NCBI RefSeq assembly: GCF_000759445.1
Contig: NZ_JRMB01000002.1
Coordinates: 372,001 to 436,000, forward strand
Direction: 5' to 3'
DNA: 64,000 nucleotides
Origin: Pseudomonas lutea
Lineage (GTDB): Bacteria; Pseudomonadota; Gammaproteobacteria; Pseudomonadales; Pseudomonadaceae
Positions 1 through 64,000 of the stretch are shown here, piece by piece (position 1 is the first letter of the stretch; every line of letters begins with the position of its first letter). Below the pieces are notes generated by a model, which was given only the letters and a program-made list of their open reading frames with translations, was not told the origin of the DNA and ran no database searches. The position numbers were made by a program, and so were the translations under genes.

Positions 1-74
1 TGACGCTGGCGACGGGCCAGGTCCAGTTCCGCCAGCAGGGCATCCCAATGCTGCCGACTGATGCGCACGCTCAT
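1..74 (-). CDS. 5' end of an unidentified gene (runs off the left edge)
   Basis: Only the first 24 codons are inside the window, beginning MSVRISRQHWDALLAELDLA. Its ATG overlaps the stop of the upstream HTH gene (ATGA), so the two are translationally coupled. The fragment looks like a short amphipathic helix; no family can be named. The pairing with a small HTH regulator recalls toxin-antitoxin or regulator-effector pairs, but that is inference only. Confidence 0.6.
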   Translation of the reverse strand, partial: MSVRISRQHWDALLAELDLARRQR

Positions 75-439
75 GCCTCACCCCGCCAACCCGCGACACC
101 GAGTTCCCATGCCAGGCTGCGACGAATCGCAGCGTCCGGCTGACGCTTACCATTCTCGATGAGGTCCAGGTAGGAGGGACTAATGCCCACGGCGCGGGCC
201 AATTGCGCCACTTCGAGCCCTTTGGCTTCGCGCAACGCGCCTAGCTGATCGAATGAGGGGAGGTCTACCACGCCGGGGGCCGGATTCGCCGCCCCCACAG
301 GCTCGGGCGCAGCGCCTACAGAGGATGAAGATGCCTGCAATGGCGAAACTCCCGCCGCGCGTAACAGGGCCTGGTACTGGGCCCAAGGCAGCACGGCATA
401 TTCCGGCTCTCCATCCCGCGAAATAACCTGAATATCCAT
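71..439 (-). CDS. Small HTH (XRE-type) DNA-binding protein
   Basis: 122 aa. Residues about 1-30 form a short N-terminal module (MDIQVISRDGEPEYAVLPWA) of the kind found on antitoxin-like proteins. A linker rich in Ala, Ser and Pro follows. The C-terminal part is a Cro/C1-type helix-turn-helix (LREAKGLEVAQLARAVGISP, then a YLDLIENGKR recognition stretch). A purine-rich AGGGGGT lies just before the ATG. The stop overlaps the start of the next gene, so they form one transcription unit. It probably represses its own operon; that is inferred from architecture and coupling. The partner gene is cut by the window edge, so a toxin-antitoxin call cannot be made. Confidence 0.75.
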   Translation of the reverse strand: MDIQVISRDGEPEYAVLPWAQYQALLRAAGVSPLQASSSSVGAAPEPVGAANPAPGVVDLPSFDQLGALREAKGLEVAQLARAVGISPSYLDLIENGKRQPDAAIRRSLAWELGVAGWRGEA

Positions 440-579
440 ACCACCCCCTGTAGGACCAAAAAACGCTTGGTGCAGTCTTTTCTAAGTATGGGCGGCATCT
501 TAACAGCGGCGGGCGATGACTTGGGTAGCGCAATCAATCCAGGGATGGCGAGGCTGCATCACTGCCCGGCCAAACCCTG

Positions 580-1029
580 TCAGACCTTCTTTTCTTGCTC
601 AAGCAGCACAGGCGTCGCTGGCAAACGTTCGACCACCGCTAGCTTGTCCGGGTGTTGCTGCTCGCGCCAGGCACGAAACGCGCTGAGCTCCGCTTCAAGG
701 TGCTTCATCACCCAAGCGAGCACGGCGATGTCATCAAGCATTCCCAAGCCGGGAATCCAGTCCGGGATCGCATCCAGCGGGCTGAGGAAATACATCAAGC
801 CTGCCACGACCGAAAGAATAGCCTTGCCGCTGATCGCCCGGTACTCACCTCGCCAGTAGGCCAGGCACAAGGCTTGAAGCAGTTTCAGATCGTCCTTCAG
901 TTTGCCTAGCCGACCACCTTCGCTGGCGGCTTTACCCGCGACGGCAAACAGCAATGCGGGCAAACGCCCTGCTGCCATCAGGCGTCTGGCCATGGGCAGG
1001 TAACGAATGAGATTCCACGGTGCTTTCAT
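580..1029 (-). CDS. YkvA/DUF1232 family membrane-associated protein
   Basis: 149 aa from an ATG with GGAG eight bases upstream; a longer in-frame extension to 1119 lacks such a site. The hallmark DUF1232 motif is visible near residues 85-105: a hydrophobic helix followed by SPLDAIPDWIPGLGMLDD. The family occurs in many bacteria as small proteins of unknown function with one or two hydrophobic helices. No operon partner is evident: the HTH gene ends 140 bases downstream, and upstream is the DnaA-box intergenic region. Function unknown. Confidence 0.85.
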   Translation of the reverse strand: MKAPWNLIRYLPMARRLMAAGRLPALLFAVAGKAASEGGRLGKLKDDLKLLQALCLAYWRGEYRAISGKAILSVVAGLMYFLSPLDAIPDWIPGLGMLDDIAVLAWVMKHLEAELSAFRAWREQQHPDKLAVVERLPATPVLLEQEKKV

Positions 1030-1120
1030 ATCCACTCCATCATTACCGATAAAAATCGGGCTTAAGGTCTGCTTTACCATCTGCAGAAATGCACTGCCTA
1101 TAGCCGGCGGAACAGCCAAA

Positions 1121-1147
1121 GGTTATCCACACAAATTGTGGATAACC
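1121..1147. promoter_or_regulatory. Inverted pair of perfect DnaA boxes
   Basis: A 27-bp palindrome has 11-bp arms (GGTTATCCACA and TGTGGATAACC) around CAAAT. Each arm contains the consensus DnaA box TTATCCACA, at 1123-1131 on the plus strand and 1137-1145 on the minus strand. It lies about 90 bp upstream of the YkvA-like gene. No dnaA, rpmH or AT-rich unwinding element is present, so this is not oriC as seen here. It may be a DnaA-binding regulatory or titration site (inference). Confidence 0.7.
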
Positions 1148-1390
1148 TTGTGAACAGCGCTGTATTTCCAAGGCCAAGCCCCCGTTTTATAGGGCCTCGA
1201 CTTAGATAGCGCGTTTTTTACTCACATAAAAGCTGCACAAAGTTGTTGACTTAGCCCAGTTATGGACATTGGTGCCGGTGTGTTCCGAGCCGCTCAGTCT
1301 CCGACAAATCCCGGCTTCAGGCGCTACAACCTTCGCATATGGGACTCCGCTTCCCCTTACCCGGTTCGATCAAATCCACCCGGAAACAAA
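1148..1390. other. Intergenic region, no gene seen
   Basis: Between the DnaA-box palindrome and the FKBP terminator. It contains an AT-richer stretch near 1190-1260 but no convincing ORF, RNA or repeat. TTATGGACA at 1260-1268 only weakly resembles a DnaA box. Confidence 0.5.
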
Positions 1391-1418
1391 AATGCCCCGT
1401 CAAGACGGGGCATTTTTT
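1391..1418 (-). terminator. Intrinsic terminator of the FKBP gene
   Basis: A perfect 10-bp stem (AATGCCCCGT / ACGGGGCATT) with loop CAAG and U-rich tracts on both sides. It lies 26 bases after the FKBP stop on the minus strand and could also act on plus-strand transcripts. Confidence 0.85.
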
Positions 1419-1443
1419 AAGCAGCGATTAAACGATGAATCGC

Positions 1444-2232
1444 TTACTTCTTGGCGGCTGGCTTGGCCGGTTCGGCTGCCGGAGCAGCTTCTTCCTCTTC
1501 ATCAGCGCCGGCAGCAGCATCGTTGGCACCTGCTGCTGCAGGGTCCTTGATACCGAGCAGTTCAAGGTCAAAGACCAGAACCGAGTTCGCCGGGATCGTC
1601 GGGCTTGGGCTTTGAGCGCCATAGGCCAGTTCGCTAGGGATGTAGAGTTTGACCTTCTCGCCTACGTGCATCAGCTGCAGGCCTTCGACCCAACCCGGGA
1701 TCACACCGCTGACCGGCAGATCAATCGGGCTGCCGCGCTCGACGGAACTGTCAAAGACTTTGCCGTCAGTCAGCTTGCCTTCGTAGTGAACGGTGACGAC
1801 ATCAGTCGGCTTGGGTACAGGACCGTCGGCTTTCTTGATGATTTCGTACTGCAGACCGGAAGCAGTGGTGGTGACTTCCTTACGCTTGCCGTTTTCCTCG
1901 AGGAACTTCTTGCCGGCAGCTGCCGACTCTTCGCTCATCTTGGCCATGCGCTCTTCGGCACGCTTCTGCAGGTCGCCGAAGGCTGCAACCAGCTCTTCGT
2001 CTTTGAGCTTCTGCTCTTTCTTGCCAACGGCGTCTTCGATACCCAGCGCTACCGCTTTGGAATCCAGATCGTCCATGCCTTCCTGAGCCAGGCTTTTGCC
2101 CATGTTCAGGCCGATGCCGTAGGAGGCTTTCTGGGCCGGGGTTTTCAGCTCGACGGTGCTGGCTTGCTTGTCACAACCCGCGAGTACCAGACCGACCAGG
2201 GCAATCGCCGCTGCCAACCGATGCTGTTTCAT
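1444..2232 (-). CDS. FKBP-type peptidyl-prolyl cis-trans isomerase, lipoprotein
   Basis: 262 aa. The chosen ATG follows AAGGAAACAGA and opens a lipoprotein signal (ALVGLVLAGC, lipobox Cys about residue 19). Residues about 30-125 resemble the FkpA/Mip dimerisation domain (SYGIGLNMGKSLA onward). The FKBP catalytic domain covers about 130-225 (VHYEGKLTDGKVFDSS, then VIPGWVEGLQLM, then YGAQSPSPTIPANSVLVFDL). An Ala/Glu-rich low-complexity tail (about 30 residues, EEEE then PAAEPAKPAAKK) ends the protein. It is expected to assist proline isomerisation and folding in the periplasm, anchored to a membrane. Its own terminator follows. Confidence 0.93.
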   Translation of the reverse strand: MKQHRLAAAIALVGLVLAGCDKQASTVELKTPAQKASYGIGLNMGKSLAQEGMDDLDSKAVALGIEDAVGKKEQKLKDEELVAAFGDLQKRAEERMAKMSEESAAAGKKFLEENGKRKEVTTTASGLQYEIIKKADGPVPKPTDVVTVHYEGKLTDGKVFDSSVERGSPIDLPVSGVIPGWVEGLQLMHVGEKVKLYIPSELAYGAQSPSPTIPANSVLVFDLELLGIKDPAAAGANDAAAGADEEEEAAPAAEPAKPAAKK

Positions 2233-2424
2233 TCTGTTTCCTTGTTCATGCGCCAATAGGGCAAACGAGTAAAGCCGCGAGCTTATCAGGCTGCCGCGAT
2301 CAATGGCTACCGGCATGAGAGGGAGAAAAGGCAGATAAGTTCAGGTATCCAAAGGTTTTCTTGTTTGATCGAGAAATCCGTTCAGTTGCGGTTCAGCGGC
2401 CCGTCCTACGACATCTGAACGCCC

Positions 2425-5400
2425 TTAATAAACGTCGCGGACATAGCGCTGCTGCTCGGTCAGCAAGCGTAATTGCTCGGCCGCTTTTTCGAGACTCATG
2501 CCACCCTGCTCGCTGATGACCCCACGCAGCGTTTGATCCACATCCCGCGCCATACGCGAGGCGTCGCCGCAGATGTATAAGTGCGCACCCTCCTCCAGCC
2601 AGCGCCAGAGTTCGGCACCCTGCTCGTAAATGCGCTGCTGGACGTAAATCTTCTCCGCCTGATCCCGCGAGAACGCCAGGCTGAGCCTGCTCAACAGGCC
2701 ATCCGCCTGCATGGCTTGCAGCTCATCGCGGTAGTAAAAGTCAGTCGCCTGATGTTGTTCCCCAAAGAACAGCCAGTTATTTCCTCGATCACCCCGCGCG
2801 CGCCGTTCCTGTAAAAACGCCCGAAACGGCGCCACGCCTGTGCCCGGACCGATCATGATGATCGGTACATCGCCATCAAGGGGCGGACGAAAATGCCGCG
2901 TAGGCTGCAGGAAAACAGGCACCTCGCAGTCATCCGCGCGATCAGCGAGAAAGGTCGACGACACACCCTTTCGATGGCCGTAGCGCACGGCAGAAACGGT
3001 CAGGTGCACCTCATCCGGGTGTGCTTTGGCGCTGGACGCAATGGAATAAAGCCGCGGTTGCAGAGGCTTGAGATGGTCCAGCAACTCCTGCGCAGAGCAG
3101 CTGACGGGGAATTCGCGCAACACATCGGCCAACTGCCGGCCCCACAGCCAGTCCTTCAGCTCGCTTTTGAACGGCTCGGTAAGGAGGGTCTTCAGGTCGT
3201 TGCTGCCGTTGCGCTCGGCGATGAAGCGCAGCGTTTCCACGCCGGGCCGTGCGATTTCGACACGCTCGGCCAGCGCCCGACGCAGCGGCACATCAGTGTC
3301 CTGCGTAGCCCGCACCGGTTGCTCGGCATTCAGCCCTGTGAGTTCCAGCAGCTCATTCACCAATTCCGGGCAATTACGCGGCCAGACCCCCAAGGCATCC
3401 CCGGCCTCATAGCGCATACCCGAACCCTCCAGGCACAGCGCCAATTGCCGCGTGTCTTTGGCGGCACCGTTGGCGTTCAGTCGCCGATTCAGCACCAATC
3501 GAGCGCTATACGGCCGTTCCCGTGAAGGATAATCGCCAAGCGCCACGCCATTGTCGCCCACCGGTAGCGTAGGAAGATTCAGCGACAACGCCTGCTGCAG
3601 CCCGGCGAACCAGCCAGTCGCGTGGGTGCGATAGTCGCCGTCGCAATCGATTCTGGGGATCAGCGACGAAGCGCCCAAGTGTTGAAGTTGCCGATCGAGG
3701 TTCTTGCCGTGCTGACAGAAGCTGTCGTAACTGGAATCACCCAGCGCCAGCACGGCGTAGCGCAGCGCTGTCAGCGGCAGGTCCCGCGTCGCCAGGGCCT
3801 GCCAGAACCGTTGCCCGTTGTCGGGGGATTCGCCGTCGCCAAATGTGCTGCTGATAAGCGCGACGTTCTGCACGTCGTCCAGCCGGGCCATGGGGAAACT
3901 GTCCATGGCTGACACTTGAACAGCAACGCCTGCATTACGCAGATGGTCGCCGAATTGCCTGGCCAGCGCTTCGGCATTCCCAGTCTGCGACGCCCACAAC
4001 AGCGTCAAGAACGGCGCATCTCCGAGTGCGTCCTGCACAGCGGTCTCGGTAGAAGGCTCATCGAGAAAGCGGTGCCCGATCAGCTCCACCTTGCGCAGGG
4101 CCACCGCGCAATATTTGAATCCGGGTTGTCGTGAAACAGGGTCGACGGCGTCGTGGGTCACCGCATTGATCGCTAGGTTGTCGCCGTACACGTCGTTCCA
4201 GTGAAAAGGCGCGAAACAGTTACCCGGCAGTACGCGTTCGCTGATCATCGCAGGCAGCACCGCGAGCCCTCGTGCCGAACGAATCTCAACGCCGTCCCCC
4301 TCGCGAATGCCCAGCGACTGAGCATCGTCGGGATGCACCTCGATGAACGGCCGCGCGTTGAGCGCATTCAGTGTCGGCACTTTCCCGGTCTTCGTCAGCG
4401 TGTGCCATTGGTGCTGCAGGCGACCGGTATTCAGCACGATGGGAAATTCATCATCAGGCCGTTCAGCGGGCGGCATGTGTGGCCGTGGGAAAAATACCGC
4501 TTTGCCCGTCTGCGTCGGAAATATCGGGCCTGTAGGTCGGGTCGGCGCCGTGGCGCCCGCCAGAGTATCTCGCAAGCCAAGGTAGCGAATCGGGTTGCGC
4601 GTGCTTTCGTTGTCAGGTCCGCAGGGCCATTGCAGCGGTTGGTCACGCAGCCGGGCATAGCTGGCGCCACGAATGTCGTAACCGGTGTCCGGATTCCACG
4701 CCTGTTTTATTTCCTCGAACACGTCCTCGGCGCTGGCGTAAGTGAAGGCCTCGGCAAAGCCCATCTCACAGGCGACCCTGGCGATGATTTGCCAATCCGG
4801 CAGTGCCTGCCCCGGCGCATCGACCGCCTTGCGGGTCAGATTCAGATTGCGCTCGGAGTTGATCATCACCCCTTCCGCTTCGGCCCAAAGCGCCCCCGGC
4901 AAGAGGATGTCCGCGTAACGGTTGGTTTCGGTGTCGAGAAAGGCGTCCTGGGTAATCACCAGTTCGGCCGCCTTCAAGGCGTCAATGACCGTTTTACGAT
5001 TGGCGACGCTGGCCACGGGATTGGTGCAGATGATCCAGCAGGCCTTGATCACGCCGTCACGCATCTGCTCGAACAGGTCAATGGTGCCGCCGCCGGGTTG
5101 ATGGGGCACGCTGCCGCGGGGAATGTGCCATAGGTCTTCGATAAAGCTGCGATCGGCATCCACCAGCACCGAGCGTTGCCCTGGCAGGCCCGGCCCCATG
5201 TAGCCCATTTCCCTTCCGCCCATGGCATTCGGCTGGCCGGTCAGGGAAAACGGACCGCTGCCGGGACGACAAATCGCACCGGTGGCCAGATGCAGGTTGC
5301 ACACGGCGTTGGTGTTCCAGGTGCCATGGATGCTCTGATTCAGCCCCATGGTCCAGCAACTCATCCACTCGGCCGCGGAACCGATCATGCGCGCCGCTTC

Positions 5401-6231
5401 ACGAATGTCGTCCTCCGACAGCCCGGTGGTCTGCGCGACGCTGGCAGGCGTGTAGTCGGCCAGAAACCCGCTCATGGCGTCCCAGCCCTGGGTGTGGGAG
5501 GCGATGAAGTCCGCATCGGTGTCGCCGTTTTCCACCAGCAAGTGCAGCAAACCGTTGAGCAGCGCCAGGTCGGTGCCGGGTTTGATTTGCAGGAACAGGC
5601 TGGCCTTATCGGCCGTGGCGCTGCGCCGCGGGTCGACGACGATCAGCTTGGCCCCCGCTTTGACCCGGTCCATCATGCGCAGAAAAAGGATGGGGTGACA
5701 GTCGGCCATGTTCGCGCCGATGACAAAAAACAGGTCGGCTTTGTCGAAGTCATCGTAGGAGCCCGGCGGCCCATCAGCGCCCAACGACAGCTTGTAGCCG
5801 CTGCCCGCGCTGGCCATGCACAGCCGCGAATTGGACTCGATGTTGGGGGTGCGCACGAAGCCTTTCGCAAGCTTGTTCGCCAGGTATTGCGCCTCTAGGG
5901 ACATCTGCCCGGACACGTAAAACGCCAGCGCGCCAGGTCCGTCACGGTCCAGAATCCCGCGCAGTCTGCGGGCGGTTTCGCTGATGGCTACGTCCATGTC
6001 GGCACGCACTGGATCTTGATTGCGCTGATGGCGCACGTAGGCTGAGTCCATTCGCCCCGAGTCGGCGATGGCCTGGCCGCAGGTGGTGCCTTTGGTGCAC
6101 AGCCGACCGAAGTTGCTCGGGTGGGCTTTGTCGCCCACTACCTTGATCACCCGGTTGTGCTCGACCTGCATGACGATGCCGCAGCCGACGCCGCAATAAG
6201 GACACACGCTCTTGATGTGATTGATCGCCAT
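2425..6231 (-). CDS. nasA: Assimilatory nitrate reductase fused to a CysJ-like flavoprotein reductase
   Basis: 1268 aa. The N-terminal part (about 1-720) is a molybdopterin-dependent nitrate reductase with a 4Fe-4S site near the start (Cys10, Cys13, Cys17, Cys45) and a molydopterin-dinucleotide-binding C-lobe (VLNTGRLQHQWHTLTKTGKV). After about residue 755 comes a CysJ-type diflavin reductase: a flavodoxin/FMN domain (LLWASQTGNAEALARQF), an FAD-binding domain, then an NADPH-binding module (MIGPGTGVAPFRAFLQERR) ending in YVRDVY, as in sulfite reductase flavoproteins. The protein should therefore carry its own NADPH-to-molybdenum electron path and reduce nitrate to nitrite in the cytoplasm. The product feeds NirBD, encoded divergently. 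ATG at 6231 is preceded by AGGAAAC; a longer frame runs into the leader terminator and is rejected. Confidence 0.93.
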   Translation of the reverse strand: MAINHIKSVCPYCGVGCGIVMQVEHNRVIKVVGDKAHPSNFGRLCTKGTTCGQAIADSGRMDSAYVRHQRNQDPVRADMDVAISETARRLRGILDRDGPGALAFYVSGQMSLEAQYLANKLAKGFVRTPNIESNSRLCMASAGSGYKLSLGADGPPGSYDDFDKADLFFVIGANMADCHPILFLRMMDRVKAGAKLIVVDPRRSATADKASLFLQIKPGTDLALLNGLLHLLVENGDTDADFIASHTQGWDAMSGFLADYTPASVAQTTGLSEDDIREAARMIGSAAEWMSCWTMGLNQSIHGTWNTNAVCNLHLATGAICRPGSGPFSLTGQPNAMGGREMGYMGPGLPGQRSVLVDADRSFIEDLWHIPRGSVPHQPGGGTIDLFEQMRDGVIKACWIICTNPVASVANRKTVIDALKAAELVITQDAFLDTETNRYADILLPGALWAEAEGVMINSERNLNLTRKAVDAPGQALPDWQIIARVACEMGFAEAFTYASAEDVFEEIKQAWNPDTGYDIRGASYARLRDQPLQWPCGPDNESTRNPIRYLGLRDTLAGATAPTRPTGPIFPTQTGKAVFFPRPHMPPAERPDDEFPIVLNTGRLQHQWHTLTKTGKVPTLNALNARPFIEVHPDDAQSLGIREGDGVEIRSARGLAVLPAMISERVLPGNCFAPFHWNDVYGDNLAINAVTHDAVDPVSRQPGFKYCAVALRKVELIGHRFLDEPSTETAVQDALGDAPFLTLLWASQTGNAEALARQFGDHLRNAGVAVQVSAMDSFPMARLDDVQNVALISSTFGDGESPDNGQRFWQALATRDLPLTALRYAVLALGDSSYDSFCQHGKNLDRQLQHLGASSLIPRIDCDGDYRTHATGWFAGLQQALSLNLPTLPVGDNGVALGDYPSRERPYSARLVLNRRLNANGAAKDTRQLALCLEGSGMRYEAGDALGVWPRNCPELVNELLELTGLNAEQPVRATQDTDVPLRRALAERVEIARPGVETLRFIAERNGSNDLKTLLTEPFKSELKDWLWGRQLADVLREFPVSCSAQELLDHLKPLQPRLYSIASSAKAHPDEVHLTVSAVRYGHRKGVSSTFLADRADDCEVPVFLQPTRHFRPPLDGDVPIIMIGPGTGVAPFRAFLQERRARGDRGNNWLFFGEQHQATDFYYRDELQAMQADGLLSRLSLAFSRDQAEKIYVQQRIYEQGAELWRWLEEGAHLYICGDASRMARDVDQTLRGVISEQGGMSLEKAAEQLRLLTEQQRYVRDVY

Positions 6232-6249
6232 ATTCGGTTTCCTGAAAGC

Positions 6250-6302
6250 AAAAAAAAGACGCCCTGTTCTCACCCGTCGAAAAACGGAGAGCACACGGCG
6301 CC
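6250..6302 (-). terminator. Leader terminator (attenuator) upstream of nasA
   Basis: On the minus strand, GGCGCC...GGGCGTC forms an imperfect long stem (inner pairs CCGT/ACGG, CTC/GAG, TGT/ACA) followed by eight U residues at 6257-6250, 19 bases before the nasA ATG. Its 5' arm overlaps the second hexaloop hairpin (6294-6311), so the two folds exclude each other. This is the classic attenuator layout controlled by ANTAR antiterminators. Confidence 0.8.
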
Positions 6303-6336
6303 TTTGTCGTGAATATGGCAATCGGCGTTGATTGCC
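6294..6336 (-). promoter_or_regulatory. ANTAR-type twin hexaloop antiterminator RNA, nasA leader
   Basis: Minus strand. Hairpin P1 (6336-6317) is a perfect 7-bp stem, GGCAATC/GATTGCC, with loop AACGCC. Hairpin P2 (6311-6294) is CACGAC/GCCGTG (one mismatch) with loop AAAGGC. Both six-base loops have A at position 1 and G at position 4, the known ANTAR recognition pattern (NasR, NasT, EutV). P2 shares bases with the terminator. Binding by a NasT-like protein, encoded outside this window, would favour P2 and permit readthrough. Confidence 0.8.
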
Positions 6337-6351
6337 TTTAGGCAGGGCTTT

Positions 6352-6366
6352 GCAAACGGCAGGCCA
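6352..6366 (-). promoter_or_regulatory. Sigma-54 promoter for nasA
   Basis: On the minus strand TGGCCT-GCCGT-TTGC gives GG-N10-GC spacing, as required for -24/-12 promoters. Transcription would start near 6340, just before ANTAR hairpin P1 at 6336. Confidence 0.7.
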
Positions 6367-6463
6367 GCGTTGCTGGAAGTCGTGCTGGCCGTATCTCGCG
6401 CCGGTACCCGATGAATTCCAGCAGGCGGCGCCGGCTTCACGATGGGGCGGCTTGAGCGAAATC

Positions 6464-6478
6464 GCACTGTTGTTGTGC
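6464..6478. promoter_or_regulatory. NtrC-like enhancer site between nasA and nirB
   Basis: GCAC-N7-GTGC, 15 bp, has the dyad spacing of the NtrC consensus GCACC-N5-GGTGC. It sits 98 bp upstream of the nasA -24/-12 element and 135 bp upstream of the nirB one, so a single site could serve both. Confidence 0.55.
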
Positions 6479-6612
6479 CGATTCGGGCTGACTCAAACCC
6501 AGCTTTCGGGCGACAGGCTGTAGGCGCGCGCTTACCCGCGACGTGGCGCGCTGTGGCCAGAATCAAGGGCAGAGCGCGTCCATACCAGCGTGACTTGCTT
6601 ACTCAAGGCCGC

Positions 6613-6627
6613 TGGCACAGCCATTGC
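6613..6627 (+). promoter_or_regulatory. Sigma-54 promoter for nirBD
   Basis: TGGCAC-AGCCA-TTGC is a near-perfect -24/-12 element with GG-N10-GC spacing. The predicted start is near 6639, leaving a leader of about 207 nt that contains the twin hexaloop structure and terminator before nirB. Confidence 0.8.
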
Positions 6628-6719
6628 TACGCTCCTTGGCATGTCCAGCCTGAACACGCGGTTGGCAGCCCGGTCGGTCAATGTGGATCGCCAGCCTTCA
6701 ACGGCGTTGGGCTAACAAA

Positions 6720-6777
6720 GTTGCTGTCGACACTGTGGTCGAGTGGCAACCGATAAAAGAACAGGCAAAGGCGCCTG
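6720..6777 (+). promoter_or_regulatory. ANTAR-type twin hexaloop antiterminator RNA, nirB leader
   Basis: P1 (6720-6750): stem GTTGCTGTCGAC / GTCG-A-GTGGCAAC with one bulged A, loop ACTGTG. P2 (6762-6777): perfect 5-bp stem CAGGC/GCCTG with loop AAAGGC, the same loop as in the nasA leader. Both loops have A1 and G4, the ANTAR pattern. P2 overlaps the 5' arm of the terminator beginning at 6770, so formation is mutually exclusive. Confidence 0.85.
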
Positions 6778-6807
6778 GAACCGAGAGGTTCCGGGCGCCT
6801 TTTTTTT
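6770..6807 (+). terminator. Leader terminator (attenuator) upstream of nirB
   Basis: Near-perfect 13-bp stem GGCGCCTGGAACC / GGTTCCGGGCGCC with loop GAGA, followed by eight T (6800-6807) and 38 bases before the nirB ATG. A strong terminator in front of its own gene only makes sense as a regulated attenuator. Confidence 0.9.
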
Positions 6808-6845
6808 GCTTTCGAAAACCTGATTGGCCTTGGCCGGGACTCGAT

Positions 6846-9407
6846 ATGAACACCACAGTCGCCCCATTCAACGATGTCCAAACCCTGATCGTCGTCGGCA
6901 ACGGCATGGTGGGTCACCACTGCGTCGAACAGCTGATCACCGCTGGCGCCCTCCAGCGCTTTCACATTCACGTGTTCGGCGAAGAAGGCCAACGGGCCTA
7001 CGACCGCGTGCATCTGTCCGAATACTTTGGCGGCCGTGATGCCGAGTCATTGGCAATGAGTGACGCAGCTTTATATGAGCAGGCCGGCCTGACGTTGCAC
7101 CTGGGCGTTCCGGTGCTGGAAATCGACAGGGCCCGGCGCCAGGTGGTCACCGCCACGGGCAGCTTCGGTTACGACAAGCTTGTGCTGGCGACCGGCTCAT
7201 ATCCTTTTGTGCCGCCCATCGAAGGCGCCGAAGGCCACTCGCGGCTGGTCTATCGCACGCTGGACGACCTTGACACCATCCGTACCGCCGCAAGCCAGGC
7301 GAAACGCGGGGTGGTGGTCGGCGGGGGATTGCTCGGCCTGGAAGCGGCCAACGCACTGAAGTCGCTGGGGCTGGAAGCTCATGTGGTGGAATTTGCCCCG
7401 CGCCTGATGCCCGTGCAACTTGATGACCACGGCGGCGCAGCGCTAAAGGCACGGATCGAAGCGCTCGGCGTCGGCGTGCACCTGTCTCGCGCCACGCAAT
7501 CGATCAGCGCCGGAGAGGAATACCGCTACCGCATGAATTTCGCCGGGGATGAGTTTCTTGAAACCGACTTGATCGTGTTCTCCGCCGGCATCCGCCCGCA
7601 GGACGCCCTCGCCCGCCAATGCGACCTGGCGTTGGGCCCGCGCGGTGGCATTGCAATCGACGAGCACTGCCGCACCAGCGACGCCCATATCTATGCCATC
7701 GGCGAGTGCGCCGCCTGGAACGGCAGCGTCTTCGGCCTCGTCGCGCCCGGTTACCAGATGGCACGCAACGTCGCCGCACAGCTGTGTGATCTGGACGCCG
7801 AGCCGTTCTTCGGTGCGGACATGTCGACCAAACTTAAATTGCTCGGCGTTGACGTGGGCTCCATCGGTGACGCGCATGGCGCACTGACAGGCGCGCGCAG
7901 CTATCGGTTCATCGATGAGGCCACCGGCACTTACCGTCGCCTGGTCGTCTCCGCCGACGGCAAGCAAGTGCTTGGCGCGGTGCTGGTGGGCGACAACAGC
8001 TACTACGACACCCTGCTGCAATACGCGCAGAACGGCATCAAACTGCCCGCCGATCCGTCGAGCCTGATCCTGCCCCACAGCGATGGCGCGCCCACCCTCG
8101 GCGCAGATGCTCTGCCTGCCACTGCCACCATTTGCTCGTGCCATAACGTCAGCAAAGCCTCGATCTGCTCGGCCATCGACGGCGGCTGCACCGACCTTGC
8201 CGGCCTCAAGGCATGCACCAAGGCGGCCACCGGTTGCGGTGGCTGTGCGGCGCTGCTTAAAAGTGTCTTCGAGCATGAGCTGATCGCGCGCGGCGTCGCC
8301 GTGGATAAAAGCCTGTGCGAGCACTTCGCCTTCACTCGCCAGGAGCTCTACGCCCTCGCCCGCGTGGAAAGCATCGAGAGCTTTGACGACATGCTCGCGC
8401 GGCACGGGCAGGGTCATCTGGGCTGCGATATCTGCAAGCCCGTCGTAGGTTCTATCCTTGCGTCGTGCTGGAACCGGCCGATCATGGACCCTTCGCTGGT
8501 GCCGCTTCAGGACACCAATGACACCTTCATGGCCAACATGCAGAAGAACGGCACGTACTCGGTGGTGCCGCGCATCCCTGCGGGCGAGATCACCCCGGAC
8601 GGTTTGATCGCCATTGGAGCCGTTGCCAAGAAGTACGACCTGTACACCAAGATCACCGGCGGCCAGCGCATTGACCTGTTCGGCGCGCAGCTGCATGAGC
8701 TGCCAGACATCTGGGCGGAGCTGATCGCTGCCGGGTTCGAGACCGGTCATGCCTACGGCAAATCGACGCGCACGGTGAAATCCTGTGTGGGCAGCACCTG
8801 GTGCCGCTACGGCGTCCAGGACAGCGTGCAAATGGCCCTCAGCATCGAGGACCGTTACAAAGGCCTGCGCTCGCCACACAAGCTGAAGTTTGCAGTGTCC
8901 GGCTGCACCCGGGAATGCGCCGAAGCGCAGAGCAAGGACATCGGTGTGATCGCGACCGAGAACGGCTGGAACCTGTACGTGTGTGGCAACGGCGGCATGC
9001 GTCCGCGCCACGCCGAATTGTTCGCCACCGATCTGGACGACGAAACGCTGATTCGCTACATCGACCGCGTCTTGATGTTTTACATCCGCACCGCCGACAA
9101 GCTGCAGCGCACTTCGGTCTGGCGCGAGTCGCTGGAAGGCGGTCTGGATTACCTGAAGTCGGTGGTGATCGATGACAGCCTGGGGCTGGCCGCCGAGCTG
9201 GAGGCGCAGATGCAATTGGTGGTCGACCGTTACGAATGCGAATGGGCGAACGCGCTCAAAAGCCCGGAAAAACTCAAGCGCTTCCGCACCTTCGTCAACG
9301 ACAAGGCCGCTGACCCGGACATCCATTTCGTCAAGGAACGCAGCCAGCGCCGGCCTGCCCGTGCTGGCGAAATCAACCTGATTGCCGCTGAGGAGATTGC
9401 ACGATGA
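6846..9407 (+). CDS. nirB: Nitrite reductase (NADH) large subunit NirB
   Basis: 853 aa from the ATG after the leader terminator. An N-terminal FAD/NAD(P)H oxidoreductase half comes first (VVGNGMVGHHCVEQL; NAD-binding VVVGGGLLGLEAANALKSLG). The middle BFD-like 2Fe-2S region follows (CSCHNVSKASICSAI, then KACTKAATGCGGC). The C-terminal half is the siroheme/4Fe-4S nitrite reductase with Cys647-X5-Cys653 (CVGSTWC) and Cys687-X3-Cys691 (CTREC). It reduces nitrite to ammonium in the cytoplasm using NADH. Its stop overlaps the nirD start. Sigma-54 promoter and attenuator upstream imply control by nitrogen limitation and nitrate or nitrite. Confidence 0.96.
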   Translation: MNTTVAPFNDVQTLIVVGNGMVGHHCVEQLITAGALQRFHIHVFGEEGQRAYDRVHLSEYFGGRDAESLAMSDAALYEQAGLTLHLGVPVLEIDRARRQVVTATGSFGYDKLVLATGSYPFVPPIEGAEGHSRLVYRTLDDLDTIRTAASQAKRGVVVGGGLLGLEAANALKSLGLEAHVVEFAPRLMPVQLDDHGGAALKARIEALGVGVHLSRATQSISAGEEYRYRMNFAGDEFLETDLIVFSAGIRPQDALARQCDLALGPRGGIAIDEHCRTSDAHIYAIGECAAWNGSVFGLVAPGYQMARNVAAQLCDLDAEPFFGADMSTKLKLLGVDVGSIGDAHGALTGARSYRFIDEATGTYRRLVVSADGKQVLGAVLVGDNSYYDTLLQYAQNGIKLPADPSSLILPHSDGAPTLGADALPATATICSCHNVSKASICSAIDGGCTDLAGLKACTKAATGCGGCAALLKSVFEHELIARGVAVDKSLCEHFAFTRQELYALARVESIESFDDMLARHGQGHLGCDICKPVVGSILASCWNRPIMDPSLVPLQDTNDTFMANMQKNGTYSVVPRIPAGEITPDGLIAIGAVAKKYDLYTKITGGQRIDLFGAQLHELPDIWAELIAAGFETGHAYGKSTRTVKSCVGSTWCRYGVQDSVQMALSIEDRYKGLRSPHKLKFAVSGCTRECAEAQSKDIGVIATENGWNLYVCGNGGMRPRHAELFATDLDDETLIRYIDRVLMFYIRTADKLQRTSVWRESLEGGLDYLKSVVIDDSLGLAAELEAQMQLVVDRYECEWANALKSPEKLKRFRTFVNDKAADPDIHFVKERSQRRPARAGEINLIAAEEIAR

Positions 9408-9781
9408 GCCCTGTCAAGGCGTTAGTCATGGACATGCCCAAAGTCCAGGTTTGGCGCGCGGTGTGCGCGCGCGAGGATCTGGTATTGAATTCCGGAGTGG
9501 TGGCGCTGGTGGGCCATGCGCAGGTGGCGCTGTTTTATGTGGCCTCCATTGGTGGCACACCACAGTTGTTTGCGGTGGACAATCGCGATCCGGCGACCGG
9601 GGTGAACGTGATTGGGCGGGGACTGATTGGCAGCCTGGGCGGGGATCTGGTGATCGCTTCACCTTTATATAAGCAGCATTACCGGCTTGAAGACGGCACG
9701 TGTCTTGAAGACGGGACGTTGCGGCTTAAGACCTGGCCGGTTCGGCTGGTGGGGGATGTTGTGGAGATTGATGTGGGATGA
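9404..9781 (+). CDS. nirD: Nitrite reductase (NADH) small subunit NirD
   Basis: 125 aa, a Rieske-fold protein. The Cys/His ligands of true Rieske clusters are not present, as in other NirD proteins. Conserved features include ALFYVAS, GRGLIGSLGG and ASPLYKQHYRLEDGTCLED. The ATGA overlap with nirB indicates translational coupling. It is needed for assembly or activity of NirB. No gene follows in the operon; a REP cluster starts 50 bases downstream. Confidence 0.95.
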   Translation: MSPVKALVMDMPKVQVWRAVCAREDLVLNSGVVALVGHAQVALFYVASIGGTPQLFAVDNRDPATGVNVIGRGLIGSLGGDLVIASPLYKQHYRLEDGTCLEDGTLRLKTWPVRLVGDVVEIDVG

Positions 9782-9833
9782 CAGTCCCGCCTTGCCGACC
9801 GAGATCGAAAGCAGATCAAGAATGGATCAACAG

Positions 9834-10070
9834 CTTCCCGGCTGAAGCCGGTCCCACAGTCGGGGTCACCGCCACCCGCGATGGATCCACGCTCTGCTTC
9901 TTGTGGGACCGGCTCTGGATGCACTCTGCTTTTCGTGGGACCGGCTTTAGCCGGGAAGAGGCCATTTCTGGCGCTGATGTTTGATGGTCGCTTGATCGTT
10001 GCCTGATCGTTGGCTGACTGATCGTTCCCACGCTCCGCGTGGTAATGCAGCCCCGCGACGCTCTGCGTCC
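9834..10070. repeat. REP cluster downstream of nirD
   Basis: This stretch holds no gene. REP arms CTTCCCGGCTGAAGCCGG (9834-9851) and the inverted copy CCGGCTTTAGCCGGGAAG (9941-9958) face each other, with a degenerate GTGGGACCGGCTCTGG between them (9903-9918). A second, unrelated Pseudomonas intergenic repeat (ATCGTTCCCACGCTCCGCGT, then GACGCTCTGCGTC) occupies about 10021-10070. Confidence 0.8.
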
Positions 10071-10097
10071 TGTAGGCGCTCACCAAATCGCAGGTAC

Positions 10098-10120
10098 AAA
10101 AAAAGCGACCCTAAGGTCGC
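10098..10120 (-). terminator. Terminator of the tRNA-Val/tRNA-Asp unit
   Basis: On the minus strand a 6-bp stem GCGACC/GGTCGC with loop TTAG is followed by seven T. It lies about 45 bases downstream of tRNA-Asp. Confidence 0.85.
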
Positions 10121-10164
10121 TCTCTTTGTCGTTACGAGGAGTTCAAGGGCCTCGTAACTCAATA

Positions 10165-10241
10165 TGGCGCAGCGGACGGGACTCGAACCCGCGACCCCCG
10201 GCGTGACAGGCCGGTATTCTAACCGACTGAACTACCGCTGC
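10165..10241 (-). tRNA. tRNA-Asp (GTC)
   Basis: 77 nt. Acceptor arm GCAGCGG/CCGCTGC, encoded CCA end, anticodon loop CCTGTCACG giving GTC, and T arm GCGGGTTCGAGTCCCGT are all readable. It is 19 bases downstream of tRNA-Val on the same strand, so the two are one transcript ending at the terminator near 10100. Confidence 0.96.
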
Positions 10242-10260
10242 GCGTAACACTTGAAACGAA

Positions 10261-10336
10261 TGGTGGGTGATGACGGGATCGAACCGCCGACATTCTGCTT
10301 GTAAGGCAGACGCTCTCCCAGCTGAGCTAATCACCC
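10261..10336 (-). tRNA. tRNA-Val (TAC)
   Basis: 76 nt with acceptor GGGTGAT paired to ATCACCC, D arm TAGCTCAGCTGGGAGAGC, anticodon TAC in the loop CTTACAA, and encoded CCA. First gene of the two-tRNA unit. Confidence 0.96.
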
Positions 10337-10495
10337 TTCGCTTCGGTGTGGCGCGCATTCTACGGAGCGATCAAAAAGCTGGCAAGCACTTTTTTAAATA
10401 ATTTTTATAACCCTTCCAAAGGCTTACATGAGGGTTGGCCGCAGGGTCGCAGGAGCGAATAATGCCCCCCTTTGTTTAAAGGAGAGCTGTACCCC

Positions 10496-11416
10496 ATGTG
10501 GTTCAAAAACCTGCTTGTCTATCGCCTGACCCAGGACCTGCCATTTGACGCCGAGGCGCTGGAAACCGCGTTGGCGACCAAGCCTGCACGTGCCTGTGCC
10601 AGCCAGGAGTTGACCACTTACGGTTTCATCGCCCCGTTCGGCAAGGGCGAGGACGCGCCATTGGTGCACGTCAGCGGTGATTTCATGCTGATTTCGGCGC
10701 GCAAGGAAGAGCGCATCCTGCCCGGCAGCGTGGTCAACGACGCGTTGAAAGAGAAAGTCGAAGAGATCGAGACCGAGCAAATGCGCAAGGTCTACAAGAA
10801 GGAGCGTGACCAGCTCAAGGACGAAATCATCCAGGCCTTCCTGCCGCGGGCTTTCATCCGTCGTTCGGCCACCTTCGCCGCCATTGCCCCCAAGCAAGGC
10901 GTGATTCTGGTCAATGCTTCCAGCCCCAAGCGCGCCGAAGACCTGCTGTCGACGCTGCGTGAAGTGGTGGGCTCGCTGCCGGTACGCCCTGTCACCGTCA
11001 AAACCGCGCCCACTGCGGTGATGACCGAATGGGTCAAGACCAGCCAGACCGCCGAGCACTTCTTTGTGCTGGACGAGTGCGAGCTGCGCGACACCCACGA
11101 AGACGGCGGCGTTGTGAAATGCAAACGCCAGGACCTGACCAGCGACGAAATCCAGTTGCACCTGAGCACCGGCAAAGTCGTCACCCAACTTTCGCTCGCC
11201 TGGCAGGACAAGTTGTCTTTCGTGCTGGACGACAAGCTGGGCATCAAGCGCCTGAAGTTCGAAGACTTGCTGCAGGATGAAGCCGAGCAAAACGGCGGCG
11301 ACGATGCGCTGGGTCAACAGGACGCCAGCTTCACCTTGATGATGCTGACCTTTGGCGAGTTTTTGCCGGAGCTGATGGAGGCACTGGGCGGCGAAGAGAT
11401 CCCCCAGGGGATCTGA
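10496..11416 (+). CDS. rdgC: Recombination-associated protein RdgC
   Basis: 306 aa, the normal length for the family. It begins [14 protein letters not shown] and contains family blocks [36 protein letters not shown] and [18 protein letters not shown]. RdgC forms a ring-like dimer on double-stranded DNA and restrains RecA; it acts in the nucleoid. The start at 10496 follows AAAGGAGAGCTGTACCCC; an upstream in-frame ATG would swallow this site. Stands alone; a REP pair follows. Confidence 0.95.
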
Positions 11417-11432
11417 TTTCACCTCTCTCTGC

Positions 11433-11513
11433 AGCAGCCGGCTTGCTGGCGAACGCATTAAGTCAGATCACTTGAAGGGTGCTGATCCACCGCGTTCGCC
11501 AGCAAGCCGGCTC
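11433..11513. repeat. Inverted REP pair after rdgC
   Basis: GCCGGCTTGCTGGCGAACGC and its inverted complement GCGTTCGCCAGCAAGCCGGC face each other about 40 bases apart. It is a BIME-type element between rdgC and the BASS transporter. Confidence 0.85.
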
Positions 11514-11559
11514 CACCAGTTTAGAAGTCCACTTCATACCAACAAGAAAGGAGCAGGTC

Positions 11560-12522
11560 ATGCGCGCCCTGGCTGCGTTGAGTCGTTTTGTCGGTAATAC
11601 CTTCGCGTACTGGGTGCTGCTGTTCGCCGTATTGGCGTTCGTGTTCCCGTCCTGGTTCATTGGCCTGAAGTCCTACATTGTGCCGTTGCTGGGGCTGGTC
11701 ATGTTCGGCATGGGGCTGACCCTCAAGCTTGACGATTTTTCTGAAGTCGTACGCCATCCCTGGCGTGTGGCCCTTGGGGTGGTCGCGCATTTCGTGATCA
11801 TGCCCGGTGTTGCCTGGCTGCTCTGCCAAGTGTTCCATTTGCCGCCGGAAATCGCGGTCGGCGTCATCCTGGTTGGCTGCTGCCCGAGCGGCACGTCATC
11901 CAACGTCATGACCTGGCTGGCGAAAGGGGATCTGGCGCTGTCGGTGGCGATTGCGGCGGTGACCACCCTCCTCGCCCCGCTGCTGACTCCGGCATTGATC
12001 TGGCTGCTGGCGTCGGCGTGGTTGCCGGTGTCCTTCATGGAAATGTTCTGGTCGATCCTGCAACTGGTCATGTTGCCCATCGTGCTGGGGGTCATTGCTC
12101 AGCGACTGCTGGGCGCCAAGGTGCAATTTGCCGTTGACGTGCTGCCCCTGGTGTCGGTGGTCAGTATCGTGATGATCGTCTGCGCGGTGGTGGCAGCGAG
12201 TCAGGCGAAGATCGCCGAATCGGGCCTGTTGATCATGGCCGTGGTGATCCTGCACAACAGCTTCGGCTTTCTGCTGGGTTACTTCACCGGCAAGCTGTTC
12301 AAACTGCCGCTGGCCCAGCGCAAGTCCCTGTCGCTTGAAGTCGGCATGCAGAACTCCGGGCTCGGTGCCGCCCTGGCCGCTGCGCACTTTTCACCTTTGG
12401 CGGCGGTGCCCAGTGCGCTGTTTAGCGTTTGGCACAACATTTCCGGCGCGTTGCTTTCGACGTACTTCAGGAAGATGACGCCGGATGCGGTGGTTGAGGA
12501 AGACAAGCCGATTGTAGGGTGA
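11560..12522 (+). CDS. Bile acid:sodium symporter (BASS/PanS-like) family transporter
   Basis: 320 aa. Start ATG is preceded by AAAGGAGCAGGTC. About 9-10 hydrophobic segments fill the protein. Family signatures include LVGCCPSGTSSNVMTWLAKGD (about 110-130; cut here to its key residues G-C-C-P-S-G-T-S-S-N) and EVGMQNSGLGAALA near 270. Relatives export or import organic anions such as pantoate, bile acids or keto acids with sodium. The substrate here is not determinable. No operon partner. Confidence 0.88.
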   Translation: MRALAALSRFVGNTFAYWVLLFAVLAFVFPSWFIGLKSYIVPLLGLVMFGMGLTLKLDDFSEVVRHPWRVALGVVAHFVIMPGVAWLLCQVFHLPPEIAVGVILVGCCPSGTSSNVMTWLAKGDLALSVAIAAVTTLLAPLLTPALIWLLASAWLPVSFMEMFWSILQLVMLPIVLGVIAQRLLGAKVQFAVDVLPLVSVVSIVMIVCAVVAASQAKIAESGLLIMAVVILHNSFGFLLGYFTGKLFKLPLAQRKSLSLEVGMQNSGLGAALAAAHFSPLAAVPSALFSVWHNISGALLSTYFRKMTPDAVVEEDKPIVG

Positions 12523-12539
12523 CCAGATCAGTTCCCGGT

Positions 12540-12760
12540 TCTGCGTCGAACACCGGTGTCGGTGGTACACCGGTCCGACGGCAAACGCAGAAACTGTAGG
12601 AGCCGCCGGGATGGCGCTTCACCTTGCTGGGGAACCCGATCTGTCAACGACATTAACGCTGTCTGACACACCGCTTTTCGCCAGCAAGCCGGCTCCTACG
12701 GTTCAACGTCAGCTGTCGCCAGCGAGCCGGCTCCAGTTCAGGGCCAGCCAGCAAATTAAG
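12540..12760. repeat. Hairpin and degenerate REP sequences
   Basis: CACCGGTG copies near 12550-12570 form an imperfect inverted repeat that may terminate the BASS transporter gene. REP-like GCCAGCAAGCCGGCTCC lies near 12682 and a degenerate GCCAGCGAGCCGGCTCC near 12718. No gene is seen between 12523 and 12798. Confidence 0.55.
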
Positions 12761-12798
12761 GCGTCAGCTGGAGCATCCCGCGAAGGTTGGTGCGCCTG

Positions 12799-14670
12799 CT
12801 AACGCACCGCCCCCCGCAACTCCGCCACCCGTTCGCGCACCCATGCCGGTTGCGACGCCTCACCGGTCAATGCCGGTCCCGCCACCAGTGTCACCCGCGA
12901 CCACAGCCTGCGCAGCACGCCCTTGTTCGGATCGCGGCTGAAGAAGCTGCCCCACAATCCTTGCAGCGCCAATGGAATCACTGGCACGTCGGTCTCTTGC
13001 AGAATACGGGTCATGCCGCTTTTGAAGATGTCGATCTCGCCGTCAGTGGTGAGCTTGCCCTCCGGAAAAATGCACACCAACTCGCCGTCGTTTAGATAAT
13101 GGGCAATGCGCTGGAATGCGCTGTCGAACACCGCCTTGTCTTCCTTGATACCGGCAATCGGAATGGCGCCGGCCGTGCGAAAAACGAAGTTGAGCACGGG
13201 TAGGTTGAAGATTTTGTAGTACATAACGAAGCGGATCGGGCGGCGCACGGACCCGGCAATCAGTAACGCATCGACAAACGACACATGGTTGCAGACCAGC
13301 AACGCTGCGCCCTCGTCAGGGATCAAATCAAGGTTGCGGTGCTCGACGCGGTACATGGAATGGCTCAACAGCCAGATCATGAAACGCATGGTGAACTCGG
13401 GCACGATCTTGAAGATGTAGGCGTTGACCACGATATTCATCAGCGAAATCACGAGAAACAGCTGAGGAATCGACAGCTTCGCGACGCTCAGCAGGAGGAT
13501 CGAGACAATCGCCGAGACCACCATAAACAACGCGTTGAGGATGTTATTGGAAGCGATCACCCGCGAGCGCTCTTTTTCCGGGGTTCGTGACTGGATCAGC
13601 GCGTACAGCGGCACGATATAAAAGCCTCCGAAAACACCGATACCGAGGATGTCCAGCAGCACCCACCATGCCTGCCCGTAACCCAGAATCGCCAGCCAGT
13701 TGTTGGCCTGCACGTTCTGCGGGAAATCTCCGGAGTGCCACCACAGCAACAAGCCAAACACGGTCAGGCCCATGGAGCCAAACGGCACCAGACCGATTTC
13801 CACTTTGCGCCCGGACAGTCGCTCGCAGAGCATTGAGCCTGCGGCGATGCCGATGGAGAACACCGTGAGAATCAGGGTGACGACCGTCTCGTCGCCGTAG
13901 AGGAAATCCTTGGCATAGGCCGGAATCTGCGTCAGATAAATCGCACCGACGAACCAGAACCACGAGTTGCCGACGATGGAACGCGACACCGCCTTGGTCT
14001 GCCCCAGGCCCAGCTTCAGCGTGGCCCAGGATTCACTGAAAATATTCCAGTTCAGGCGCATCTCCGGCGAAGCCGCAGCCGCAGGTGGAATGCCCCGGCT
14101 GGCGAGATACCCCAGACACGCCACCGACACCATGGCCGCCGCGACAACGGGTGCATAGTCAGTCGCCGACATCATGACCCCGGCACCGATGGTGCCCGCC
14201 AGAATCGCCAGAAACGTGCCCATCTCCACCAGCCCGTTGCCGCCCACCAGTTCGTTGTCATGCAAATGCTGCGGCAGGATCGAGTACTTCACCGGGCCGA
14301 ACAGCGCCGAGTGGGTGCCCATGGCGAACAGCGCCGCGAGCATCAGCGACAGGTGATTGAAGAGAAACCCCGCGGCGGCCACCAGCATGATCCCGATCTC
14401 GAGCACCTTGATCATGCGGATCAGTTTGTCTTTGGGGTATTTCTCGCCGAACTGCCCCGCCAGCGCAGAAAACAGGAAGAACGGCAGGATAAACAGCAGC
14501 GCACACAGGTTGACGTAGATGGAGCGGTCGCCGTCGATGCTCAGCTTGTAGAGAATGGCGAGAATCAGCGACTGTTTGAAGATGTTGTCATTGAACGCGC
14601 CGAGGGACTGGGTCACGAAGAACGGCAGAAAGCGCCGCTTACCCAACAAACTGAACTGCGACTGACTCAT
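12799..14670 (-). CDS. MFS (LplT-like) transporter fused to a PlsC-type acyltransferase
   Basis: 623 aa. Residues about 1-420 are a 12-helix MFS permease resembling lysophospholipid transporter LplT (start SLGAFNDNIFKQSLILAIL). Residues about 430-623 are a PlsC-type glycerophospholipid acyltransferase with the NHxxxxD motif (CNHVSFVD) and the FPEG motif (FPEGKLTTDG). The acyl-ACP synthetase domain present in the larger LplT-Aas fusions is absent. The protein probably takes up or flips lysophospholipid and re-acylates it at the inner membrane (inference from the two domains). The TDT gene upstream on the same strand is 148 bases away, so they may be separate units. Confidence 0.85.
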   Translation of the reverse strand: MSQSQFSLLGKRRFLPFFVTQSLGAFNDNIFKQSLILAILYKLSIDGDRSIYVNLCALLFILPFFLFSALAGQFGEKYPKDKLIRMIKVLEIGIMLVAAAGFLFNHLSLMLAALFAMGTHSALFGPVKYSILPQHLHDNELVGGNGLVEMGTFLAILAGTIGAGVMMSATDYAPVVAAAMVSVACLGYLASRGIPPAAAASPEMRLNWNIFSESWATLKLGLGQTKAVSRSIVGNSWFWFVGAIYLTQIPAYAKDFLYGDETVVTLILTVFSIGIAAGSMLCERLSGRKVEIGLVPFGSMGLTVFGLLLWWHSGDFPQNVQANNWLAILGYGQAWWVLLDILGIGVFGGFYIVPLYALIQSRTPEKERSRVIASNNILNALFMVVSAIVSILLLSVAKLSIPQLFLVISLMNIVVNAYIFKIVPEFTMRFMIWLLSHSMYRVEHRNLDLIPDEGAALLVCNHVSFVDALLIAGSVRRPIRFVMYYKIFNLPVLNFVFRTAGAIPIAGIKEDKAVFDSAFQRIAHYLNDGELVCIFPEGKLTTDGEIDIFKSGMTRILQETDVPVIPLALQGLWGSFFSRDPNKGVLRRLWSRVTLVAGPALTGEASQPAWVRERVAELRGAVR

Positions 14671-14818
14671 CTTCCCTGTCCTGAGTGGCGCCGTGAACGG
14701 CTTTCGGATTGGAACGCTGGATGTCGGTTCCGGGCCTCATTGAAGACGTAACCGGCGGCAAAGTCGAGCACGCGCTCGAACGTATCCCTCGTTGGAGCGC
14801 TGCGCCCGTTAACCCGCT

Positions 14819-15964
14819 TTACCCTGCCCTGGCCGCGATGCAGGGCGAAACAAACAGCTCGCCCCTGTAAGCACCGCGCACGGTGCGGTTCATGATGACG
14901 AGCCACAGGACTGCCAGCGCAGCGACCAACGCGCAGCCCAGGACTGAAAAGAACGCCAGATGAAGCACAGCCCCCAGCTTGAGCGTGGTCAATGCGAACA
15001 CGCCCAGCGGAAAGGTAAAACCCCACCAACCCAGATTGAACGGAATGCCGTCGCGCAGATAACGCGCGGTGATCAGCAGCGCCATCAGGCACCACCACAC
15101 GCCGACGCCCCACAAAATCACCCCGCCCAGCAACCCTAAACCGGAGGCAATCTCGCCGACGCCGGATAATCCGTTGGCAGTGAACACAGCAGGCGAGTCG
15201 GCGCCCAGAACGAGCAGGCCGAAGGCGCCGGTGCTGATGGGCCCCAATGCAAGCCAACTGGATGCGGCCATGCTTTCATGGGGCAATTTGTGCAGGGCCA
15301 TGCGTAGCAAGAGGATGGTCAGGACGCTGAACGCGACCGGCACCGACATCGCCCACAGCACGTAACTGGTAATGAGCACGCTGAACTGGCTGTGGCTCTC
15401 CGCCAGATGAGGCGCCAGCAGCCCGCCGCTGACGGCCGCCACTTCACAGGCCACCAAGGGCAAAAGCCAGACAGCGGTCATCTGGTCGATGCGGTGTTCT
15501 TGGCGGGTGAACATCAAGAACGGGATCAGCACGCCGCAAGCCAGCGACATGGCGACGTCCAGCCACCACAAAAGCTCGGCCAACGGCAGCACTGCATTGC
15601 CCCAGCGTGGCAGGCCGAAGGTGAGCAGCCCATTGATGAGGGTCGCCAGGCCCATGGGGATCGTGCCGAAGAACATCGACACCGTGGAGTGGCCGAACAC
15701 CCGCCGCGCCTCGTCGAAATACAGGATCCAGCGGGCGATGTAGAGCGCACTGAAGGTCAGGAACAGCACGATGTTAAGCAGCCACAATCCCTCGGCTATC
15801 ACGCGCAATCCGGGAAGGATCACCGGAAGCTGGGTCAGCACCGCTGACAAAATCCCGGTGCCCATGGTTGCGGCGAACCAGTTGGGGGTGAACTGGCGAA
15901 TGACTTCCCGGGGGTGGCTCAGTTGGCTGAACGGTCTGCGCGGGATAAAGAAGGTATGGCTCAT
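14819..15964 (-). CDS. TDT/TehA-family transporter (SLAC1-like)
   Basis: 381 aa with about ten transmembrane helices. The N-terminal FTPNWFAATMGTGILSAVL and the repeated WxLGPxGxxA-like element SSWLALGPISTGAFGLLVLG are typical of the tellurite-resistance/dicarboxylate transporter family. Substrates in the family range from C4-dicarboxylates and sulfite to chloride or nitrate; none can be assigned here. ATG is preceded by AGGAGCGAGCC. Its promoter region (15965-16202) is shared divergently with the sensor kinase gene. Confidence 0.85.
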   Translation of the reverse strand: MSHTFFIPRRPFSQLSHPREVIRQFTPNWFAATMGTGILSAVLTQLPVILPGLRVIAEGLWLLNIVLFLTFSALYIARWILYFDEARRVFGHSTVSMFFGTIPMGLATLINGLLTFGLPRWGNAVLPLAELLWWLDVAMSLACGVLIPFLMFTRQEHRIDQMTAVWLLPLVACEVAAVSGGLLAPHLAESHSQFSVLITSYVLWAMSVPVAFSVLTILLLRMALHKLPHESMAASSWLALGPISTGAFGLLVLGADSPAVFTANGLSGVGEIASGLGLLGGVILWGVGVWWCLMALLITARYLRDGIPFNLGWWGFTFPLGVFALTTLKLGAVLHLAFFSVLGCALVAALAVLWLVIMNRTVRGAYRGELFVSPCIAARAG

Positions 15965-16202
15965 GGCTCGCTCCTGTCCTCGTGTGAGGTGATCTCCATC
16001 TTAGGGCTCGCGCTGATATCTACTAAACGGGTAATTTAGCTATACCTCATAGATTTAACAGATATACGAACAGTAAGGTCCCTGCGACAACGCACCGCTC
16101 AGACCTTGGTCGTAACAGACGAACCTTGCCGGGCATGCGAGACTGTCCGGCCGGCGATGGATCGCCGTTGAACCCGCTTGCCGCTTGTCTCTGGAGTTCG
16201 TC

Positions 16203-19200
16203 ATGTCGCTGTCCAGCGGGCTGATCGCTGCCGTCGCCCTGGCCTATATGGCCATCATGTTTGCCATCGCCTTTTACGGGGACCGTCGCAGTGCGCCGCT
16301 GCCCCCGCGACTGCGCGCCTGGGTGTACAGCCTTTCGCTGGCGGTCTACTGCACCAGCTGGACGTTTTTCGGCTCGGTTGGCCAGGCCGCAGAACAGCTG
16401 TGGTCGTTCCTGCCCATTTACCTTGGGCCGATTCTGCTGTTGCTGCTCGCACCCTGGGTGCTGCAGAAGATGGTGCTGATCAGCAAGCAGGAAAACATCA
16501 CCTCCATCGCTGACTTCATTGCTGCCCGTTACGGCAAGTCACAGACGCTGGCCGTGGTGGTTGCGCTGATCTGCCTGATCGGCGTTCTGCCTTACATTGC
16601 GCTGCAACTCAAAGGCATCGTGCTGGGGGTGAACATCCTCATCGGTGCCGGCGCCGACGCTACGGGCACGCGTGCGCAAGACACCGCATTGATCGTTTCC
16701 CTGGTGCTCGCGCTGTTCACCATCGTCTTCGGCACCCGCAACCTCGACGCCACCGAACATCACCGGGGCATGGTCCTGGCGATTGCGTTCGAGTCGCTGG
16801 TCAAGCTGTTCGCTTTCATGGCCGTTGGTGCGTTCATCACGTTCGGGCTTTACGACGGAGTGGACGATCTGTTCAATCAGGCGATGCTCGCGCCACGGCT
16901 TGAGGCGTACTGGAAGGAAACGGTCAATTGGCCCTCGATGGTGGTGCAGACCGGCGTCGCCATGATGGCGATCATCTGTCTGCCCCGGCAGTTTCACGTC
17001 ACGGTGGTGGAGAACATCGAACCCCAGGACCTGCGCCTGGCCAAGTGGGTTTTCCCCGCTTACCTGCTGCTGGCCGCGGTGTTTGTGGTGCCGATTGCGC
17101 TGGCCGGGCAAATGCTGCTGCCTGCCTCGGTGCTGCCGGACTCGTTCGTCATCAGCGTACCGCTTGCCCATGCGCATCCGGCGCTGGCCATGCTGGCGTT
17201 CATTGGCGGCGCCTCGGCGGCCACCGGCATGGTGATTGTCGCCAGCGTGGCGCTGTCGACCATGGTGTCCAACGACATGCTGCTGCCCTGGCTGCTGCGG
17301 CGCAAAACCGCCGAGCGCCCGTTCGAAGCGTTCCGTTACTGGATGCTGTCGGTGCGCAGGGTCAGCATCGTGGTCATCCTGCTGCTCGCCTACGTCAGCT
17401 ACCGCTTGCTGGGATCGACCGCCAGCCTGGCAACCATCGGCCAGATCGCCTTTGCCGCCATCACTCAGTTGATGCCGGCGATGATCGGCGCGCTGTACTG
17501 GAAACCGGCCAATCGACGTGGCGTGTTCGCCGGGCTGGCTGCCGGCGTGTTCATCTGGTTTTACACGCTGGTGCTGCCGATCATCGCTCACAGCATGAGT
17601 TGGTCGCTGCACAGCTTTCCCCTGCTGGCGTGGCTGCACAGCAATCCGTTCAATCTGCCGATCAGCCCACTGACTCAAGGCGTTGTGCTGTCGATGCTGG
17701 GCAATCTGGTGCTGTTCGTCTGGGTGTCATTGCTGTCGCGGACACGGGTGTCCGAGCACTGGCAGGCGGGACGGTTTATTGGCCAGGAACTTCAAGCGCG
17801 GCCCAACAATCGCTCGCTGCTGGCGGTGCAGATAGAGGATCTGCTCAAGCTTTCTGCGCGTTTCGTGGGCGAAGAACGCGCGCAGCAAAGCTTCATCCGC
17901 TTCGCCTATCGCCAGGGCAAGGGATTCAACCCCAATCAAAACGCTACGGGCGAGTGGATCGCCCACACAGAACGCCTGTTGGCCGGCGTGCTGGGCACTT
18001 CGTCGACACGGGCGGTGGTGAAAGCTGCGATCGAAGGCCGCGACATGCAACTTGAGGACGTGGTACGCATTGCCGATGAAGCGTCCGAGGTCCTCCAATT
18101 CAACCGGGCACTGTTGCAGGGCGCCATTGAAAATATTACCCAGGGCATCAGCGTGGTGGATCAGTCCCTGCGCCTGGTGGCCTGGAACGCGCGCTATCTG
18201 GAGCTGTTCAATTACCCGGAGGGTTTGATCAGCGTGGGCCGGCCCATAGCCGACATCATCCGCTACAACGCCGAGCGCGGTTTGCTCGGGCCCGGAGAGG
18301 CGGAGGTGCATGTCGCCCGGCGTTTGCACTGGATGCGTCAGGGCCGCGCGCACACCTCCGAGCGCTTGTTTCCGAATGGCCAGGTGATTGAGCTGATCGG
18401 CAATCCGATGCCTGGCGGCGGGTTCGTGATGAGTTTTACCGACATCACAGCGTTTCGCGAGGCCGAGCATGCGCTCAAGGGCGCCAACGAGAGTCTTGAG
18501 CAGCGCGTCGCCGAACGCACGCGTGAGCTGTCGCAACTGAACGCCGCGCTGAGCGAAGCCAAGGCCCACGCCGAGGCGGCGAATCAGTCGAAAACGCGCT
18601 TTCTTGCCGCGGTCAGCCACGACCTGATGCAACCCATGAATGCTGCCCGGTTGTTTTCGGCAGCCCTGCTGCACAACGACGACAACGTGCCTGCGGAGGC
18701 GAAGCAGCTGATCCATCATCTGGACAGCTCGCTGCGCTCGGCCGAAGACCTGATCAGTGACCTGCTGGACATTTCGCGGCTGGAGAATGGCAAGTTCACA
18801 CCCACTATCACGCCGTTTGCGCTCAACACTGTATTTGAAACCCTGGGAGCGGAATTCACCGCCCTCGCTCAGGAGCAGGGTTTGGACTTCCGCGTCCGAA
18901 GCAGCGCGCTGAGGGTGACCAGCGACGCCAAGCTGTTGCGTCGGGTGCTGCAAAATTTCCTGACCAATGCCTTTCGTTACGCCAAGGGGCCAATTTTGTT
19001 GGGGGTCCGGCGCAGGCACGGGCAATTGAGCCTGGAGGTCTGGGACCGTGGGCCGGGCATTCCCGAAGACAAGCGGCAGGTAATTTTCGAAGAGTTCAAG
19101 CGCCTGGACAGCCACCAGACCCGTGCCGAGAAAGGCTTGGGTTTGGGGCTGGCGATCGCCGATGGCTTGTGTCGGGTGCTTGGTCACTCGCTGGAGGTAC

Positions 19201-19676
19201 GCTCGTGGCCGGGCAAGGGCAGCGTGTTCAGTGTCACTGTGCCGCTGGCGGCCGCTCAACCGTTACCGCCCGCCGCGCCGGCTGAATCGCTCGGCACCGC
19301 GCTGAACGGTACGCAGATTCTGTGCGTCGACAATGAGGACAGCATCCTTATCGGCATGAACAGTTTGCTCAGCCGCTGGGGCTGCCAGGTCTGGACCGCC
19401 CGTAATCGCGAGGAGTGCCAAGCGTTGCTCGATGAGGGCATCCGTCCGCACCTAGCGCTGGTGGACTTTCATCTGGATCACGGCGAAGTCGGCACCGAAC
19501 TGATGGCCTGGCTGCGCACGCAACTGGGTGAGCCGGTGCCGGGTGTCGTGATCAGCGCTGATGGGCGCCCGGAGCTGATTGCCCAGGTGCATGCCGCCGG
19601 CCTGGAATATCTCGCCAAACCGGTAAAGCCTGCGGCGCTGCGGGCTTTGTTGAGCCGGCATGTGCGATTGGGGTGA
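16203..19676 (+). CDS. mxtR: SSS-domain hybrid sensor histidine kinase/response regulator, MxtR-like
   Basis: 1157 aa. The ATG at 16203 follows CTGGAGTTCGTC; an in-frame TTG six codons earlier is less likely. Order of domains: sodium:solute symporter-like membrane part with about 13 helices (1-500), linker, PAS (about 640-750, NITQGISVVDQSLRLVAWNA), coiled coil, HisKA with phospho-acceptor His806 (AAVSHDLMQP), HATPase (GLGLGLAIADGLCRVLGHSL) and a C-terminal receiver with Asp1088 (LVDFHLD). This matches the CbrA/MxtR group; the receiver domain fits MxtR, which with ErdR controls acetate and related carbon metabolism in pseudomonads. The permease part may sense or move a carboxylate. Confidence 0.88.
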   Translation: MSLSSGLIAAVALAYMAIMFAIAFYGDRRSAPLPPRLRAWVYSLSLAVYCTSWTFFGSVGQAAEQLWSFLPIYLGPILLLLLAPWVLQKMVLISKQENITSIADFIAARYGKSQTLAVVVALICLIGVLPYIALQLKGIVLGVNILIGAGADATGTRAQDTALIVSLVLALFTIVFGTRNLDATEHHRGMVLAIAFESLVKLFAFMAVGAFITFGLYDGVDDLFNQAMLAPRLEAYWKETVNWPSMVVQTGVAMMAIICLPRQFHVTVVENIEPQDLRLAKWVFPAYLLLAAVFVVPIALAGQMLLPASVLPDSFVISVPLAHAHPALAMLAFIGGASAATGMVIVASVALSTMVSNDMLLPWLLRRKTAERPFEAFRYWMLSVRRVSIVVILLLAYVSYRLLGSTASLATIGQIAFAAITQLMPAMIGALYWKPANRRGVFAGLAAGVFIWFYTLVLPIIAHSMSWSLHSFPLLAWLHSNPFNLPISPLTQGVVLSMLGNLVLFVWVSLLSRTRVSEHWQAGRFIGQELQARPNNRSLLAVQIEDLLKLSARFVGEERAQQSFIRFAYRQGKGFNPNQNATGEWIAHTERLLAGVLGTSSTRAVVKAAIEGRDMQLEDVVRIADEASEVLQFNRALLQGAIENITQGISVVDQSLRLVAWNARYLELFNYPEGLISVGRPIADIIRYNAERGLLGPGEAEVHVARRLHWMRQGRAHTSERLFPNGQVIELIGNPMPGGGFVMSFTDITAFREAEHALKGANESLEQRVAERTRELSQLNAALSEAKAHAEAANQSKTRFLAAVSHDLMQPMNAARLFSAALLHNDDNVPAEAKQLIHHLDSSLRSAEDLISDLLDISRLENGKFTPTITPFALNTVFETLGAEFTALAQEQGLDFRVRSSALRVTSDAKLLRRVLQNFLTNAFRYAKGPILLGVRRRHGQLSLEVWDRGPGIPEDKRQVIFEEFKRLDSHQTRAEKGLGLGLAIADGLCRVLGHSLEVRSWPGKGSVFSVTVPLAAAQPLPPAAPAESLGTALNGTQILCVDNEDSILIGMNSLLSRWGCQVWTARNREECQALLDEGIRPHLALVDFHLDHGEVGTELMAWLRTQLGEPVPGVVISADGRPELIAQVHAAGLEYLAKPVKPAALRALLSRHVRLG

Positions 19677-19714
19677 GCCTTGTTTCTCGGTGTCGCCTGA
19701 AGCACCGCATTTTG

Positions 19715-20063
19715 TCTGACACACCGGGATGCGCAGGTTTTGCTGCCGCTGCGCGCCAGATCGCGGGCAAGCGCGCTCCTACAAATTGCCGGCGTGCCGA
19801 GAGAATTCGTCAGGACGCGCCTCCGCCTTCCATGCGCCATGCCGAGACAGCGTGCCGTAACGCGATCAGTGTAGGAGCGCGCTTGCCCGCGATCGGCTGC
19901 GCAGCAGTCGTAAAACCCGACCACTTGGCTCTGCCTGACACACCGCGTGCGTAGACTTGCTGCCGCTGCGCGCCAGATCGCGGGCAAGCGCGCTGCTACA
20001 AATGGCCGGCGTGCCTGAATAACGCGATGTGACGCGCCCTTGTAGGAGCGCGCTTGCCCGCGA
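19715..20063. repeat. Duplicated BIME: two long REP units
   Basis: No gene lies between 19677 and 20101. Two units (about 19715-19800 and 19934-20018) are over 80 per cent identical by eye. They share CTGACACACCG, TTGCTGCCGCTGCGCGCCAG, ATCGCGGGCAAGCGCGCT and GCCGGCGTGCC. Each is followed by an inverted arm TGTAGGAGCGCGCTTGCCCG (19870 and 20041). The structure is a duplicated REP-spacer-REP module. Confidence 0.85.
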
Positions 20064-20101
20064 AGCCTTTGACTCTGGGCGACGGCTACGGGCCGTTGTC
20101 G

Positions 20102-20956
20102 CTACTTGACCTTCCTGAACACAAACACCAGCCCAACGACGATCAACACCATGCCCAGCAGGCTCATGAGCGCGAGGCGGTTGCCGAAGATCAGGTAATC
20201 CATGATCGCGGTCACGCCGGGCACTAGATAAAACAGACTGGTGACGTTGACCAGATTGCCCTGTGCGATCAGTCGGTAAAGCAGAAAGGTCGCCAGCACC
20301 GACACCACCAGCCCCATATACAGCACGGGCAGATAGAAGCCGACGCTGTGCTCGAAATGGAACGGCTGAAACGGCACAAACGCCGCACACACCAGCGTCC
20401 CGGCGAGGTACTGCACCGGCAGGGTGCCAAGCGGATTGTCGGTGATGCGCTTTTGCATGATCGAGCCGCCCGTCATGCTCAACATCCCCAGCACACCGAA
20501 TGCCATGCCAGCGAGCGAGCCGCCGTCACCGATGCCTTGCCAGACCACCAACACCAGGCCCGCCAGCCCCAGCGTCAGGCCGAACATGCGGGAGACGGAG
20601 CGGCTGCGCTCCACCAGCACTGCCGTCAGGATCGGCTGTACGCCCATGATCGTCGCCATCACGCCCGGCGCGACTTTCATGTCCAGCGCCAGCAGATAGC
20701 AAATCTGGTAAGCGCCCAACAGCACCGCGCCGGTCATCAATGCGAAGCGCATCGAAGCCCGAGTGGCCGGCAGTTTGTAACCCAGGGCAGGAATCAGAAT
20801 AGCCAGGGCCACCAGCGCCAGCAAAAAACGGAACAGCAAAAACGCGAACGGCGAGGCGTGAGTCAGCCCCCACTTGGAGACAATCGCCCCACTGCTCCAC
20901 AGCAGGACAAACAGCGTGGTGGTGGCCATCGAGGCCAAAGCTTTATGAGCGAACAT
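20102..20956 (-). CDS. DMT-superfamily (EamA) transporter
   Basis: 284 aa with ten hydrophobic segments in two EamA repeats (FVLLWSSGAIVSKWGLTHAS in the first; LGMLSMTGGSIMQKRITDN starting the second). These are small-metabolite exporters, often for amino acids or their derivatives; the substrate cannot be predicted. Single-gene unit. The C-terminus ends in a basic FRKVK. Confidence 0.88.
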   Translation of the reverse strand: MFAHKALASMATTTLFVLLWSSGAIVSKWGLTHASPFAFLLFRFLLALVALAILIPALGYKLPATRASMRFALMTGAVLLGAYQICYLLALDMKVAPGVMATIMGVQPILTAVLVERSRSVSRMFGLTLGLAGLVLVVWQGIGDGGSLAGMAFGVLGMLSMTGGSIMQKRITDNPLGTLPVQYLAGTLVCAAFVPFQPFHFEHSVGFYLPVLYMGLVVSVLATFLLYRLIAQGNLVNVTSLFYLVPGVTAIMDYLIFGNRLALMSLLGMVLIVVGLVFVFRKVK

Positions 20957-21356
20957 GATTCACCTGTGATTCAGACAAAATCGGACCCGGCATCACCGGA
21001 TTCACGGATGTTTTGCGAGCGTTTGCAGGCTGGGTGGGCAGCGATGAGGCAGCCGGTCAGCCGAGCACAACGACCCCTGGCGGTGCAATGGCGCACACGA
21101 CAGGGCTGTTCACAGGAGAAGGTGGGGGGTAACGCGTGATGAAAGCGATTTGCAGGCAACCGCACGGTTCCACAACAGCGCAAGCTGTGGCGGATAAGGC
21201 CAACCGAGGGGTGCTGGAAGCAGGCATCGAACTCATCTTCTGAAAAGGAAATAACTCAGGGTTGCCAAGTGCCACGGCAACGAGGCCGACTATAACCAGC
21301 CATCGCCGCCGTGCGCAATGTCATGGCGCGACGTCGTTCACAGGCTTGATGCGAAG
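20957..21356. other. Intergenic region, nothing recognised
   Basis: A 400-base gap between the DMT transporter and the porin gene. Small open frames on both strands (for example 21057-21275 minus) have no recognisable domain or good start site. No riboswitch core such as the B12 box was found. The minus strand must carry the DMT promoter. Confidence 0.5.
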
Positions 21357-22766
21357 TTACCAGGACAGCTTTAACTCCACACCGAGGTAGTTGCTGTCGT
21401 GCCCGCCGGCATCACGCACTGACTGGCCCACATCATAGTGAACCGCCTCGATGGCGCCGCTCAGGTTACCGGTGAAGGCATAGTCGGTGCGCACTTGCCC
21501 ATAGGCACCCGTCCAGCGACTGCCCTGCCCTGCAGTGCCGGCCACCGCAATGTTGGGTTGCACGTACACGGCGTCTTCGGTGGTTTCTCGCCATTGCAGC
21601 CCGAGCGCCGTCTGAATGCTCAGCTTGGCGATGGGCTTTACCGTGATCGACGGTTTGATGTGCAGGATGTTGGCATAACCCGTATAGCCACCCAGCGAAA
21701 AGTAGTAACCGTTGGGAAACAGCGGGTTGAAGGTGCCCAATGTGCCATCGCCGCTGTTGCGATCGCCCGAAGCCGCATCCATCTGCAGACCCAGACGCGG
21801 CGTCCAGTTCACATCCGCGAAGGTATAACCGACGCGACTGCCGGCCGCCCAGGCGCGAATGCTTTTGGCGCCGACCGAACCGGTCTGCCCCATCGCCTCC
21901 AGATCCCAGTCGTAGCCATCGGCCGCTCCGCCCAGGCGCGCGTCAAAAATGTTCCGATGCTCTGCACCGCTGGCGTCCAGGTAGTTGGCTTCGTCGCGCT
22001 CATACAGGCCGACGTACGCCGACAACTCGTTGCTGCCGCCCACCAGGCGTTCCGCGCGCAGCATGTGAAAGCGGAATTCGTGGTTCGAGCGGTCATCGAA
22101 GTGGCGCTCGTCCTGGTACTGCACCGGTCGGCTGGCGATGGCGATGAAACGCCACAGCCCTGTCTCCCAGTCCGCCCACAACGCATCGAACGACTGGCGC
22201 ACGTTTGGCCCGTCACGAGACGAGATAAAGCGCTGCAAGTCGAAGGCGAAATCCTGCCGCCCCACGCGCGCCTTGAACGTGTTGTCTCCGAGCTTTTTGG
22301 TGTATTCCAGAAACGCCAGGCGCAGGTCGACACGGTTCTGGTCGGCCCCGCCAAGGGAGGTTTTATCGTAGGCGCGCACGTCTTCCAGTTGCGTGAAGAC
22401 GCGCCAGTTTTCGTTGAAGTGCAGATCGGCATGCACCTGAAAACGCTGCAACCGGTAGGCATCCCTGGCCACATTGCGCGTCCCAAATGCGCTGGCGTCG
22501 TTCATCTCGAAGCGTTCGCGAAGGGTCGCGCCCAATGACAAGTAGGTCTGTGGATTGCCGGCGGACAACGGGATGTACTTGAGGCTGTCCAGCGGCGCAG
22601 TCCTGAGGGTCGGATTGGCCAGGACCGACCAATCCTCCTGCCAGCGATTGGTTTTGATCACCGGCCTGGACTCGATCGTCTGCGCACTGACCTGACTGCT
22701 GAACAGCGGCAACGCCATGGCCAGGCACACACCGCTCAGGCCTGATGCGTATCGCACACTCGCCAT
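21357..22766 (-). CDS. Alginate-export-type outer-membrane beta-barrel porin
   Basis: 469 aa with a cleavable signal peptide (LSGVCLAMALPLFSSQVSAQ, cleavage near residue 28). The mature part shows alternating beta strands and ends with LKLSW, a barrel-type end with an aromatic last residue. It resembles the alginate_exp (AlgE-like) family: an N-terminal TLRERFEMNDASAFG and RVGRQDFAFDLQRFISSRDG blocks. It is not in an alginate operon, so it is probably a diffusion channel for an unknown solute. Its ATG lies 3 bases after the stop of the exported VOC protein, so both are made from one mRNA. Confidence 0.85.
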   Translation of the reverse strand: MASVRYASGLSGVCLAMALPLFSSQVSAQTIESRPVIKTNRWQEDWSVLANPTLRTAPLDSLKYIPLSAGNPQTYLSLGATLRERFEMNDASAFGTRNVARDAYRLQRFQVHADLHFNENWRVFTQLEDVRAYDKTSLGGADQNRVDLRLAFLEYTKKLGDNTFKARVGRQDFAFDLQRFISSRDGPNVRQSFDALWADWETGLWRFIAIASRPVQYQDERHFDDRSNHEFRFHMLRAERLVGGSNELSAYVGLYERDEANYLDASGAEHRNIFDARLGGAADGYDWDLEAMGQTGSVGAKSIRAWAAGSRVGYTFADVNWTPRLGLQMDAASGDRNSGDGTLGTFNPLFPNGYYFSLGGYTGYANILHIKPSITVKPIAKLSIQTALGLQWRETTEDAVYVQPNIAVAGTAGQGSRWTGAYGQVRTDYAFTGNLSGAIEAVHYDVGQSVRDAGGHDSNYLGVELKLSW

Positions 22767-22769
22767 CGG

Positions 22770-23681
22770 TCAACCGGCCGCGGCGGTCTGATGGATTTCT
22801 GCGACATAACCGCCCGGAAACTCAACGATGGCCGCTGTGCGACCCGCGCTGGTGAAAGGCTCGACGATCACGTTGACGCCCGCTGCCCTGGCTTTAGCGA
22901 GGGTATCTTGCAGGCTGCTGACTTCGTAGCCGGTGTTGTCATGGCCGAACGGATACGGGAGATGACCGTCTGTTGCCAGCACCACCATCTTGCCAAAGGC
23001 AGACTCGATACGAATGCGGTGATAGGTGGCATCAGTGCGCCCGATTTCAGCGCCTGAGGCCTTCTTGTCATCGCTTACGACCTTGCCGTGGGAAAACGCC
23101 AGAAACGCTTTCACAAATGCAGCGGCGCGGTCGTTGGACACGTACACACGGTTTTCAGGAACGGTTTGAAACGGCGCGTAATTGGGTACCTTGGTGTGCC
23201 AGTAAAGCTGCATGTTCACGCCGCCTGGCCATTGCACCACCGCGTCGCGGCCGATGGGGTCCGGGAAATCGGACACGATCACATCGGCGCCGGCCTGACG
23301 TGCTTCCTTGATCGCCACGTCCATGTCCTTGACCAGATAGCCATTGCGCTCGTCGCCGAAGGGGCGCGGAATCGGCGTCTTGAAGCCGAACAGCGACACC
23401 GTGCCCACTGGCGTCTGGATCAGCTGGGAGGTGGTGCTGCTGGGCACTGGCAGGACGTTGACCACGACCTGAGGCGTGCTCTGGCCGCCGAATGTGGCCG
23501 TGAAGCTCTGGACGAAGCGATCCACGTCTGCAGGGGCCACGTAAACGTGCGTGGTGTCGTATTGGGGTGCCACGGCCACTGCAGCCGATTGGGCAAAGGC
23601 GACGGTGGGGGCAACCACCGCCGCCATCGGACCGGCAAGGCCGAACAGCGTGGCGGAAAGCATCAGGAATCTGGCGCGCAT
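22770..23681 (-). CDS. Exported VOC/glyoxalase-fold protein
   Basis: 303 aa from the second of two ATGs, which has GGAG nine bases upstream; the first ATG at 23687 is too close to it. A clear signal peptide (LMLSATLFGLAGPMAAVV... AFAQ) sends it to the periplasm. Two VOC-type repeats follow: about 40-165 (YDTTHVYVAPADVDRF, VSDFPDPIGRDAVVQWPGG) and about 170-300 (ENRVYVSNDRAAAFVKAFLA, VEPFTSAGRTAAIVEFPGGY). Most VOC proteins are cytoplasmic metalloenzymes, so an exported one upstream of a porin is unusual. Reaction unknown; it may bind or process the solute that the porin admits (inference). Confidence 0.8.
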   Translation of the reverse strand: MRARFLMLSATLFGLAGPMAAVVAPTVAFAQSAAVAVAPQYDTTHVYVAPADVDRFVQSFTATFGGQSTPQVVVNVLPVPSSTTSQLIQTPVGTVSLFGFKTPIPRPFGDERNGYLVKDMDVAIKEARQAGADVIVSDFPDPIGRDAVVQWPGGVNMQLYWHTKVPNYAPFQTVPENRVYVSNDRAAAFVKAFLAFSHGKVVSDDKKASGAEIGRTDATYHRIRIESAFGKMVVLATDGHLPYPFGHDNTGYEVSSLQDTLAKARAAGVNVIVEPFTSAGRTAAIVEFPGGYVAEIHQTAAAG

Positions 23682-23849
23682 GGACATCGTCTCCGGGAAA
23701 AAAGGCTGGACACAGGGTCCGCCGATGCGCGCCCGGAGGATTGAATGGACGTGCTATTTGCCGGATAGGCCCTTTCGACCGTGTCGACGGCACCACTTCC
23801 ACGGGTATGCGCGGACGGGTTCAACGTTTACTGCTGCAGCGTCTGAGCT

Positions 23850-24400
23850 GGCGCCTTCGCCAGCAAGCCGGCTCCTACAGTGGCATTGCGTGCATCCAGC
23901 GGATTCGCGTTCAATCGGGGGCATGCATGCCAGTGGTATTTGCGTGCATCCAGCGGGCTCGCATTCGATCGAGCGGGCATGCATGCCCGTGGAAATTGCG
24001 CGCATTCAGCGGGTTGCATGTCGATCGAGCGGGCTTGCACCACATTCGTAGGAGCCGGCTTGCTGGCGAAGGCGGCGTGTCAGGCGAGGACGATGTCGGA
24101 TGGGCCGACGTCTTCGCGGGCAAGCGCGCTCCTACAATGGAATGGCGTGCATCCAGTGAGGACGACTTCAGCGGGGGACGGTTTTCACCGAACCTGTAGG
24201 AGCCGGCTTGCTGGCGAAGGCGGCGTGTCAGGCGATGACGATGTCGGGTGGGCCGGCGTCTTCGCGGGCAAGCGCGCTACTACAATGGATGGCGTGCATC
24301 CAGCGGGTTCGTGTTCAATTGGGGGCATGCATGCCAGTGGAAATTGCGTGCATTCGGCGGGGTTGCATTTCGATCGCGCGGGCTTCCACCACATTCGTAG
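23850..24400. repeat. Composite array of about 55-bp repeats and BIME units
   Basis: No gene. Tandem units starting GCGTGCATCCAGCGG occur at 23888, 23942 and 23998 (degenerate), then 24145, 24292 and 24346. Several carry a GGGCATGCATGCC core. They alternate with REP-spacer-REP modules starting GTAGGAGCCGGCTTGCTGG (24048 and 24195) and closing GGGCAAGCGCGCTCCTACAA. A third module is split by the IS110 element at 24400/25741. A REP arm (CGCCAGCAAGCCGGCTCCTA) is at 23859. Confidence 0.85.
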
Positions 24401-24532
24401 ATATCGTCTTAATGCTCCTACTGCAAGCCCAGCAGCGCGCTAGCGCTGCTGCTTTTCAAGCAGGCACGAATATACGCCCGCGGCCCATCCCGCAGCGACA
24501 TCCTAGCCATTCAAGTCCTACTTGATCAGCCG

Positions 24533-25504
24533 TTAATGAGCCAAAGCAATTTCAGGTTCGAAAGGCCTGTTGCTTTTAAGCACGCCATAGACCAAGTGCA
24601 ACATCTTACGCATCACTGCACAGATAATTTGCCGGGGAGCCTTTCCGTTCGCCTTCAATCTCTTGGCGAACTCTCTCAGCACCACATTGTGTTGTATTCC
24701 TACGATCGCGGGCATGTAAAGGCCGCCCCTGAGTCGCGACGAGCCGGTTCGACTTATGCGGGTTGGACCCACGTAGCCTCCAGAGCGGTCCTGTCTGGGC
24801 GATAATCCAGCGAAGGCAGAAAGTTTTTTCGGTCCTTCGTAGTCCAGAGGGTCTCCCAGTTCCGCGAGGATCAGCGCGGCGGTCTTCTCGCCTAGACCAT
24901 CAATGGAGGTCATCAACTCGCTCTTGCCGCGTAGGTCAGGATCATCGTCGATGTGTTGCTTGATCGCTTTTTCCGTTTTGGTGATTTCTTCCAAGACATG
25001 AGCAATCACCGATTCGATCGACGTTACGACGTTCGGGCTGGCAACTTCCAAGCGGTTTTTCTCCATCTGGCGGATCTCGTTGAGATCTTCCAAGCGGCGG
25101 ACCAAAGCCCTCAGACGGCGCCGCGACTGTGGCTCAGGCACCCAAAGCCGTAACTTGCGATGCTTCTGCATGGCGAAATCGGAGATGAGTTTGGCGTCAG
25201 TCTTGTCAGTCTTGTTGCGTGACAACTCCGACTTGGCGTGAGCGGCGGTGGTGGCAGGGTTCGCGATATGAAGCCGATATCCCTTTTGAAAAAGGAAGTC
25301 AGCCAACGCTTCGTGATAATTACCCGTGGCCTCGATGACAATCAGCGCGTCCGCTGTGGCGTGCTTGCGAAGCCAGGACTCGAACTCGGCAAAGCCCTTG
25401 GCATCATTGCTCAACTTGCCCTTGGTGCGGTGTTTGCCATTGTCCAACGGCGTCGCAACATCAAAAGTATTCTTGGCCATGTCAACGCCAACGAATGAAG
25501 ACAT
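24533..25504 (-). CDS. IS110-family transposase (bridge-RNA-guided recombinase)
   Basis: 323 aa. The N-terminal RuvC-like DEDD domain starts FVGVDMAKNTFDVATP (Asp8) and includes IVIEATGNYHEALADFL, then ELSRNKTDKTDAKLISDFA. A coiled-coil region (about 130-190) links to the transposase_20 C-terminal domain (TSIDGLGEKTAALILAELGD, LSAFAGLSPRQDRSGG, RTGSSRLRGGLYMPAI), where the catalytic serine of this family lies. ATG has AAAGGAGAACAGC upstream. The enzyme recombines donor and target DNA held together by an RNA from the left end. Confidence 0.95.
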   Translation of the reverse strand: MSSFVGVDMAKNTFDVATPLDNGKHRTKGKLSNDAKGFAEFESWLRKHATADALIVIEATGNYHEALADFLFQKGYRLHIANPATTAAHAKSELSRNKTDKTDAKLISDFAMQKHRKLRLWVPEPQSRRRLRALVRRLEDLNEIRQMEKNRLEVASPNVVTSIESVIAHVLEEITKTEKAIKQHIDDDPDLRGKSELMTSIDGLGEKTAALILAELGDPLDYEGPKKLSAFAGLSPRQDRSGGYVGPTRISRTGSSRLRGGLYMPAIVGIQHNVVLREFAKRLKANGKAPRQIICAVMRKMLHLVYGVLKSNRPFEPEIALAH

Positions 25505-25519
25505 GCTGTTCTCCTTTTC

Positions 25520-25700
25520 AACTAAAGATCAATCATCGCGTCACTCGGCTTCGACCTTGTAAATGCGAGCTCACAAAGTGGCTCTAGATATCGTACGAGC
25601 TCAATGAGTGAGGTTGGAAAGGCGGAGAATGGATCTACTTCGCAGGCTACAACGCCACTAGGAGCCGGTCATCTTCACGCCTTTCCCTCGATGATCAGTC
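25520..25700 (-). ncRNA. Candidate IS110 bridge RNA (ends approximate)
   Basis: On the transposase strand the left-end leader holds two guide pairs. Target loop: CCGGCTCCT (25668-25660) equals the left target half plus CT core. TTGTAG (25652-25647) is the complement of CTACAA, the usual right half of this REP. Donor loop: ACGATATCT (25594-25586) equals the element's right end plus CT, and TACAAG (25561-25556) is the complement of CT plus left end TGTA. Order and polarity match the IS621 bridge RNA. Exact transcript ends cannot be read. Confidence 0.82.
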
Positions 25701-25740
25701 GAGAACTTTACCTTCTGAGAAGACAAAGTCGAGATACAAG

Positions 25741-25835
25741 GAGCCGGCTTGCTGGCGAAGGCGGCGTGTCAGGCGATGACGATGTCGGGTGGGCCGGCGT
25801 CTTCGCGGGCGAGCGCTCCTGCAATGGCAATGCGG
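25741..25835. repeat. Right half of the interrupted BIME
   Basis: GAGCCGGCTTGCTGGCGAAG through TCTTCGCGGGCGAGCGCTCC continues the REP module broken by the IS110 element. It is almost identical to 24198-24285. Confidence 0.88.
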
Positions 25836-25893
25836 GCATTCAGACAGGATTGCAGCATTCGTACACTCCGGCACTTACACGAAATCCGGGCGC

Positions 25894-25925
25894 AAAAAAA
25901 CGCCGTGCCACGGAGTGGGACGGCG
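25894..25925 (-). terminator. Terminator of lpxO
   Basis: Minus strand: CGCCGT-C-CCA-CTCCG-TGG-C-ACGGCG stem-loop followed by seven T, 18 bases after the lpxO stop. Confidence 0.85.
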
Positions 25926-25943
25926 CTCTGTGCGGGCGTATTG

Positions 25944-26882
25944 TCAGCCGAACAGCCAGTAACCCAGCAGCGTCAACACGACAACCGCCAACACCGGCCG
26001 CAAGATCCGGTAAGCCTTGGGGTTGGCGCGTTTGAATTGCTTCACCTTGCCGCTAAAGCTGTTGCTGAACCGTTTGGAGAACGCATACGCCTGGTTGATC
26101 CCGCCGACGCGTTCGTCATCGGTGTTCTGCGGCGCAGTGGCGCGCCCCAGGAAAGCGCTGACGCGGCGGTTGACGGCGGCCATGAAACGGTTGCTCAACG
26201 GCCGCTCAATATCGCAAAACAGAATCACGCGCGTGACATCGGTCTCGTTCTTGACCCAGTGAACGTACGTCTCATCGAACATCACGTCTTCACCGTCGCG
26301 CCAGGCATAGACCTGGCCGTCAACGTAAATCCGGCAATCGTCGGAATTGGGCGTCGACAAGCCCAAGTGATAACGCAGGGACCCGGCGAACGGGTCACGG
26401 TGCGGATTCAGGTGGCTGCCACCCGGCAACAGCGCAAACATCGCGCCCTTGACGTTGGGAATACGGCTGACCAGTTCCACAGTCTTGGGGCACAACGCCT
26501 CGGCAGACGGCAGCGGTTTGTCGTACCACTTCAGGTAAAAACGCTTCCAGCCCTTTTTGAAGAACGAGCCGAAACCGGCATCGTTGTCCTTGGCGGCGGC
26601 GCGGATATAGCCTTCGTCAAACAAGTGCATGGCTTCGACACGGATGGTTTCCCAGTTATCGCGCAGCACGTCCAGTTCGGGAAACTTGCTGCGGTCCAGA
26701 TATGGCTTGGACGGGACGCTGGAGAACAGATACATCAAGGCGTTGTAGGGTGCGAACAGCGCGGAGTGATTCACGAACTGGCGCAATACCGGCAACCGCG
26801 CCTTGCCGCGCAGATGCACGTACAGCGTGCTGCCTACAAACAGCAGCAGAATCGCCGCTTTGACAGCAAAAGAAAGGGTCAT
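25944..26882 (-). CDS. lpxO: Lipid A 2-hydroxylase LpxO
   Basis: 312 aa. One N-terminal membrane helix (residues about 4-22) anchors an aspartyl/asparaginyl beta-hydroxylase-type Fe(II)/2-oxoglutarate dioxygenase domain. The metal ligands HxD (His161, Asp163 in NPHRDPF) and a distal His208 (ETYVHWV) are present, as is the arginine-containing strand DVTRVILFCD. LpxO adds a 2-hydroxyl group to a secondary acyl chain of lipid A at the inner face of the membrane. The gene stands alone with its own terminator. A 10-bp-stem hairpin precedes it. Alternative: another asparaginyl hydroxylase-like protein, but the membrane helix and length favour LpxO. Confidence 0.88.
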   Translation of the reverse strand: MTLSFAVKAAILLLFVGSTLYVHLRGKARLPVLRQFVNHSALFAPYNALMYLFSSVPSKPYLDRSKFPELDVLRDNWETIRVEAMHLFDEGYIRAAAKDNDAGFGSFFKKGWKRFYLKWYDKPLPSAEALCPKTVELVSRIPNVKGAMFALLPGGSHLNPHRDPFAGSLRYHLGLSTPNSDDCRIYVDGQVYAWRDGEDVMFDETYVHWVKNETDVTRVILFCDIERPLSNRFMAAVNRRVSAFLGRATAPQNTDDERVGGINQAYAFSKRFSNSFSGKVKQFKRANPKAYRILRPVLAVVVLTLLGYWLFG

Positions 26883-26940
26883 GAAGCTCTCCTTGGAACA
26901 GGGCCGGACTGCGCGGCCCGAAGCATACGCTGCTGAAACC

Positions 26941-26971
26941 GCCGCCAGATGACCTATGACAATCTGGCGGC
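26941..26971. repeat. Perfect inverted repeat between cysK and lpxO
   Basis: GCCGCCAGAT and ATCTGGCGGC, 10 bp each, flank an 11-base loop. It lies 70 bases downstream of cysK and 58 bases upstream of lpxO on the minus strand. No strong U tract follows, so it may be a weak terminator of cysK, a leader hairpin or an operator. Confidence 0.6.
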
Positions 26972-27040
26972 GGGTTTCGAGTGGCGGCCATCATAATCCT
27001 TAGTCCGCCGGGTAAAAAGCCGAAGCAGCTCTGCGGACGA

Positions 27041-28015
27041 CTATTGCGTCAGCTCCTGGTCAGTAAACAGGTCGCTGAAGAGCATGCTGGAGAGGTAGCG
27101 CTCTCCCGAGTCCGGCAGCACCACCACGATCGTCTTGCCTTGCATTTCCGGCTTCTCCGCCAGCCGAACCGCCGCCTGCATGGCTGCGCCACAGGAAATG
27201 CCGCACAGAATCCCCTCCTCCTGCATCAACCGCCGCGCCATGGCCTTGGCTTCGTCATCACTGACCAGCTCGACACGGTCGACAATCGAGAGATCAAGGT
27301 TTTTCGGGATGAAGCCTGCGCCGATACCCTGGATCTTGTGCGGGCTGGGCTTGATCTCCTCACCGGCCAGTGCCTGAGTAATGATCGGTGACCCCATTGG
27401 TTCCACCGCCACCGAAATAATCGGTTTGCCCATGGTGTGCTTGATGTAGCGCGAAATGCCGGTGATCGTCCCGCCGGTGCCAACGCCTGCGACCAGTACG
27501 TCGATGGCGCCGTCGGTGTCGTTCCAGATCTCCGGCCCGGTGGTCTTCTCATGGATGGCGGGGTTGGCGGGGTTCTCGAACTGTGCCGGCATGAAGTACA
27601 GGTCGGGATCGCTGGCCACCATTTCCTCGGCCTTGGCGATGGAGCCTTTCATGCCCAGCGCCGGCTCGGTCAGCACCAGCTCGGCACCCAAAGCCTTGAG
27701 CACCTTGCGTCGCTCTATACTCATTGATGCCGGCATGGTCAGGGTCAGTTTGTAACCGCGCGCCGCTGCGACGAACGCAAGGCCAATGCCGGTGTTGCCG
27801 GAGGTGGGTTCGACGATGGTCATGCCAGGCTTGAGTTTGCCGCTGCTTTCGGCGTCCCAGATCATGTTCGCGCCGATCCGGCATTTGACGGAATATCCCG
27901 GATTACGCCCTTCGATCTTGGCCAGGATGGTGACCCCGCGCGGCGCGATGCGGTTGATCTGCACCAGTGGCGTGTTGCCGATGGAGTGGGCGTTATCTGC
28001 GTAAATACGGCTCAT
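27041..28015 (-). CDS. cysK: Cysteine synthase A
   Basis: 324 aa, PLP-dependent O-acetylserine sulfhydrylase. The PLP lysine is Lys44 in [11 protein letters not shown]. The asparagine loop [12 protein letters not shown] and the phosphate-binding [15 protein letters not shown] are present. It makes cysteine from O-acetylserine and sulfide in the cytoplasm. Length and start ([20 protein letters not shown]) match CysK rather than CysM. Transcribed alone; no Cys regulator site was recognised. Confidence 0.95.
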
Positions 28016-28141
28016 GACCGGGTCCTTGTGCAGGTTTGGAAAAACCCAAAGCCTATGCCCTGCCCCGGTGCGACGTCCAGTCGTAGCGAACCGATCACAT
28101 CGCCAGTAGTCAACACAGCTACTTCATTGGAGGGTAAAGCC

Positions 28142-29215
28142 ATGAAACGTCGTTACAGCTGGCCGTTATGGACAATCGTCGGCTTGGTGGTGGTGATCGT
28201 TGCCGCGCATATCGCGCTGCCGTATGTGGTGCGCAATTACCTCAACGACAAGCTTGCGGACATGGGCGACTATCGCGGTCAGGTCACCGACGTGGACCTG
28301 GCGCTGTGGCGCGGCGCGTACCGGATCAATGGTCTGAAAATCGTCAAGGTCGACGGCAAGGTGCCGGTGCCGCTGCTCGATGCGCCAGTCATCGACCTCG
28401 CCGTCAGTTGGCACTCGCTGTGGTACGACCATGCCGTGGTGGCCGAGGTCGCGTTTGTAGGCCCGGAGCTGAACTTCGTTGACGGCGGCCCGGACAAGAA
28501 ACAGTCCCAGACCGGTGCGGGTACTAACTGGCAGGCTCAGCTCGACAAGCTGTTGCCGATTACTCTCAATGAATTGCGCATTCAGGACGGCAAAATCACC
28601 TTCAGCAACTTCAACTCGACGCCGAAGGTGAAAATCGACGCCGACAACATCAACGCCAGCGTCTTTAACCTGACCAATGTCGAAGACAAGGCCGGCAAAC
28701 GCGATGCCCGCTTTGAAGGCAAAGCCATGCTGATGGGCCATGCGCCACTGGAAAGCACCGCCACCTTCGACCCGTTCAGCTTTGAAGATTTCGACTTCAA
28801 ACTGCGCGCGACCGGCGTGCAGCTCAAGCGCATGAACGACTTTGCATCGGCCTATGGCAAGTTCGACTTCAACGCAGGTGACGGCGACGTGGTGATTGAG
28901 GCGCAAGCCAATAACGGCCAACTCAGCGGCTACATCAAACCACTGCTGCGCAACGTGGACATCTTCAATTGGCAGCAAGACGTGGAAAACCAGAACAAGG
29001 GCTTCTTTCGCTCGATCTGGGAAGCCGTGGTCGGCGGCAGCGAAACGGTGCTCAAGAATCAGGGCAAAAACCAGTTTGCGACCCGCGTCGAACTCAGCGG
29101 CAGCGTTCACAACCAAAACATCAGTGCGTTTGAAGCGTTTTTGCAGATTCTGCGCAACGCGTTCGTGAAGGCCTTCAACACCCGTTACGACAGTGGCAAG
29201 AGCGAGGCTCAATAA
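28142..29215 (+). CDS. DUF748 family (AsmA-like) envelope protein
   Basis: 357 aa from an ATG with GGAGGGTAAAGCC upstream. One N-terminal membrane anchor (WTIVGLVVVIVAAHIALPYV) is followed by a periplasmic part with DUF748 features (VTDVDLALWRGAYRINGLKI; FSNFNSTPKVKIDADNINAS; a large beta-rich region). DUF748 proteins belong to the AsmA-like group thought to act in envelope lipid or protein transport; this one is short and its role is unknown. Single-gene unit. Confidence 0.8.
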   Translation: MKRRYSWPLWTIVGLVVVIVAAHIALPYVVRNYLNDKLADMGDYRGQVTDVDLALWRGAYRINGLKIVKVDGKVPVPLLDAPVIDLAVSWHSLWYDHAVVAEVAFVGPELNFVDGGPDKKQSQTGAGTNWQAQLDKLLPITLNELRIQDGKITFSNFNSTPKVKIDADNINASVFNLTNVEDKAGKRDARFEGKAMLMGHAPLESTATFDPFSFEDFDFKLRATGVQLKRMNDFASAYGKFDFNAGDGDVVIEAQANNGQLSGYIKPLLRNVDIFNWQQDVENQNKGFFRSIWEAVVGGSETVLKNQGKNQFATRVELSGSVHNQNISAFEAFLQILRNAFVKAFNTRYDSGKSEAQ

Positions 29216-29287
29216 GCGCTGCGCTTGAGCGCCGGGTGGCTGTCGGTGAGCAGCCGATGTCCGGCGCAACAGTACCGCGATTGCCAC

Positions 29288-29812
29288 CTACTCCTGGCTT
29301 TTGTCACGCTTTGGTTTGGCGACGCTGTAGGCCTCGCGCGCTTCGGCCAGCATCACTCCGTTTTGGGTCGGGTTCTGCAACGCGTCCCATCCGATACACG
29401 CCAGTGCGAGGGTGCGCGGTGCCGCTTCGCTGCCGTTGGTGTAACGGCTAATGCTGCGAGTACTGACCCCCAGCGCCTCGGCCGCCAATGCCAAGGGCAA
29501 CCCGGTGCGTGCGCGCCAGCCGATGAAGATCCGCGTGTTCTCGTCGGTGGCCGCCTGTGCCTTTGCATCCAGATAGAGGGTGTCGGCACCGATCTGGATG
29601 TCAGGCCCGGACCACTCGACGGTCCAACCGTCGTCGCCGATCTGCGCCTGCTTGAAAATGTTCGGATCCCTGAGCGGTTGCAGCCCCGGAAATGCGGCGA
29701 TATCGCTGCTCAGGTCCAGGAAGTATTTCATGTCGTTGATAAAGGTCAGCGCGAGCGTGCCTTCAGCCAGCGCCTCGACGGTTTTCAAGCGTGGTCGTTT
29801 CATGGATGCCAT
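29288..29812 (-). CDS. DUF2442 domain protein with C-terminal helix-turn-helix
   Basis: 174 aa. Residues about 5-85 are a DUF2442 domain (TLALTFINDMKYFLDLSSDI, then WSGPDIQIGADTLYLDA). Residues about 95-150 hold a helix-turn-helix (TGLPLALAAEALGVSTRSIS then RYTNGSEAAPRTLALACIGW). The ATG at 29812 is chosen because GGAGG lies 10 bases upstream; it overlaps the end of the DUF4160 gene by 11 bases, so the two are coupled. DUF4160-DUF2442 pairs are proposed toxin-antitoxin modules. The HTH makes this the likely DNA-binding, antitoxin-type partner (inference). Confidence 0.8.
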   Translation of the reverse strand: MASMKRPRLKTVEALAEGTLALTFINDMKYFLDLSSDIAAFPGLQPLRDPNIFKQAQIGDDGWTVEWSGPDIQIGADTLYLDAKAQAATDENTRIFIGWRARTGLPLALAAEALGVSTRSISRYTNGSEAAPRTLALACIGWDALQNPTQNGVMLAEAREAYSVAKPKRDKSQE

Positions 29813-30030
29813 CGTTTCCATTCCTCCAGCAATTCTGTTTGGTGGGCCCTGACCCATTCGAGCGCCTCCCTGAGCACTGCGGCCGGCGCATGGCCGCGCA
29901 TGGGTTCAACCAACTGCAGGCAAATCAACACATCCAGCCCGCCACCGGTGAGGTGAACATGCGGCGGCAGGTGATCCTTCTCCCGCAGTTGAATCCTGTA
30001 TTTGTCCCTGAATCTATATTTGGTCGACAT
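29800..30030 (-). CDS. DUF4160 domain protein (putative toxin partner)
   Basis: 76 aa from ATG 30030. DUF4160 signatures are DHLPPHVHL and the C-terminal helix HQTELLEEWKRWHP. A TTG-initiated longer form to 30066 would run through the palindrome at 30040-30062 and is less likely. First gene of a two-gene operon. The biochemical activity of the family is not established; the toxin role is inferred from pairing with DUF2442. Confidence 0.75.
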   Translation of the reverse strand: MSTKYRFRDKYRIQLREKDHLPPHVHLTGGGLDVLICLQLVEPMRGHAPAAVLREALEWVRAHQTELLEEWKRWHP

Positions 30031-30039
30031 GGGGCGCAA

Positions 30040-30062
30040 GGTATCGCTATTTTGGCGATACC
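30040..30062. promoter_or_regulatory. Operator-like palindrome before the DUF4160 gene
   Basis: Perfect 8-bp arms GGTATCGC and GCGATACC with a 7-base AT-rich centre (TATTTTG). It lies 10-32 bases upstream of the DUF4160 ATG, where it would overlap the leader or promoter, as expected for an autoregulated two-gene module. Confidence 0.65.
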
Positions 30063-30235
30063 ACAACCGACGTTACAATTTTGGATCGGTCAGATCGTGA
30101 CGCCCCATTCAGGTACTGAATAGAGCGTCTGCGTTCACAGTGGCGCGAGACGCGCGGTATAGTCGGTGCATTGTTTGCGCCCTGATTGACGAGGTTCGGG
30201 CCACGCCCTGTTCGCTTTGTTCGAGGATTTACCCG

Positions 30236-31081
30236 ATGAAATTCGAAGGCACCCACGCCTACGTTGCCACCGACGATTTGAAGCTCGCGGTCAACGCCGC
30301 GATCACACTGGAGCGCCCACTGCTGGTAAAGGGTGAGCCCGGTACAGGCAAAACCATGCTGGCCGAACAACTGGCCGAGTCCTTCGGCGCACGGCTGATT
30401 ACCTGGCACATCAAGTCCACGACCAAGGCGCATCAGGGGCTGTATGAGTACGATGCCGTCAGCCGCCTGCGCGACTCGCAACTGGGCGTCGACAAAGTCC
30501 ATGACGTGCGCAACTACCTCAAGAAGGGCAAGCTCTGGGAGGCTTTTGAATCCGAAGAGCGGGTGATTCTGCTGATCGATGAGATCGACAAGGCAGACAT
30601 CGAATTCCCCAACGACCTGCTTCAAGAACTCGACAAAATGGAGTTCTACGTTTACGAAATCGACGAGACGATCAAAGCGAAAAAGCGCCCGATCATCATC
30701 ATTACTTCCAACAACGAAAAAGAATTGCCCGACGCTTTCCTGCGTCGCTGCTTCTTTCACTACATCGCATTCCCCGACCGCAGCACCCTGCAGAAGATTG
30801 TCGATGTGCATTACCCGAACATCAAAAAGGACTTGGTCAGTGAGGCGCTGGACGTGTTCTTCGACGTGCGCAAAGTCCCGGGCCTGAAGAAAAAACCCTC
30901 GACGTCCGAGTTGGTGGACTGGCTCAAACTGCTCATGGCCGACAACATCGGCGAAGCGGTGCTGCGCGAACGCGACCCCACCAAAGCCATCCCGCCGCTG
31001 GCCGGCGCCCTGGTCAAGAACGAGCAGGACGTGCAGCTGCTGGAGCGCCTGGCGTTCATGAGTCGTCGCGGCAATCGCTGA
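30236..31081 (+). CDS. MoxR-type AAA+ ATPase
   Basis: 281 aa. Walker A GEPGTGKT (about 33-40), Walker B VILLIDEIDKAD (about 102-113), sensor 1 IIITSNNEKELP and the arginine-finger region FLRRCFFHYIAFPD are all visible. MoxR ATPases act as chaperones that activate or insert cofactors in partner complexes, usually with a von Willebrand factor A protein encoded next door. The vWA gene starts 46 bases downstream on the same strand. Confidence 0.9.
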   Translation: MKFEGTHAYVATDDLKLAVNAAITLERPLLVKGEPGTGKTMLAEQLAESFGARLITWHIKSTTKAHQGLYEYDAVSRLRDSQLGVDKVHDVRNYLKKGKLWEAFESEERVILLIDEIDKADIEFPNDLLQELDKMEFYVYEIDETIKAKKRPIIIITSNNEKELPDAFLRRCFFHYIAFPDRSTLQKIVDVHYPNIKKDLVSEALDVFFDVRKVPGLKKKPSTSELVDWLKLLMADNIGEAVLRERDPTKAIPPLAGALVKNEQDVQLLERLAFMSRRGNR

Positions 31082-31127
31082 GCCTTTTCCGGTCAAGCTT
31101 ATTTAGATCAAAGGCGGGACGCCGATT

Positions 31128-32306
31128 ATGTTGCTCAACCTGTTCAACGAGATGCGCGCGGCCAAGGTGCCGGTGTCGCTGCGCGAACTGCTCGACCTGA
31201 TCAACGCGCTGAAGCAGCGCGTGACGTTCGCCGACATGGACGAGTTCTACTACCTGTCGCGTACGATTCTGGTCAAGGACGAGCGTCATTTCGACAAGTT
31301 CGACCGGGCATTTGGCGCCTACTTCAACGGCCTGGAAAAGCTCGATGACCACCTGCAGGCATTGATCCCCGAGGACTGGCTGCGCAAGGAATTCGAGCGC
31401 TCGCTGAGCGACGAAGAGCGCGCGCAGATCCAGTCGCTGGGCGGTCTGGACAAGCTGATCGAGGCATTCAAGCAGCGTCTGGAAGAGCAGAAGGAGCGTC
31501 ACGCCGGCGGCAACAAATGGATCGGCACCGGCGGCACCAGCCCGTTTGGCTCGGGCGGGTATAACCCCGAGGGGATTCGGGTGGGTGACGCAGGCCAGCG
31601 GCAGGGCAAGGCGGTAAAGGTCTGGGACCAGCGTGAGTACAAGAACCTCGATGATGGGGTTGAACTGGGCACGCGCAACATCAAAGTGGCCCTGCGGCGT
31701 CTGCGCAAGTTCGCGCGTCAGGGGGCGGCCGACGAGCTGGACATCGACGGCACGATTGATCACACCGCGCGCGATGCAGGCCTGCTGAACATCCAGATGC
31801 GGCCGGAACGCCGTAACACCATCAAGCTGTTGCTGCTGTTTGACATCGGCGGTTCGATGGACGCGCATGTGAAGGTCTGCGAAGAGCTGTTCTCTGCGTG
31901 CAAGACCGAGTTCAAGCACATGGAGTATTTCTACTTCCACAACTTCGTGTACGAGACGGTTTGGAAGAATAACCTGCGCCGCACCTCCGAGCGTACCGCG
32001 ACCCAGGACCTGCTGCATAAATACGGTGCCGACTACAAAGTCATCTTCATCGGTGACGCAGCCATGGCGCCCTACGAAATCACCCAACCGGGCGGCAGTG
32101 TCGAGCACTGGAACGAAGAAGCGGGTTATGTGTGGATGCAGCGGTTCATGGCCAAGTTCAAGAAGATCATCTGGATAAACCCCTATCCCAAAGACGCCTG
32201 GGCCTACACCACCTCCACCAATATCGTGCGGGACTTGATCGAAGATCAGATGTACCCGCTGACGCTGCGAGGGCTGGAGGAAGGGATGCGGTATTTGGCG
32301 AAATAA
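31128..32306 (+). CDS. vWA domain (CoxE-like) protein, partner of MoxR ATPase
   Basis: 392 aa. The N-terminal half is helical and charged, with FADMDEFYYLSRTILVKDER. A Gly-rich stretch (about 125-150, GGNKWIGTGGTSPFGSGG) follows. The C-terminal vWA domain begins KLLLLFDIGGSMDAHV (about 233-248). The metal-site motif reads DxGxS instead of DxSxS, so one ligand of the MIDAS site is changed. It probably forms a complex with the MoxR ATPase; the client protein is unknown. A REP pair follows. Confidence 0.87.
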   Translation: MLLNLFNEMRAAKVPVSLRELLDLINALKQRVTFADMDEFYYLSRTILVKDERHFDKFDRAFGAYFNGLEKLDDHLQALIPEDWLRKEFERSLSDEERAQIQSLGGLDKLIEAFKQRLEEQKERHAGGNKWIGTGGTSPFGSGGYNPEGIRVGDAGQRQGKAVKVWDQREYKNLDDGVELGTRNIKVALRRLRKFARQGAADELDIDGTIDHTARDAGLLNIQMRPERRNTIKLLLLFDIGGSMDAHVKVCEELFSACKTEFKHMEYFYFHNFVYETVWKNNLRRTSERTATQDLLHKYGADYKVIFIGDAAMAPYEITQPGGSVEHWNEEAGYVWMQRFMAKFKKIIWINPYPKDAWAYTTSTNIVRDLIEDQMYPLTLRGLEEGMRYLAK

Positions 32307-32332
32307 AGGCTGCGGGGCGCTCGCGCATCGAC

Positions 32333-32425
32333 TGTAGGAGCCGGCTTGCTGGCGAACACATCAGGTAGCGGTGGGCGTCCGTTAACGATCCACCGTGTTC
32401 GCCAGCAAGCCGGCGCCTACAACGT
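32333..32425. repeat. Inverted REP pair after the vWA gene
   Basis: TGTAGGAGCCGGCTTGCTGG and GTTCGCCAGCAAGCCGGC face each other over about 45 bases. The first arm is a perfect match to the IS110 bridge-RNA target, and is unoccupied. Confidence 0.85.
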
Positions 32426-33358
32426 GAAGTCCTGCGTTGTATGTTGCAGCGTCCTCATAAAACCCAGCTGCTCCCGATGCGCCACATCCTGCACCACCGC
32501 TTTCATCCGCACCACACTCCCCGGCAACTGCTGCGCCAGCCGGGCCAGGGACAGCGGGGTCAGTGCGCCGAGTCTCGGGTAGCCGCCGATGGTCTGGCGG
32601 TCGTTGAGCAGGATGATCGGCTGGCCGTCCGGCGGGACCTGGATGGCGCCAAGCGGGATGCCCTCGGAGATCATCGGTTTGCCCTGATAGACCAGCTCCG
32701 GACCCAACAGGCGCATGCCCATGCGGTCGGCGCGGCTGTCGAGGGTCCAGTCGCTGTTGAACACGTCAAACAGGCTTACACCACTGAATTGGCCGATCTG
32801 GGCACCCATCACCATGTCCAGCGGACGCGAGCAGCTGATGTCCGGAATCCGATGCGCGGGCAACGCATGCAGCTCGAACGACGCTTCCGAATAGGTCAGT
32901 CGGTCGCCCTCGGCCAAGGCTTTGCCGTTTCCCTCCAGCCCGCCCAGACCTTCACGTGAGACTGTGGCGCAACTGCCCAGCACGTTGACGGCAGTAAAGC
33001 CTCCGGGCGCGGCGAGGTAGGCACGCGCTCCGCTGACCGGCCGGATCAAGCGAAGTTGCTGGCCTTTGCGAATGAAAAAACTGCGCCACGGTGCAATCGG
33101 GCGGTCGTCCAGCATGGCACCGAGGTCTGCGCCGGCCAGCGCCAGGCAGCAATCAGCCTCGGCCACCAGTGTCAAACCGCCCAGCGTCACCTCGATAACG
33201 GCGGCGTCCAGCGGATTATTGAGCAGCCTGTTGGCCCACGACATCGACACCCAATCCAGCGCACCACCCTGAGTGACGCCCAAATGCCGCACCCCAAACC
33301 GTCCGGCGTCCTGCAACAGGCACAACGGCGTGCTGCTTTTTACCGTCAACACGCTCAT
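32417..33358 (-). CDS. pxpC: 5-oxoprolinase subunit C
   Basis: 313 aa of the KipA/biotin-dependent-carboxyltransferase-like family. Signatures: LCLLQDAGRFGVRHLGVTQG, NRLLNNPLDAAVIEVTLGG, SRADRMGMRLLGPEL (with L before S) and a C-terminal LLNDRQTIGGYPRLGAL. With PxpA and PxpB it opens the 5-oxoproline ring using ATP, returning glutamate. Third gene of the operon; its start overlaps the pxpB stop by 4 bases. Its stop region overlaps the REP arm end. Confidence 0.93.
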   Translation of the reverse strand: MSVLTVKSSTPLCLLQDAGRFGVRHLGVTQGGALDWVSMSWANRLLNNPLDAAVIEVTLGGLTLVAEADCCLALAGADLGAMLDDRPIAPWRSFFIRKGQQLRLIRPVSGARAYLAAPGGFTAVNVLGSCATVSREGLGGLEGNGKALAEGDRLTYSEASFELHALPAHRIPDISCSRPLDMVMGAQIGQFSGVSLFDVFNSDWTLDSRADRMGMRLLGPELVYQGKPMISEGIPLGAIQVPPDGQPIILLNDRQTIGGYPRLGALTPLSLARLAQQLPGSVVRMKAVVQDVAHREQLGFMRTLQHTTQDFTL

Positions 33359-34059
33359 GCCAGACCCTCCAGCGGCGTATCGTCGCCACCCAGACGTAGG
33401 AACTCGGCGTGATCCACGGGGGCAAAACGCACGGTATCGCCGGGTTGCATCAGGCTGTAGCCATCAATCTCCCGGTCGAAGAGTTTTGCCGGCGTACGCC
33501 CAAGAATGCTCCAGCCGCCGGGCGACTCCAGCGGGTACGCCGCTGTCTGTCGCTCGGCAATGCCGACGCTTCCCGCTGCCACCCGCTTGCGCGGTGTTTT
33601 GATGCGCGGCGCGGCGAGGGCTTCTTCCACCAGCCCCATGAAGGCGAAGCCCGGCGCAAAGCCGAGCGCGAACACCTGATACTCGCGCTGGCTGTGGCGG
33701 CGGATGACCTCGTCCACCGCCAGCCCGCTGCGCTTCGACAACAGACTTAATTCAGGCCCCACGCTGAGGTCGTACCAGACCGGCAACACATGCTGCCGAC
33801 CGCTTTGGCTGGCGTCAGGTGCGAGATCGGTCAGCGCATCGGTGATGAGTGCCCTGGCCTGCGTCGGATTCAGCGCCAACAGATCGTAATGAACCATCAA
33901 TGTGGTGTAGGACGGCACCAGATCGATCAACTGCGCACCAAAACCCTCGCGCAACCGCAACGTCGCAGCGAGCATCCACGGCATGTTGCTCTCGTCGATG
34001 GCGTCGAACAAACGCACCATCAGGCAATCGATGGCGACGGCTTCGATGCGCACGTTCAT
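33355..34059 (-). CDS. pxpB: 5-oxoprolinase subunit B
   Basis: 234 aa, KipI family. Key stretches are [39 protein letters not shown] and [20 protein letters not shown] with GWSILGRTP. Second gene of pxpABC, overlapping both neighbours by 4 bases, which indicates tight coupling and probable complex formation with PxpC. Confidence 0.93.
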
Positions 34060-34820
34060 TGGCTGACCGGGCCGCTTTGCGCAGCGTCCAGCGCCTGACG
34101 AATACGCTGAACGGCATCAATGGAGCTGGCGTTGTCGCCGTGCACACACAGCGTGTGAGGCTGGAGGCGCAGTTCGCTGCCATCGCTGGCGGTCAACGCT
34201 TCGCCCCGGGACAACGTCATGGCCTGGGCAATGATGACATCCGCGTCGTGGTGCACAGCGCCCGGCAGGTTACGCGAGACCAGACGGCCTGCGTTGTCAT
34301 AGGCGCGATCGGCAAATGCTTCAAACCACAGCGTCACCCCGAACTCATCAGCGATGGCTTGCGCTGCCGAGTTGTCGCGCATCGCCAGCAACATCAGTGG
34401 CAATTGCGGGTTGTAACGGGCAATGGCTTCGATGACGGCACGCAGCTGGGACGGGTTGGCCATCATGTCGTTGTACATCGCGCCGTGGGGTTTGACGTAG
34501 CTGACGTGGCTGCCCTGCGCTCGACATACCCCCTCAAGGGCGCCGATCTGGTAATGCAGCAGGTCTTGAATTTCCTGTGGGGAACAGGCCATCGAACGAC
34601 GGCCGAACCCTACAAGGTCGGGATAAGCCGGGTGGGCACCGATGGTGACGTTGTTGGCCAGCGCCAGTGCTACGGTTTTGCGCATGACGCTCGGGTCCCC
34701 GGCGTGGAAGCCGCAGGCGATGTTGGCGCAATCGATGTAAGGCATGACCTCGGCATCCAGACCCATGGTCCAGGCGCCGTAGCTTTCGCCGATATCACAA
34801 TTCAATAGCAGGCGGCTCAA
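34056..34820 (-). CDS. pxpA: 5-oxoprolinase subunit A
   Basis: 254 aa, LamB/YcsF family. [51 protein letters not shown] and [11 protein letters not shown] are the family's conserved blocks. First gene of the operon. Pyroglutamate forms spontaneously from glutamine and glutamate, so the enzyme is a housekeeping recycler in the cytoplasm. Confidence 0.95.
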
Positions 34821-35159
34821 GGGCGTGACTCCTGTGCGAAAAAGCGGGGAAGCTCGAGTGTACGCGCGGGGTCGTCAGGTTGGCAGCGCGGGACACGGGG
34901 CTGTGCGTTGGGGGCATTCTTCGGCGGGAATGGCCGAAGCGTCCAACTAATAAAAGCGCGAGGGGAGGATAAGAAAAAGTGAACGGTACCCGGCCTCTCC
35001 GCTGACCGGGACTCCCCCTTCCCGGCTGAAGCCGGTCCCACTGGGTGTGTGGCGTGTCAGGAAGTCCGATGGGTACGCGTGGTCGTCAGTGGGACCGGCT
35101 TCAGCCGGGAAGGCGTCAGCGAGATCACTGCCCAATCAAGCGAGCGCCGGCCATCTGCT
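34821..35159. repeat. Intergenic region with an inverted REP pair
   Basis: Arms CTTCCCGGCTGAAGCCGGTC (35019-35038) and GGACCGGCTTCAGCCGGGAA (35092-35111) face each other. No gene is seen in the rest; it includes the pxpA promoter on the minus strand. Confidence 0.8.
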
Positions 35160-35684
35160 TCAACGCCATTCGCGGCTGACCGGGCGCACGTAATGGCGAC
35201 CGACAAACAGCCAGTCGATGAACACCACAACACTTTCGATCACCAGCGAGAACAACAAGGCGCCCAGCAGCCCCCAGCCGATGACTTCCGGAGACAGCAA
35301 CACCTGCCAGGTATAGCCATTCCAGGTTTCGTTGCGGATGGCGGTATCTGCGTCGGTCAACACATGCCAGGCGCGGGCATACCATGGGCCTTGCAGCGCG
35401 AGCCACTCACGGTCAAGGGCCTGATTACGAGTGAGCAGGTTATTTATATTGTCGGCGTCGGCACGAAATACCGGGTCTTCGCTGGTGCGGTAATGCTGGA
35501 TCAGCGCCTGCACATCGCCATTGAAGAACCGCAGCGCGGTCTCGTTATAGCCGCGCAGGCTTTGTTGCGCTTCGAGCATGTGCGCTTCGACACGCTTGCC
35601 GTAATCACTGATAAACCCCGGAACCTGCACACCTACCAGCAACCCCAGTGTGAACAGCACCAGTCGCACATAACTACGCAGCAT
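35160..35684 (-). CDS. DUF2937 family membrane protein
   Basis: 174 aa from the ATG preceded by GAGAGGGATCT. An N-terminal helix (VRLVLFTLGLLVGVQVPGF) and a C-terminal helix (GWGLLGALLFSLVIESVVVF) flank a predicted periplasmic coiled or helical domain. The length and layout match DUF2937. Function unknown. It starts 15 bases downstream of the amidotransferase stop on the same strand, so they may be cotranscribed. Confidence 0.78.
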   Translation of the reverse strand: MLRSYVRLVLFTLGLLVGVQVPGFISDYGKRVEAHMLEAQQSLRGYNETALRFFNGDVQALIQHYRTSEDPVFRADADNINNLLTRNQALDREWLALQGPWYARAWHVLTDADTAIRNETWNGYTWQVLLSPEVIGWGLLGALLFSLVIESVVVFIDWLFVGRHYVRPVSREWR

Positions 35685-35698
35685 AGATCCCTCTCGTG

Positions 35699-36472
35699 TC
35701 AGGCCGCGCCTTCGGCAACGCATTCGCCGCGGCGCCAAAGACTCCAGTGACCGGGCTCGTAGCGATTCCAGGTCTCGTTTTCGGTCAGTGGCTCGGTAGC
35801 AATCACCGTCACCACATCGTCAGGCGTGGTCTCTGCCTGGAAATCGACGATGACGTCGACGTCTTTCAAGCGAGCCGGCCCGAACGGTGCACGACGGGTG
35901 ATATGCACCAGCTTGGTTGAACAGTAGCAAAACAGCCAGTCGCCATCACTGAGCAGCGCATTGAAGACGCCTTTGCTGCGGTATTCGTTGCAGGCCTCGA
36001 CCAGCGTTTGCAGCAACTGCTCGATCTCGACCGGCTCGGGAAAGGCTTCGCGGACCCTGTTGAGCAGATCGCAGAACGCCGCTTCGCTGTCGGTATCACC
36101 CACCGGGCGGTAGAACGTCGCTGCGGGATGGAAGTCCGCGAGCTGACCGTTGTGGGCGAAACACCAGTTGCGCCCCCACAGCTCACGCACGAAAGGATGG
36201 GTATTGGACAGGCAGACCTTGCCGACGTTGGCCTGGCGGATGTGGCCGATGACCACTTCGCTTTTGATGGGGTAACGCTGTACCAGTTGCGCGACTTCCG
36301 ACTCGCTGCTCGCGGCGGGGTCCTGGAACAGGCGCAGACCGCGGCCTTCGTAGAAACCGATGCCCCAACCGTCGCGGTGCGGACCGGTACGACCGCCGCG
36401 CTGCATCAGCCCGGTGAAACTGAACACGATGTCGGTGGGTACGTTGGCGCTCATGCCCAGGAGTTCACACAT
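35699..36472 (-). CDS. Class II glutamine amidotransferase (YafJ-like)
   Basis: 257 aa. The start at 36472 puts the catalytic cysteine at position 2 (MCELLGMSANVPTDIVFSF), as required for the N-terminal nucleophile; the upstream in-frame ATG would bury it. HRDGWGIGFYEG, HIRQANVGK and THPFVRELWGRNWCFAHNGQ are the usual GATase_4 blocks. It would hydrolyse glutamine or a related gamma-glutamyl amide; no synthase domain is attached, so the acceptor is unknown. Confidence 0.88.
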   Translation of the reverse strand: MCELLGMSANVPTDIVFSFTGLMQRGGRTGPHRDGWGIGFYEGRGLRLFQDPAASSESEVAQLVQRYPIKSEVVIGHIRQANVGKVCLSNTHPFVRELWGRNWCFAHNGQLADFHPAATFYRPVGDTDSEAAFCDLLNRVREAFPEPVEIEQLLQTLVEACNEYRSKGVFNALLSDGDWLFCYCSTKLVHITRRAPFGPARLKDVDVIVDFQAETTPDDVVTVIATEPLTENETWNRYEPGHWSLWRRGECVAEGAA

Positions 36473-36523
36473 GCTCAAGCCTCGATGGGTTGAAACGCGC
36501 GCCTGCGAGCGGGTCGGTCAGGA

Positions 36524-37027
36524 TCACAGTTTGGGTTCGACGCGATAACGACCGCTGGCGGGCGCCTGAGCATCAGGCGCTGGCGGTTGACCGGCGAAGC
36601 GCCCTGCCGGTGGTTCTGCGTAGGGCTCGTCGTGCTCCTTATGCTCGGCTGCAGCCTGTGCGGCGGCCGCTTCGGCATGGGCGAGACGGGCTTTTTTCTT
36701 GCGCAGAAACGGCAGGCGGATCAAGGCAAAAACGAGGTAGAGGCCCAGCGCGACGGCGCCATAGGTGGCCAGGTCAAGCACGGCGCGCCAGACGTTGTTG
36801 CCGACCTTCAGCGCCAGGTCCAGCACGCTGATCGCCAGCGCCGGGGCGTATTGATCCCTGGCGGGATCAACAACCGTCGGGCAGAACAACAGCACCGCGC
36901 CGATCACCCGCAGCGGCTCGCGCAGGTAGCGCCACATCCAGCCGGTCAGCTTGAACCACACCCACAGACAGCCCAACGCGGCGAACGCGTAGAGGCCCCA
37001 GGCAATCAGATAGTCGTTGTCGGTCAT
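36524..37027 (-). CDS. Conserved inner-membrane protein of unknown function
   Basis: 167 aa from MTDNDYLIAWGLYAFAALGC. Three or four hydrophobic segments (residues about 5-22, 40-55, 75-105) are followed by a charged Ala/Pro-rich cytoplasmic tail (RKKKARLAHAEAAAAQAAAE). The last residues are RYRVEPKL. No family recognised. The amidotransferase gene starts 51 bases downstream on the same strand. Confidence 0.72.
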   Translation of the reverse strand: MTDNDYLIAWGLYAFAALGCLWVWFKLTGWMWRYLREPLRVIGAVLLFCPTVVDPARDQYAPALAISVLDLALKVGNNVWRAVLDLATYGAVALGLYLVFALIRLPFLRKKKARLAHAEAAAAQAAAEHKEHDEPYAEPPAGRFAGQPPAPDAQAPASGRYRVEPKL

Positions 37028-37179
37028 GACGTCCGTGGTAAGGCAGGTAAAGAGGCGCTTATGATAACGGCTTTTCACCAGCCCGGCTTCCCCGGCTTCA
37101 GTTATCGGTCTGCTGGCTGTGCAACGCCAGGCAGCGCGACCGGTCCCTTACAGATGAGCCCAACGTGAGAGAGCCCAGC

Positions 37180-39237
37180 ATGCCTTCCGCCCCTGACTTT
37201 TCCAGTGCCCCTATTGCCCGCAAGGCCGAGGGCAGCGATCCCTATGCATGGCTGCAAAACCGCGACACCGATGAAGTGCTCGATTACCTGAAGGCCGAAA
37301 ACGCCTGGCAGGAGCAGCAACTCGCCGATTTGCAGCCGTTGCGCGAGACCCTGTTTCAAGAGATCAAGGGCCGCATTCTCGAAACCGACCTGTCTCTGCC
37401 CTCCCCTTGGGGTCCGTATCTCTACTACACGCGCACCACCGAAGGCGACGAATACGCCCGTCACTATCGATGCCCGCGTCCGGCAGACGACGCCCTGACG
37501 ATCGACGAAAGCGCCGAAGAGTTGCTGCTTGATCCCAACGCGCTGGCGGGCGGCGGCTTCTTTTCCCTCGGCGCGTTCAGCATCAGTCCTGACCATCAGC
37601 GTCTGGCGTACAGCCTCGACACCAGCGGCGAGGAGGTTTATCAGCTGTTCGTCAAGGAGTTGAGCAACGGCGTGGTCAGCACGCTGCCGTTTGAAGATTG
37701 CGATGGCAGCATGACCTGGGCCAATGACAGCCAGACCCTGTTCTTTGGTGAACTGGACGACACGCATCGTCCGCACAAGCTTTATCGCCACACGCTGGGT
37801 GACACCGGCGCGCAGCTGATTTTCACCGAGCCCGATGGACGCTTCTTCCTGCACTGCTATCGCAGCAGCTCGGAGCGGCAACTGATTCTGGGGCTGGACA
37901 GTAAAACCACCAGCGAAGCCTGGGTGCTGGATGCTGACACACCCGACCAGGCTTTTGCGTGCATCGCGCCGCGCAGCGAGGGTCATGAGTACTCGGTAGA
38001 CCATGGCCTGATCGAAGGTCAATGGAGCTGGGTGATCCGCAGCAACCAGGACGGCATCAACTTCGCGCTCTATCACGCGCCCGAACAAGCCCATGGCATA
38101 CCCGAGCGTGGCGACTGGCAGAACCTGATTGCCCACAGCGAGACGGTCATGCTTGACGGCTTCAGCCTCAACGCCAAAGGCCTGACCCTCAGCCTGCGCG
38201 AGGGTGGGTTGCCGATCGTCGAGGTTCACCCGCAAGGTTTGCCGGCGTATCGCGTACAACTCCCGGATGCCGCCTACAACCTGTACGTCCAGGACACTCT
38301 TGAATTCGACAGCGACAGGATTCGCTTGCGCTATCAGTCACTGAATCGCCCGCCGCAAGTGTGGCAGTTGTCACTGGCCGCCGGGGATCAAGTCGTACTC
38401 AAGGAGACGCCGGTACTGGGCGTGTTTGATGCCAATGCCTACGTCAGCCAGCGGTTGTGGGCCACCGCGCCCGACGGTACGCAAGTGCCGATCAGCCTGG
38501 TGGTCAAACGTGAACTGGCCGGTCAGACCGTTCCACTTTACCTTTACGGTTACGGGGCGTATGGCGCGAGCCTGGACCCGTGGTTTTCTCATGCGCGTCT
38601 GAGCCTGCTTGATCGCGGTATCGCCTTTGCCATCGCACATGTGCGCGGGGGCGGTGAGCTGGGCGAGGCCTGGTACCGCGATGGCAAACAGGAGAACAAA
38701 CAGAACACGTTCAGCGACTTCATTGCCTGCGCAGAGCACCTGGTGGCGCAGAAGCTGACGACAGCCGAGCAATTAGTGATCAGTGGCGGCAGCGCCGGTG
38801 GTCTGTTGATCGGCGCCGTCGTGAACCAGCGTCCCGAGCTGTTCAAGGCGGCCATCGCCGAGGTGCCATTCGTCGACGTGCTGAATACGATGCTCGACCC
38901 CGAGTTGCCGCTGACCGTCACCGAGTATGACGAATGGGGCAATCCGCAGGAGCCGGAGGTCCATGCGCGGATCAAGGCTTACGCGCCCTACGAAAACGTC
39001 GCGCCGCAGGATTATCCCGCCATGCTGGTCATCGCTGGCTATAACGACAGCCGAGTGCAGTATTGGGAAGCCGCCAAATGGGTAGCGAAACTGCGCGACC
39101 TGAAAACCGACGATCATCCACTCCTGCTCAAGACCGAGCTGGGTGCAGGGCATGGTGGCATGAGCGGGCGTTACCAGGGATTGCGTGACGTGGCCCTTGA
39201 ATACGGATTTATCCTCAAAGTGCTGCAAATGGCCTGA
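37180..39237 (+). CDS. ptrB: Oligopeptidase B (prolyl oligopeptidase family S9A)
   Basis: 685 aa. The N-terminal beta-propeller (about 70-400) caps a C-terminal alpha/beta hydrolase domain. The nucleophile is in ISGGSAGGLLIGAV (GGSAGG). The aspartate lies in AGYNDSRVQYWEAAKW and the histidine in LGAGHGGMSGRYQ. The enzyme cleaves short peptides after basic residues in the cytoplasm. ATG at 37180 follows GAGAGCCC; GTG at 37165 is an alternative. A CCCCGG-CCGGGG hairpin near 39272 may be its terminator but lacks a T run. Confidence 0.93.
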   Translation: MPSAPDFSSAPIARKAEGSDPYAWLQNRDTDEVLDYLKAENAWQEQQLADLQPLRETLFQEIKGRILETDLSLPSPWGPYLYYTRTTEGDEYARHYRCPRPADDALTIDESAEELLLDPNALAGGGFFSLGAFSISPDHQRLAYSLDTSGEEVYQLFVKELSNGVVSTLPFEDCDGSMTWANDSQTLFFGELDDTHRPHKLYRHTLGDTGAQLIFTEPDGRFFLHCYRSSSERQLILGLDSKTTSEAWVLDADTPDQAFACIAPRSEGHEYSVDHGLIEGQWSWVIRSNQDGINFALYHAPEQAHGIPERGDWQNLIAHSETVMLDGFSLNAKGLTLSLREGGLPIVEVHPQGLPAYRVQLPDAAYNLYVQDTLEFDSDRIRLRYQSLNRPPQVWQLSLAAGDQVVLKETPVLGVFDANAYVSQRLWATAPDGTQVPISLVVKRELAGQTVPLYLYGYGAYGASLDPWFSHARLSLLDRGIAFAIAHVRGGGELGEAWYRDGKQENKQNTFSDFIACAEHLVAQKLTTAEQLVISGGSAGGLLIGAVVNQRPELFKAAIAEVPFVDVLNTMLDPELPLTVTEYDEWGNPQEPEVHARIKAYAPYENVAPQDYPAMLVIAGYNDSRVQYWEAAKWVAKLRDLKTDDHPLLLKTELGAGHGGMSGRYQGLRDVALEYGFILKVLQMA

Positions 39238-39350
39238 CAACACCTGCGCCTGCAGGCTGTCACATGAGAGGCCCCGGCACACACACCGGGGCACTTGGCG
39301 GCCGGCCAGCGCTTCAAGCAATTTTTCAACACACCCAACAAGAACTCGCC

Positions 39351-39818
39351 ATGTCTACATCACTGAACCACGAAATACGCGACATGCTGATGGACTGCGG
39401 TCTGTTTGTCGCCCTGACACCGGCTGAATTTGCTGCAGCGGCAGGCTATTTCAGCATCAGCAGCATTGAGAAGGGCGACGCGATCTTCAACGAAGGCGAC
39501 GCGGGCACCTTCATGTGCATCATTCACTCTGGCACGGTCTCGGTGCGCAAGCTCAACGGTGAGGGAATGGCTGTGGAGACTGCCATTCTGCGCAGCGGCC
39601 GGGCGTTTGGCGAGATGGCCGTGCTGGACGGAGAGCGCCGCTCGGCGACCTGCGTTGCCGCGTCTTCGTGCTACCTGCTGAACCTGGGCAAGGACTCTCT
39701 GGACAAGATGCTCAATGAAGCGCCGAAGGCAGCGGCCAAGATCATCCGCGCCATCGCCGTGGCGATGTCGAAACGGCTTCGCATGATGGATGGGCAAGTC
39801 GTGGCGCAGCAGGACTGA
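39351..39818 (+). CDS. Stand-alone cyclic nucleotide-binding domain protein
   Basis: 155 aa. Residues about 18-130 are a cNMP-binding beta-roll (FSISSIEKGDAIFNEGDAGT, then GRAFGEMAVLDGERRSATCV: the phosphate-binding cassette FGEMA...RRSAT). There is no HTH or enzymatic domain, only a C-terminal helix (AKIIRAIAVAMSKRLRMMDG). The FGE and RSA residues suggest that cyclic nucleotide binding is retained. It may be a regulatory subunit for a separate partner; the partner is not evident. Confidence 0.85.
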   Translation: MSTSLNHEIRDMLMDCGLFVALTPAEFAAAAGYFSISSIEKGDAIFNEGDAGTFMCIIHSGTVSVRKLNGEGMAVETAILRSGRAFGEMAVLDGERRSATCVAASSCYLLNLGKDSLDKMLNEAPKAAAKIIRAIAVAMSKRLRMMDGQVVAQQD

Positions 39819-39924
39819 ACAGGTTGCATTGACCTTCAGGACGGAACACACGGAGACAGTCGAATGTCTGCCCAGCCGGTTCGCCAGCAGGCCGGCTCTG
39901 CATGACGATGCTGTCAAACTTGGT

Positions 39925-40212
39925 TCAAGGATTGGGCTTGGTCGCCGGCTGCAGCCCCGGCAACGGCTCGTCTTCTTTCGGCGGGCCAGGTTGGGGAATC
40001 TTCGGCAATAACGGCGGGTTGCCTTGCCCGCCTGCGTGGGGAACGCCGGGCGGTGCGACTTGCGGATAGGGAGTCGGTGTTGCAGTGCCGGGAGAACCGG
40101 CGGACGCAGCAATCGGCTCCGGCGTATTCAGGACAGGCTGCAAGGTCTCGGCAAATGCCTGCGATGCGCCGAGCACCGTGATGAAAATCGTCAGTAGAAT
40201 GGAGCACTTCAT
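39925..40212 (-). CDS. Small exported proline-rich protein
   Basis: 95 aa. The N-terminus is a typical signal peptide (CSILLTIFITVLGASQAFAE). The mature 75 residues are rich in Pro, Gly and Ala (PPGVPHAGGQGNPPLLPKIP) without cysteines or a lipobox, so it should be periplasmic or secreted and unstructured. No homology recognised; ATG is preceded by GGGGAGGCCAACG. Confidence 0.6.
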   Translation of the reverse strand: MKCSILLTIFITVLGASQAFAETLQPVLNTPEPIAASAGSPGTATPTPYPQVAPPGVPHAGGQGNPPLLPKIPQPGPPKEDEPLPGLQPATKPNP

Positions 40213-40325
40213 CGTTGGCCTCCCCTGCCAATCTATCGCTTCCCGCTCAGGCTACTCCTGCGCAAGGCATTGCGCTCTGACAAATTGCGCTGCAGGCGGT
40301 TTGCCCCTTTTTGAACGAGTTATCC

Positions 40326-41012
40326 ATGAAACGTTTTGTTCTGCTCGACACCACTCCGATCCCAGATAACGGCGGCGCCTTGTGCCTGTTCGAGTACGGC
40401 GAAGATTTCGTGATCAAGATTCAGGGCGGTGACGGCGGCCAACTGATGAACACCCGCATGCATGGCTCTGAAGACGCGCTGGCTGAAATCCCCTGCAAGA
40501 AGGTGGCGTCGCGCACCCACCCGCGAGTGCTGATTGGCGGGCTTGGGATGGGTTTCACCCTGGCCTCGGCGCTCAAGCATCTGGGCAAGAACGGCGAAGT
40601 GGTGGTCGCCGAACTGGTGCCCGGCGTGGTCGAGTGGAATCGCGGGGCCCTGGGCGAAAAGTCGGGCAATCCGTTGCAGGACCCGCGCGCCAGAGTAGTG
40701 GTTCAAGACGTTGCCCAGGTACTCAAGGCCGAGCCTCAGGGCTTTGATGCGATCATGCTGGATGTCGATAACGGCCCGGAAGGCCTCACGCAGAAGTCCA
40801 ACAGCTGGTTGTATTCCGCCGGCGGACTTGCCGCCTGCGCCAGTGCCTTGCGGCCCAAGGGGGTGCTGGCGGTGTGGTCGGCCAGCGCTGACGCCGCCTT
40901 CAGCGACAAACTGCGCAAAGCGGGTTTCAAGGCCGAAGAGGTCAAGGTGTATGCCCACGGCAACAAGGGCACCCGCCACACCATCTGGATCGCCGAAAAA
41001 CTCAAGGGCTGA
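40326..41012 (+). CDS. Spermidine-synthase-like methyltransferase-fold protein
   Basis: 228 aa. The Rossmann-type motif I is VLIGGLGMGFTLASALKHLG, followed by VVVAELVPGVVEWNRG and FDAIMLDVDNGPEGL. Family members look like polyamine synthases but lack the N-terminal beta-barrel domain; many act on unknown substrates. An in-frame TTG lies five codons upstream, but ATG at 40326 is preferred. Confidence 0.8.
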   Translation: MKRFVLLDTTPIPDNGGALCLFEYGEDFVIKIQGGDGGQLMNTRMHGSEDALAEIPCKKVASRTHPRVLIGGLGMGFTLASALKHLGKNGEVVVAELVPGVVEWNRGALGEKSGNPLQDPRARVVVQDVAQVLKAEPQGFDAIMLDVDNGPEGLTQKSNSWLYSAGGLAACASALRPKGVLAVWSASADAAFSDKLRKAGFKAEEVKVYAHGNKGTRHTIWIAEKLKG

Positions 41013-41080
41013 TTTTACGGCGACACGCTAGACTGGCCGCAAAGCCTCCATTGCCAACAGAACATGAAACAGGTGACGCC

Positions 41081-41452
41081 ATGAGTTCGGCCAACACGCC
41101 AACCAATACCTCCAAGCTGGACCGCATCCTCGCCGACGCCCAGCGCGACCGCGAAATGGGCTATCGCGACAAGGCCCTGCGCATGTACCCGCATGTGTGC
41201 GGTCGCTGCGCTCGGGAATTCGCGGGCAAACGCCTGAGTGAGCTGACGGTTCACCACCGCGATCACAACCACGACAACAATCCCCAGGACGGTTCCAACT
41301 GGGAGCTGCTGTGCTTGTATTGCCACGACAACGAGCACTCGCGTTACACCGATCAGCAGTATTTTTCAGAAAGCTCCACGAGCAGCCCGAAAACCGCCAA
41401 GGCGACCCATAACCCCTTCGCCGCACTGGCGGGGTTGATGAAGAAGGACTAG
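41081..41452 (+). CDS. yajD: YajD family HNH nuclease
   Basis: 123 aa. The HNH core is readable: zinc-type CGRC at about 40-43, LTVHHRDHNHDNNPQDGSNW in the middle and LLCLYCHDNEHSRY at about 87-100. The family is conserved in gamma-proteobacteria; its cellular role is not established. ATG follows CAGGTGACGCC. 68 bases after the preceding gene. Confidence 0.88.
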   Translation: MSSANTPTNTSKLDRILADAQRDREMGYRDKALRMYPHVCGRCAREFAGKRLSELTVHHRDHNHDNNPQDGSNWELLCLYCHDNEHSRYTDQQYFSESSTSSPKTAKATHNPFAALAGLMKKD

Positions 41453-41527
41453 CAAGGCAGCTGCAAGTTTTAAGCTGCAAGCGGCAAGCAAGGGCAACGG
41501 CGGCGCTCATGAAGTTACCGATTGCCC

Positions 41528-41574
41528 GGCTTGTGGCTTGTGGCTTGTGGCTTGTGGCTTGTGGCTTGTGGCTT
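41528..41574. repeat. Heptanucleotide tandem repeat (GGCTTGT)
   Basis: Six perfect copies of GGCTTGT (41528-41569) plus a partial seventh (GGCTT). It lies 75 bases before the RNA methyltransferase start. A related AGCTGCAAGC-type low-complexity sequence precedes it at 41457-41490. Confidence 0.95.
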
Positions 41575-41648
41575 AAGGCTTGATGCTGAGGCTTGCCGCG
41601 GCTTCTTCGCCTATAATCCCGCGCTTTCTCTGATGAGCACCCTCCCCC

Positions 41649-42137
41649 GTGGCCAACAAACGCTATGCCTGCATCGGCTTGTTCAATCCCAAATCCCCGG
41701 AAAACGTTGGTTCGGTGATGCGCGCAGCAGGCTGCTATGGCGTCGCGTCGGTGTTTTACACCGGCAAGCGCTACGAGCGTGCGCGTGATTTTGTGACCGA
41801 CACCAAGAAAATCCATCAGGACATCCCGCTGATCGGCATCGATGACCTGAGGAAAATCATTCCGCTGGGCTGTGTGCCGGTGGCCGTGGAGTTGGTGGAC
41901 GGCGCGCGTGCGCTTCCCGAATACACCCACCCGGACCGCGCTATTTACATTTTTGGCCCGGAAGACGGCTCGCTCGATAAGGAAATCCGCGATTGGTGCG
42001 AGGACGTGGTGTACATCCCCACCACGGGGTGCATGAACCTGGCCGCGACGGTCAACGTCGTGCTCTACGACCGCATGGCGAAGGGCAACAACACCCGCTC
42101 CGGCCCCCAGTTCGGCAGGGAAACCGATCGCACTTGA
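41649..42137 (+). CDS. SpoU/TrmH-family RNA methyltransferase
   Basis: 162 aa starting at GTG. SPOUT motifs: FNPKSPENVGSVMRAAGCYG near the start, IYIFGPEDGSL (motif 2) and VYIPTTGCMNLAATVNVVLY (motif 3, knot and SAM site). These enzymes 2'-O-methylate tRNA or rRNA. The short length without an N-terminal extension resembles TrmL, but conserved TrmL identity cannot be confirmed by eye. Confidence 0.85.
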   Translation: MANKRYACIGLFNPKSPENVGSVMRAAGCYGVASVFYTGKRYERARDFVTDTKKIHQDIPLIGIDDLRKIIPLGCVPVAVELVDGARALPEYTHPDRAIYIFGPEDGSLDKEIRDWCEDVVYIPTTGCMNLAATVNVVLYDRMAKGNNTRSGPQFGRETDRT

Positions 42138-42223
42138 TCCATGCGCGAAGACGAAACGCATTGAACAGTTTGCGCTTGTGACAGTCAGCTTTAAGGACCC
42201 TATCCCTTCACGGAGAACACACC

Positions 42224-42595
42224 ATGAGCGACACCCCGATCGTTGAACGCATCGAACGACCTTTGCACGACTACCCGGAGCAGAACGTACAGGGCTGGGA
42301 GCGCATTGGCTCGCTGGCGGGTGGTGTATTGATGATGGGCAAAGGCCTGCGCCGCGGCGGCATCTTCGGTCTGGTTCAGCTGGCCATTGGCGGCGCCGTA
42401 TTGGCTCGCGGCATTACCGGCCACTGCTCGGCCAAGGCACTGGTTGACAAAAGCCGCAGTGAAATGGACGTTGCCCGCTCGCGCATCGAGCAGGCCGGCG
42501 CTGAGCTGAGCAAGTTGAAAACCAAAGCCGAAGTTGCCGTCGAAGACGCTGTCGACACCGGTGTTGACGCGTTGAAAGGCCCGAAAGGCGTCTGA
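42224..42595 (+). CDS. DUF2892-type small membrane protein
   Basis: 123 aa. Residues 25-66 hold two hydrophobic helices (IGSLAGGVLMMGKGL, FGLVQLAIGGAVLARGI) typical of DUF2892 (YgaP inner-membrane part). A helical, charged tail follows (ARSRIEQAGAELSKLKTKAE), likely coiled coil. Strong CACGGAGAACACACC before ATG. Function unknown, possibly stress related. Confidence 0.75.
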   Translation: MSDTPIVERIERPLHDYPEQNVQGWERIGSLAGGVLMMGKGLRRGGIFGLVQLAIGGAVLARGITGHCSAKALVDKSRSEMDVARSRIEQAGAELSKLKTKAEVAVEDAVDTGVDALKGPKGV

Positions 42596-42770
42596 TTGAT
42601 GTGGCCGCGCCGGCTGCCTCTTCTCCAGAGGCACCGGCGCAATGCCTGTCTGCGGCGGCCAGCAACGGCTTGGCCTGCTGAAGGCGAGATGCGCGCCTCA
42701 TGATTTCCCCGACTACTGTCGATCCCGCAGCAGGTTTCGCGGAAGCAGACTTACTCTCGAAGCATGGGCT

Positions 42771-43220
42771 TCATCCCGCGCGAAAAATCAGATGGTCCTC
42801 CCAGTCGTCCTCGGGCACGGTACCTTCGGCGAGCATGCGTCCGGATTGCGAGATGCGCTGCTTGTGCACTTGTTCCCGGTCTCCGCAGACCAGATGGTGC
42901 CAGAGCGGAAGGTCTTTGCCCTCGCTCACCAGGCGGTAACCGCAGGTCGGTGGAAGCCACTTGAATTCATCCGCCTGACCCGGCGTGAGCTGGATGCAGT
43001 CCGGGACCTGCGCCCGACGGTTGGGGTAGTCGGTGCAGGCGCAGGTGTTGAGGTCCAGCAGCTTGCAGGCGATGCGCGTGTAATAGACGCTGCCGTCGTC
43101 CTCGTCTTCGAGCTTTTGCAGGCAGCACAGACCGCAGCCGTCACACAGCGACTCCCACTCGACTGCGTCGAGCTGCGCGAGGGTTTTGCGTATCCAGAAG
43201 GGTTCTACTTTGGCGGCCAT
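42771..43220 (-). CDS. ycgN: YcgN family cysteine cluster protein
   Basis: 149 aa (UPF0260). Cysteine clusters [12 protein letters not shown] (about 26-37) and [14 protein letters not shown] (about 52-65), then CGYRLV and CGDREQVH, fit a metal- or Fe-S-binding protein. Function unknown. It lies near rnd and ycgL as in other pseudomonads. Confidence 0.9.
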
Positions 43221-43518
43221 GGTTCTCGCGCAACAACGCTCGGGCGGTAAAGGGCCGCCAGTCTAGAGCCACGCAGCGGTTGGGCCAAGCATTGGCGACT
43301 GCCGGTCGATGACCCGTTTCGCCCATGCCCGGCTGATAAGCAACGCAGCGGGGTTGTCAGCCCCCGCGCGGCGCAGTAGCTTTAGGCCCACGCAGGCGAA
43401 TCAACCATCGTCCGCGCTTTCGAAAGCCCTCTCATGATGCCTGCCGGCCACGGCCCATCTGAATGATCTCGTTGCAATTTCTACCCGGGCAGCGTGCTTC
43501 CCTATCAGGATCAACTTC

Positions 43519-44112
43519 ATGAGCGCCAATCCACGTGTCCCTGACCATGCCATCGACCCGCAATTCATCGAGCGCTGGTCGCCACGCGCTTTCAGCGGCG
43601 ACAGCATTCCCGAAGAAACGCTGCTGAGTTTTTTTGAAGCAGCGCGCTGGGCGCCTTCGGCCTACAACTCCCAGCCCTGGCGGTTTCTTTACGCCCGCCG
43701 CGATACGCCGAACTGGGAGCGCTTCCTCGGCCTGCTGAATGAATTCAATCGCGGCTGGGCGCAACAGGCCTCGGCTCTGGTAATCATTATTTCGAAGACG
43801 AGCTTCACCGCCCCCGGCGCGACCGAAGAGACACCGGCGCTGTGGCACACCTTCGACACGGGTTCGGCGTGGGGATATCTGGCGCTGCAAGCGAGTCTCA
43901 GCGGCTGGCACACCCATGGGATGGCCGGTTTCGATCAAGAACTGGCTCGCCAGGAGCTGAAGATTCCTGAGAATTACGCGGTGCATGCGGCCGTGGCGAT
44001 CGGCAAGCTGGGCGATAAATCGACGCTTGCCGAGTACCTTCAGGCCCGCGAAATGCCGAGCCCGCGTCGGCCGCTGGCTGAATTGGCAGCTGAGGGGGAT
44101 TTCAGTTTGTAG
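43519..44112 (+). CDS. Nitroreductase family FMN protein
   Basis: 197 aa. FMN-binding stretches RWSPRAFSGDSIPEETLLSF (near the start) and AARWAPSAYNSQPWRFLYAR, then GSAWGYLALQASLSGWHTHG. Such enzymes reduce nitro compounds or quinones with NAD(P)H; the natural substrate is unknown. Start with CAGGATCAACTTC before ATG. REP pair downstream. Confidence 0.9.
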   Translation: MSANPRVPDHAIDPQFIERWSPRAFSGDSIPEETLLSFFEAARWAPSAYNSQPWRFLYARRDTPNWERFLGLLNEFNRGWAQQASALVIIISKTSFTAPGATEETPALWHTFDTGSAWGYLALQASLSGWHTHGMAGFDQELARQELKIPENYAVHAAVAIGKLGDKSTLAEYLQAREMPSPRRPLAELAAEGDFSL

Positions 44113-44144
44113 GGAAAGGACGGCGCGAAGGATCGCGCTGCTTT

Positions 44145-44242
44145 TGTGGGACCGGCTTTAGCCGGGAAGGCGTCGGGAGCCACGCCTCAAAATGGATGGC
44201 GTACACATCGGCCTCTTCCCGGCTGAAGCCGGTCCTACAATT
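44145..44242. repeat. Inverted REP pair after the nitroreductase gene
   Basis: GTGGGACCGGCTTTAGCCGG (44146) and CTTCCCGGCTGAAGCCGGTC (44214) face each other. Both belong to the same REP type as at 9834-9958. Confidence 0.85.
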
Positions 44243-44249
44243 GAAGTGC

Positions 44250-45182
44250 TCAATAACCCTTGGCGAAGTCCACTTCTCCGCGCAGCGCCTCTCCCGCTGC
44301 GTAGGCTCTGAAGTTGTCGACAAACAGCTGGGTCATGGCCGGTGGCGACGTGGGCGCGGAGCTGTGCCCTGTCAGCAACAGGCCCCATGCGGTCCAGAAC
44401 GGGTGACGCTGGGGCAGCGGCTCCTGACGGCAGACGTCGATGACCGCCCCGGCCAGGTGCCCTACTTTCAGCGCCTCAACCAGATCAGCATCGACCACCG
44501 CCGTGCCACGACCAACGTTGATAAACAACGCCGAGGGCTTGAAGCAGGCAAACAGTTTCGCGTTGTAGAGGTCATGGGTGTGCGGTGTGTTGGGCAGCAG
44601 GTTGATGACGAAATCAGCCTCCGCCGCCAGACGCGGCAGGTCCTCCAGCGCAGCCACTTCAACGAACGGCGCCTGAACCCGCGCGCTGGAAGCGATGCCA
44701 TACAGCTCGACACCAAACGGCACAAGGAACTGCGCCACCTGCATGCCGATGTCGCCCGTTCCGACGATCAGCGCCTTGCGTCCGGCCAGGCTCTGGGCCA
44801 TGCGGTTGTCCCACTTGCGTTCAACCTGGCTGACCAGTCGCGCCAGGACCTCGCGTTCATGCACCAGCATGTAGGTCAGCACGAACTCGGCCATCACCTG
44901 ACCGAAAATACCCACAGCACGGGTCAGCTGATAATCACGGTACAGACCGTCAGCCAGCAGCGGCGTGACGCCCGCCCAGGTGGACTGCAGCCATTTGGGT
45001 TTGTGGCCCTGACGCAACAGGTTGGCCAGCAAGTCGGGCTGGCCAAGCCAGACAGGTGCCTCTGCGGCCATTTTCGACAGTTCAGCGGAATGACCGCTGC
45101 TCAGCACTTCGATGTCCGGGGCAGTCTTGCGAAGGAGTTCGGTGTAGATGGGGTAATCGTGTTCGGCGATCAGAACGCGCAT
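44250..45182 (-). CDS. D-2-hydroxyacid dehydrogenase (GhrA-like)
   Basis: 310 aa from MRVLIAEHDYPIYTELL. The NAD(P)-binding motif is LIVGTGDIGMQVAQFL (about 135-150), followed by the catalytic Arg/Glu/His regions FINVGRGTAVVDADL and HPFWTAWGLLLTGHSSAP (catalytic His in the last). The family reduces glyoxylate, hydroxypyruvate or other 2-keto acids. The gene is 130 bases downstream of ycgL and may be separately transcribed. Confidence 0.88.
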   Translation of the reverse strand: MRVLIAEHDYPIYTELLRKTAPDIEVLSSGHSAELSKMAAEAPVWLGQPDLLANLLRQGHKPKWLQSTWAGVTPLLADGLYRDYQLTRAVGIFGQVMAEFVLTYMLVHEREVLARLVSQVERKWDNRMAQSLAGRKALIVGTGDIGMQVAQFLVPFGVELYGIASSARVQAPFVEVAALEDLPRLAAEADFVINLLPNTPHTHDLYNAKLFACFKPSALFINVGRGTAVVDADLVEALKVGHLAGAVIDVCRQEPLPQRHPFWTAWGLLLTGHSSAPTSPPAMTQLFVDNFRAYAAGEALRGEVDFAKGY

Positions 45183-45311
45183 GGATTCAAAACTCGATAA
45201 ACAGGGCATGCGGCCGTACGGCGTCCGCAGCCGGGCATGAGTGTCCCGACTGGCCTGACGCGTGCAACGGCCCGGTGTACCCCTGCGATGAATTGCAGGG
45301 TCAGTTAAGCG

Positions 45312-45605
45312 TTACATAGGGTCGTTGCGGCGCAACAGCTCTTCCGGCAAGTGCTCGATGTACTCATCTTCGGCCGGTGGCATCTGCAGGTGGTAGCCCT
45401 GCTTTTCCAGATTGGCGAGCACGGTGTGGATGTCCTCGCGGGCCAATGCGCGCTCAGGAGACAGCACCAGGTCGAAGGCATGGTGCGGCTTGCCGAATGC
45501 CGTCAGCAACTCCTCCGGAACGCGCTCCAGGGCGTCGCTCTTGAGGACATACAGGTACATTTCGTTCCTGCGCGGGCTGCGATAGATAGAGCAAATACGT
45601 TTCAA
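45312..45605 (-). CDS. ycgL: YcgL domain protein
   Basis: 97 aa. [20 protein letters not shown] is the typical N-terminus of this small family (UPF0745). The start overlaps the rnd stop by 4 bases, so it is translated together with RNase D. Function unknown; in other pseudomonads the pair rnd-ycgL is conserved. Confidence 0.92.
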
Positions 45606-46735
45606 GGCTGTTCTCCAACGTTGGCCAGGCTGTCGAGCAGCATCTGGCCCATCAATTCGCGGCGCCAGCCACGCAACGAATCGGGCAATTTATAAGGGCC
45701 GTCCGGGTAACCGGTCTTGAGCAAGGCCTCGAGGGTCTTTTTGCGCAGCATCAATTCCGGCGCCATGTCCAGGCGTTCGGCTTGCTGTTGCCCAATGGCG
45801 CGCAGGCTTTTGAGTACGTTGGAAGCTTCGATCGGCAGCGGCTCGGGTAGCGCCGGGGGCCATTGATCCGGCGAGACACTGCCGGCTTTCTTGATCAGGT
45901 CGAGCAGGAACTCGCCGTCCTGGCGTACGGTTTTGGGGTGCATGTCATCGATTTTCGCCAGCGCGGCAAGATTGTCCGGCTGGGACTTGGCCAGCGGCCA
46001 CAGCGAGTGCTCGCGTAGCACGCGGTTGCGCGGCTGATTGCGCAAGCGCGCCTGCTGCTCGCGCCAGGCGCACAATTCGCGCAGCACCGCGAGTTGCGCA
46101 CGCGACAGCTTCCACGCCAGCTTGGCGTCGCGATACGCGTCGTAGGGATCGGTCTCACGACGAAGATTGGCCACCAGCTCGGCGCCGTCTTCCAGCACCC
46201 ATGCGTACTTTTCGTCGGACAGACGGGGGCGCAGGAGATTGTAGACTTCGGCCAGATGCACGGCGTCTTCTGCCGCATAGCTGATCTGGGTATCAGACAG
46301 CGGGCGCTGCAGCCAGTCGGAACGCGTTTCGCCTTTCGGCAAATCGATGTTCAGGACTTCCTGCACCAGGCGCGAATAACCCATGGAGAAACCCAGGTTC
46401 AGGTAGGCCGCCGCCAGCTGCGTATCAAACAAAGGCACGGGCAGGCTACCCGTCAGGCGCAGCAGCACCTCAAGGTCTTCACTGCAGGCGTGAACGACTT
46501 TGATGACGTCGGGGTTTTCCAGCAACGCGGCCAGAGGTTTCCAGTCGCTGATCAACAACGGGTCGATCAGGTAAGCGCGTGAACCGTCGCCGATCTGCAA
46601 CAGCGCGGCGATGGGATAGAAGGTGTCGACACGCATGAACTCGGTGTCGAGCGCCACATAAGGCAGGGTCTGCCACTGTGCGCAATGGTCGGCGAGGCTA
46701 TCGTCGTCGCGAATCCAGTGAATATCGATGGCCAC
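45602..46735 (-). CDS. rnd: Ribonuclease D
   Basis: 377 aa. DEDDy 3'-5' exonuclease domain: Exo [17 protein letters not shown] (Asp/Glu), Exo II about [14 protein letters not shown], Exo [22 protein letters not shown] (Tyr/Asp). HRDC domains follow ([20 protein letters not shown]). It trims tRNA 3' ends. First gene of the rnd-ycgL unit. Confidence 0.94.
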
Positions 46736-46868
46736 ACGGCTCTCCCTCGAAGAATGGCGCGCAGTATATATCGCTACATGCGGTTACCGGGCATCCGTCC
46801 TGCAAGTCTCGATCAACTTCATGTTCGACGAACCTGAATCAGGCTAGCCAGACCGGTCGCCCATCGGA

Positions 46869-47528
46869 TCATTCACCGGCCTTGCGCAGCACGTACACAC
46901 GCCACATGGCGTAGCCAGGCAAAAAGTCACGGTGACCGACGATCCTGAACCCGGCGTGAGAAAACTCGGCTTCAATGTCGCTGCGGCACACCACAAACCG
47001 ATTGCGCGGCGCGAACGTACCCGGCGCGAGCTGCCCCAGCTGACGTTTGCGGCGCCAGGCCTTCACGTTACCGTCCACCCACAGCGCAACAATGGCGGTG
47101 TCACGGGTCACTCGATGAAACTCGTCGAGCACCGCGCCGCGTTTTTCACTGTCGCCCAGATGATGAAACAGCCGCATGCAAAAGATACAGTCCACTGCGT
47201 TTGCTGACAGGCCGATGGAGAAAGCCGAACTTTGAAACGTACGGATGCGCTTGCGCACCTCATTTGCGGTCTGCGCCTCGGCGTGCGCCAGCGTGTCTGT
47301 AGAGGGATCGGCGGCGAGTATGACCCGGTTGGCGTGCTCGGCCAGCACCGGCCAGAAGCGCCCGGAACCCGACGGCACGTCCAGCACCAGTCCGGGCTCA
47401 CCGGCATCGCGCAACGCCATCCGCGCCAATTGCGCATCGCGCCATGAGCTCAGACGTCGACCAAGCGTGTGGGGATGTTCAGGCACGGAATGTTCCATGC
47501 CGGGCTTGTTGCGCGCGGACTCATTCAT
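46869..47528 (-). CDS. Class I SAM-dependent methyltransferase coupled to eptA
   Basis: 219 aa starting at MNESARNKPGMEHSVPEHPH; its first 8 bases overlap the eptA stop, and a second Met ten codons in is an alternative. SAM site LVLDVPSGSGRFWPVLAEHA, then ILAADPSTDTLAHA and CIFCMRLFHHLGDSEKR. Substrate unknown. Because it is translated with EptA it may act on lipid A, phosphoethanolamine or another envelope lipid (inference). Confidence 0.85.
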   Translation of the reverse strand: MNESARNKPGMEHSVPEHPHTLGRRLSSWRDAQLARMALRDAGEPGLVLDVPSGSGRFWPVLAEHANRVILAADPSTDTLAHAEAQTANEVRKRIRTFQSSAFSIGLSANAVDCIFCMRLFHHLGDSEKRGAVLDEFHRVTRDTAIVALWVDGNVKAWRRKRQLGQLAPGTFAPRNRFVVCRSDIEAEFSHAGFRIVGHRDFLPGYAMWRVYVLRKAGE

Positions 47529-49170
47529 TGGCCAGTACCCCGTCCGTATAAATCCCCCGACAGCCCGCAAACATATCCAGCGCCGGGTTATAGACGCTCG
47601 TGCGCACCTGCAACAGGCCCAACATCGAGTGAAAAAGATTGTCCTGACTGAGCGGTGCGTTCCGTTCTTTTTGCAGGCAATGGGTGTCCACGGCGAAGGA
47701 CTGCTGATAGTTATCGGAAAACCAGGCGAGCATCGGCACGTGTTTCTGTTGATCAGGCGCCAGCATATAAGGCGTGCCGTGCAAGAACAGGTTGTACTCG
47801 CCCAGCGACTCGCCATGATCGGAGAGGTAAACCATGGCCGTGTCTACTTTGTTTTGGTTATTGCGCAATATATCAATCAGCGACGCCAGCACATGATCGG
47901 TGTACAGCAGCGTATTGTCATAACCGTTGACGATACTTTCGCGCGAACAGTTGTTCAGCGCATTGCTTTCGCACACTGGGGTGAATTTCTCGAATTCTTT
48001 TGGATAACGCTTGAAGTATTCGGGCCCATGACTGCCCATCTGATGAAGTACCAGCACGGTGTCCTTGTCCAGCGAGTCAATGAAGTGTTGCAAGCCCTGC
48101 AACAGAATCTCGTCACGGCATTCATTGTTGGCGCACAGCGCCGGGTCCTTCAAGTTACTCACGTCCTGCAGCGTTACCCGATCACACGTGCCTTTGCAGC
48201 CTGACTGATTGTCGCGCCAGATGACGTCCAGCCCGGCGCGCTTCAGGACGTCCAGCATCCCTTCCTCGTTGCGCGCAGTGCTGGCGTTGTAATCCTTGCG
48301 GCCCATGTTGGAAAACATACAGGGCACCGACACTGCTGTTTCCGTGCCGCAGGAATGCACGTCGGTAAAGGTGAGCAGGCCATTTTCCTTGCTCAACTGA
48401 GGGGTGGTATCGCGGTTGTACCCCAGTATCCCGAAATTCTCCGCTCGCGCGCTTTCGCCCACGACCAGCACCGTCAGCGATTTACGCGTGTGCTGCTGCC
48501 AGTCGCCGGCAAGTTTGGCATCCTGGCCGATGCTCACAAACGGCCGTTGCGCAGATTTGACCTGCTCGCTCAAATACCCCACAGAGGCCGCCAGGTAATT
48601 GCTCGGCACCACCATCAGGCGCAGTTCATGATGATTACGAAACAGCGACGACAGCCCCTGATAGTTCAACAGCGCCACGCCGCCGATGGCGATTGCACAC
48701 ACCACAGACACCAGCGCTTTGCTGAGCAACTCTCGCGGCCAGCGGCGATAAACGACAGGCGTTTTGAGCAGGATGAGTGAAGGCAGCACACCCAGAAAAA
48801 ATAAATAAGCCAGCAACTTCAAAGACAGCAGATCGCGCACTTCCGTGACATTGGTTTCAGCGAAGTTTCTGAACATCCCCGCGTCAATCATCACGCCGTA
48901 CTGGCTCATGAAATAAGCCACGCCGGCACTGACAAAAAACACCAAAATCAATGCAGGTTTTAATACGCGCTTGAATGCCAACAGCGTGAAAAAGATATTG
49001 AAAACGCAGAACACCATCAGCGCAAAAGCGCCGCGCAGCAACATGCCTTTTCCGTCGGAGTCGGTAATTGCAAATAGATGCTGCCAAAGGGTCAAATTAA
49101 ATCCGACCAGCAAAAAAGCACTGGCAAGCAATGTCACACGCTCGGGGCGAACTGCTTTTACGTTGAGCAT
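47521..49170 (-). CDS. eptA: Lipid A phosphoethanolamine transferase EptA
   Basis: 549 aa from MLNVKAVRPERVTLLASAFL. Five N-terminal membrane helices (about 12-190) carry a periplasmic sulfatase-fold domain. The catalytic threonine lies in HSCGTETAVSVPCMFSNMG. Metal-binding regions LVVGESARAENFG and LSDHGESLGEYNLFLHGTPY are clear, and paired cysteines are present (CKGTC). It transfers phosphoethanolamine to lipid A in the outer leaflet of the inner membrane, lowering negative charge and affinity for cationic peptides. Regulation by a PmrAB- or PhoPQ-like system is known for the family but no site was identified here. Confidence 0.94.
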   Translation of the reverse strand: MLNVKAVRPERVTLLASAFLLVGFNLTLWQHLFAITDSDGKGMLLRGAFALMVFCVFNIFFTLLAFKRVLKPALILVFFVSAGVAYFMSQYGVMIDAGMFRNFAETNVTEVRDLLSLKLLAYLFFLGVLPSLILLKTPVVYRRWPRELLSKALVSVVCAIAIGGVALLNYQGLSSLFRNHHELRLMVVPSNYLAASVGYLSEQVKSAQRPFVSIGQDAKLAGDWQQHTRKSLTVLVVGESARAENFGILGYNRDTTPQLSKENGLLTFTDVHSCGTETAVSVPCMFSNMGRKDYNASTARNEEGMLDVLKRAGLDVIWRDNQSGCKGTCDRVTLQDVSNLKDPALCANNECRDEILLQGLQHFIDSLDKDTVLVLHQMGSHGPEYFKRYPKEFEKFTPVCESNALNNCSRESIVNGYDNTLLYTDHVLASLIDILRNNQNKVDTAMVYLSDHGESLGEYNLFLHGTPYMLAPDQQKHVPMLAWFSDNYQQSFAVDTHCLQKERNAPLSQDNLFHSMLGLLQVRTSVYNPALDMFAGCRGIYTDGVLANE

Positions 49171-49365
49171 AAAAGTCTGCTTGGTTGGAAATGAGAGTAT
49201 AAACGCGGGAGGAACCCCGCCGATGCCGCGAACTTTAGGCATCGGGCCATCAATTTTTTGTGAAAAGGATGAGAACGATTGGTGGGGTGGGATTGTCGCG
49301 CTCTCCAGCTATTTCGCTGGAAAGCGCAGCGTCAGATTCAGCGCGCATCCACGTAATTATGAGGA

Positions 49366-51003
49366 TCAAAAAGGGGACAGGGATCGCGCCCCACCCCTCA
49401 ACCCATCCTCAATAATCATCTGCGCCGCCTTCTCGGCGATCATCACAGTCGGCGAGCAGGTGTTGCCGGAGGTGATGCTCGGCATGATTGAGGCATCGAC
49501 GACGCGCAGACCCACAACGCCGTGCACGCGCAAGCGTTCGTCAACCACTGCGTCACGGCCCTGCCCCATCTTGCAGGTGCCGACGGGGTGAAAGATCGTG
49601 GTGCCGATAACGCTGGCTGCCTGGCGCAGCTCTTCCTCGGTTTGCAAGCCTGCGCCAGGCAAGTATTCGACCGGCTCGAAGCGGGCGAGCGCGGGCGCCG
49701 CGGCAATGCGACGGGTCAGGCGAATCGCATCGGCAGCGACCTTGAGGTCGGTGTCGTGGCTCAGGTAATTAGGGCGAATGATGGGCGTGGCATCGGCCAG
49801 CGCTGAGCGAATCTCCACGCTGCCACGGCTCTGCGGACGCAAATCGCAGACCGATGCGGTGAACGCCGGAAAACCGTGCAGCGGCTCGCCAAAGCGCTCA
49901 AGAGACAACGGCTGGACGTGATATTCGAGATTGGCGGTTGACTGCTCCGGCCCTGAACGCGCGAACGCGCCCAATTGACTCGGCGCCATGGCCAACGGGC
50001 CGCTGCGATTGACGGCGTAGCGCAGCCCCATATTCATCTTGCCCCACAGGCTACCCGCCATTTTATTCAGCGTCTGGCCGTTGCTGACTTTGTAGATCAG
50101 GCGCAGCTGCAGATGATCCTGCAAATTGGCGCCGACGCCGGGCAGCTCGTGCCGCACACCAATTCCAAGCTTCTCCAGCAACCCTCGCGGCCCGATGCCT
50201 GAGCGCTGTAGCACCATGGGCGAACCGATTGCCCCGCAGCAGAGAATGATTTCGCGCCGGGCGTGAAGCGTTTTCTCTTGCCCGTTTACCCGAGCCAGCA
50301 CTGCGCTGGCTCGCCTGTTTTCAAACACCACCCGCGATACTTCTGCCCCGGTGATCACTGTCAGGTTGGGTCGCTTCAATGCCGGCCGCAGAAAGGCTTT
50401 GGACGCATTCCAGCGCACTCCGCGCCGCTGATTGACCTGAAAATAGCTGCATCCCTCATTGTCGCCGCTATTGAAATCGGGGATAGACGGGATGCCGGTC
50501 TGAGCCGCCGCCTCACGAAAGGCGTCCAGCAATTTCCAGGAAAGACGCTGCTGTTCGACTCGCCATTCGCCTTGCCCGCCATGAAGTTCCGAGTCTCCTG
50601 CATAGTGATCTTCGGAGCGTTTGAAGAACGGCAACACTTCATTCCAGCTCCAGCCTTTGTTGCCCTGCTCTGCCCAATCGTCGTAGTCGCGGGACTGACC
50701 GCGCATGTAGATCATGCCGTTGATGGACGAACAACCGCCCAACACCTTGCCGCGAGGATAGTTGAGGGCACGACCGCCGAGTCCAGGCTCCACTTCGGTC
50801 TTGAAACACCAGTCAGTGCGCGGATTGCCGATGCAATACAGATACCCCACCGGTATATGAATCCAGGCGTAATTGTCCTGGCCGCCGGCTTCGAGAAGCA
50901 GCACCCGGTGCGCGGGATTTTGAGAAAGCCTGTTGGCCAAGAGGCACCCCGCCGGGCCTGCGCCGACGATGATGTAGTCGTAGAGACTCACGTCCGTTTG
51001 CAT
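49366..51003 (-). CDS. GMC-family FAD oxidoreductase (choline dehydrogenase-like)
   Basis: 545 aa. N-terminal FAD site YDYIIVGAGPAGCLLANRLS, then NYPRGKVLGGCSSINGMIYM (GMC signature 1) and REIILCCGAIGSPMVLQRSG (signature 2). The active-site His pair lies in GTTIFHPVGTCKMG and VDASIMPSITSGNTCSPTVM near the C-terminus. It oxidises an alcohol; the substrate could be aliphatic alcohol or polyol. It is not beside betB or betI, so true choline dehydrogenase is unlikely. ATG is preceded by GCGAGGCCGC. Confidence 0.9.
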   Translation of the reverse strand: MQTDVSLYDYIIVGAGPAGCLLANRLSQNPAHRVLLLEAGGQDNYAWIHIPVGYLYCIGNPRTDWCFKTEVEPGLGGRALNYPRGKVLGGCSSINGMIYMRGQSRDYDDWAEQGNKGWSWNEVLPFFKRSEDHYAGDSELHGGQGEWRVEQQRLSWKLLDAFREAAAQTGIPSIPDFNSGDNEGCSYFQVNQRRGVRWNASKAFLRPALKRPNLTVITGAEVSRVVFENRRASAVLARVNGQEKTLHARREIILCCGAIGSPMVLQRSGIGPRGLLEKLGIGVRHELPGVGANLQDHLQLRLIYKVSNGQTLNKMAGSLWGKMNMGLRYAVNRSGPLAMAPSQLGAFARSGPEQSTANLEYHVQPLSLERFGEPLHGFPAFTASVCDLRPQSRGSVEIRSALADATPIIRPNYLSHDTDLKVAADAIRLTRRIAAAPALARFEPVEYLPGAGLQTEEELRQAASVIGTTIFHPVGTCKMGQGRDAVVDERLRVHGVVGLRVVDASIMPSITSGNTCSPTVMIAEKAAQMIIEDGLRGGARSLSPF

Positions 51004-51066
51004 GCGGCCTCGCTTGTGTTGTTATTTTTATCCGAGGTTCATCCTGATGTTTTTCGCCACAAAACA

Positions 51067-51099
51067 AAAGACCGCCGCATGTGTCCATGGGCGGTCTTT
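51067..51099 (-). terminator. Terminator of maeA
   Basis: 10-bp stem AAAGACCGCC / GGCGGTCTTT around a 13-base loop. U-rich tracts occur on both sides, so it may work in both directions. It lies 33 bases after the maeA stop and 64 bases before the GMC gene. Confidence 0.8.
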
Positions 51100-51131
51100 A
51101 TTTTGAAGCTCTGGCCGTCAGCGGCGGTGCG

Positions 51132-52820
51132 TTACACCGCGCTGCGACGGTAGCTGCGGTAGTTGGGCATCCAGAAGTTGCGCTCTATGGCTTCAACGAG
51201 CATTTCTTCGGTGGTCTCCAGCGCAAAACCCTCAGCCTGAGCCTGCAACGCAACGGCGAGGGCGATCTTCTTGCTCACCTGTTGAATCTCCTTGAGCGGC
51301 GGCAATACCGCATCACCTTTGCCCGTCACCATCGGCGAGCACTCTGCCAACGCATTGGAAGCCGCCATCAGCATTTTGTCCGTGATGCGCGTCGCCTTCG
51401 ACGCCACGACCCCAAGGCCGATGCCCGGGAAGATGTAGGAGTTATTGCACTGAGCGATATGGAACGTGCGATCACCCACCGTGACAGGGGCAAAGGGGCT
51501 GCCCGTTGCGACCAGCGCGTCGCCATTGGTCCAGGTCAGAACTTCCTGTGGAGTGACTTCCACTTTAGAGGTTGGGTTGGACAACGGCATGACCAGCGGC
51601 TTGGCACAGTGCTTGTGCATCTCACGGATGACTTGCTCGGTGAACAGCCCGCGTTGGCCGGACACGCCGATCAGCACCGTTGGCTTGCCGTTGGCGACCA
51701 CATCCAGCAATTCGGGCGAGCCTTCGCCGCTCGACCAACCCTCGACATCGCCAGACTTCTGCGCGAGGTTCTTCTGGAAGTCCAGCAGGTTGTCCATGCT
51801 GTCCGTGAGCAGCCCGAAGCGATCAACCATCATCACGCGTTTGCGCGCTTCGGCTTCGCTCAAGCCCTCGATCACCATCGCCGCGATGATGTGCTCGGCA
51901 ATCCCGCAACCCGCCGACCCCGCGCCCAGGAACACGACCCGCTGCTGGCCGAGGGTTTCGTTCTTCGCCTTGCACGCCGCCAGCAATGTGCCCACGGCAA
52001 CCGATGCCGTCCCCTGAATGTCGTCGTTAAAGCAGCACAGCTCGTCGCGGTACTTTTCCAGCAGCGGCATGGCGTTGGTCTGGGCGAAATCCTCGAACTG
52101 CAGCAGCACGTCCGGCCAGCGGCTTTGCACGGCCTCGATGAACAGCGCAATGAAGTCTTCGTACTCTTTGCCGGTCACGCGCTCATGGCGCCAGCCCATG
52201 TACATCGGGTCGTCCAGCAATTCTTTGTTATTGGTGCCCACGTCGAGCACGATCGGCAAGGTGTAAGCCGGGCTGATGCCACCGCATGCAGTGTACAGCG
52301 ACAATTTGCCGATCGGAATGCCCATGCCACCAATGCCCTGATCGCCCAGACCAAGGATGCGCTCGCTGTCCGTGACCACGATGATTTTGATGCGATCTTT
52401 GGTCGCGCTGCGCAGGATGTCATCGATGCGATCGCGTTCAGGGTAGGAAATGAACAGCCCGCGGTGGGTGCGGTAGATTTTCGAGAATTCCTGACACGCC
52501 TGACCTACCGTCGGGGTGTAGATAATGGGCAGCATCTCGTCGAGGTGCGAATCCAGCAAGCGGAAGAACAGCGTTTCGTTGTTGTCCTGAATGGAGCGCA
52601 GATAAATATGTTTATCCAGGTCACTCGCGCACTGCTGGTACTGGCTGTAAACGCGGGTGACCTGCTCTTCGATGGTTTCTACGTTCTGTGGCAGAAGGCC
52701 AACCAGATTGAAATCGATGCGTTCCTGCGGCGTGAATGCACTGCCCTTGTTGAGCAGCGGCATCTCCAGCAAGGAAGGGCCGGCGTAGGAAATGTATAAA
52801 GGTCGCGAGGTCTTGGTCAT
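51132..52820 (-). CDS. maeA: NAD-dependent malic enzyme
   Basis: 562 aa, the long malic enzyme class. Blocks: [60 protein letters not shown] and the NAD site [17 protein letters not shown]. It decarboxylates malate to pyruvate with NAD. The start at [14 protein letters not shown] has an AAGGCGAT-like site 12 bases upstream. A terminator follows. Confidence 0.95.
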
Positions 52821-53216
52821 TTGCAGTGATCGCCTTTTCTCTGTTTGCTCTATCAATACGTAGTCGAAACGACGCCCGGAGGTCGGATACCACACGACGC
52901 TCGATACGGGACTCCGCCCGAAGAAATAGGGGGTGAAAACAGGGTGCCTATCTTACTCGCCTGAAATCGATTGCGACATTTTGTCGCCTGTTGATTGCGC
53001 CATGATGGCCGGATTTCATCAAACCAATCAGCAACGCCCTACCGAGTGGAAACTGATCAGACGTGCACGGTCACGCGCGAGACCACGGCATAGCGTTGCG
53101 CTCAAGTCAGGTGCTGGTGTTCAGTTAAGGTCACGCTGGGACCGCAGCAAAATACATCGCGCATTGAACTGGCGATGAGCCATCGCAGTCACATTGATAT
53201 CAAACCGGAGATATTA
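52821..53216. other. maeA/DUF6555 divergent intergenic region with a palindrome
   Basis: No gene. A perfect 15-bp palindrome GCGACA-TTT-TGTCGC at 52973-52987 is a candidate operator. It lies 153 bp upstream of maeA and 230 bp upstream of the small plus-strand gene. Confidence 0.55.
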
Positions 53217-53447
53217 ATGTCAGGCCAGCGCATCTTTCGCATCCACTACCGCTTTCTGGGGGAGCACCGTGTATTTCTCCAACCCGATTCAGAGTTGAAT
53301 GAAGCAGATGCCTGGTACTACGCCTGCCTGCACGCGGGCATTGGCGTGTTGCACAACGTGTCGAAGACGAGAGAAGAGCTGAGCGCCCTGATCGCTCATG
53401 GACGTCGGTATGGATTGACGGCGGTGCGCTGGGCGGAATGGGCTTAG
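53217..53447 (+). CDS. Small conserved protein (DUF6555-like)
   Basis: 76 aa starting MSGQRIFRIHYRFLGEHRVF with CCGGAGATATTA upstream. A short alpha/beta-looking protein with WYYACLHAGIG and a C-terminal YGLTAVRWAEWA. Resembles small Pseudomonas proteins classified as DUF6555; the match is by memory of pattern and not certain. Function unknown. GC hairpins follow at 53460 and 53526. Confidence 0.65.
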   Translation: MSGQRIFRIHYRFLGEHRVFLQPDSELNEADAWYYACLHAGIGVLHNVSKTREELSALIAHGRRYGLTAVRWAEWA

Positions 53448-53518
53448 GTTGGATGCCGATGGCGCTTCTGACAGCGCCAGCGACTGAAGCGAAGTGAAAC
53501 TTGCTCCTTTTTTTGCGC

Positions 53519-53554
53519 AAAAAAAGCCCCGGAAGCATGGCTTCTGGGGCTTTT
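53519..53554 (-). terminator. Terminator of tRNA-Ser
   Basis: GCCCC-G-GAAGC / GCTTC-T-GGGGC stem with 3-base loop (one mismatch) and A/T tracts on both sides. On the minus strand seven U residues follow the stem. It may also stop the DUF6555-like gene on the plus strand. Confidence 0.85.
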
Positions 53555-53561
53555 CAAATAA

Positions 53562-53651
53562 TGGCGGAGAGATAGGGATTTGAACCCTAGGTACTGTCGC
53601 CAGTACAACGGATTTCGAATCCGTCCCGTTCGGCCACTCCGGCATCTCTCC
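53562..53651 (-). tRNA. tRNA-Ser (CGA)
   Basis: 90 nt with a long variable arm (TGTACTGGCGACAGTACC), acceptor GGAGAGA / TCTCTCC, anticodon CGA in the loop ATTCGAAAT and encoded CCA. The long arm confirms a class II tRNA. Confidence 0.95.
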
Positions 53652-53678
53652 AACGGCGCGCATCATAACAGGTCGTTC

Positions 53679-53719
53679 AAAGAACGCGAATCCTTTTTAA
53701 GGATTTTTTCGCGTTCTTT
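53679..53719 (-). terminator. Terminator after purC
   Basis: A long hairpin: 12-bp arms AAAGAACGCGAA / TTCGCGTTCTTT enclose an inner TCC...GGA stem with T-rich loops. It lies 37 bases downstream of the purC stop and 28 upstream of tRNA-Ser. Confidence 0.75.
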
Positions 53720-53755
53720 CAGGTGCTTGCAGCATTTTGCAGGTGCAGCAACGGA

Positions 53756-54469
53756 TCAGAGCGGTACGCCGAGACGCTGAGCGACTTCTTCGTACGCTTC
53801 AATGACATCGCCCAAGCCCTGACGGAAGCGGTCCTTGTCCATCTTCTTGCGGGTCTCTTTGTCCCACAGGCGGCAGCCGTCCGGGCTGAACTCGTCGCCG
53901 AGAACGATGGAACCATCACTGAACACGCCGAATTCAAGCTTGAAGTCGACCAACAGCAGGCCGGCATCGTCGAACAGCTTGGTCAGGACTTCGTTGACTT
54001 TGAGGGACAGCTCTTTCATGCGAACCAATTGCTCGGCGGTGCCCCAACCGAACGCCACGACGTGGGAATCATTGATGAACGGGTCGCCCTTGGCGTCGTC
54101 CTTCAAAAACAATTCGAACGTGTAAGGGTTCAGCTTCATGCCCTCCTCCACGCCCAGGCGCTTGACCAGGCTGCCGGCGGCGTAGTTACGCACGACGCAC
54201 TCGACCGGGATCATGTCGAGCTTTTTGACCAGCACTTCGTTGTCGGCCAGCAGTTTGTCGAATTGGGTCGGAATGCCTGCAGCTTCGAGCTTCTGCATGA
54301 TGAAGGCGTTGAACTTGTTGTTCACCATGCCTTTGCGGTCGAGCTGTTCGATGCGCTTGCCGTCGAACGCCGAGGTGTCGTTGCGGAACACAAGGATCAA
54401 GCGGTCAGCGTCATCGGTCTTGTAAACCGACTTGGCTTTGCCGCGGTAGAGTTCTTCACGTTTTTCCAT
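53756..54469 (-). CDS. purC: SAICAR synthetase
   Basis: 237 aa from [20 protein letters not shown]. It contains [40 protein letters not shown] and [20 protein letters not shown], the conserved ATP- and substrate-binding blocks. It condenses CAIR with aspartate in purine synthesis. Upstream in-frame codons to 54589 lack a start site and overlap the MBL gene. Confidence 0.97.
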
Positions 54470-54518
54470 GATGGGCTCCGCTTGCTGAATGATGTGGGCG
54501 AATCGCCCGTTTGGGACG

Positions 54519-55277
54519 TCAGGCGATTTCACGCCAGTCGAGCCCGGAATCCTGATCGGCCAATTGTAGCCAGTCTGCGTCGCAGCCAAGGGTGTCGACG
54601 AAGCATTGCCGGGCCAGATGCGGCAGGTTGTTCTTGCTGCTCAGATGGGCCAGCACCAAGTGTTGCAAGTCCTGCCACCCAAGCTCGTTCACCAGGCTGG
54701 CGGCCTGATGGTTGTTCAGATGACCCCGGTCCCCGCCTACACGCTGCTTGAGGAAGTACGGGTACTGACCACGGGCAAGCAGATCGCGACAGTGATTGGA
54801 TTCGACCATCAGCGCATCCAGCCCGCGATAGCTGTCCAGCACTACCGGGCAATACGAACCCAGATCGGTCAGCAAGCCGAAGCGACGGCGCCCGTCGTTA
54901 AAGACGAATTGGGTGGGCTCCAGCGCGTCATGAGCCACGGACACCACATCGACGCTTAGACCGCCAATGCGCAGGTCCTGCCCACCGGCCAGCCGCAAAC
55001 CTGCTTCAACCGGCTTGCGCATGCCGCGCAGCGTGCCATCACTGAGGTACACGGGTACATCGTAGCGCCGAGACAGCAAGCCCACGCCATGCACATGATC
55101 GGCATGTTCATGGGTCACTAGAATGGCACTGAGCTGTTTGCCGCTGACGCCCAGCCGGTCGAGCCGTCGCTCGGTTTCCCTTAGAGAGAAACCGCAGTCG
55201 ACCAACACGTAGGTGTCGTTGCTCGCAACCAGTGTACCGTTACCGCGACTGCCGCTACCCAGAACTGCGAAGCGCAC
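54519..55277 (-). CDS. MBL-fold metal-dependent hydrolase
   Basis: 252 aa, YycJ-type. The N-terminal [20 protein letters not shown] and metal motif [10 protein letters not shown] are diagnostic. DLGSYC, then ESNHCRDLL and the late AHLSSKNN complete the metal site. Probably a 5'-3' nuclease-like or phosphodiesterase-type protein; substrate unknown. It sits between bamC (stop abutting) and purC in one direction, as in P. aeruginosa. Confidence 0.88.
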
Positions 55278-56393
55278 TTAACCCAGGTTGTCCTGAATGA
55301 CGCTCAGCACGCGGCGCGCGATATCCGTCGGGGCTACGGTGTTGATGTTCTTCTCGACCGTTACCTGAACGTTTTCGCCAACCTTGCTCAGGCGAACCTG
55401 ATAACGCTCGGCGCGGGCTTCTTTCTCTTCTTTCGACTCTTCGCTGCCGAACACGCGGCTGAGGAAGCCCGGCTTGTTCTCAGGCTTGTCGGCTTTTTCC
55501 GCCAGGTTGATGTAGTACAGACCCAGGCTGCGGTTGATATCCTCAACACGCCAGTCACCCTGATTCAGGGCGCGACCGACGCTTGACCACGCGCGATCCA
55601 GGTCTGCACCCAGGTTCAGCACCGGGTTGCCGCTGCCGTCTTCACTGAGGGAAACGCGGCTAGGGGTATCGAAATCACGGGCGGCAAGCAGCGAGACCGA
55701 CCCGCCCTTCTCGGCGGTGCGGGTCAGGCTGGCAAGCATGTCGTCGGTGAGCACAGAGTCCAGGCCGACGTTGGTGCTGCGTGACGGGAAGGCTGGATCG
55801 TCGTTGCTGCCCGCCGGGCGTTGCACGCTGACCACGTAGATTTCACTGGTGTTGCGCTGCACACCTGGCTCGATACGCACACGGACGCGGCTTTCGGTGT
55901 TGGCGGCATCGCCACTGGCCCCCATGCGCTTGGCAACCGACGCGGACAATTCATCCATGCGCTGCCAAGTGGTGTTGAATTCACCGGTCTGCGGACGATC
56001 TTCGGCGATGCGGAAACCGTTGTCTTCAAAGTACTGATGGGCCACTGGCCAGACTTCGGCCGGGGCGCGCTGGGCGAGAATCCAGCGGTTGTCGCCGCTC
56101 TTCTGCAACGTGTAGTCGCCGGAGTCCTGAACGGTGGACAACGGCTGCGGACGCGGCACGTTGAATGCGCCCTTCTGGGTGTCGTCGGCCACGTTGCGCG
56201 GGATAGGCAGCAGCGGGTCCAGACGTTTGACTTCCTGAACGCCCTCGGGCAGCTGCATTGGCGGCTTCTGGGTGGCTTCAAGGTAATCGCTGCTGCGATC
56301 ACGGAAATAACCGTCCTGACCAAAAAGCCAGCTGCAACCGCTGGTGCTGGAGATAATCAAGGCTAGTGCGGAAAGTCCGGCCAGTCGCTTCAT
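55278..56393 (-). CDS. bamC: Outer-membrane assembly lipoprotein BamC
   Basis: 371 aa from [20 protein letters not shown], a lipoprotein signal with Cys20. An unstructured N-terminal stretch (to about residue 80) is followed by two helix-grip domains (about 90-210 and 225-365). It is an accessory subunit of the BAM complex. It lies 17 bases after dapA; the ATG at 56411 overlapping the dapA stop is an alternative start giving six extra residues. The MBL gene follows directly. Confidence 0.92.
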
Positions 56394-56410
56394 TGCGTAG
56401 TGCTTCCTCA

Positions 56411-57289
56411 TTAGACCAATACACCGGACTGGCGCAGGGCCTGACGCAGCGGCTCGTGGCAGGACTCGCTGAGCCAGGTGAGTGGCAGACGGATTCCGTC
56501 TGGCATCAAACCCATCTCATGCAAGGCCCACTTCACGGGAATAGGGTTCGATTCGATGAACAGTGTCTTGTTGAGCGGCATCAGCTCTTCATGGATGGCG
56601 CGGGCGGCATCGGCATCGCCAGCCATGGCGGCCTTGCACAAATCAGCCATGGCACGCGGAGCAACGTTGGCGGTGACAGAGATATTGCCTTTGCCACCCA
56701 GCAGCATCAGTTCCACCGCCGTTGCGTCGTCGCCGGAGTACACCAGGAAGTCGCTGCTGACACCGGCGAGAATGTCGCGGGCGCGCTGCAGGTCACCTGT
56801 GGCCTCCTTGATGGCAATGATGTTTTTGACTTTCGACAGGCGGATAACGGTCTCGGCTGACATGTCGCAGGCTGTACGGCCAGGCACGTTATACAGAATC
56901 TGCGGGATATCGACGGCTTCGGCGATATGCTTGAAATGCTGATACAAGCCTTCCTGGGTCGGCTTGTTGTAATACGGGGTGACCAGCAGGCAGGCATCGG
57001 CACCGGCGTTCTTGGCGTTGGTGGTCAGTTCGACCGCCTCGCGGGTGGAGTTCGCGCCCGTACCGGCGATGACCGGAATGCGGCCGGCAACCTGCTGAAC
57101 AACACGGCGGATGACTTCGATGTGTTCGTTGACGTCGAGCGTCGCGGACTCACCTGTGGTGCCGACGGCAACAATGGCGTTGGTGCCTTCTTGCAGGTGA
57201 AAGTCCACCAGTTTGCTCAAGCTGTCCCAATCGAGACGACCTTGTGCATCCATGGGTGTGACCAGTGCCACCATACTGCCCGCAATCAT
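56411..57289 (-). CDS. dapA: 4-hydroxy-tetrahydrodipicolinate synthase
   Basis: 292 aa starting [20 protein letters not shown]. Schiff-base lysine in [11 protein letters not shown], and the [21 protein letters not shown] and [18 protein letters not shown] blocks are all there. It condenses pyruvate with aspartate semialdehyde for lysine and meso-DAP synthesis. First gene of dapA-bamC-MBL-purC; divergent from gcvR. Confidence 0.97.
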
Positions 57290-57601
57290 GCAAACCGCTC
57301 CTGCCGGAAAAAGAGAGCGGTAATGGTACTGGCGCCATGATCCTTGCACAAGGCGAGCATTCCCCTCGGCGACGGTTTTCGCTACCCTTCGGTCTTTGAT
57401 CGGTACGGGTCATCTGCCCGGCTCGTTCGACTGCTCGATTTTGTTGCCAATCACCCCACCCAGCGTCGTTATCGCGCGCCATGACAGGCTCATGGCAGCG
57501 ACTGGCGGTCGTGGGCCGGGGCAACCTGCAACGTCTTCGTTCGTCGAGCCCGCCGGCACAGGCCTGCTGCGTACCGACCGCTCATCGTTTAGGAATGCTG
57601 C
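57290..57601. other. dapA/gcvR divergent promoter region
   Basis: 312 bases with no gene. Both divergent promoters must lie here, but no specific box was recognised. Confidence 0.5.
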
Positions 57602-58165
57602 ATGTCATCCATCCCCACAGTTCGCGAACAATTCCTTGTCATCAGTGCCCTTGGCGCCAACCCAATGGAGCTGACCAACGTGCTGTGCCGCGCCAGTAAC
57701 GAAAGCCGTTGCTCGGTCGTCAGCTCGCGCCTTACCCGTCATGGTGAATGCAGCGCGCTGATCCTGCAGATCTCCGGCAGCTGGGACGCTCTGGCGCGCC
57801 TGGAAACCGGGCTGCCAAATCTGGCCAAGAAGCATGCCTTTACCGTCAACGTAGTGCGCAGTGCCTCCCTGGAAAATCGCCCGGAGGCACTGCCTTATGT
57901 GGCCTACGTCAGCTCGGCCTATCGTCCTGACATCATCAATGAGTTGTGCCAGTTCTTCATCGACCACAATGTCGAACTGGAAAATCTGATCTGCGACACC
58001 TATCAGGCACCGCAGACCGGCGGCACCATGCTCAACGCGACGTTCACCGTGACATTGCCGGCCGGCACCCAGATCAGCTGGCTGCGTGACCAGTTTCTGG
58101 ACTTCGCCGACGCACTCAACCTCGATGCGCTGATCGAACCATGGCGCCCTCAAGCACCGATGTAA
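57602..58165 (+). CDS. gcvR: Glycine cleavage system transcriptional repressor GcvR
   Basis: 187 aa with two ACT domains (about 8-85 and 95-175): FLVISALGANPMELTNVLCR and YVAYVSSAYRPDIINELCQF. It is an accessory regulator that binds glycine and restrains GcvA in enterobacteria. TTAGGA lies before the ATG. bcp starts 10 bases after the stop, forming an operon. Confidence 0.92.
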   Translation: MSSIPTVREQFLVISALGANPMELTNVLCRASNESRCSVVSSRLTRHGECSALILQISGSWDALARLETGLPNLAKKHAFTVNVVRSASLENRPEALPYVAYVSSAYRPDIINELCQFFIDHNVELENLICDTYQAPQTGGTMLNATFTVTLPAGTQISWLRDQFLDFADALNLDALIEPWRPQAPM

Positions 58166-58175
58166 GGATTCCCGA

Positions 58176-58649
58176 ATGGCTGTAGAACTCGATCAACCGG
58201 TCGCCGACTTCCAGGTGCAGGCCACCAGTGAGCAGGCGGTCACCCTGTCGGGGCTGAAAGGCCAGCAGGTTGTCCTGTATTTCTATCCAAAAGACAGCAC
58301 GCCCGGCTGCACGACCCAAGGCCAGGGCTTTCGCGATCATCACGCCGACTTCCTGGCCGCCAACACGGTGGTGTTCGGCGTCTCGCGGGACGGGCTGAAA
58401 TCCCACGAGAACTTCAAGGCCAAGCAGGCGTTCCCGTTCGAGCTGATTTCCGACAAGGATGAGTCGCTGTGCCAGCTGTTCGACGTGATCAAGTTGAAAA
58501 AGCTGTACGGGAAGGAATACCTGGGTGTGGACCGCAGCACGTTCCTGATCGACAAGGACGGTGTGCTGCGCCAGGAATGGCGCGGCGTGAAGGTGCCGGG
58601 GCATGTTGCAGCAGTGCTTGAAGCCGCTCAGGCACTCGCCAAGGCCTGA
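58176..58649 (+). CDS. bcp: Thiol peroxidase Bcp (peroxiredoxin)
   Basis: 157 aa. The peroxidatic cysteine is in KDSTPGCTTQGQGFRDHH (about Cys49). The resolving Cys five residues later in E. coli-type Bcp is missing (Gln-Gly instead); another Cys is in DESLCQLF. It reduces peroxides in the cytoplasm, probably by a 1-Cys or alternative resolving route. Second gene of gcvR-bcp, AAGGA upstream. Confidence 0.95.
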   Translation: MAVELDQPVADFQVQATSEQAVTLSGLKGQQVVLYFYPKDSTPGCTTQGQGFRDHHADFLAANTVVFGVSRDGLKSHENFKAKQAFPFELISDKDESLCQLFDVIKLKKLYGKEYLGVDRSTFLIDKDGVLRQEWRGVKVPGHVAAVLEAAQALAKA

Positions 58650-58752
58650 TCGCCATGATGTGGGAGTGAGCTCGCTCGCGATCGGATTCGTTTAGTCATC
58701 GTCTATTGACCCTGACAACGCCGATCGCGGGCAAGCGCGCTCCTGCACGTCG

Positions 58753-59823
58753 CTACAACAAGGGCGCCACCGTCGGCTCATTCCGAGGCCAGGCATCCAG
58801 CACGGCCTTGAACAGGGTCGCCAGCGGGATCGCAAAGAAAATCCCCCAGAACCCCCACAGCCCGCCGAACAGCAGTACTGCGCAGATGATCGCCACCGGG
58901 TGCAGGCTCACGGTCTGCGAAAACAGCAATGGCACCAGCACATTGCCATCCAGCGTCTGGATGATGCCGTAGACCGCCATCAGGTAGATGAACTGATCGC
59001 TCCAGCCCCATTGGAACAGCGCGATGAACGCCACCGGCACGGTCACAACTACCGCGCCCACATAGGGCACCACCACCGAGATACCCACCAGCATGGCCAG
59101 CAGCGCCGAGTAATTGAGGCCCATGGTGACGAAGGCGACATAGGTGACGATGCCGCAGATGAAGATCTCGATGACCTTGCCACGAATGTAGTTGGCGATC
59201 TGTCGATTCATCTCCACCGCTACCCGAGTGATCAGCGTACGTTCGCGAGGCAGATACCCCCTCGCCCACTGGTTGATCATCCGGCGGTCCTTGAGGAAGA
59301 AAAACACCAGGATCGGTACCAGCACCAGATAGATCATCATGTTGACCAGCAGCGGCAAGCTGGAGAGGGAAAACGTCAGCGCCCACTGACCGAATTTTCC
59401 GACTTCACCACGCGCCACTTCGATTGCCTGGAGCACTTGTTCATCGGACACGAGATGAGGATAGCGCTCAGGAAGGAGTAACAGCAGCGATTGCCACTTG
59501 GCGAGCATCCCGGGCAGCTCGTTGAACAGTGTGATCAGTTGATGCCAAAGCAACGGCACCAATACCAGCAGAAACACGGCCAGCGCCCCCATGAACAAGG
59601 CGAAAACCAGCCCCACCGCGCCGCCTTCTGGGACACGCAGGCGTTCGAGCAGATTCACAAGACCCTGCATCAGAAACGCCAGTACCAGCCCGGCCAGCAC
59701 CGGGGCGAGCATGCCGCCGAGGGTGAGAACAATGGTAAACCCGAGAATCAACAGCACCGCCAGCACTACCGCTTCTTCGTCGGAGAAGTAGCGCTGCATC
59801 CAGTCGCGAAGCACTTTGAACAT
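58753..59823 (-). CDS. AI-2E family transporter (PerM-like)
   Basis: 356 aa with about eight membrane helices in the usual layout (LLILGFTIVLTLGGMLAPVL at the start; PFVAMVVPYVGAVV-type block reads VGISVVVPYVGAVVVTVP; IQTLDGNVLVPLLFSQTVSL near 290). Family members include TqsA-type exporters and sodium/proton antiporters; the substrate here is unknown. It is encoded beside bcp and the TusA-like gene as in P. aeruginosa. Confidence 0.88.
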   Translation of the reverse strand: MFKVLRDWMQRYFSDEEAVVLAVLLILGFTIVLTLGGMLAPVLAGLVLAFLMQGLVNLLERLRVPEGGAVGLVFALFMGALAVFLLVLVPLLWHQLITLFNELPGMLAKWQSLLLLLPERYPHLVSDEQVLQAIEVARGEVGKFGQWALTFSLSSLPLLVNMMIYLVLVPILVFFFLKDRRMINQWARGYLPRERTLITRVAVEMNRQIANYIRGKVIEIFICGIVTYVAFVTMGLNYSALLAMLVGISVVVPYVGAVVVTVPVAFIALFQWGWSDQFIYLMAVYGIIQTLDGNVLVPLLFSQTVSLHPVAIICAVLLFGGLWGFWGIFFAIPLATLFKAVLDAWPRNEPTVAPLL

Positions 59824-59857
59824 CAAATATCCTATGGGTGCGGGAGGTCAGAAGCGC

Positions 59858-60109
59858 TCACGCTTTACGTAGCCAATACCGGTAAACACCGTCAGCGTTT
59901 TCCTCATGCAACAACACATGCCCTGCCAGTTTTGCGAAGGTGCGGAAGTCGCGCTGTGAGCCCGCATCGGTGGCCGTCACTTTTAGCACCGCACCGCTGG
60001 CCAGCCGATTGAGTTCCATCTTGGCTTTAAGCAAAGGAAGCGGACAGTTAAGACCGCTGGCGTCGAGCTCTGCATCGCAGACCGCGGGTTGTCCTACAGC
60101 GTCAGACAT
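59858..60109 (-). CDS. TusA-family sulfur carrier protein
   Basis: 83 aa. The active-site motif is CPLP in DASGLNCPLPLLKAKMELN (Cys about 24). This corresponds by position and neighbours (bepA, perM, bcp) to PA1006 of P. aeruginosa, a TusA-like protein linked there to molybdenum cofactor supply and nitrate reductase activity. It would pass persulfide sulfur to Moco or other acceptors in the cytoplasm. 34 bases upstream of the AI-2E transporter gene in the same direction, so an operon is likely. Confidence 0.9.
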   Translation of the reverse strand: MSDAVGQPAVCDAELDASGLNCPLPLLKAKMELNRLASGAVLKVTATDAGSQRDFRTFAKLAGHVLLHEENADGVYRYWLRKA

Positions 60110-60255
60110 CACTTCTCTCCGGCTAGACACATCCGCGTTTGCATAAAGGCAAAACGGCGGAAGAACATTCTTACAAGTTTTCCAGAATACCCCACTCTGG
60201 TCAGCAAGCCATTGAGCCAGCTACAGTGGCGCCTTTCTGCCCCAGAGTTTCGTGC

Positions 60256-61692
60256 ATGAATTTTTTGCGCCCCACGCTGCTGACACTCGCCTGCCTGCTG
60301 GCGGCTCCGAGCTTTGCGGAAGACGATCTGCCGTCCCTCGGCGACGCGAGTTCATCCATCGTTTCTCCGCAGCAAGAGCATGACCTGGGGCGCGCGTGGC
60401 TCGGGTTGCTGCGTTCTGAAGTCGCGCAGCTGTCCGATCCATTGCTCAAGGATTTTGTCGAATCATCGGTCTACCGCCTTGCCGAAACCAGTCAGGTGCA
60501 GGATCGCCGACTCGAGTTCATCCTGATCAACACCCCGGAGATCAACGCCTTTGCGGCGCCGGGCGGGATTATCGGGGTCAACGGCGGGCTGTTTCTGCAC
60601 GCTGAAACAGAGGGCGAATACGCAGCCGTACTCGCCCACGAGCTGGCTCACCTTTCACAACGGCACTTCGCCAGGGGCGTGCAGGCGCAGCAGCGGATGC
60701 AGGTGCCGGTAATGGCGGCGATGCTGGCGGGTATCGTCATGGCCGCCGCCGGGGCGGGCGATGCCGGTATTGCCGCGATTGCTGGCACTCAGGCAGCTGC
60801 CATTCAGGAGCAGGCGCGGTTCTCACGGCAGAACGAATCGGAAGCCGATCGCATCGGCATTCTCAATCTGGAAAAGGCAGGGTACGACCCGCGCAACATG
60901 CCCACCATGTTTGAACGCCTGGCGCGTCAGTACCGCTACGACGCCAAGCCTCCGGAATTCCTGATGAGCCACCCGGTTACCGAATCGCGTATCGCCGACA
61001 CCCGCAACCGCGCCGAACAAGCCAAGCCCGGCGGCAAGGAGGACAGCCCGGCGTACCAGTTGATGCGCGCGCGAACGGTGCTGATCTACGAAGAAACTCC
61101 CGGCATGGCCGCCAAGCGTTTCCGTGCGCAACTGGCCGAGAACCCGAAAAACGACGCCGCTCGCTACGGCCTGGCGCTCGCGCAGACCAAGGCGGGTCAG
61201 TTGAACGAAGGCCGTGAGACGTTGAAGCCGCTGCTCGACAAGGCGCCGGACAACATCGTCTACAACCTCGCTGCCGTTAATCTCGACATCTCCAATAACC
61301 GCCTGCCCGACGCCCAGCAGCGAGTGGACCGGATGCTGAATCTGTACCCCGATAATTACCCGCTCAATCAAGCGAAGGTCGATGTCCTGCTCAAGCAGTC
61401 CAAAGCCCCGGAAGCGTTGAAGTCGCTGGAGATCCTGCTTAAGAGTCGACCGGATGACCCCGACATCTGGAACCAGGTGGCGGACACCCGTGGCCTGTCA
61501 GGCAATACCATCGGCCTGCATCAGGCTCGCGCGGAATACTTCGCGTTGATGGGCGACTTCAAGCAGGCGATTCAGCAGCTCGAATTCGCCAAACGGCGTG
61601 CCAACAACAACTTCCAGCTGGCCTCAAGGATCGATGCGCGCCAGCAGGAAATCATCGCTCAGGAACGTGCCGTGAAGGACATGATGAACTGA
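60256..61692 (+). CDS. bepA: Periplasmic M48 metalloprotease/chaperone BepA
   Basis: 478 aa with signal peptide (LLTLACLLAAPSFAE). Zinc site HELAH in VLAHELAHLSQRHFARGV (about 130-147) with the distal Glu in QNESEADRIGI. C-terminal TPR repeats (about 310-470; KNDAARYGLALAQTKAGQLN). It promotes maturation of LptD and degrades misassembled outer-membrane proteins. Longer upstream frames overlap the promoter; the ATG at 60256 opens the signal peptide. Confidence 0.93.
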   Translation: MNFLRPTLLTLACLLAAPSFAEDDLPSLGDASSSIVSPQQEHDLGRAWLGLLRSEVAQLSDPLLKDFVESSVYRLAETSQVQDRRLEFILINTPEINAFAAPGGIIGVNGGLFLHAETEGEYAAVLAHELAHLSQRHFARGVQAQQRMQVPVMAAMLAGIVMAAAGAGDAGIAAIAGTQAAAIQEQARFSRQNESEADRIGILNLEKAGYDPRNMPTMFERLARQYRYDAKPPEFLMSHPVTESRIADTRNRAEQAKPGGKEDSPAYQLMRARTVLIYEETPGMAAKRFRAQLAENPKNDAARYGLALAQTKAGQLNEGRETLKPLLDKAPDNIVYNLAAVNLDISNNRLPDAQQRVDRMLNLYPDNYPLNQAKVDVLLKQSKAPEALKSLEILLKSRPDDPDIWNQVADTRGLSGNTIGLHQARAEYFALMGDFKQAIQQLEFAKRRANNNFQLASRIDARQQEIIAQERAVKDMMN

Positions 61693-61739
61693 GGCGAGTT
61701 GTGCTCAGCTACAAGCGGTAAGCCCTAAGCTGCAAGATA

Positions 61740-61860
61740 GAATGCATCGAATCCGCTTGTCGCTTGTAGGACTGGCTTCAGCCGGGAAAGGCCAGGAGGA
61801 CATTTGGGATTTGCTATCTAGCGAGTGACGCCTTCCCGGCTGAAGCCGGTCCTACTTTGA
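61740..61860. repeat. REP pair between bepA and nadA
   Basis: TAGGACTGGCTTCAGCCGGG (61767) and CTTCCCGGCTGAAGCCGGTC (61832) face each other. AGCTACAAGCGGTAAGC-type low-complexity sequence precedes at 61711. Confidence 0.8.
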
Positions 61861-61870
61861 ACACGCCGTG

Positions 61871-62929
61871 TCAGGCATTTCCCGTGTTCCTCATGCGCGC
61901 CGCCTGAGTGAAGTCGAGCATGCGCTGCAACGGCCGAACGGCGTGGGGGATAACTGCCGGGTCGACGAATATCTCGTTGGTGCCTTCGCGCAAACACTCA
62001 AGCGTACGCGCCAAGGTGTTCATCGCCATCCAGGGGCAATGCGCGCAACTGCGGCAAGCCGCGCCATTGCCCGCCGTCGGCGCTTCGATGAACGTCTTGT
62101 CGGGGCACAGCTGTTGCATCTTGTAGAAGATGCCGCGATCGGTGGCAACGATGAACATTGAATTGGGCAACGTTTGCGCCGCCTTGATCAACTGGCTGGT
62201 AGACCCCACCGCGTCAGCGAGATCAATGACGGACTCAGGTGACTCGGGATGCACCAGAATCGCTGCATCGGGGTACAACGCCTTCATGTCTTCCAACTGA
62301 CGGGACTTGAACTCCTCGTGAACGATGCAGGCGCCGTCCCACAACAACATGTCGGCACCGGTCTGACGCTGAATGTAACGACCCAGGTGCTTGTCAGGTG
62401 CCCAGATTATTTTTTCACCGTTGTCCATGAGGCTTTCGACGATTTCCAGCGCGCAGCTGGAGGTCACCACCCAGTCGGCCCGCGCTTTCACGGCGGCTGA
62501 AGTGTTGGCGTAGACCACCACGGTACGGTCGGGGTGCTGATCGCAGAACGCGGAAAAATCCTCGACGGGGCAGCCCAGATCCAGGGAGCACGTGGCGTCC
62601 AGCGTTGGCATCAGAACGCGTTTCTCGGGGGTAAGAATTTTCGCGGTTTCCCCCATGAAGCGCACGCCGGCGACCAGAACAGTTTTCGCCGGATGGTTTT
62701 TGCCGAACCGCGCCATCTCCAGAGAGTCGGAAACACAACCCCCTGTTTCTTCGGCCAACGCTTGAATGACCGGGTCGCAGTAATAGTGAGCCACCAGCAC
62801 AGCGTCCCGCGCCTTGAGCTCGGCCGCAATCAACTGGCGGTACCGGGCCTCTTCTTCCTCGCTCAGGGTTCTGGGCTGCCTGGCGTCCAGATGCGCCTGG
62901 ACCAGGAGGCGTTCGGAGATGTGTGTCAT
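61871..62929 (-). CDS. nadA: Quinolinate synthase A
   Basis: 352 aa from [20 protein letters not shown]. Cysteine ligands for the 4Fe-4S cluster: the first near [15 protein letters not shown], the second in [14 protein letters not shown] and the last in [13 protein letters not shown] (CxxCxxC). [19 protein letters not shown] is the typical N-terminal block. It makes quinolinate from iminoaspartate and DHAP in NAD synthesis. TTG two codons upstream is a possible alternative start. Confidence 0.96.
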
Positions 62930-63163
62930 GGGCAATAACCTGAATGCGCATGCGGACGGAAGGTCCGCATGATTGAAATCGGCAGGAAAAGTAGCACGGC
63001 ATCCGTTGAGCGATCACTTAACAGCAGGCCGTTGAATGAAGCGTTCGAAATCGCAGGAGAGTCATTTATTAAAGAGACAAAGCTCGCCGCATTGCCTGCG
63101 AAACCCGCAAGCCAGCCAATCGATGGCAGAATCTGATTCACTGGACAGTTTTTGGAGACCTTC

Positions 63164-64000
63164 ATGCTGGGCGTATTTGAACGACGGCTCGACCCCTTCC
63201 CCCCCGATGAAGCACCGCCCCCACCGGTGGGGCTGGCCCGTTTTCTGTGGGCCTGCACCCGCGGCGCCCGGGGTTACATCCTCATGTTCGCGGTGCTCAG
63301 TGCGTGCGTTTCGCTTTATGAGGCCTGGCTGTTTTCGTTTCTCGGGCAGGTCGTCGACCTTCTTTCGACATGGAAAGCCGGAGGCGTCGCTGCTGAACAG
63401 GAAAGTCGGGCGCTGTGGGGCATTGGCATTGTGCTGGTCGTCAGCATTGGCCTGGTTGCATTGCGCACCATGGTTCAGCATCAGGTGCTGGCGATCAACC
63501 TGCCGCTGCGACTGCGCTGGGACTTTCACCGCTTGATGCTGCGGCAGAGCCTGTCGTTCTTCTCCGATGAGTTTTCCGGCCGGGTCACCACCAAGGTGAT
63601 GCAGACCGCGCTGGCGGTGCGGGAAGTACTCTTCACTCTGATTGAAATCGCGCCCGGCATCGGTGTGTATTTCCTGGCAATCATCGCCCTGGCAGGCGGC
63701 TTTGCCCTGAAGCTCATGCTGCCGTTCATTGCCTGGATCGTCCTGTTCGGGTTGGCGATGCTGTACTTCGTGCCGCGCCTGGGCAAAGTCGGCCAGGAGC
63801 AGGCCAACGCCCGCTCTTCGATGACGGGGCGAATCTCGGACGCCTACACCAACATCACCACCGTGAAACTGTTTTCCCACTCCAAGCGTGAGGCGCATTT
63901 TGCGCGCGCAGCCATGGAGGACTTCAAGCAAACCGGCTTCCGCCAGATGCGCCTCGTCAGCCAGTTCGAGATCGTCAATCAGGCGCTGGTGGTAGCGCTT
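63164..64000 (+). CDS. ABC transporter, membrane-spanning part (runs off the right edge)
   Basis: 279 codons are inside the window from ATG 63164, which follows TTTGGAGACCTTC; no stop appears. The N-terminus (MLGVFERRLDPFPPDEAPPP) is cytoplasmic, then an ABC type-1 exporter transmembrane domain with helices near 40-60, 85-105, 165-185 and 190-210. RWDFHRLMLRQSLSFFSDEF and GRISDAYTNITTVKLFSHSK are typical of the ABC_membrane domain of fused exporters (MsbA/YheH-like). The ATPase half should follow outside the window. Substrate unknown. Confidence 0.88.
   Translation, partial: MLGVFERRLDPFPPDEAPPPPVGLARFLWACTRGARGYILMFAVLSACVSLYEAWLFSFLGQVVDLLSTWKAGGVAAEQESRALWGIGIVLVVSIGLVALRTMVQHQVLAINLPLRLRWDFHRLMLRQSLSFFSDEFSGRVTTKVMQTALAVREVLFTLIEIAPGIGVYFLAIIALAGGFALKLMLPFIAWIVLFGLAMLYFVPRLGKVGQEQANARSSMTGRISDAYTNITTVKLFSHSKREAHFARAAMEDFKQTGFRQMRLVSQFEIVNQALVVAL

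Follow-up and report, generated by a model that had tools for sequence, protein, structure and literature searches.

An IS621-type IS110 element of Pseudomonas lutea with a predicted bridge RNA matched to REP sequences

Background

An insertion sequence of Pseudomonas lutea is found in five places of its genome, and one copy lies in the stretch of 64,000 nucleotides analysed here (the window), in the midst of REP-like repeats. The question raised by this locus is what selects the insertion site. Parts of the answer are already in print: bridge RNAs and their guide rules (PMC11208160, PMC11208158), seekRNAs and natural reprogramming (PMC11187229), and the insertion of IS110 elements into Pseudomonas REPs (PMC1525189). 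The original prediction, made from the window alone, proposed an RNA-guided recombinase aimed at a REP and located four guide segments in the leader of the transposase gene. This general reading is strongly supported by the copies in the genome, the joint change of guides and targets, the fold, the catalytic residues and the NCBIfam assignment. We are close to certain that the locus carries an IS621-type IS110 element, whose predicted bridge RNA would guide the recombinase to Pseudomonas REPs. One of the four guides, however, had most likely been misplaced.

Boundaries and genomic setting

The element belongs to the IS110 group of insertion sequences, is laid out like IS621 and occupies positions 24401 to 25738 (1338 bp; minus strand, as for all its features given below). 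Its left end (LE) begins TGTATC and its right end (RE) finishes ACGATAT, limits that were set from five identical genome copies with differing outer flanks. A CT core lies at each side. At the left end, CT (25739-25740) forms the final two bases of the left target CCGGCTC-CT (25739-25747), and the junction reads GCCGGCTC-CT-TGTATCTCG. At the right end, where CT occupies 24399-24400, the junction reads GACGATAT-CT-ACGA, and the right target CTACGA runs from 24400 to 24395. A short subterminal repeat (ATA/TAT) flanks the core, with ATAT before it and TGTAT after it. The LE comprises the 234 nt upstream of the gene and holds the predicted RNA; the RE (24401-24532) is shorter, at 132 nt. RE length is 131 nt in copies of the P. 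graminis lineage and 15 nt in most other relatives, and the extra stretch holds a GC-rich inverted repeat (detected by eye).

Inspection by eye of window positions 23850-25830 reveals REP-like repeats clustered in both orientations around the element. This cluster sits between a gene with no NCBIfam match and a gene for an LpxO-like hydroxylase, whose score of 405.6 bits is below the cutoff of 500. Elsewhere in the window are a narK RNA motif (RF03032, 58.9 bits, 6295-6365) and three tRNA genes (10168-10241, 10264-10336 and 53565-53651).

Copies and occupied sites

The genome (5.64 Mb, 5 contigs) holds five copies of the element, with no difference across the 1334 bases compared. Each is preceded by TTCGCCAGCAAGCCGGCTCCT, that is, GCCGGCTC followed by CT. 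On the right, four copies face CTACAG and the window copy CTACGA, with CTAC common to all five. The original prediction had named copies at sites unrelated to the guides as an outcome that would speak against it; the check came out in its favour, all five sharing both the left target and CTAC on the right. The exact REP sequence GCCGGCTCCTAC occurs 635 times in the genome (the same pattern read backwards is found 0 times), so potential targets far exceed the five insertions. CTACAG follows at 405 of these 635 sites and CTACAA at 38, as compared with four and none of the five occupied sites. A selection for CTACAA in the right target was thus considered and dropped, the occupied sites matching the genomic background.

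Searches of a phage collection returned no DNA match to the element, and a plasmid collection returned one weak match, in Xanthomonas. In one other genome (G041), two related IS110 copies (L071 and L072) share one orientation, their ORFs separated by 366 bases, as if one had inserted beside the other.

Recombinase

The gene of the element (24533-25504) encodes a 323-residue transposase/recombinase with a DEDD domain (PF01548) and a serine Tnp domain (PF02371), for which NCBIfam gives the name 'IS110 family RNA-guided transposase' at a score above the cutoff. Two solved relatives were found by sequence, IS621 (8wt6, E 1.3e-65) and ISCro4 (9t56, E 2.3e-62). Identity to the IS621 protein is 133 of 310 aligned residues (43%). 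The five catalytic residues of IS621 named in PMC11208158 are all kept: D8, E58, D100, D103 and S241 align to D11, E60, D102, D105 and S241. The closest named relatives of the transposase come from P. graminis, at 95-97% protein identity. Residues 131-236 also give a weak NCBIfam match to a TIGR-Tas RNA-guided endonuclease model (E 5.2e-09; 36.4 bits for a cutoff of 100).

An element may have the right anatomy and yet be a relic that no longer moves. We regard this as unlikely for the present copy, given that the ORF, catalytic residues, guides and junction pattern are all intact and that the five copies are identical. Such identity suggests recent movement, although gene conversion is another possible cause.

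Guide map: left target and donor side

The predicted bridge RNA would span 25541-25730, its exact ends being approximate, and comprises a 5' stem-loop region (25701-25730, helix 2 of the consensus fold described below), a target-binding loop module (TBL, 25616-25687, helices 4-6) and a donor-binding loop module (DBL, 25541-25611, helices 7-10); both modules are also supported by the covariance model. The guides lie in two internal loops, in the order left target guide (LTG), right target guide (RTG), left donor guide (LDG) and right donor guide (RDG), core included, as in the IS110 group, the RTG being placed by homology.

All four strings listed in the original prediction occur on the minus strand in the order given: CCGGCTCCT at 25668-25660, TTGTAG at 25652-25647, ACGATATCT at 25594-25586 and TACAAG at 25561-25556. 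The first is identical to the left target half with its core, and constitutes the LTG (25660-25668). Identity ends at nine bases; at the tenth, the guide has A and the target G. ACGATATCT is indeed identical to the right end of the element plus the core; within it, the LDG ACGATATC (25587-25594) covers the right end plus the C of the core. TACAAG is the complement of CT plus TGTA, as proposed, and is correctly located, but the guide to which it belongs is longer: the RDG AUUUACAAG (25556-25564) fits the discontiguous pairing of IS621 with CTTGTAT, in which the far bases are paired by A and U, the next two bases (UU) are bypassed, and A and CAAG then pair with CTTGT. The DBL handshake position GU (25554-25555) adjoins the RDG, and a DBL stem-loop (25567-25584, helix 10) lies between the two donor guides.

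Dinucleotide shuffling of the leader (20000 rounds) produced the left target 9-mer in 11 cases and the left donor 9-mer in 23, and never the two in one shuffle. The two hexamers are frequent in the same shuffles (TTGTAG in 1101, TACAAG in 549) and are therefore weak evidence when taken alone. The placement of the left target, left donor and right donor guides thus stands. The statement that both guide pairs match holds for the left target and the donor side, but was too strong for the right target, where CTAC alone pairs with the homologous guide.

Right target guide

TTGTAG had been proposed as the right target guide and as the complement of CTACAA. The site of the window copy reads CTACGA, so TTGTAG can pair with it only through a G-U pair. 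The hexamer is most likely misassigned. It belongs to a stem-loop region between the two target guides (25643-25659), and in the isolated TBL fold five of its six bases stand in the apical loop (GGC-GUUGUA-GCC). We conclude from homology that the right target guide is most likely GTAG at 25635-25638, the complement of CTAC, followed by the TBL handshake dinucleotide AU (25633-25634), which could pair with the AT before the donor core, a function attributed here after PMC11208158. This agrees with the RTG of IS621, described in the same paper as four nucleotides, G77-G80 with tC11-tC8, followed by handshake bases 81-82.

The assignment draws on several alignments. In three other distinct leaders of the P. 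graminis lineage (L006, L020 and L045), TTATAG replaces TTGTAG, and GAAGTAGAT is unchanged across these three and the window copy. A covariance model built without the window lineage aligns its GUAGAU to GAAGUAGAU of that lineage, the printed alignment being that of L020, which shares GAAGTAGAT. At the RTG place, GTAG is present in 65 of 70 copies and ATAG in the five copies of one genome (G079: L022, L047 and L049-L051), AT coming next in each. Right targets begin with CTAC in 62 of the 66 copies with a readable right end. The assignment of GTAG rests on homology, as more than half of the shuffled leaders (11397 of 20000) contain this 4-mer, which by itself is statistically uninformative.

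That TTGTAG is nonetheless the working guide, with a 6-nt match to CTACRR, is very improbable, although some observations speak for it. If one G-U pair is allowed it pairs with both CTACAG and CTACGA, and so fits all five occupied sites, and its competitor is preferred by homology alone. Moreover L020, whose hairpin reads TTATAG, sits at CTATGT, to which AUAG would pair; GUAG would too, with a G-U pair. Against these stand the position of the hexamer in the stem-loop, the placement of GUAGAU by the independent model, the four-nucleotide guide of IS621 (PMC11208158), the frequency of TTGTAG in shuffles and the match of the bases beyond CTAC to the genomic background. Also, lineage copies L045, L013 and L014 sit at CTAC despite TTATAG in the lineage leaders (L006 sits at CAAC). 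This last argument is weakened by the G079 copies, in which ATAG at the homologous place is mismatched to the CTAC of their sites; the right guide there tolerates or escapes the pairing rule.

A possible fifth base of the guide, GTAG being retained as the preferred assignment, was examined and set aside. Among the relatives, T occurs with target A in 27 of 28 copies and C with G in 14 of 30 (Fisher p 0.0002), a pattern that has no bearing on the window copy because the copies are related and the window lineage has A at this position.

Guides and targets change together in relatives

A survey of 398 genomes gave a match at E up to 1e-70 in 25, own genome included, one of which (G331) yielded cut copies only. 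The resulting guide table holds 70 copies in 27 groups: the own genome, 23 other genomes of the genus and three single copies from named records (L006, L009 and L010). In the other genomes of the genus, REPs were read at the insertion sites only. Set aside were two copies cut at the right that appear to repeat L021 and L046 (L007 and L008), a distant copy at 39% identity (L011), one whose leader was not resolved (L072), repeats of the own copies (L019, L044 and L086-L090), and fragments or cut copies (L012-L018, L043 and L084), with L013 and L014 used solely for right targets. In L021, L042, L046 and L071 the right end is unreadable, which leaves 66 copies for counts of right targets and right ends. 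For the LTG, the best match to the target was sought over the whole leader; the ends and other guides were found by search patterns (LE start, RE end, [GA]TAG-AT, ACG[GA]TAT and CAAG); as these patterns fix most letters, the constancy of the letters concerned is partly a matter of construction.

The 9-nt target (7 + CT) is reproduced exactly by the LTG in 32 of the 35 distinct leaders and with one difference in the other three, the LTG lying in every case at leader offset 69-73. Scored over the 16 LTG/target types, guide and target agree at 8.81 of 9 bases on average, versus 5.47 when targets are reassigned; none of 100000 reassignments was as high, the highest reaching 7.44, although such reassignment and shuffle counts overstate independence because relatives share descent. 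At the tenth base, agreement with the target is down to 12 of 70 copies.

The donor side varies little: RE and LDG both read ACGGTAT in the relatives and ACGATAT in the window lineage. LDG and RE agree at the open base (ACG[A/G]TAT) in all 66 copies with a readable RE; this co-change is one evolutionary event in one lineage.

Abundant REPs could yield such matches by other routes: with 635 exact occurrences of GCCGGCTCCTAC, a single match might be accidental, the leader having copied a REP by descent or flank capture, or the protein alone might read the REP, the RNA having no role, but we consider this extremely improbable, as the 9-nt match is seen in 16 LTG/target types, always at one position of a conserved scaffold, and stops at nine bases, the LDG/RE agreement is unrelated to REPs, and a role for the RNA is established by IS621 biochemistry (PMC11208160).

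Deviations from the common pattern are few. Of the three leaders with one LTG mismatch each, two differ in a core base: the LTG of L030 ends CCG and that of the five G110 copies (L031 and L059-L062) ends CCA, so that these guides mismatch the CT core of the target, and these copies are nonetheless found at full GCCGCTCCT and CTAC sites. L026 is the only leader with CAAGC for CAAGG at the donor-loop handshake, and its target has G for C just before the core, a compensatory change. At target position 7 and the handshake base, 68 of 70 copies have C/G and L026 has G/C; the exception is L023, with G/G, where the target base has changed with no handshake change.

Fold of the predicted RNA

A consensus fold of the 35 leaders has 50 pairs, with 97.2% of cells paired. 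Column shuffling (500 rounds) lowered this to 88.6% on average, and displacing one side by one to three columns lowered it to 37.2-43.2%. The structure was obtained from the very alignment used for these counts, a circumstance that biases them in its favour. Changes on both sides occur at 24 pairs (shuffled mean 15.4); stronger evidence for the predicted structure comes from those found in the 5' stem-loop, the TBL stem and the DBL stem-loop. Target guides are unpaired in this fold, and one invariant pair joins LDG and RDG in the donor loop.

Single-sequence folding of the whole leader did not stand out (z -1.44, with 18 of 200 shuffles equally or more stable), which is why the comparative fold was adopted. 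The donor loop folded alone likewise did not stand out (z -1.40, 15 of 200). For the target loop alone the values were more favourable (z -2.20, 3 of 200), but in its minimum-energy fold three bases of the LTG are joined to AGU at the right guide.

The covariance-model check that had been suggested for this leader was carried out with a model trained on 30 leaders, the window lineage excluded. It matched the window at 25542-25703 with 113.3 bits, the next best match in eight sources scoring 5.7 bits. Over the whole genome, at E up to 1, it returned the five known copies only, among 150 scored of 1699 candidates. Against Rfam, the leader gave no hit at or above the gathering score of any family.

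A candidate promoter at the circle junction

In IS621, excision reconstitutes a promoter (PMC11208160). When RE, CT and LE of the present element are joined, a candidate -35 TTGCAG (24421-24426) comes to lie 17 nt before a -10 TATCTT that spans the core and is formed only by this joining; the integrated copy is without it. In the RE, TTGCAG comes after the GC-rich inverted repeat. Across the junction, all 25 elements compared, one for each group whose RE could be read, show the pattern TTGNNN-17-TATCTT. In 24 of them no other scored pair does better; these scores come from the natural junctions only, and the -10 half is fixed by the conserved ends. In the window element the two hexamers match a sigma70-like consensus at 3 of 6 and 4 of 6 positions.

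Comparison with known systems

The likeness to IS621 of Escherichia coli extends to the recombinase domains, the five catalytic residues, a long LE with bridge RNA and the CT core, as well as to the 9-nt LTG, the 4-nt GUAG RTG, the 8-nt LDG, the discontiguous RDG and the AU and GU handshake positions (PMC11208160, PMC11208158), and to a REP target and a junction promoter, here a candidate (PMC11208160). The two differ in protein sequence, LTG and REP, and RDG position 161 is A here, giving a Watson-Crick pair, and G in IS621. ISCro4, the second solved relative, resembles the element by protein comparison. ISPa11, ISPpu9 and ISPpu10 also combine an IS110/IS1111-type transposase with insertion at one point of Pseudomonas REPs (PMC1525189, PMC11187229). 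ISPa11, whose targets are REPs of P. aeruginosa, is one of the elements with a demonstrated seekRNA (PMC11187229). As described in that paper, it differs in being treated as IS1111-type, with a non-coding region downstream and a reversed guide order. In guide layout the present element does not fit the IS1111 group: its RNA region lies upstream of the gene and the bottom-strand match precedes the top-strand match. In its anatomy the element does not clearly depart from the IS621-type family, the long RE being a small difference.

Proposed mechanism and significance

By analogy with IS621, excision to a circle would join RE, CT and LE and create a sigma70-like promoter with its -10 across the core, from which a bridge RNA of roughly 190 nt would be transcribed. 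The recombinase, with its DEDD RuvC-like and serine Tnp domains, would bind and carry this RNA, whose target guides CCGGCUCCU and GUAG would recognise the insertion site CCGGCTCCTAC, while in the donor loop ACGAUAUC and AUUUACAAG would each pair with one side of the circle junction. Strand exchange at the CT core would then insert the element in a fixed orientation. On the same grounds, this copy is probably active.

The present analysis adds one further member to the family, with a guide map that has been checked and corrected, and a compact group of relatives in which left guides and targets vary together. The case shows that a bridge RNA can be recognised in raw sequence, with the pitfall that a hexamer with a plausible match may be mistaken for a guide when the scaffold is not aligned. 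The element and its relatives form a set of recombinases with differing left guides and a near-constant donor side, which could be used to test how far the left guide alone sets the target. We advance, as a tentative proposal that may well prove wrong, that Pseudomonas IS110 elements of this type track the REP repertoire of their hosts mainly by changing the 7-nt left guide, while RTG, core and donor loop stay almost the same and the handshake base of the donor loop is adjusted in concert in some cases. If this is true, REPs and IS110 guides would together constitute a natural record of guide reprogramming.
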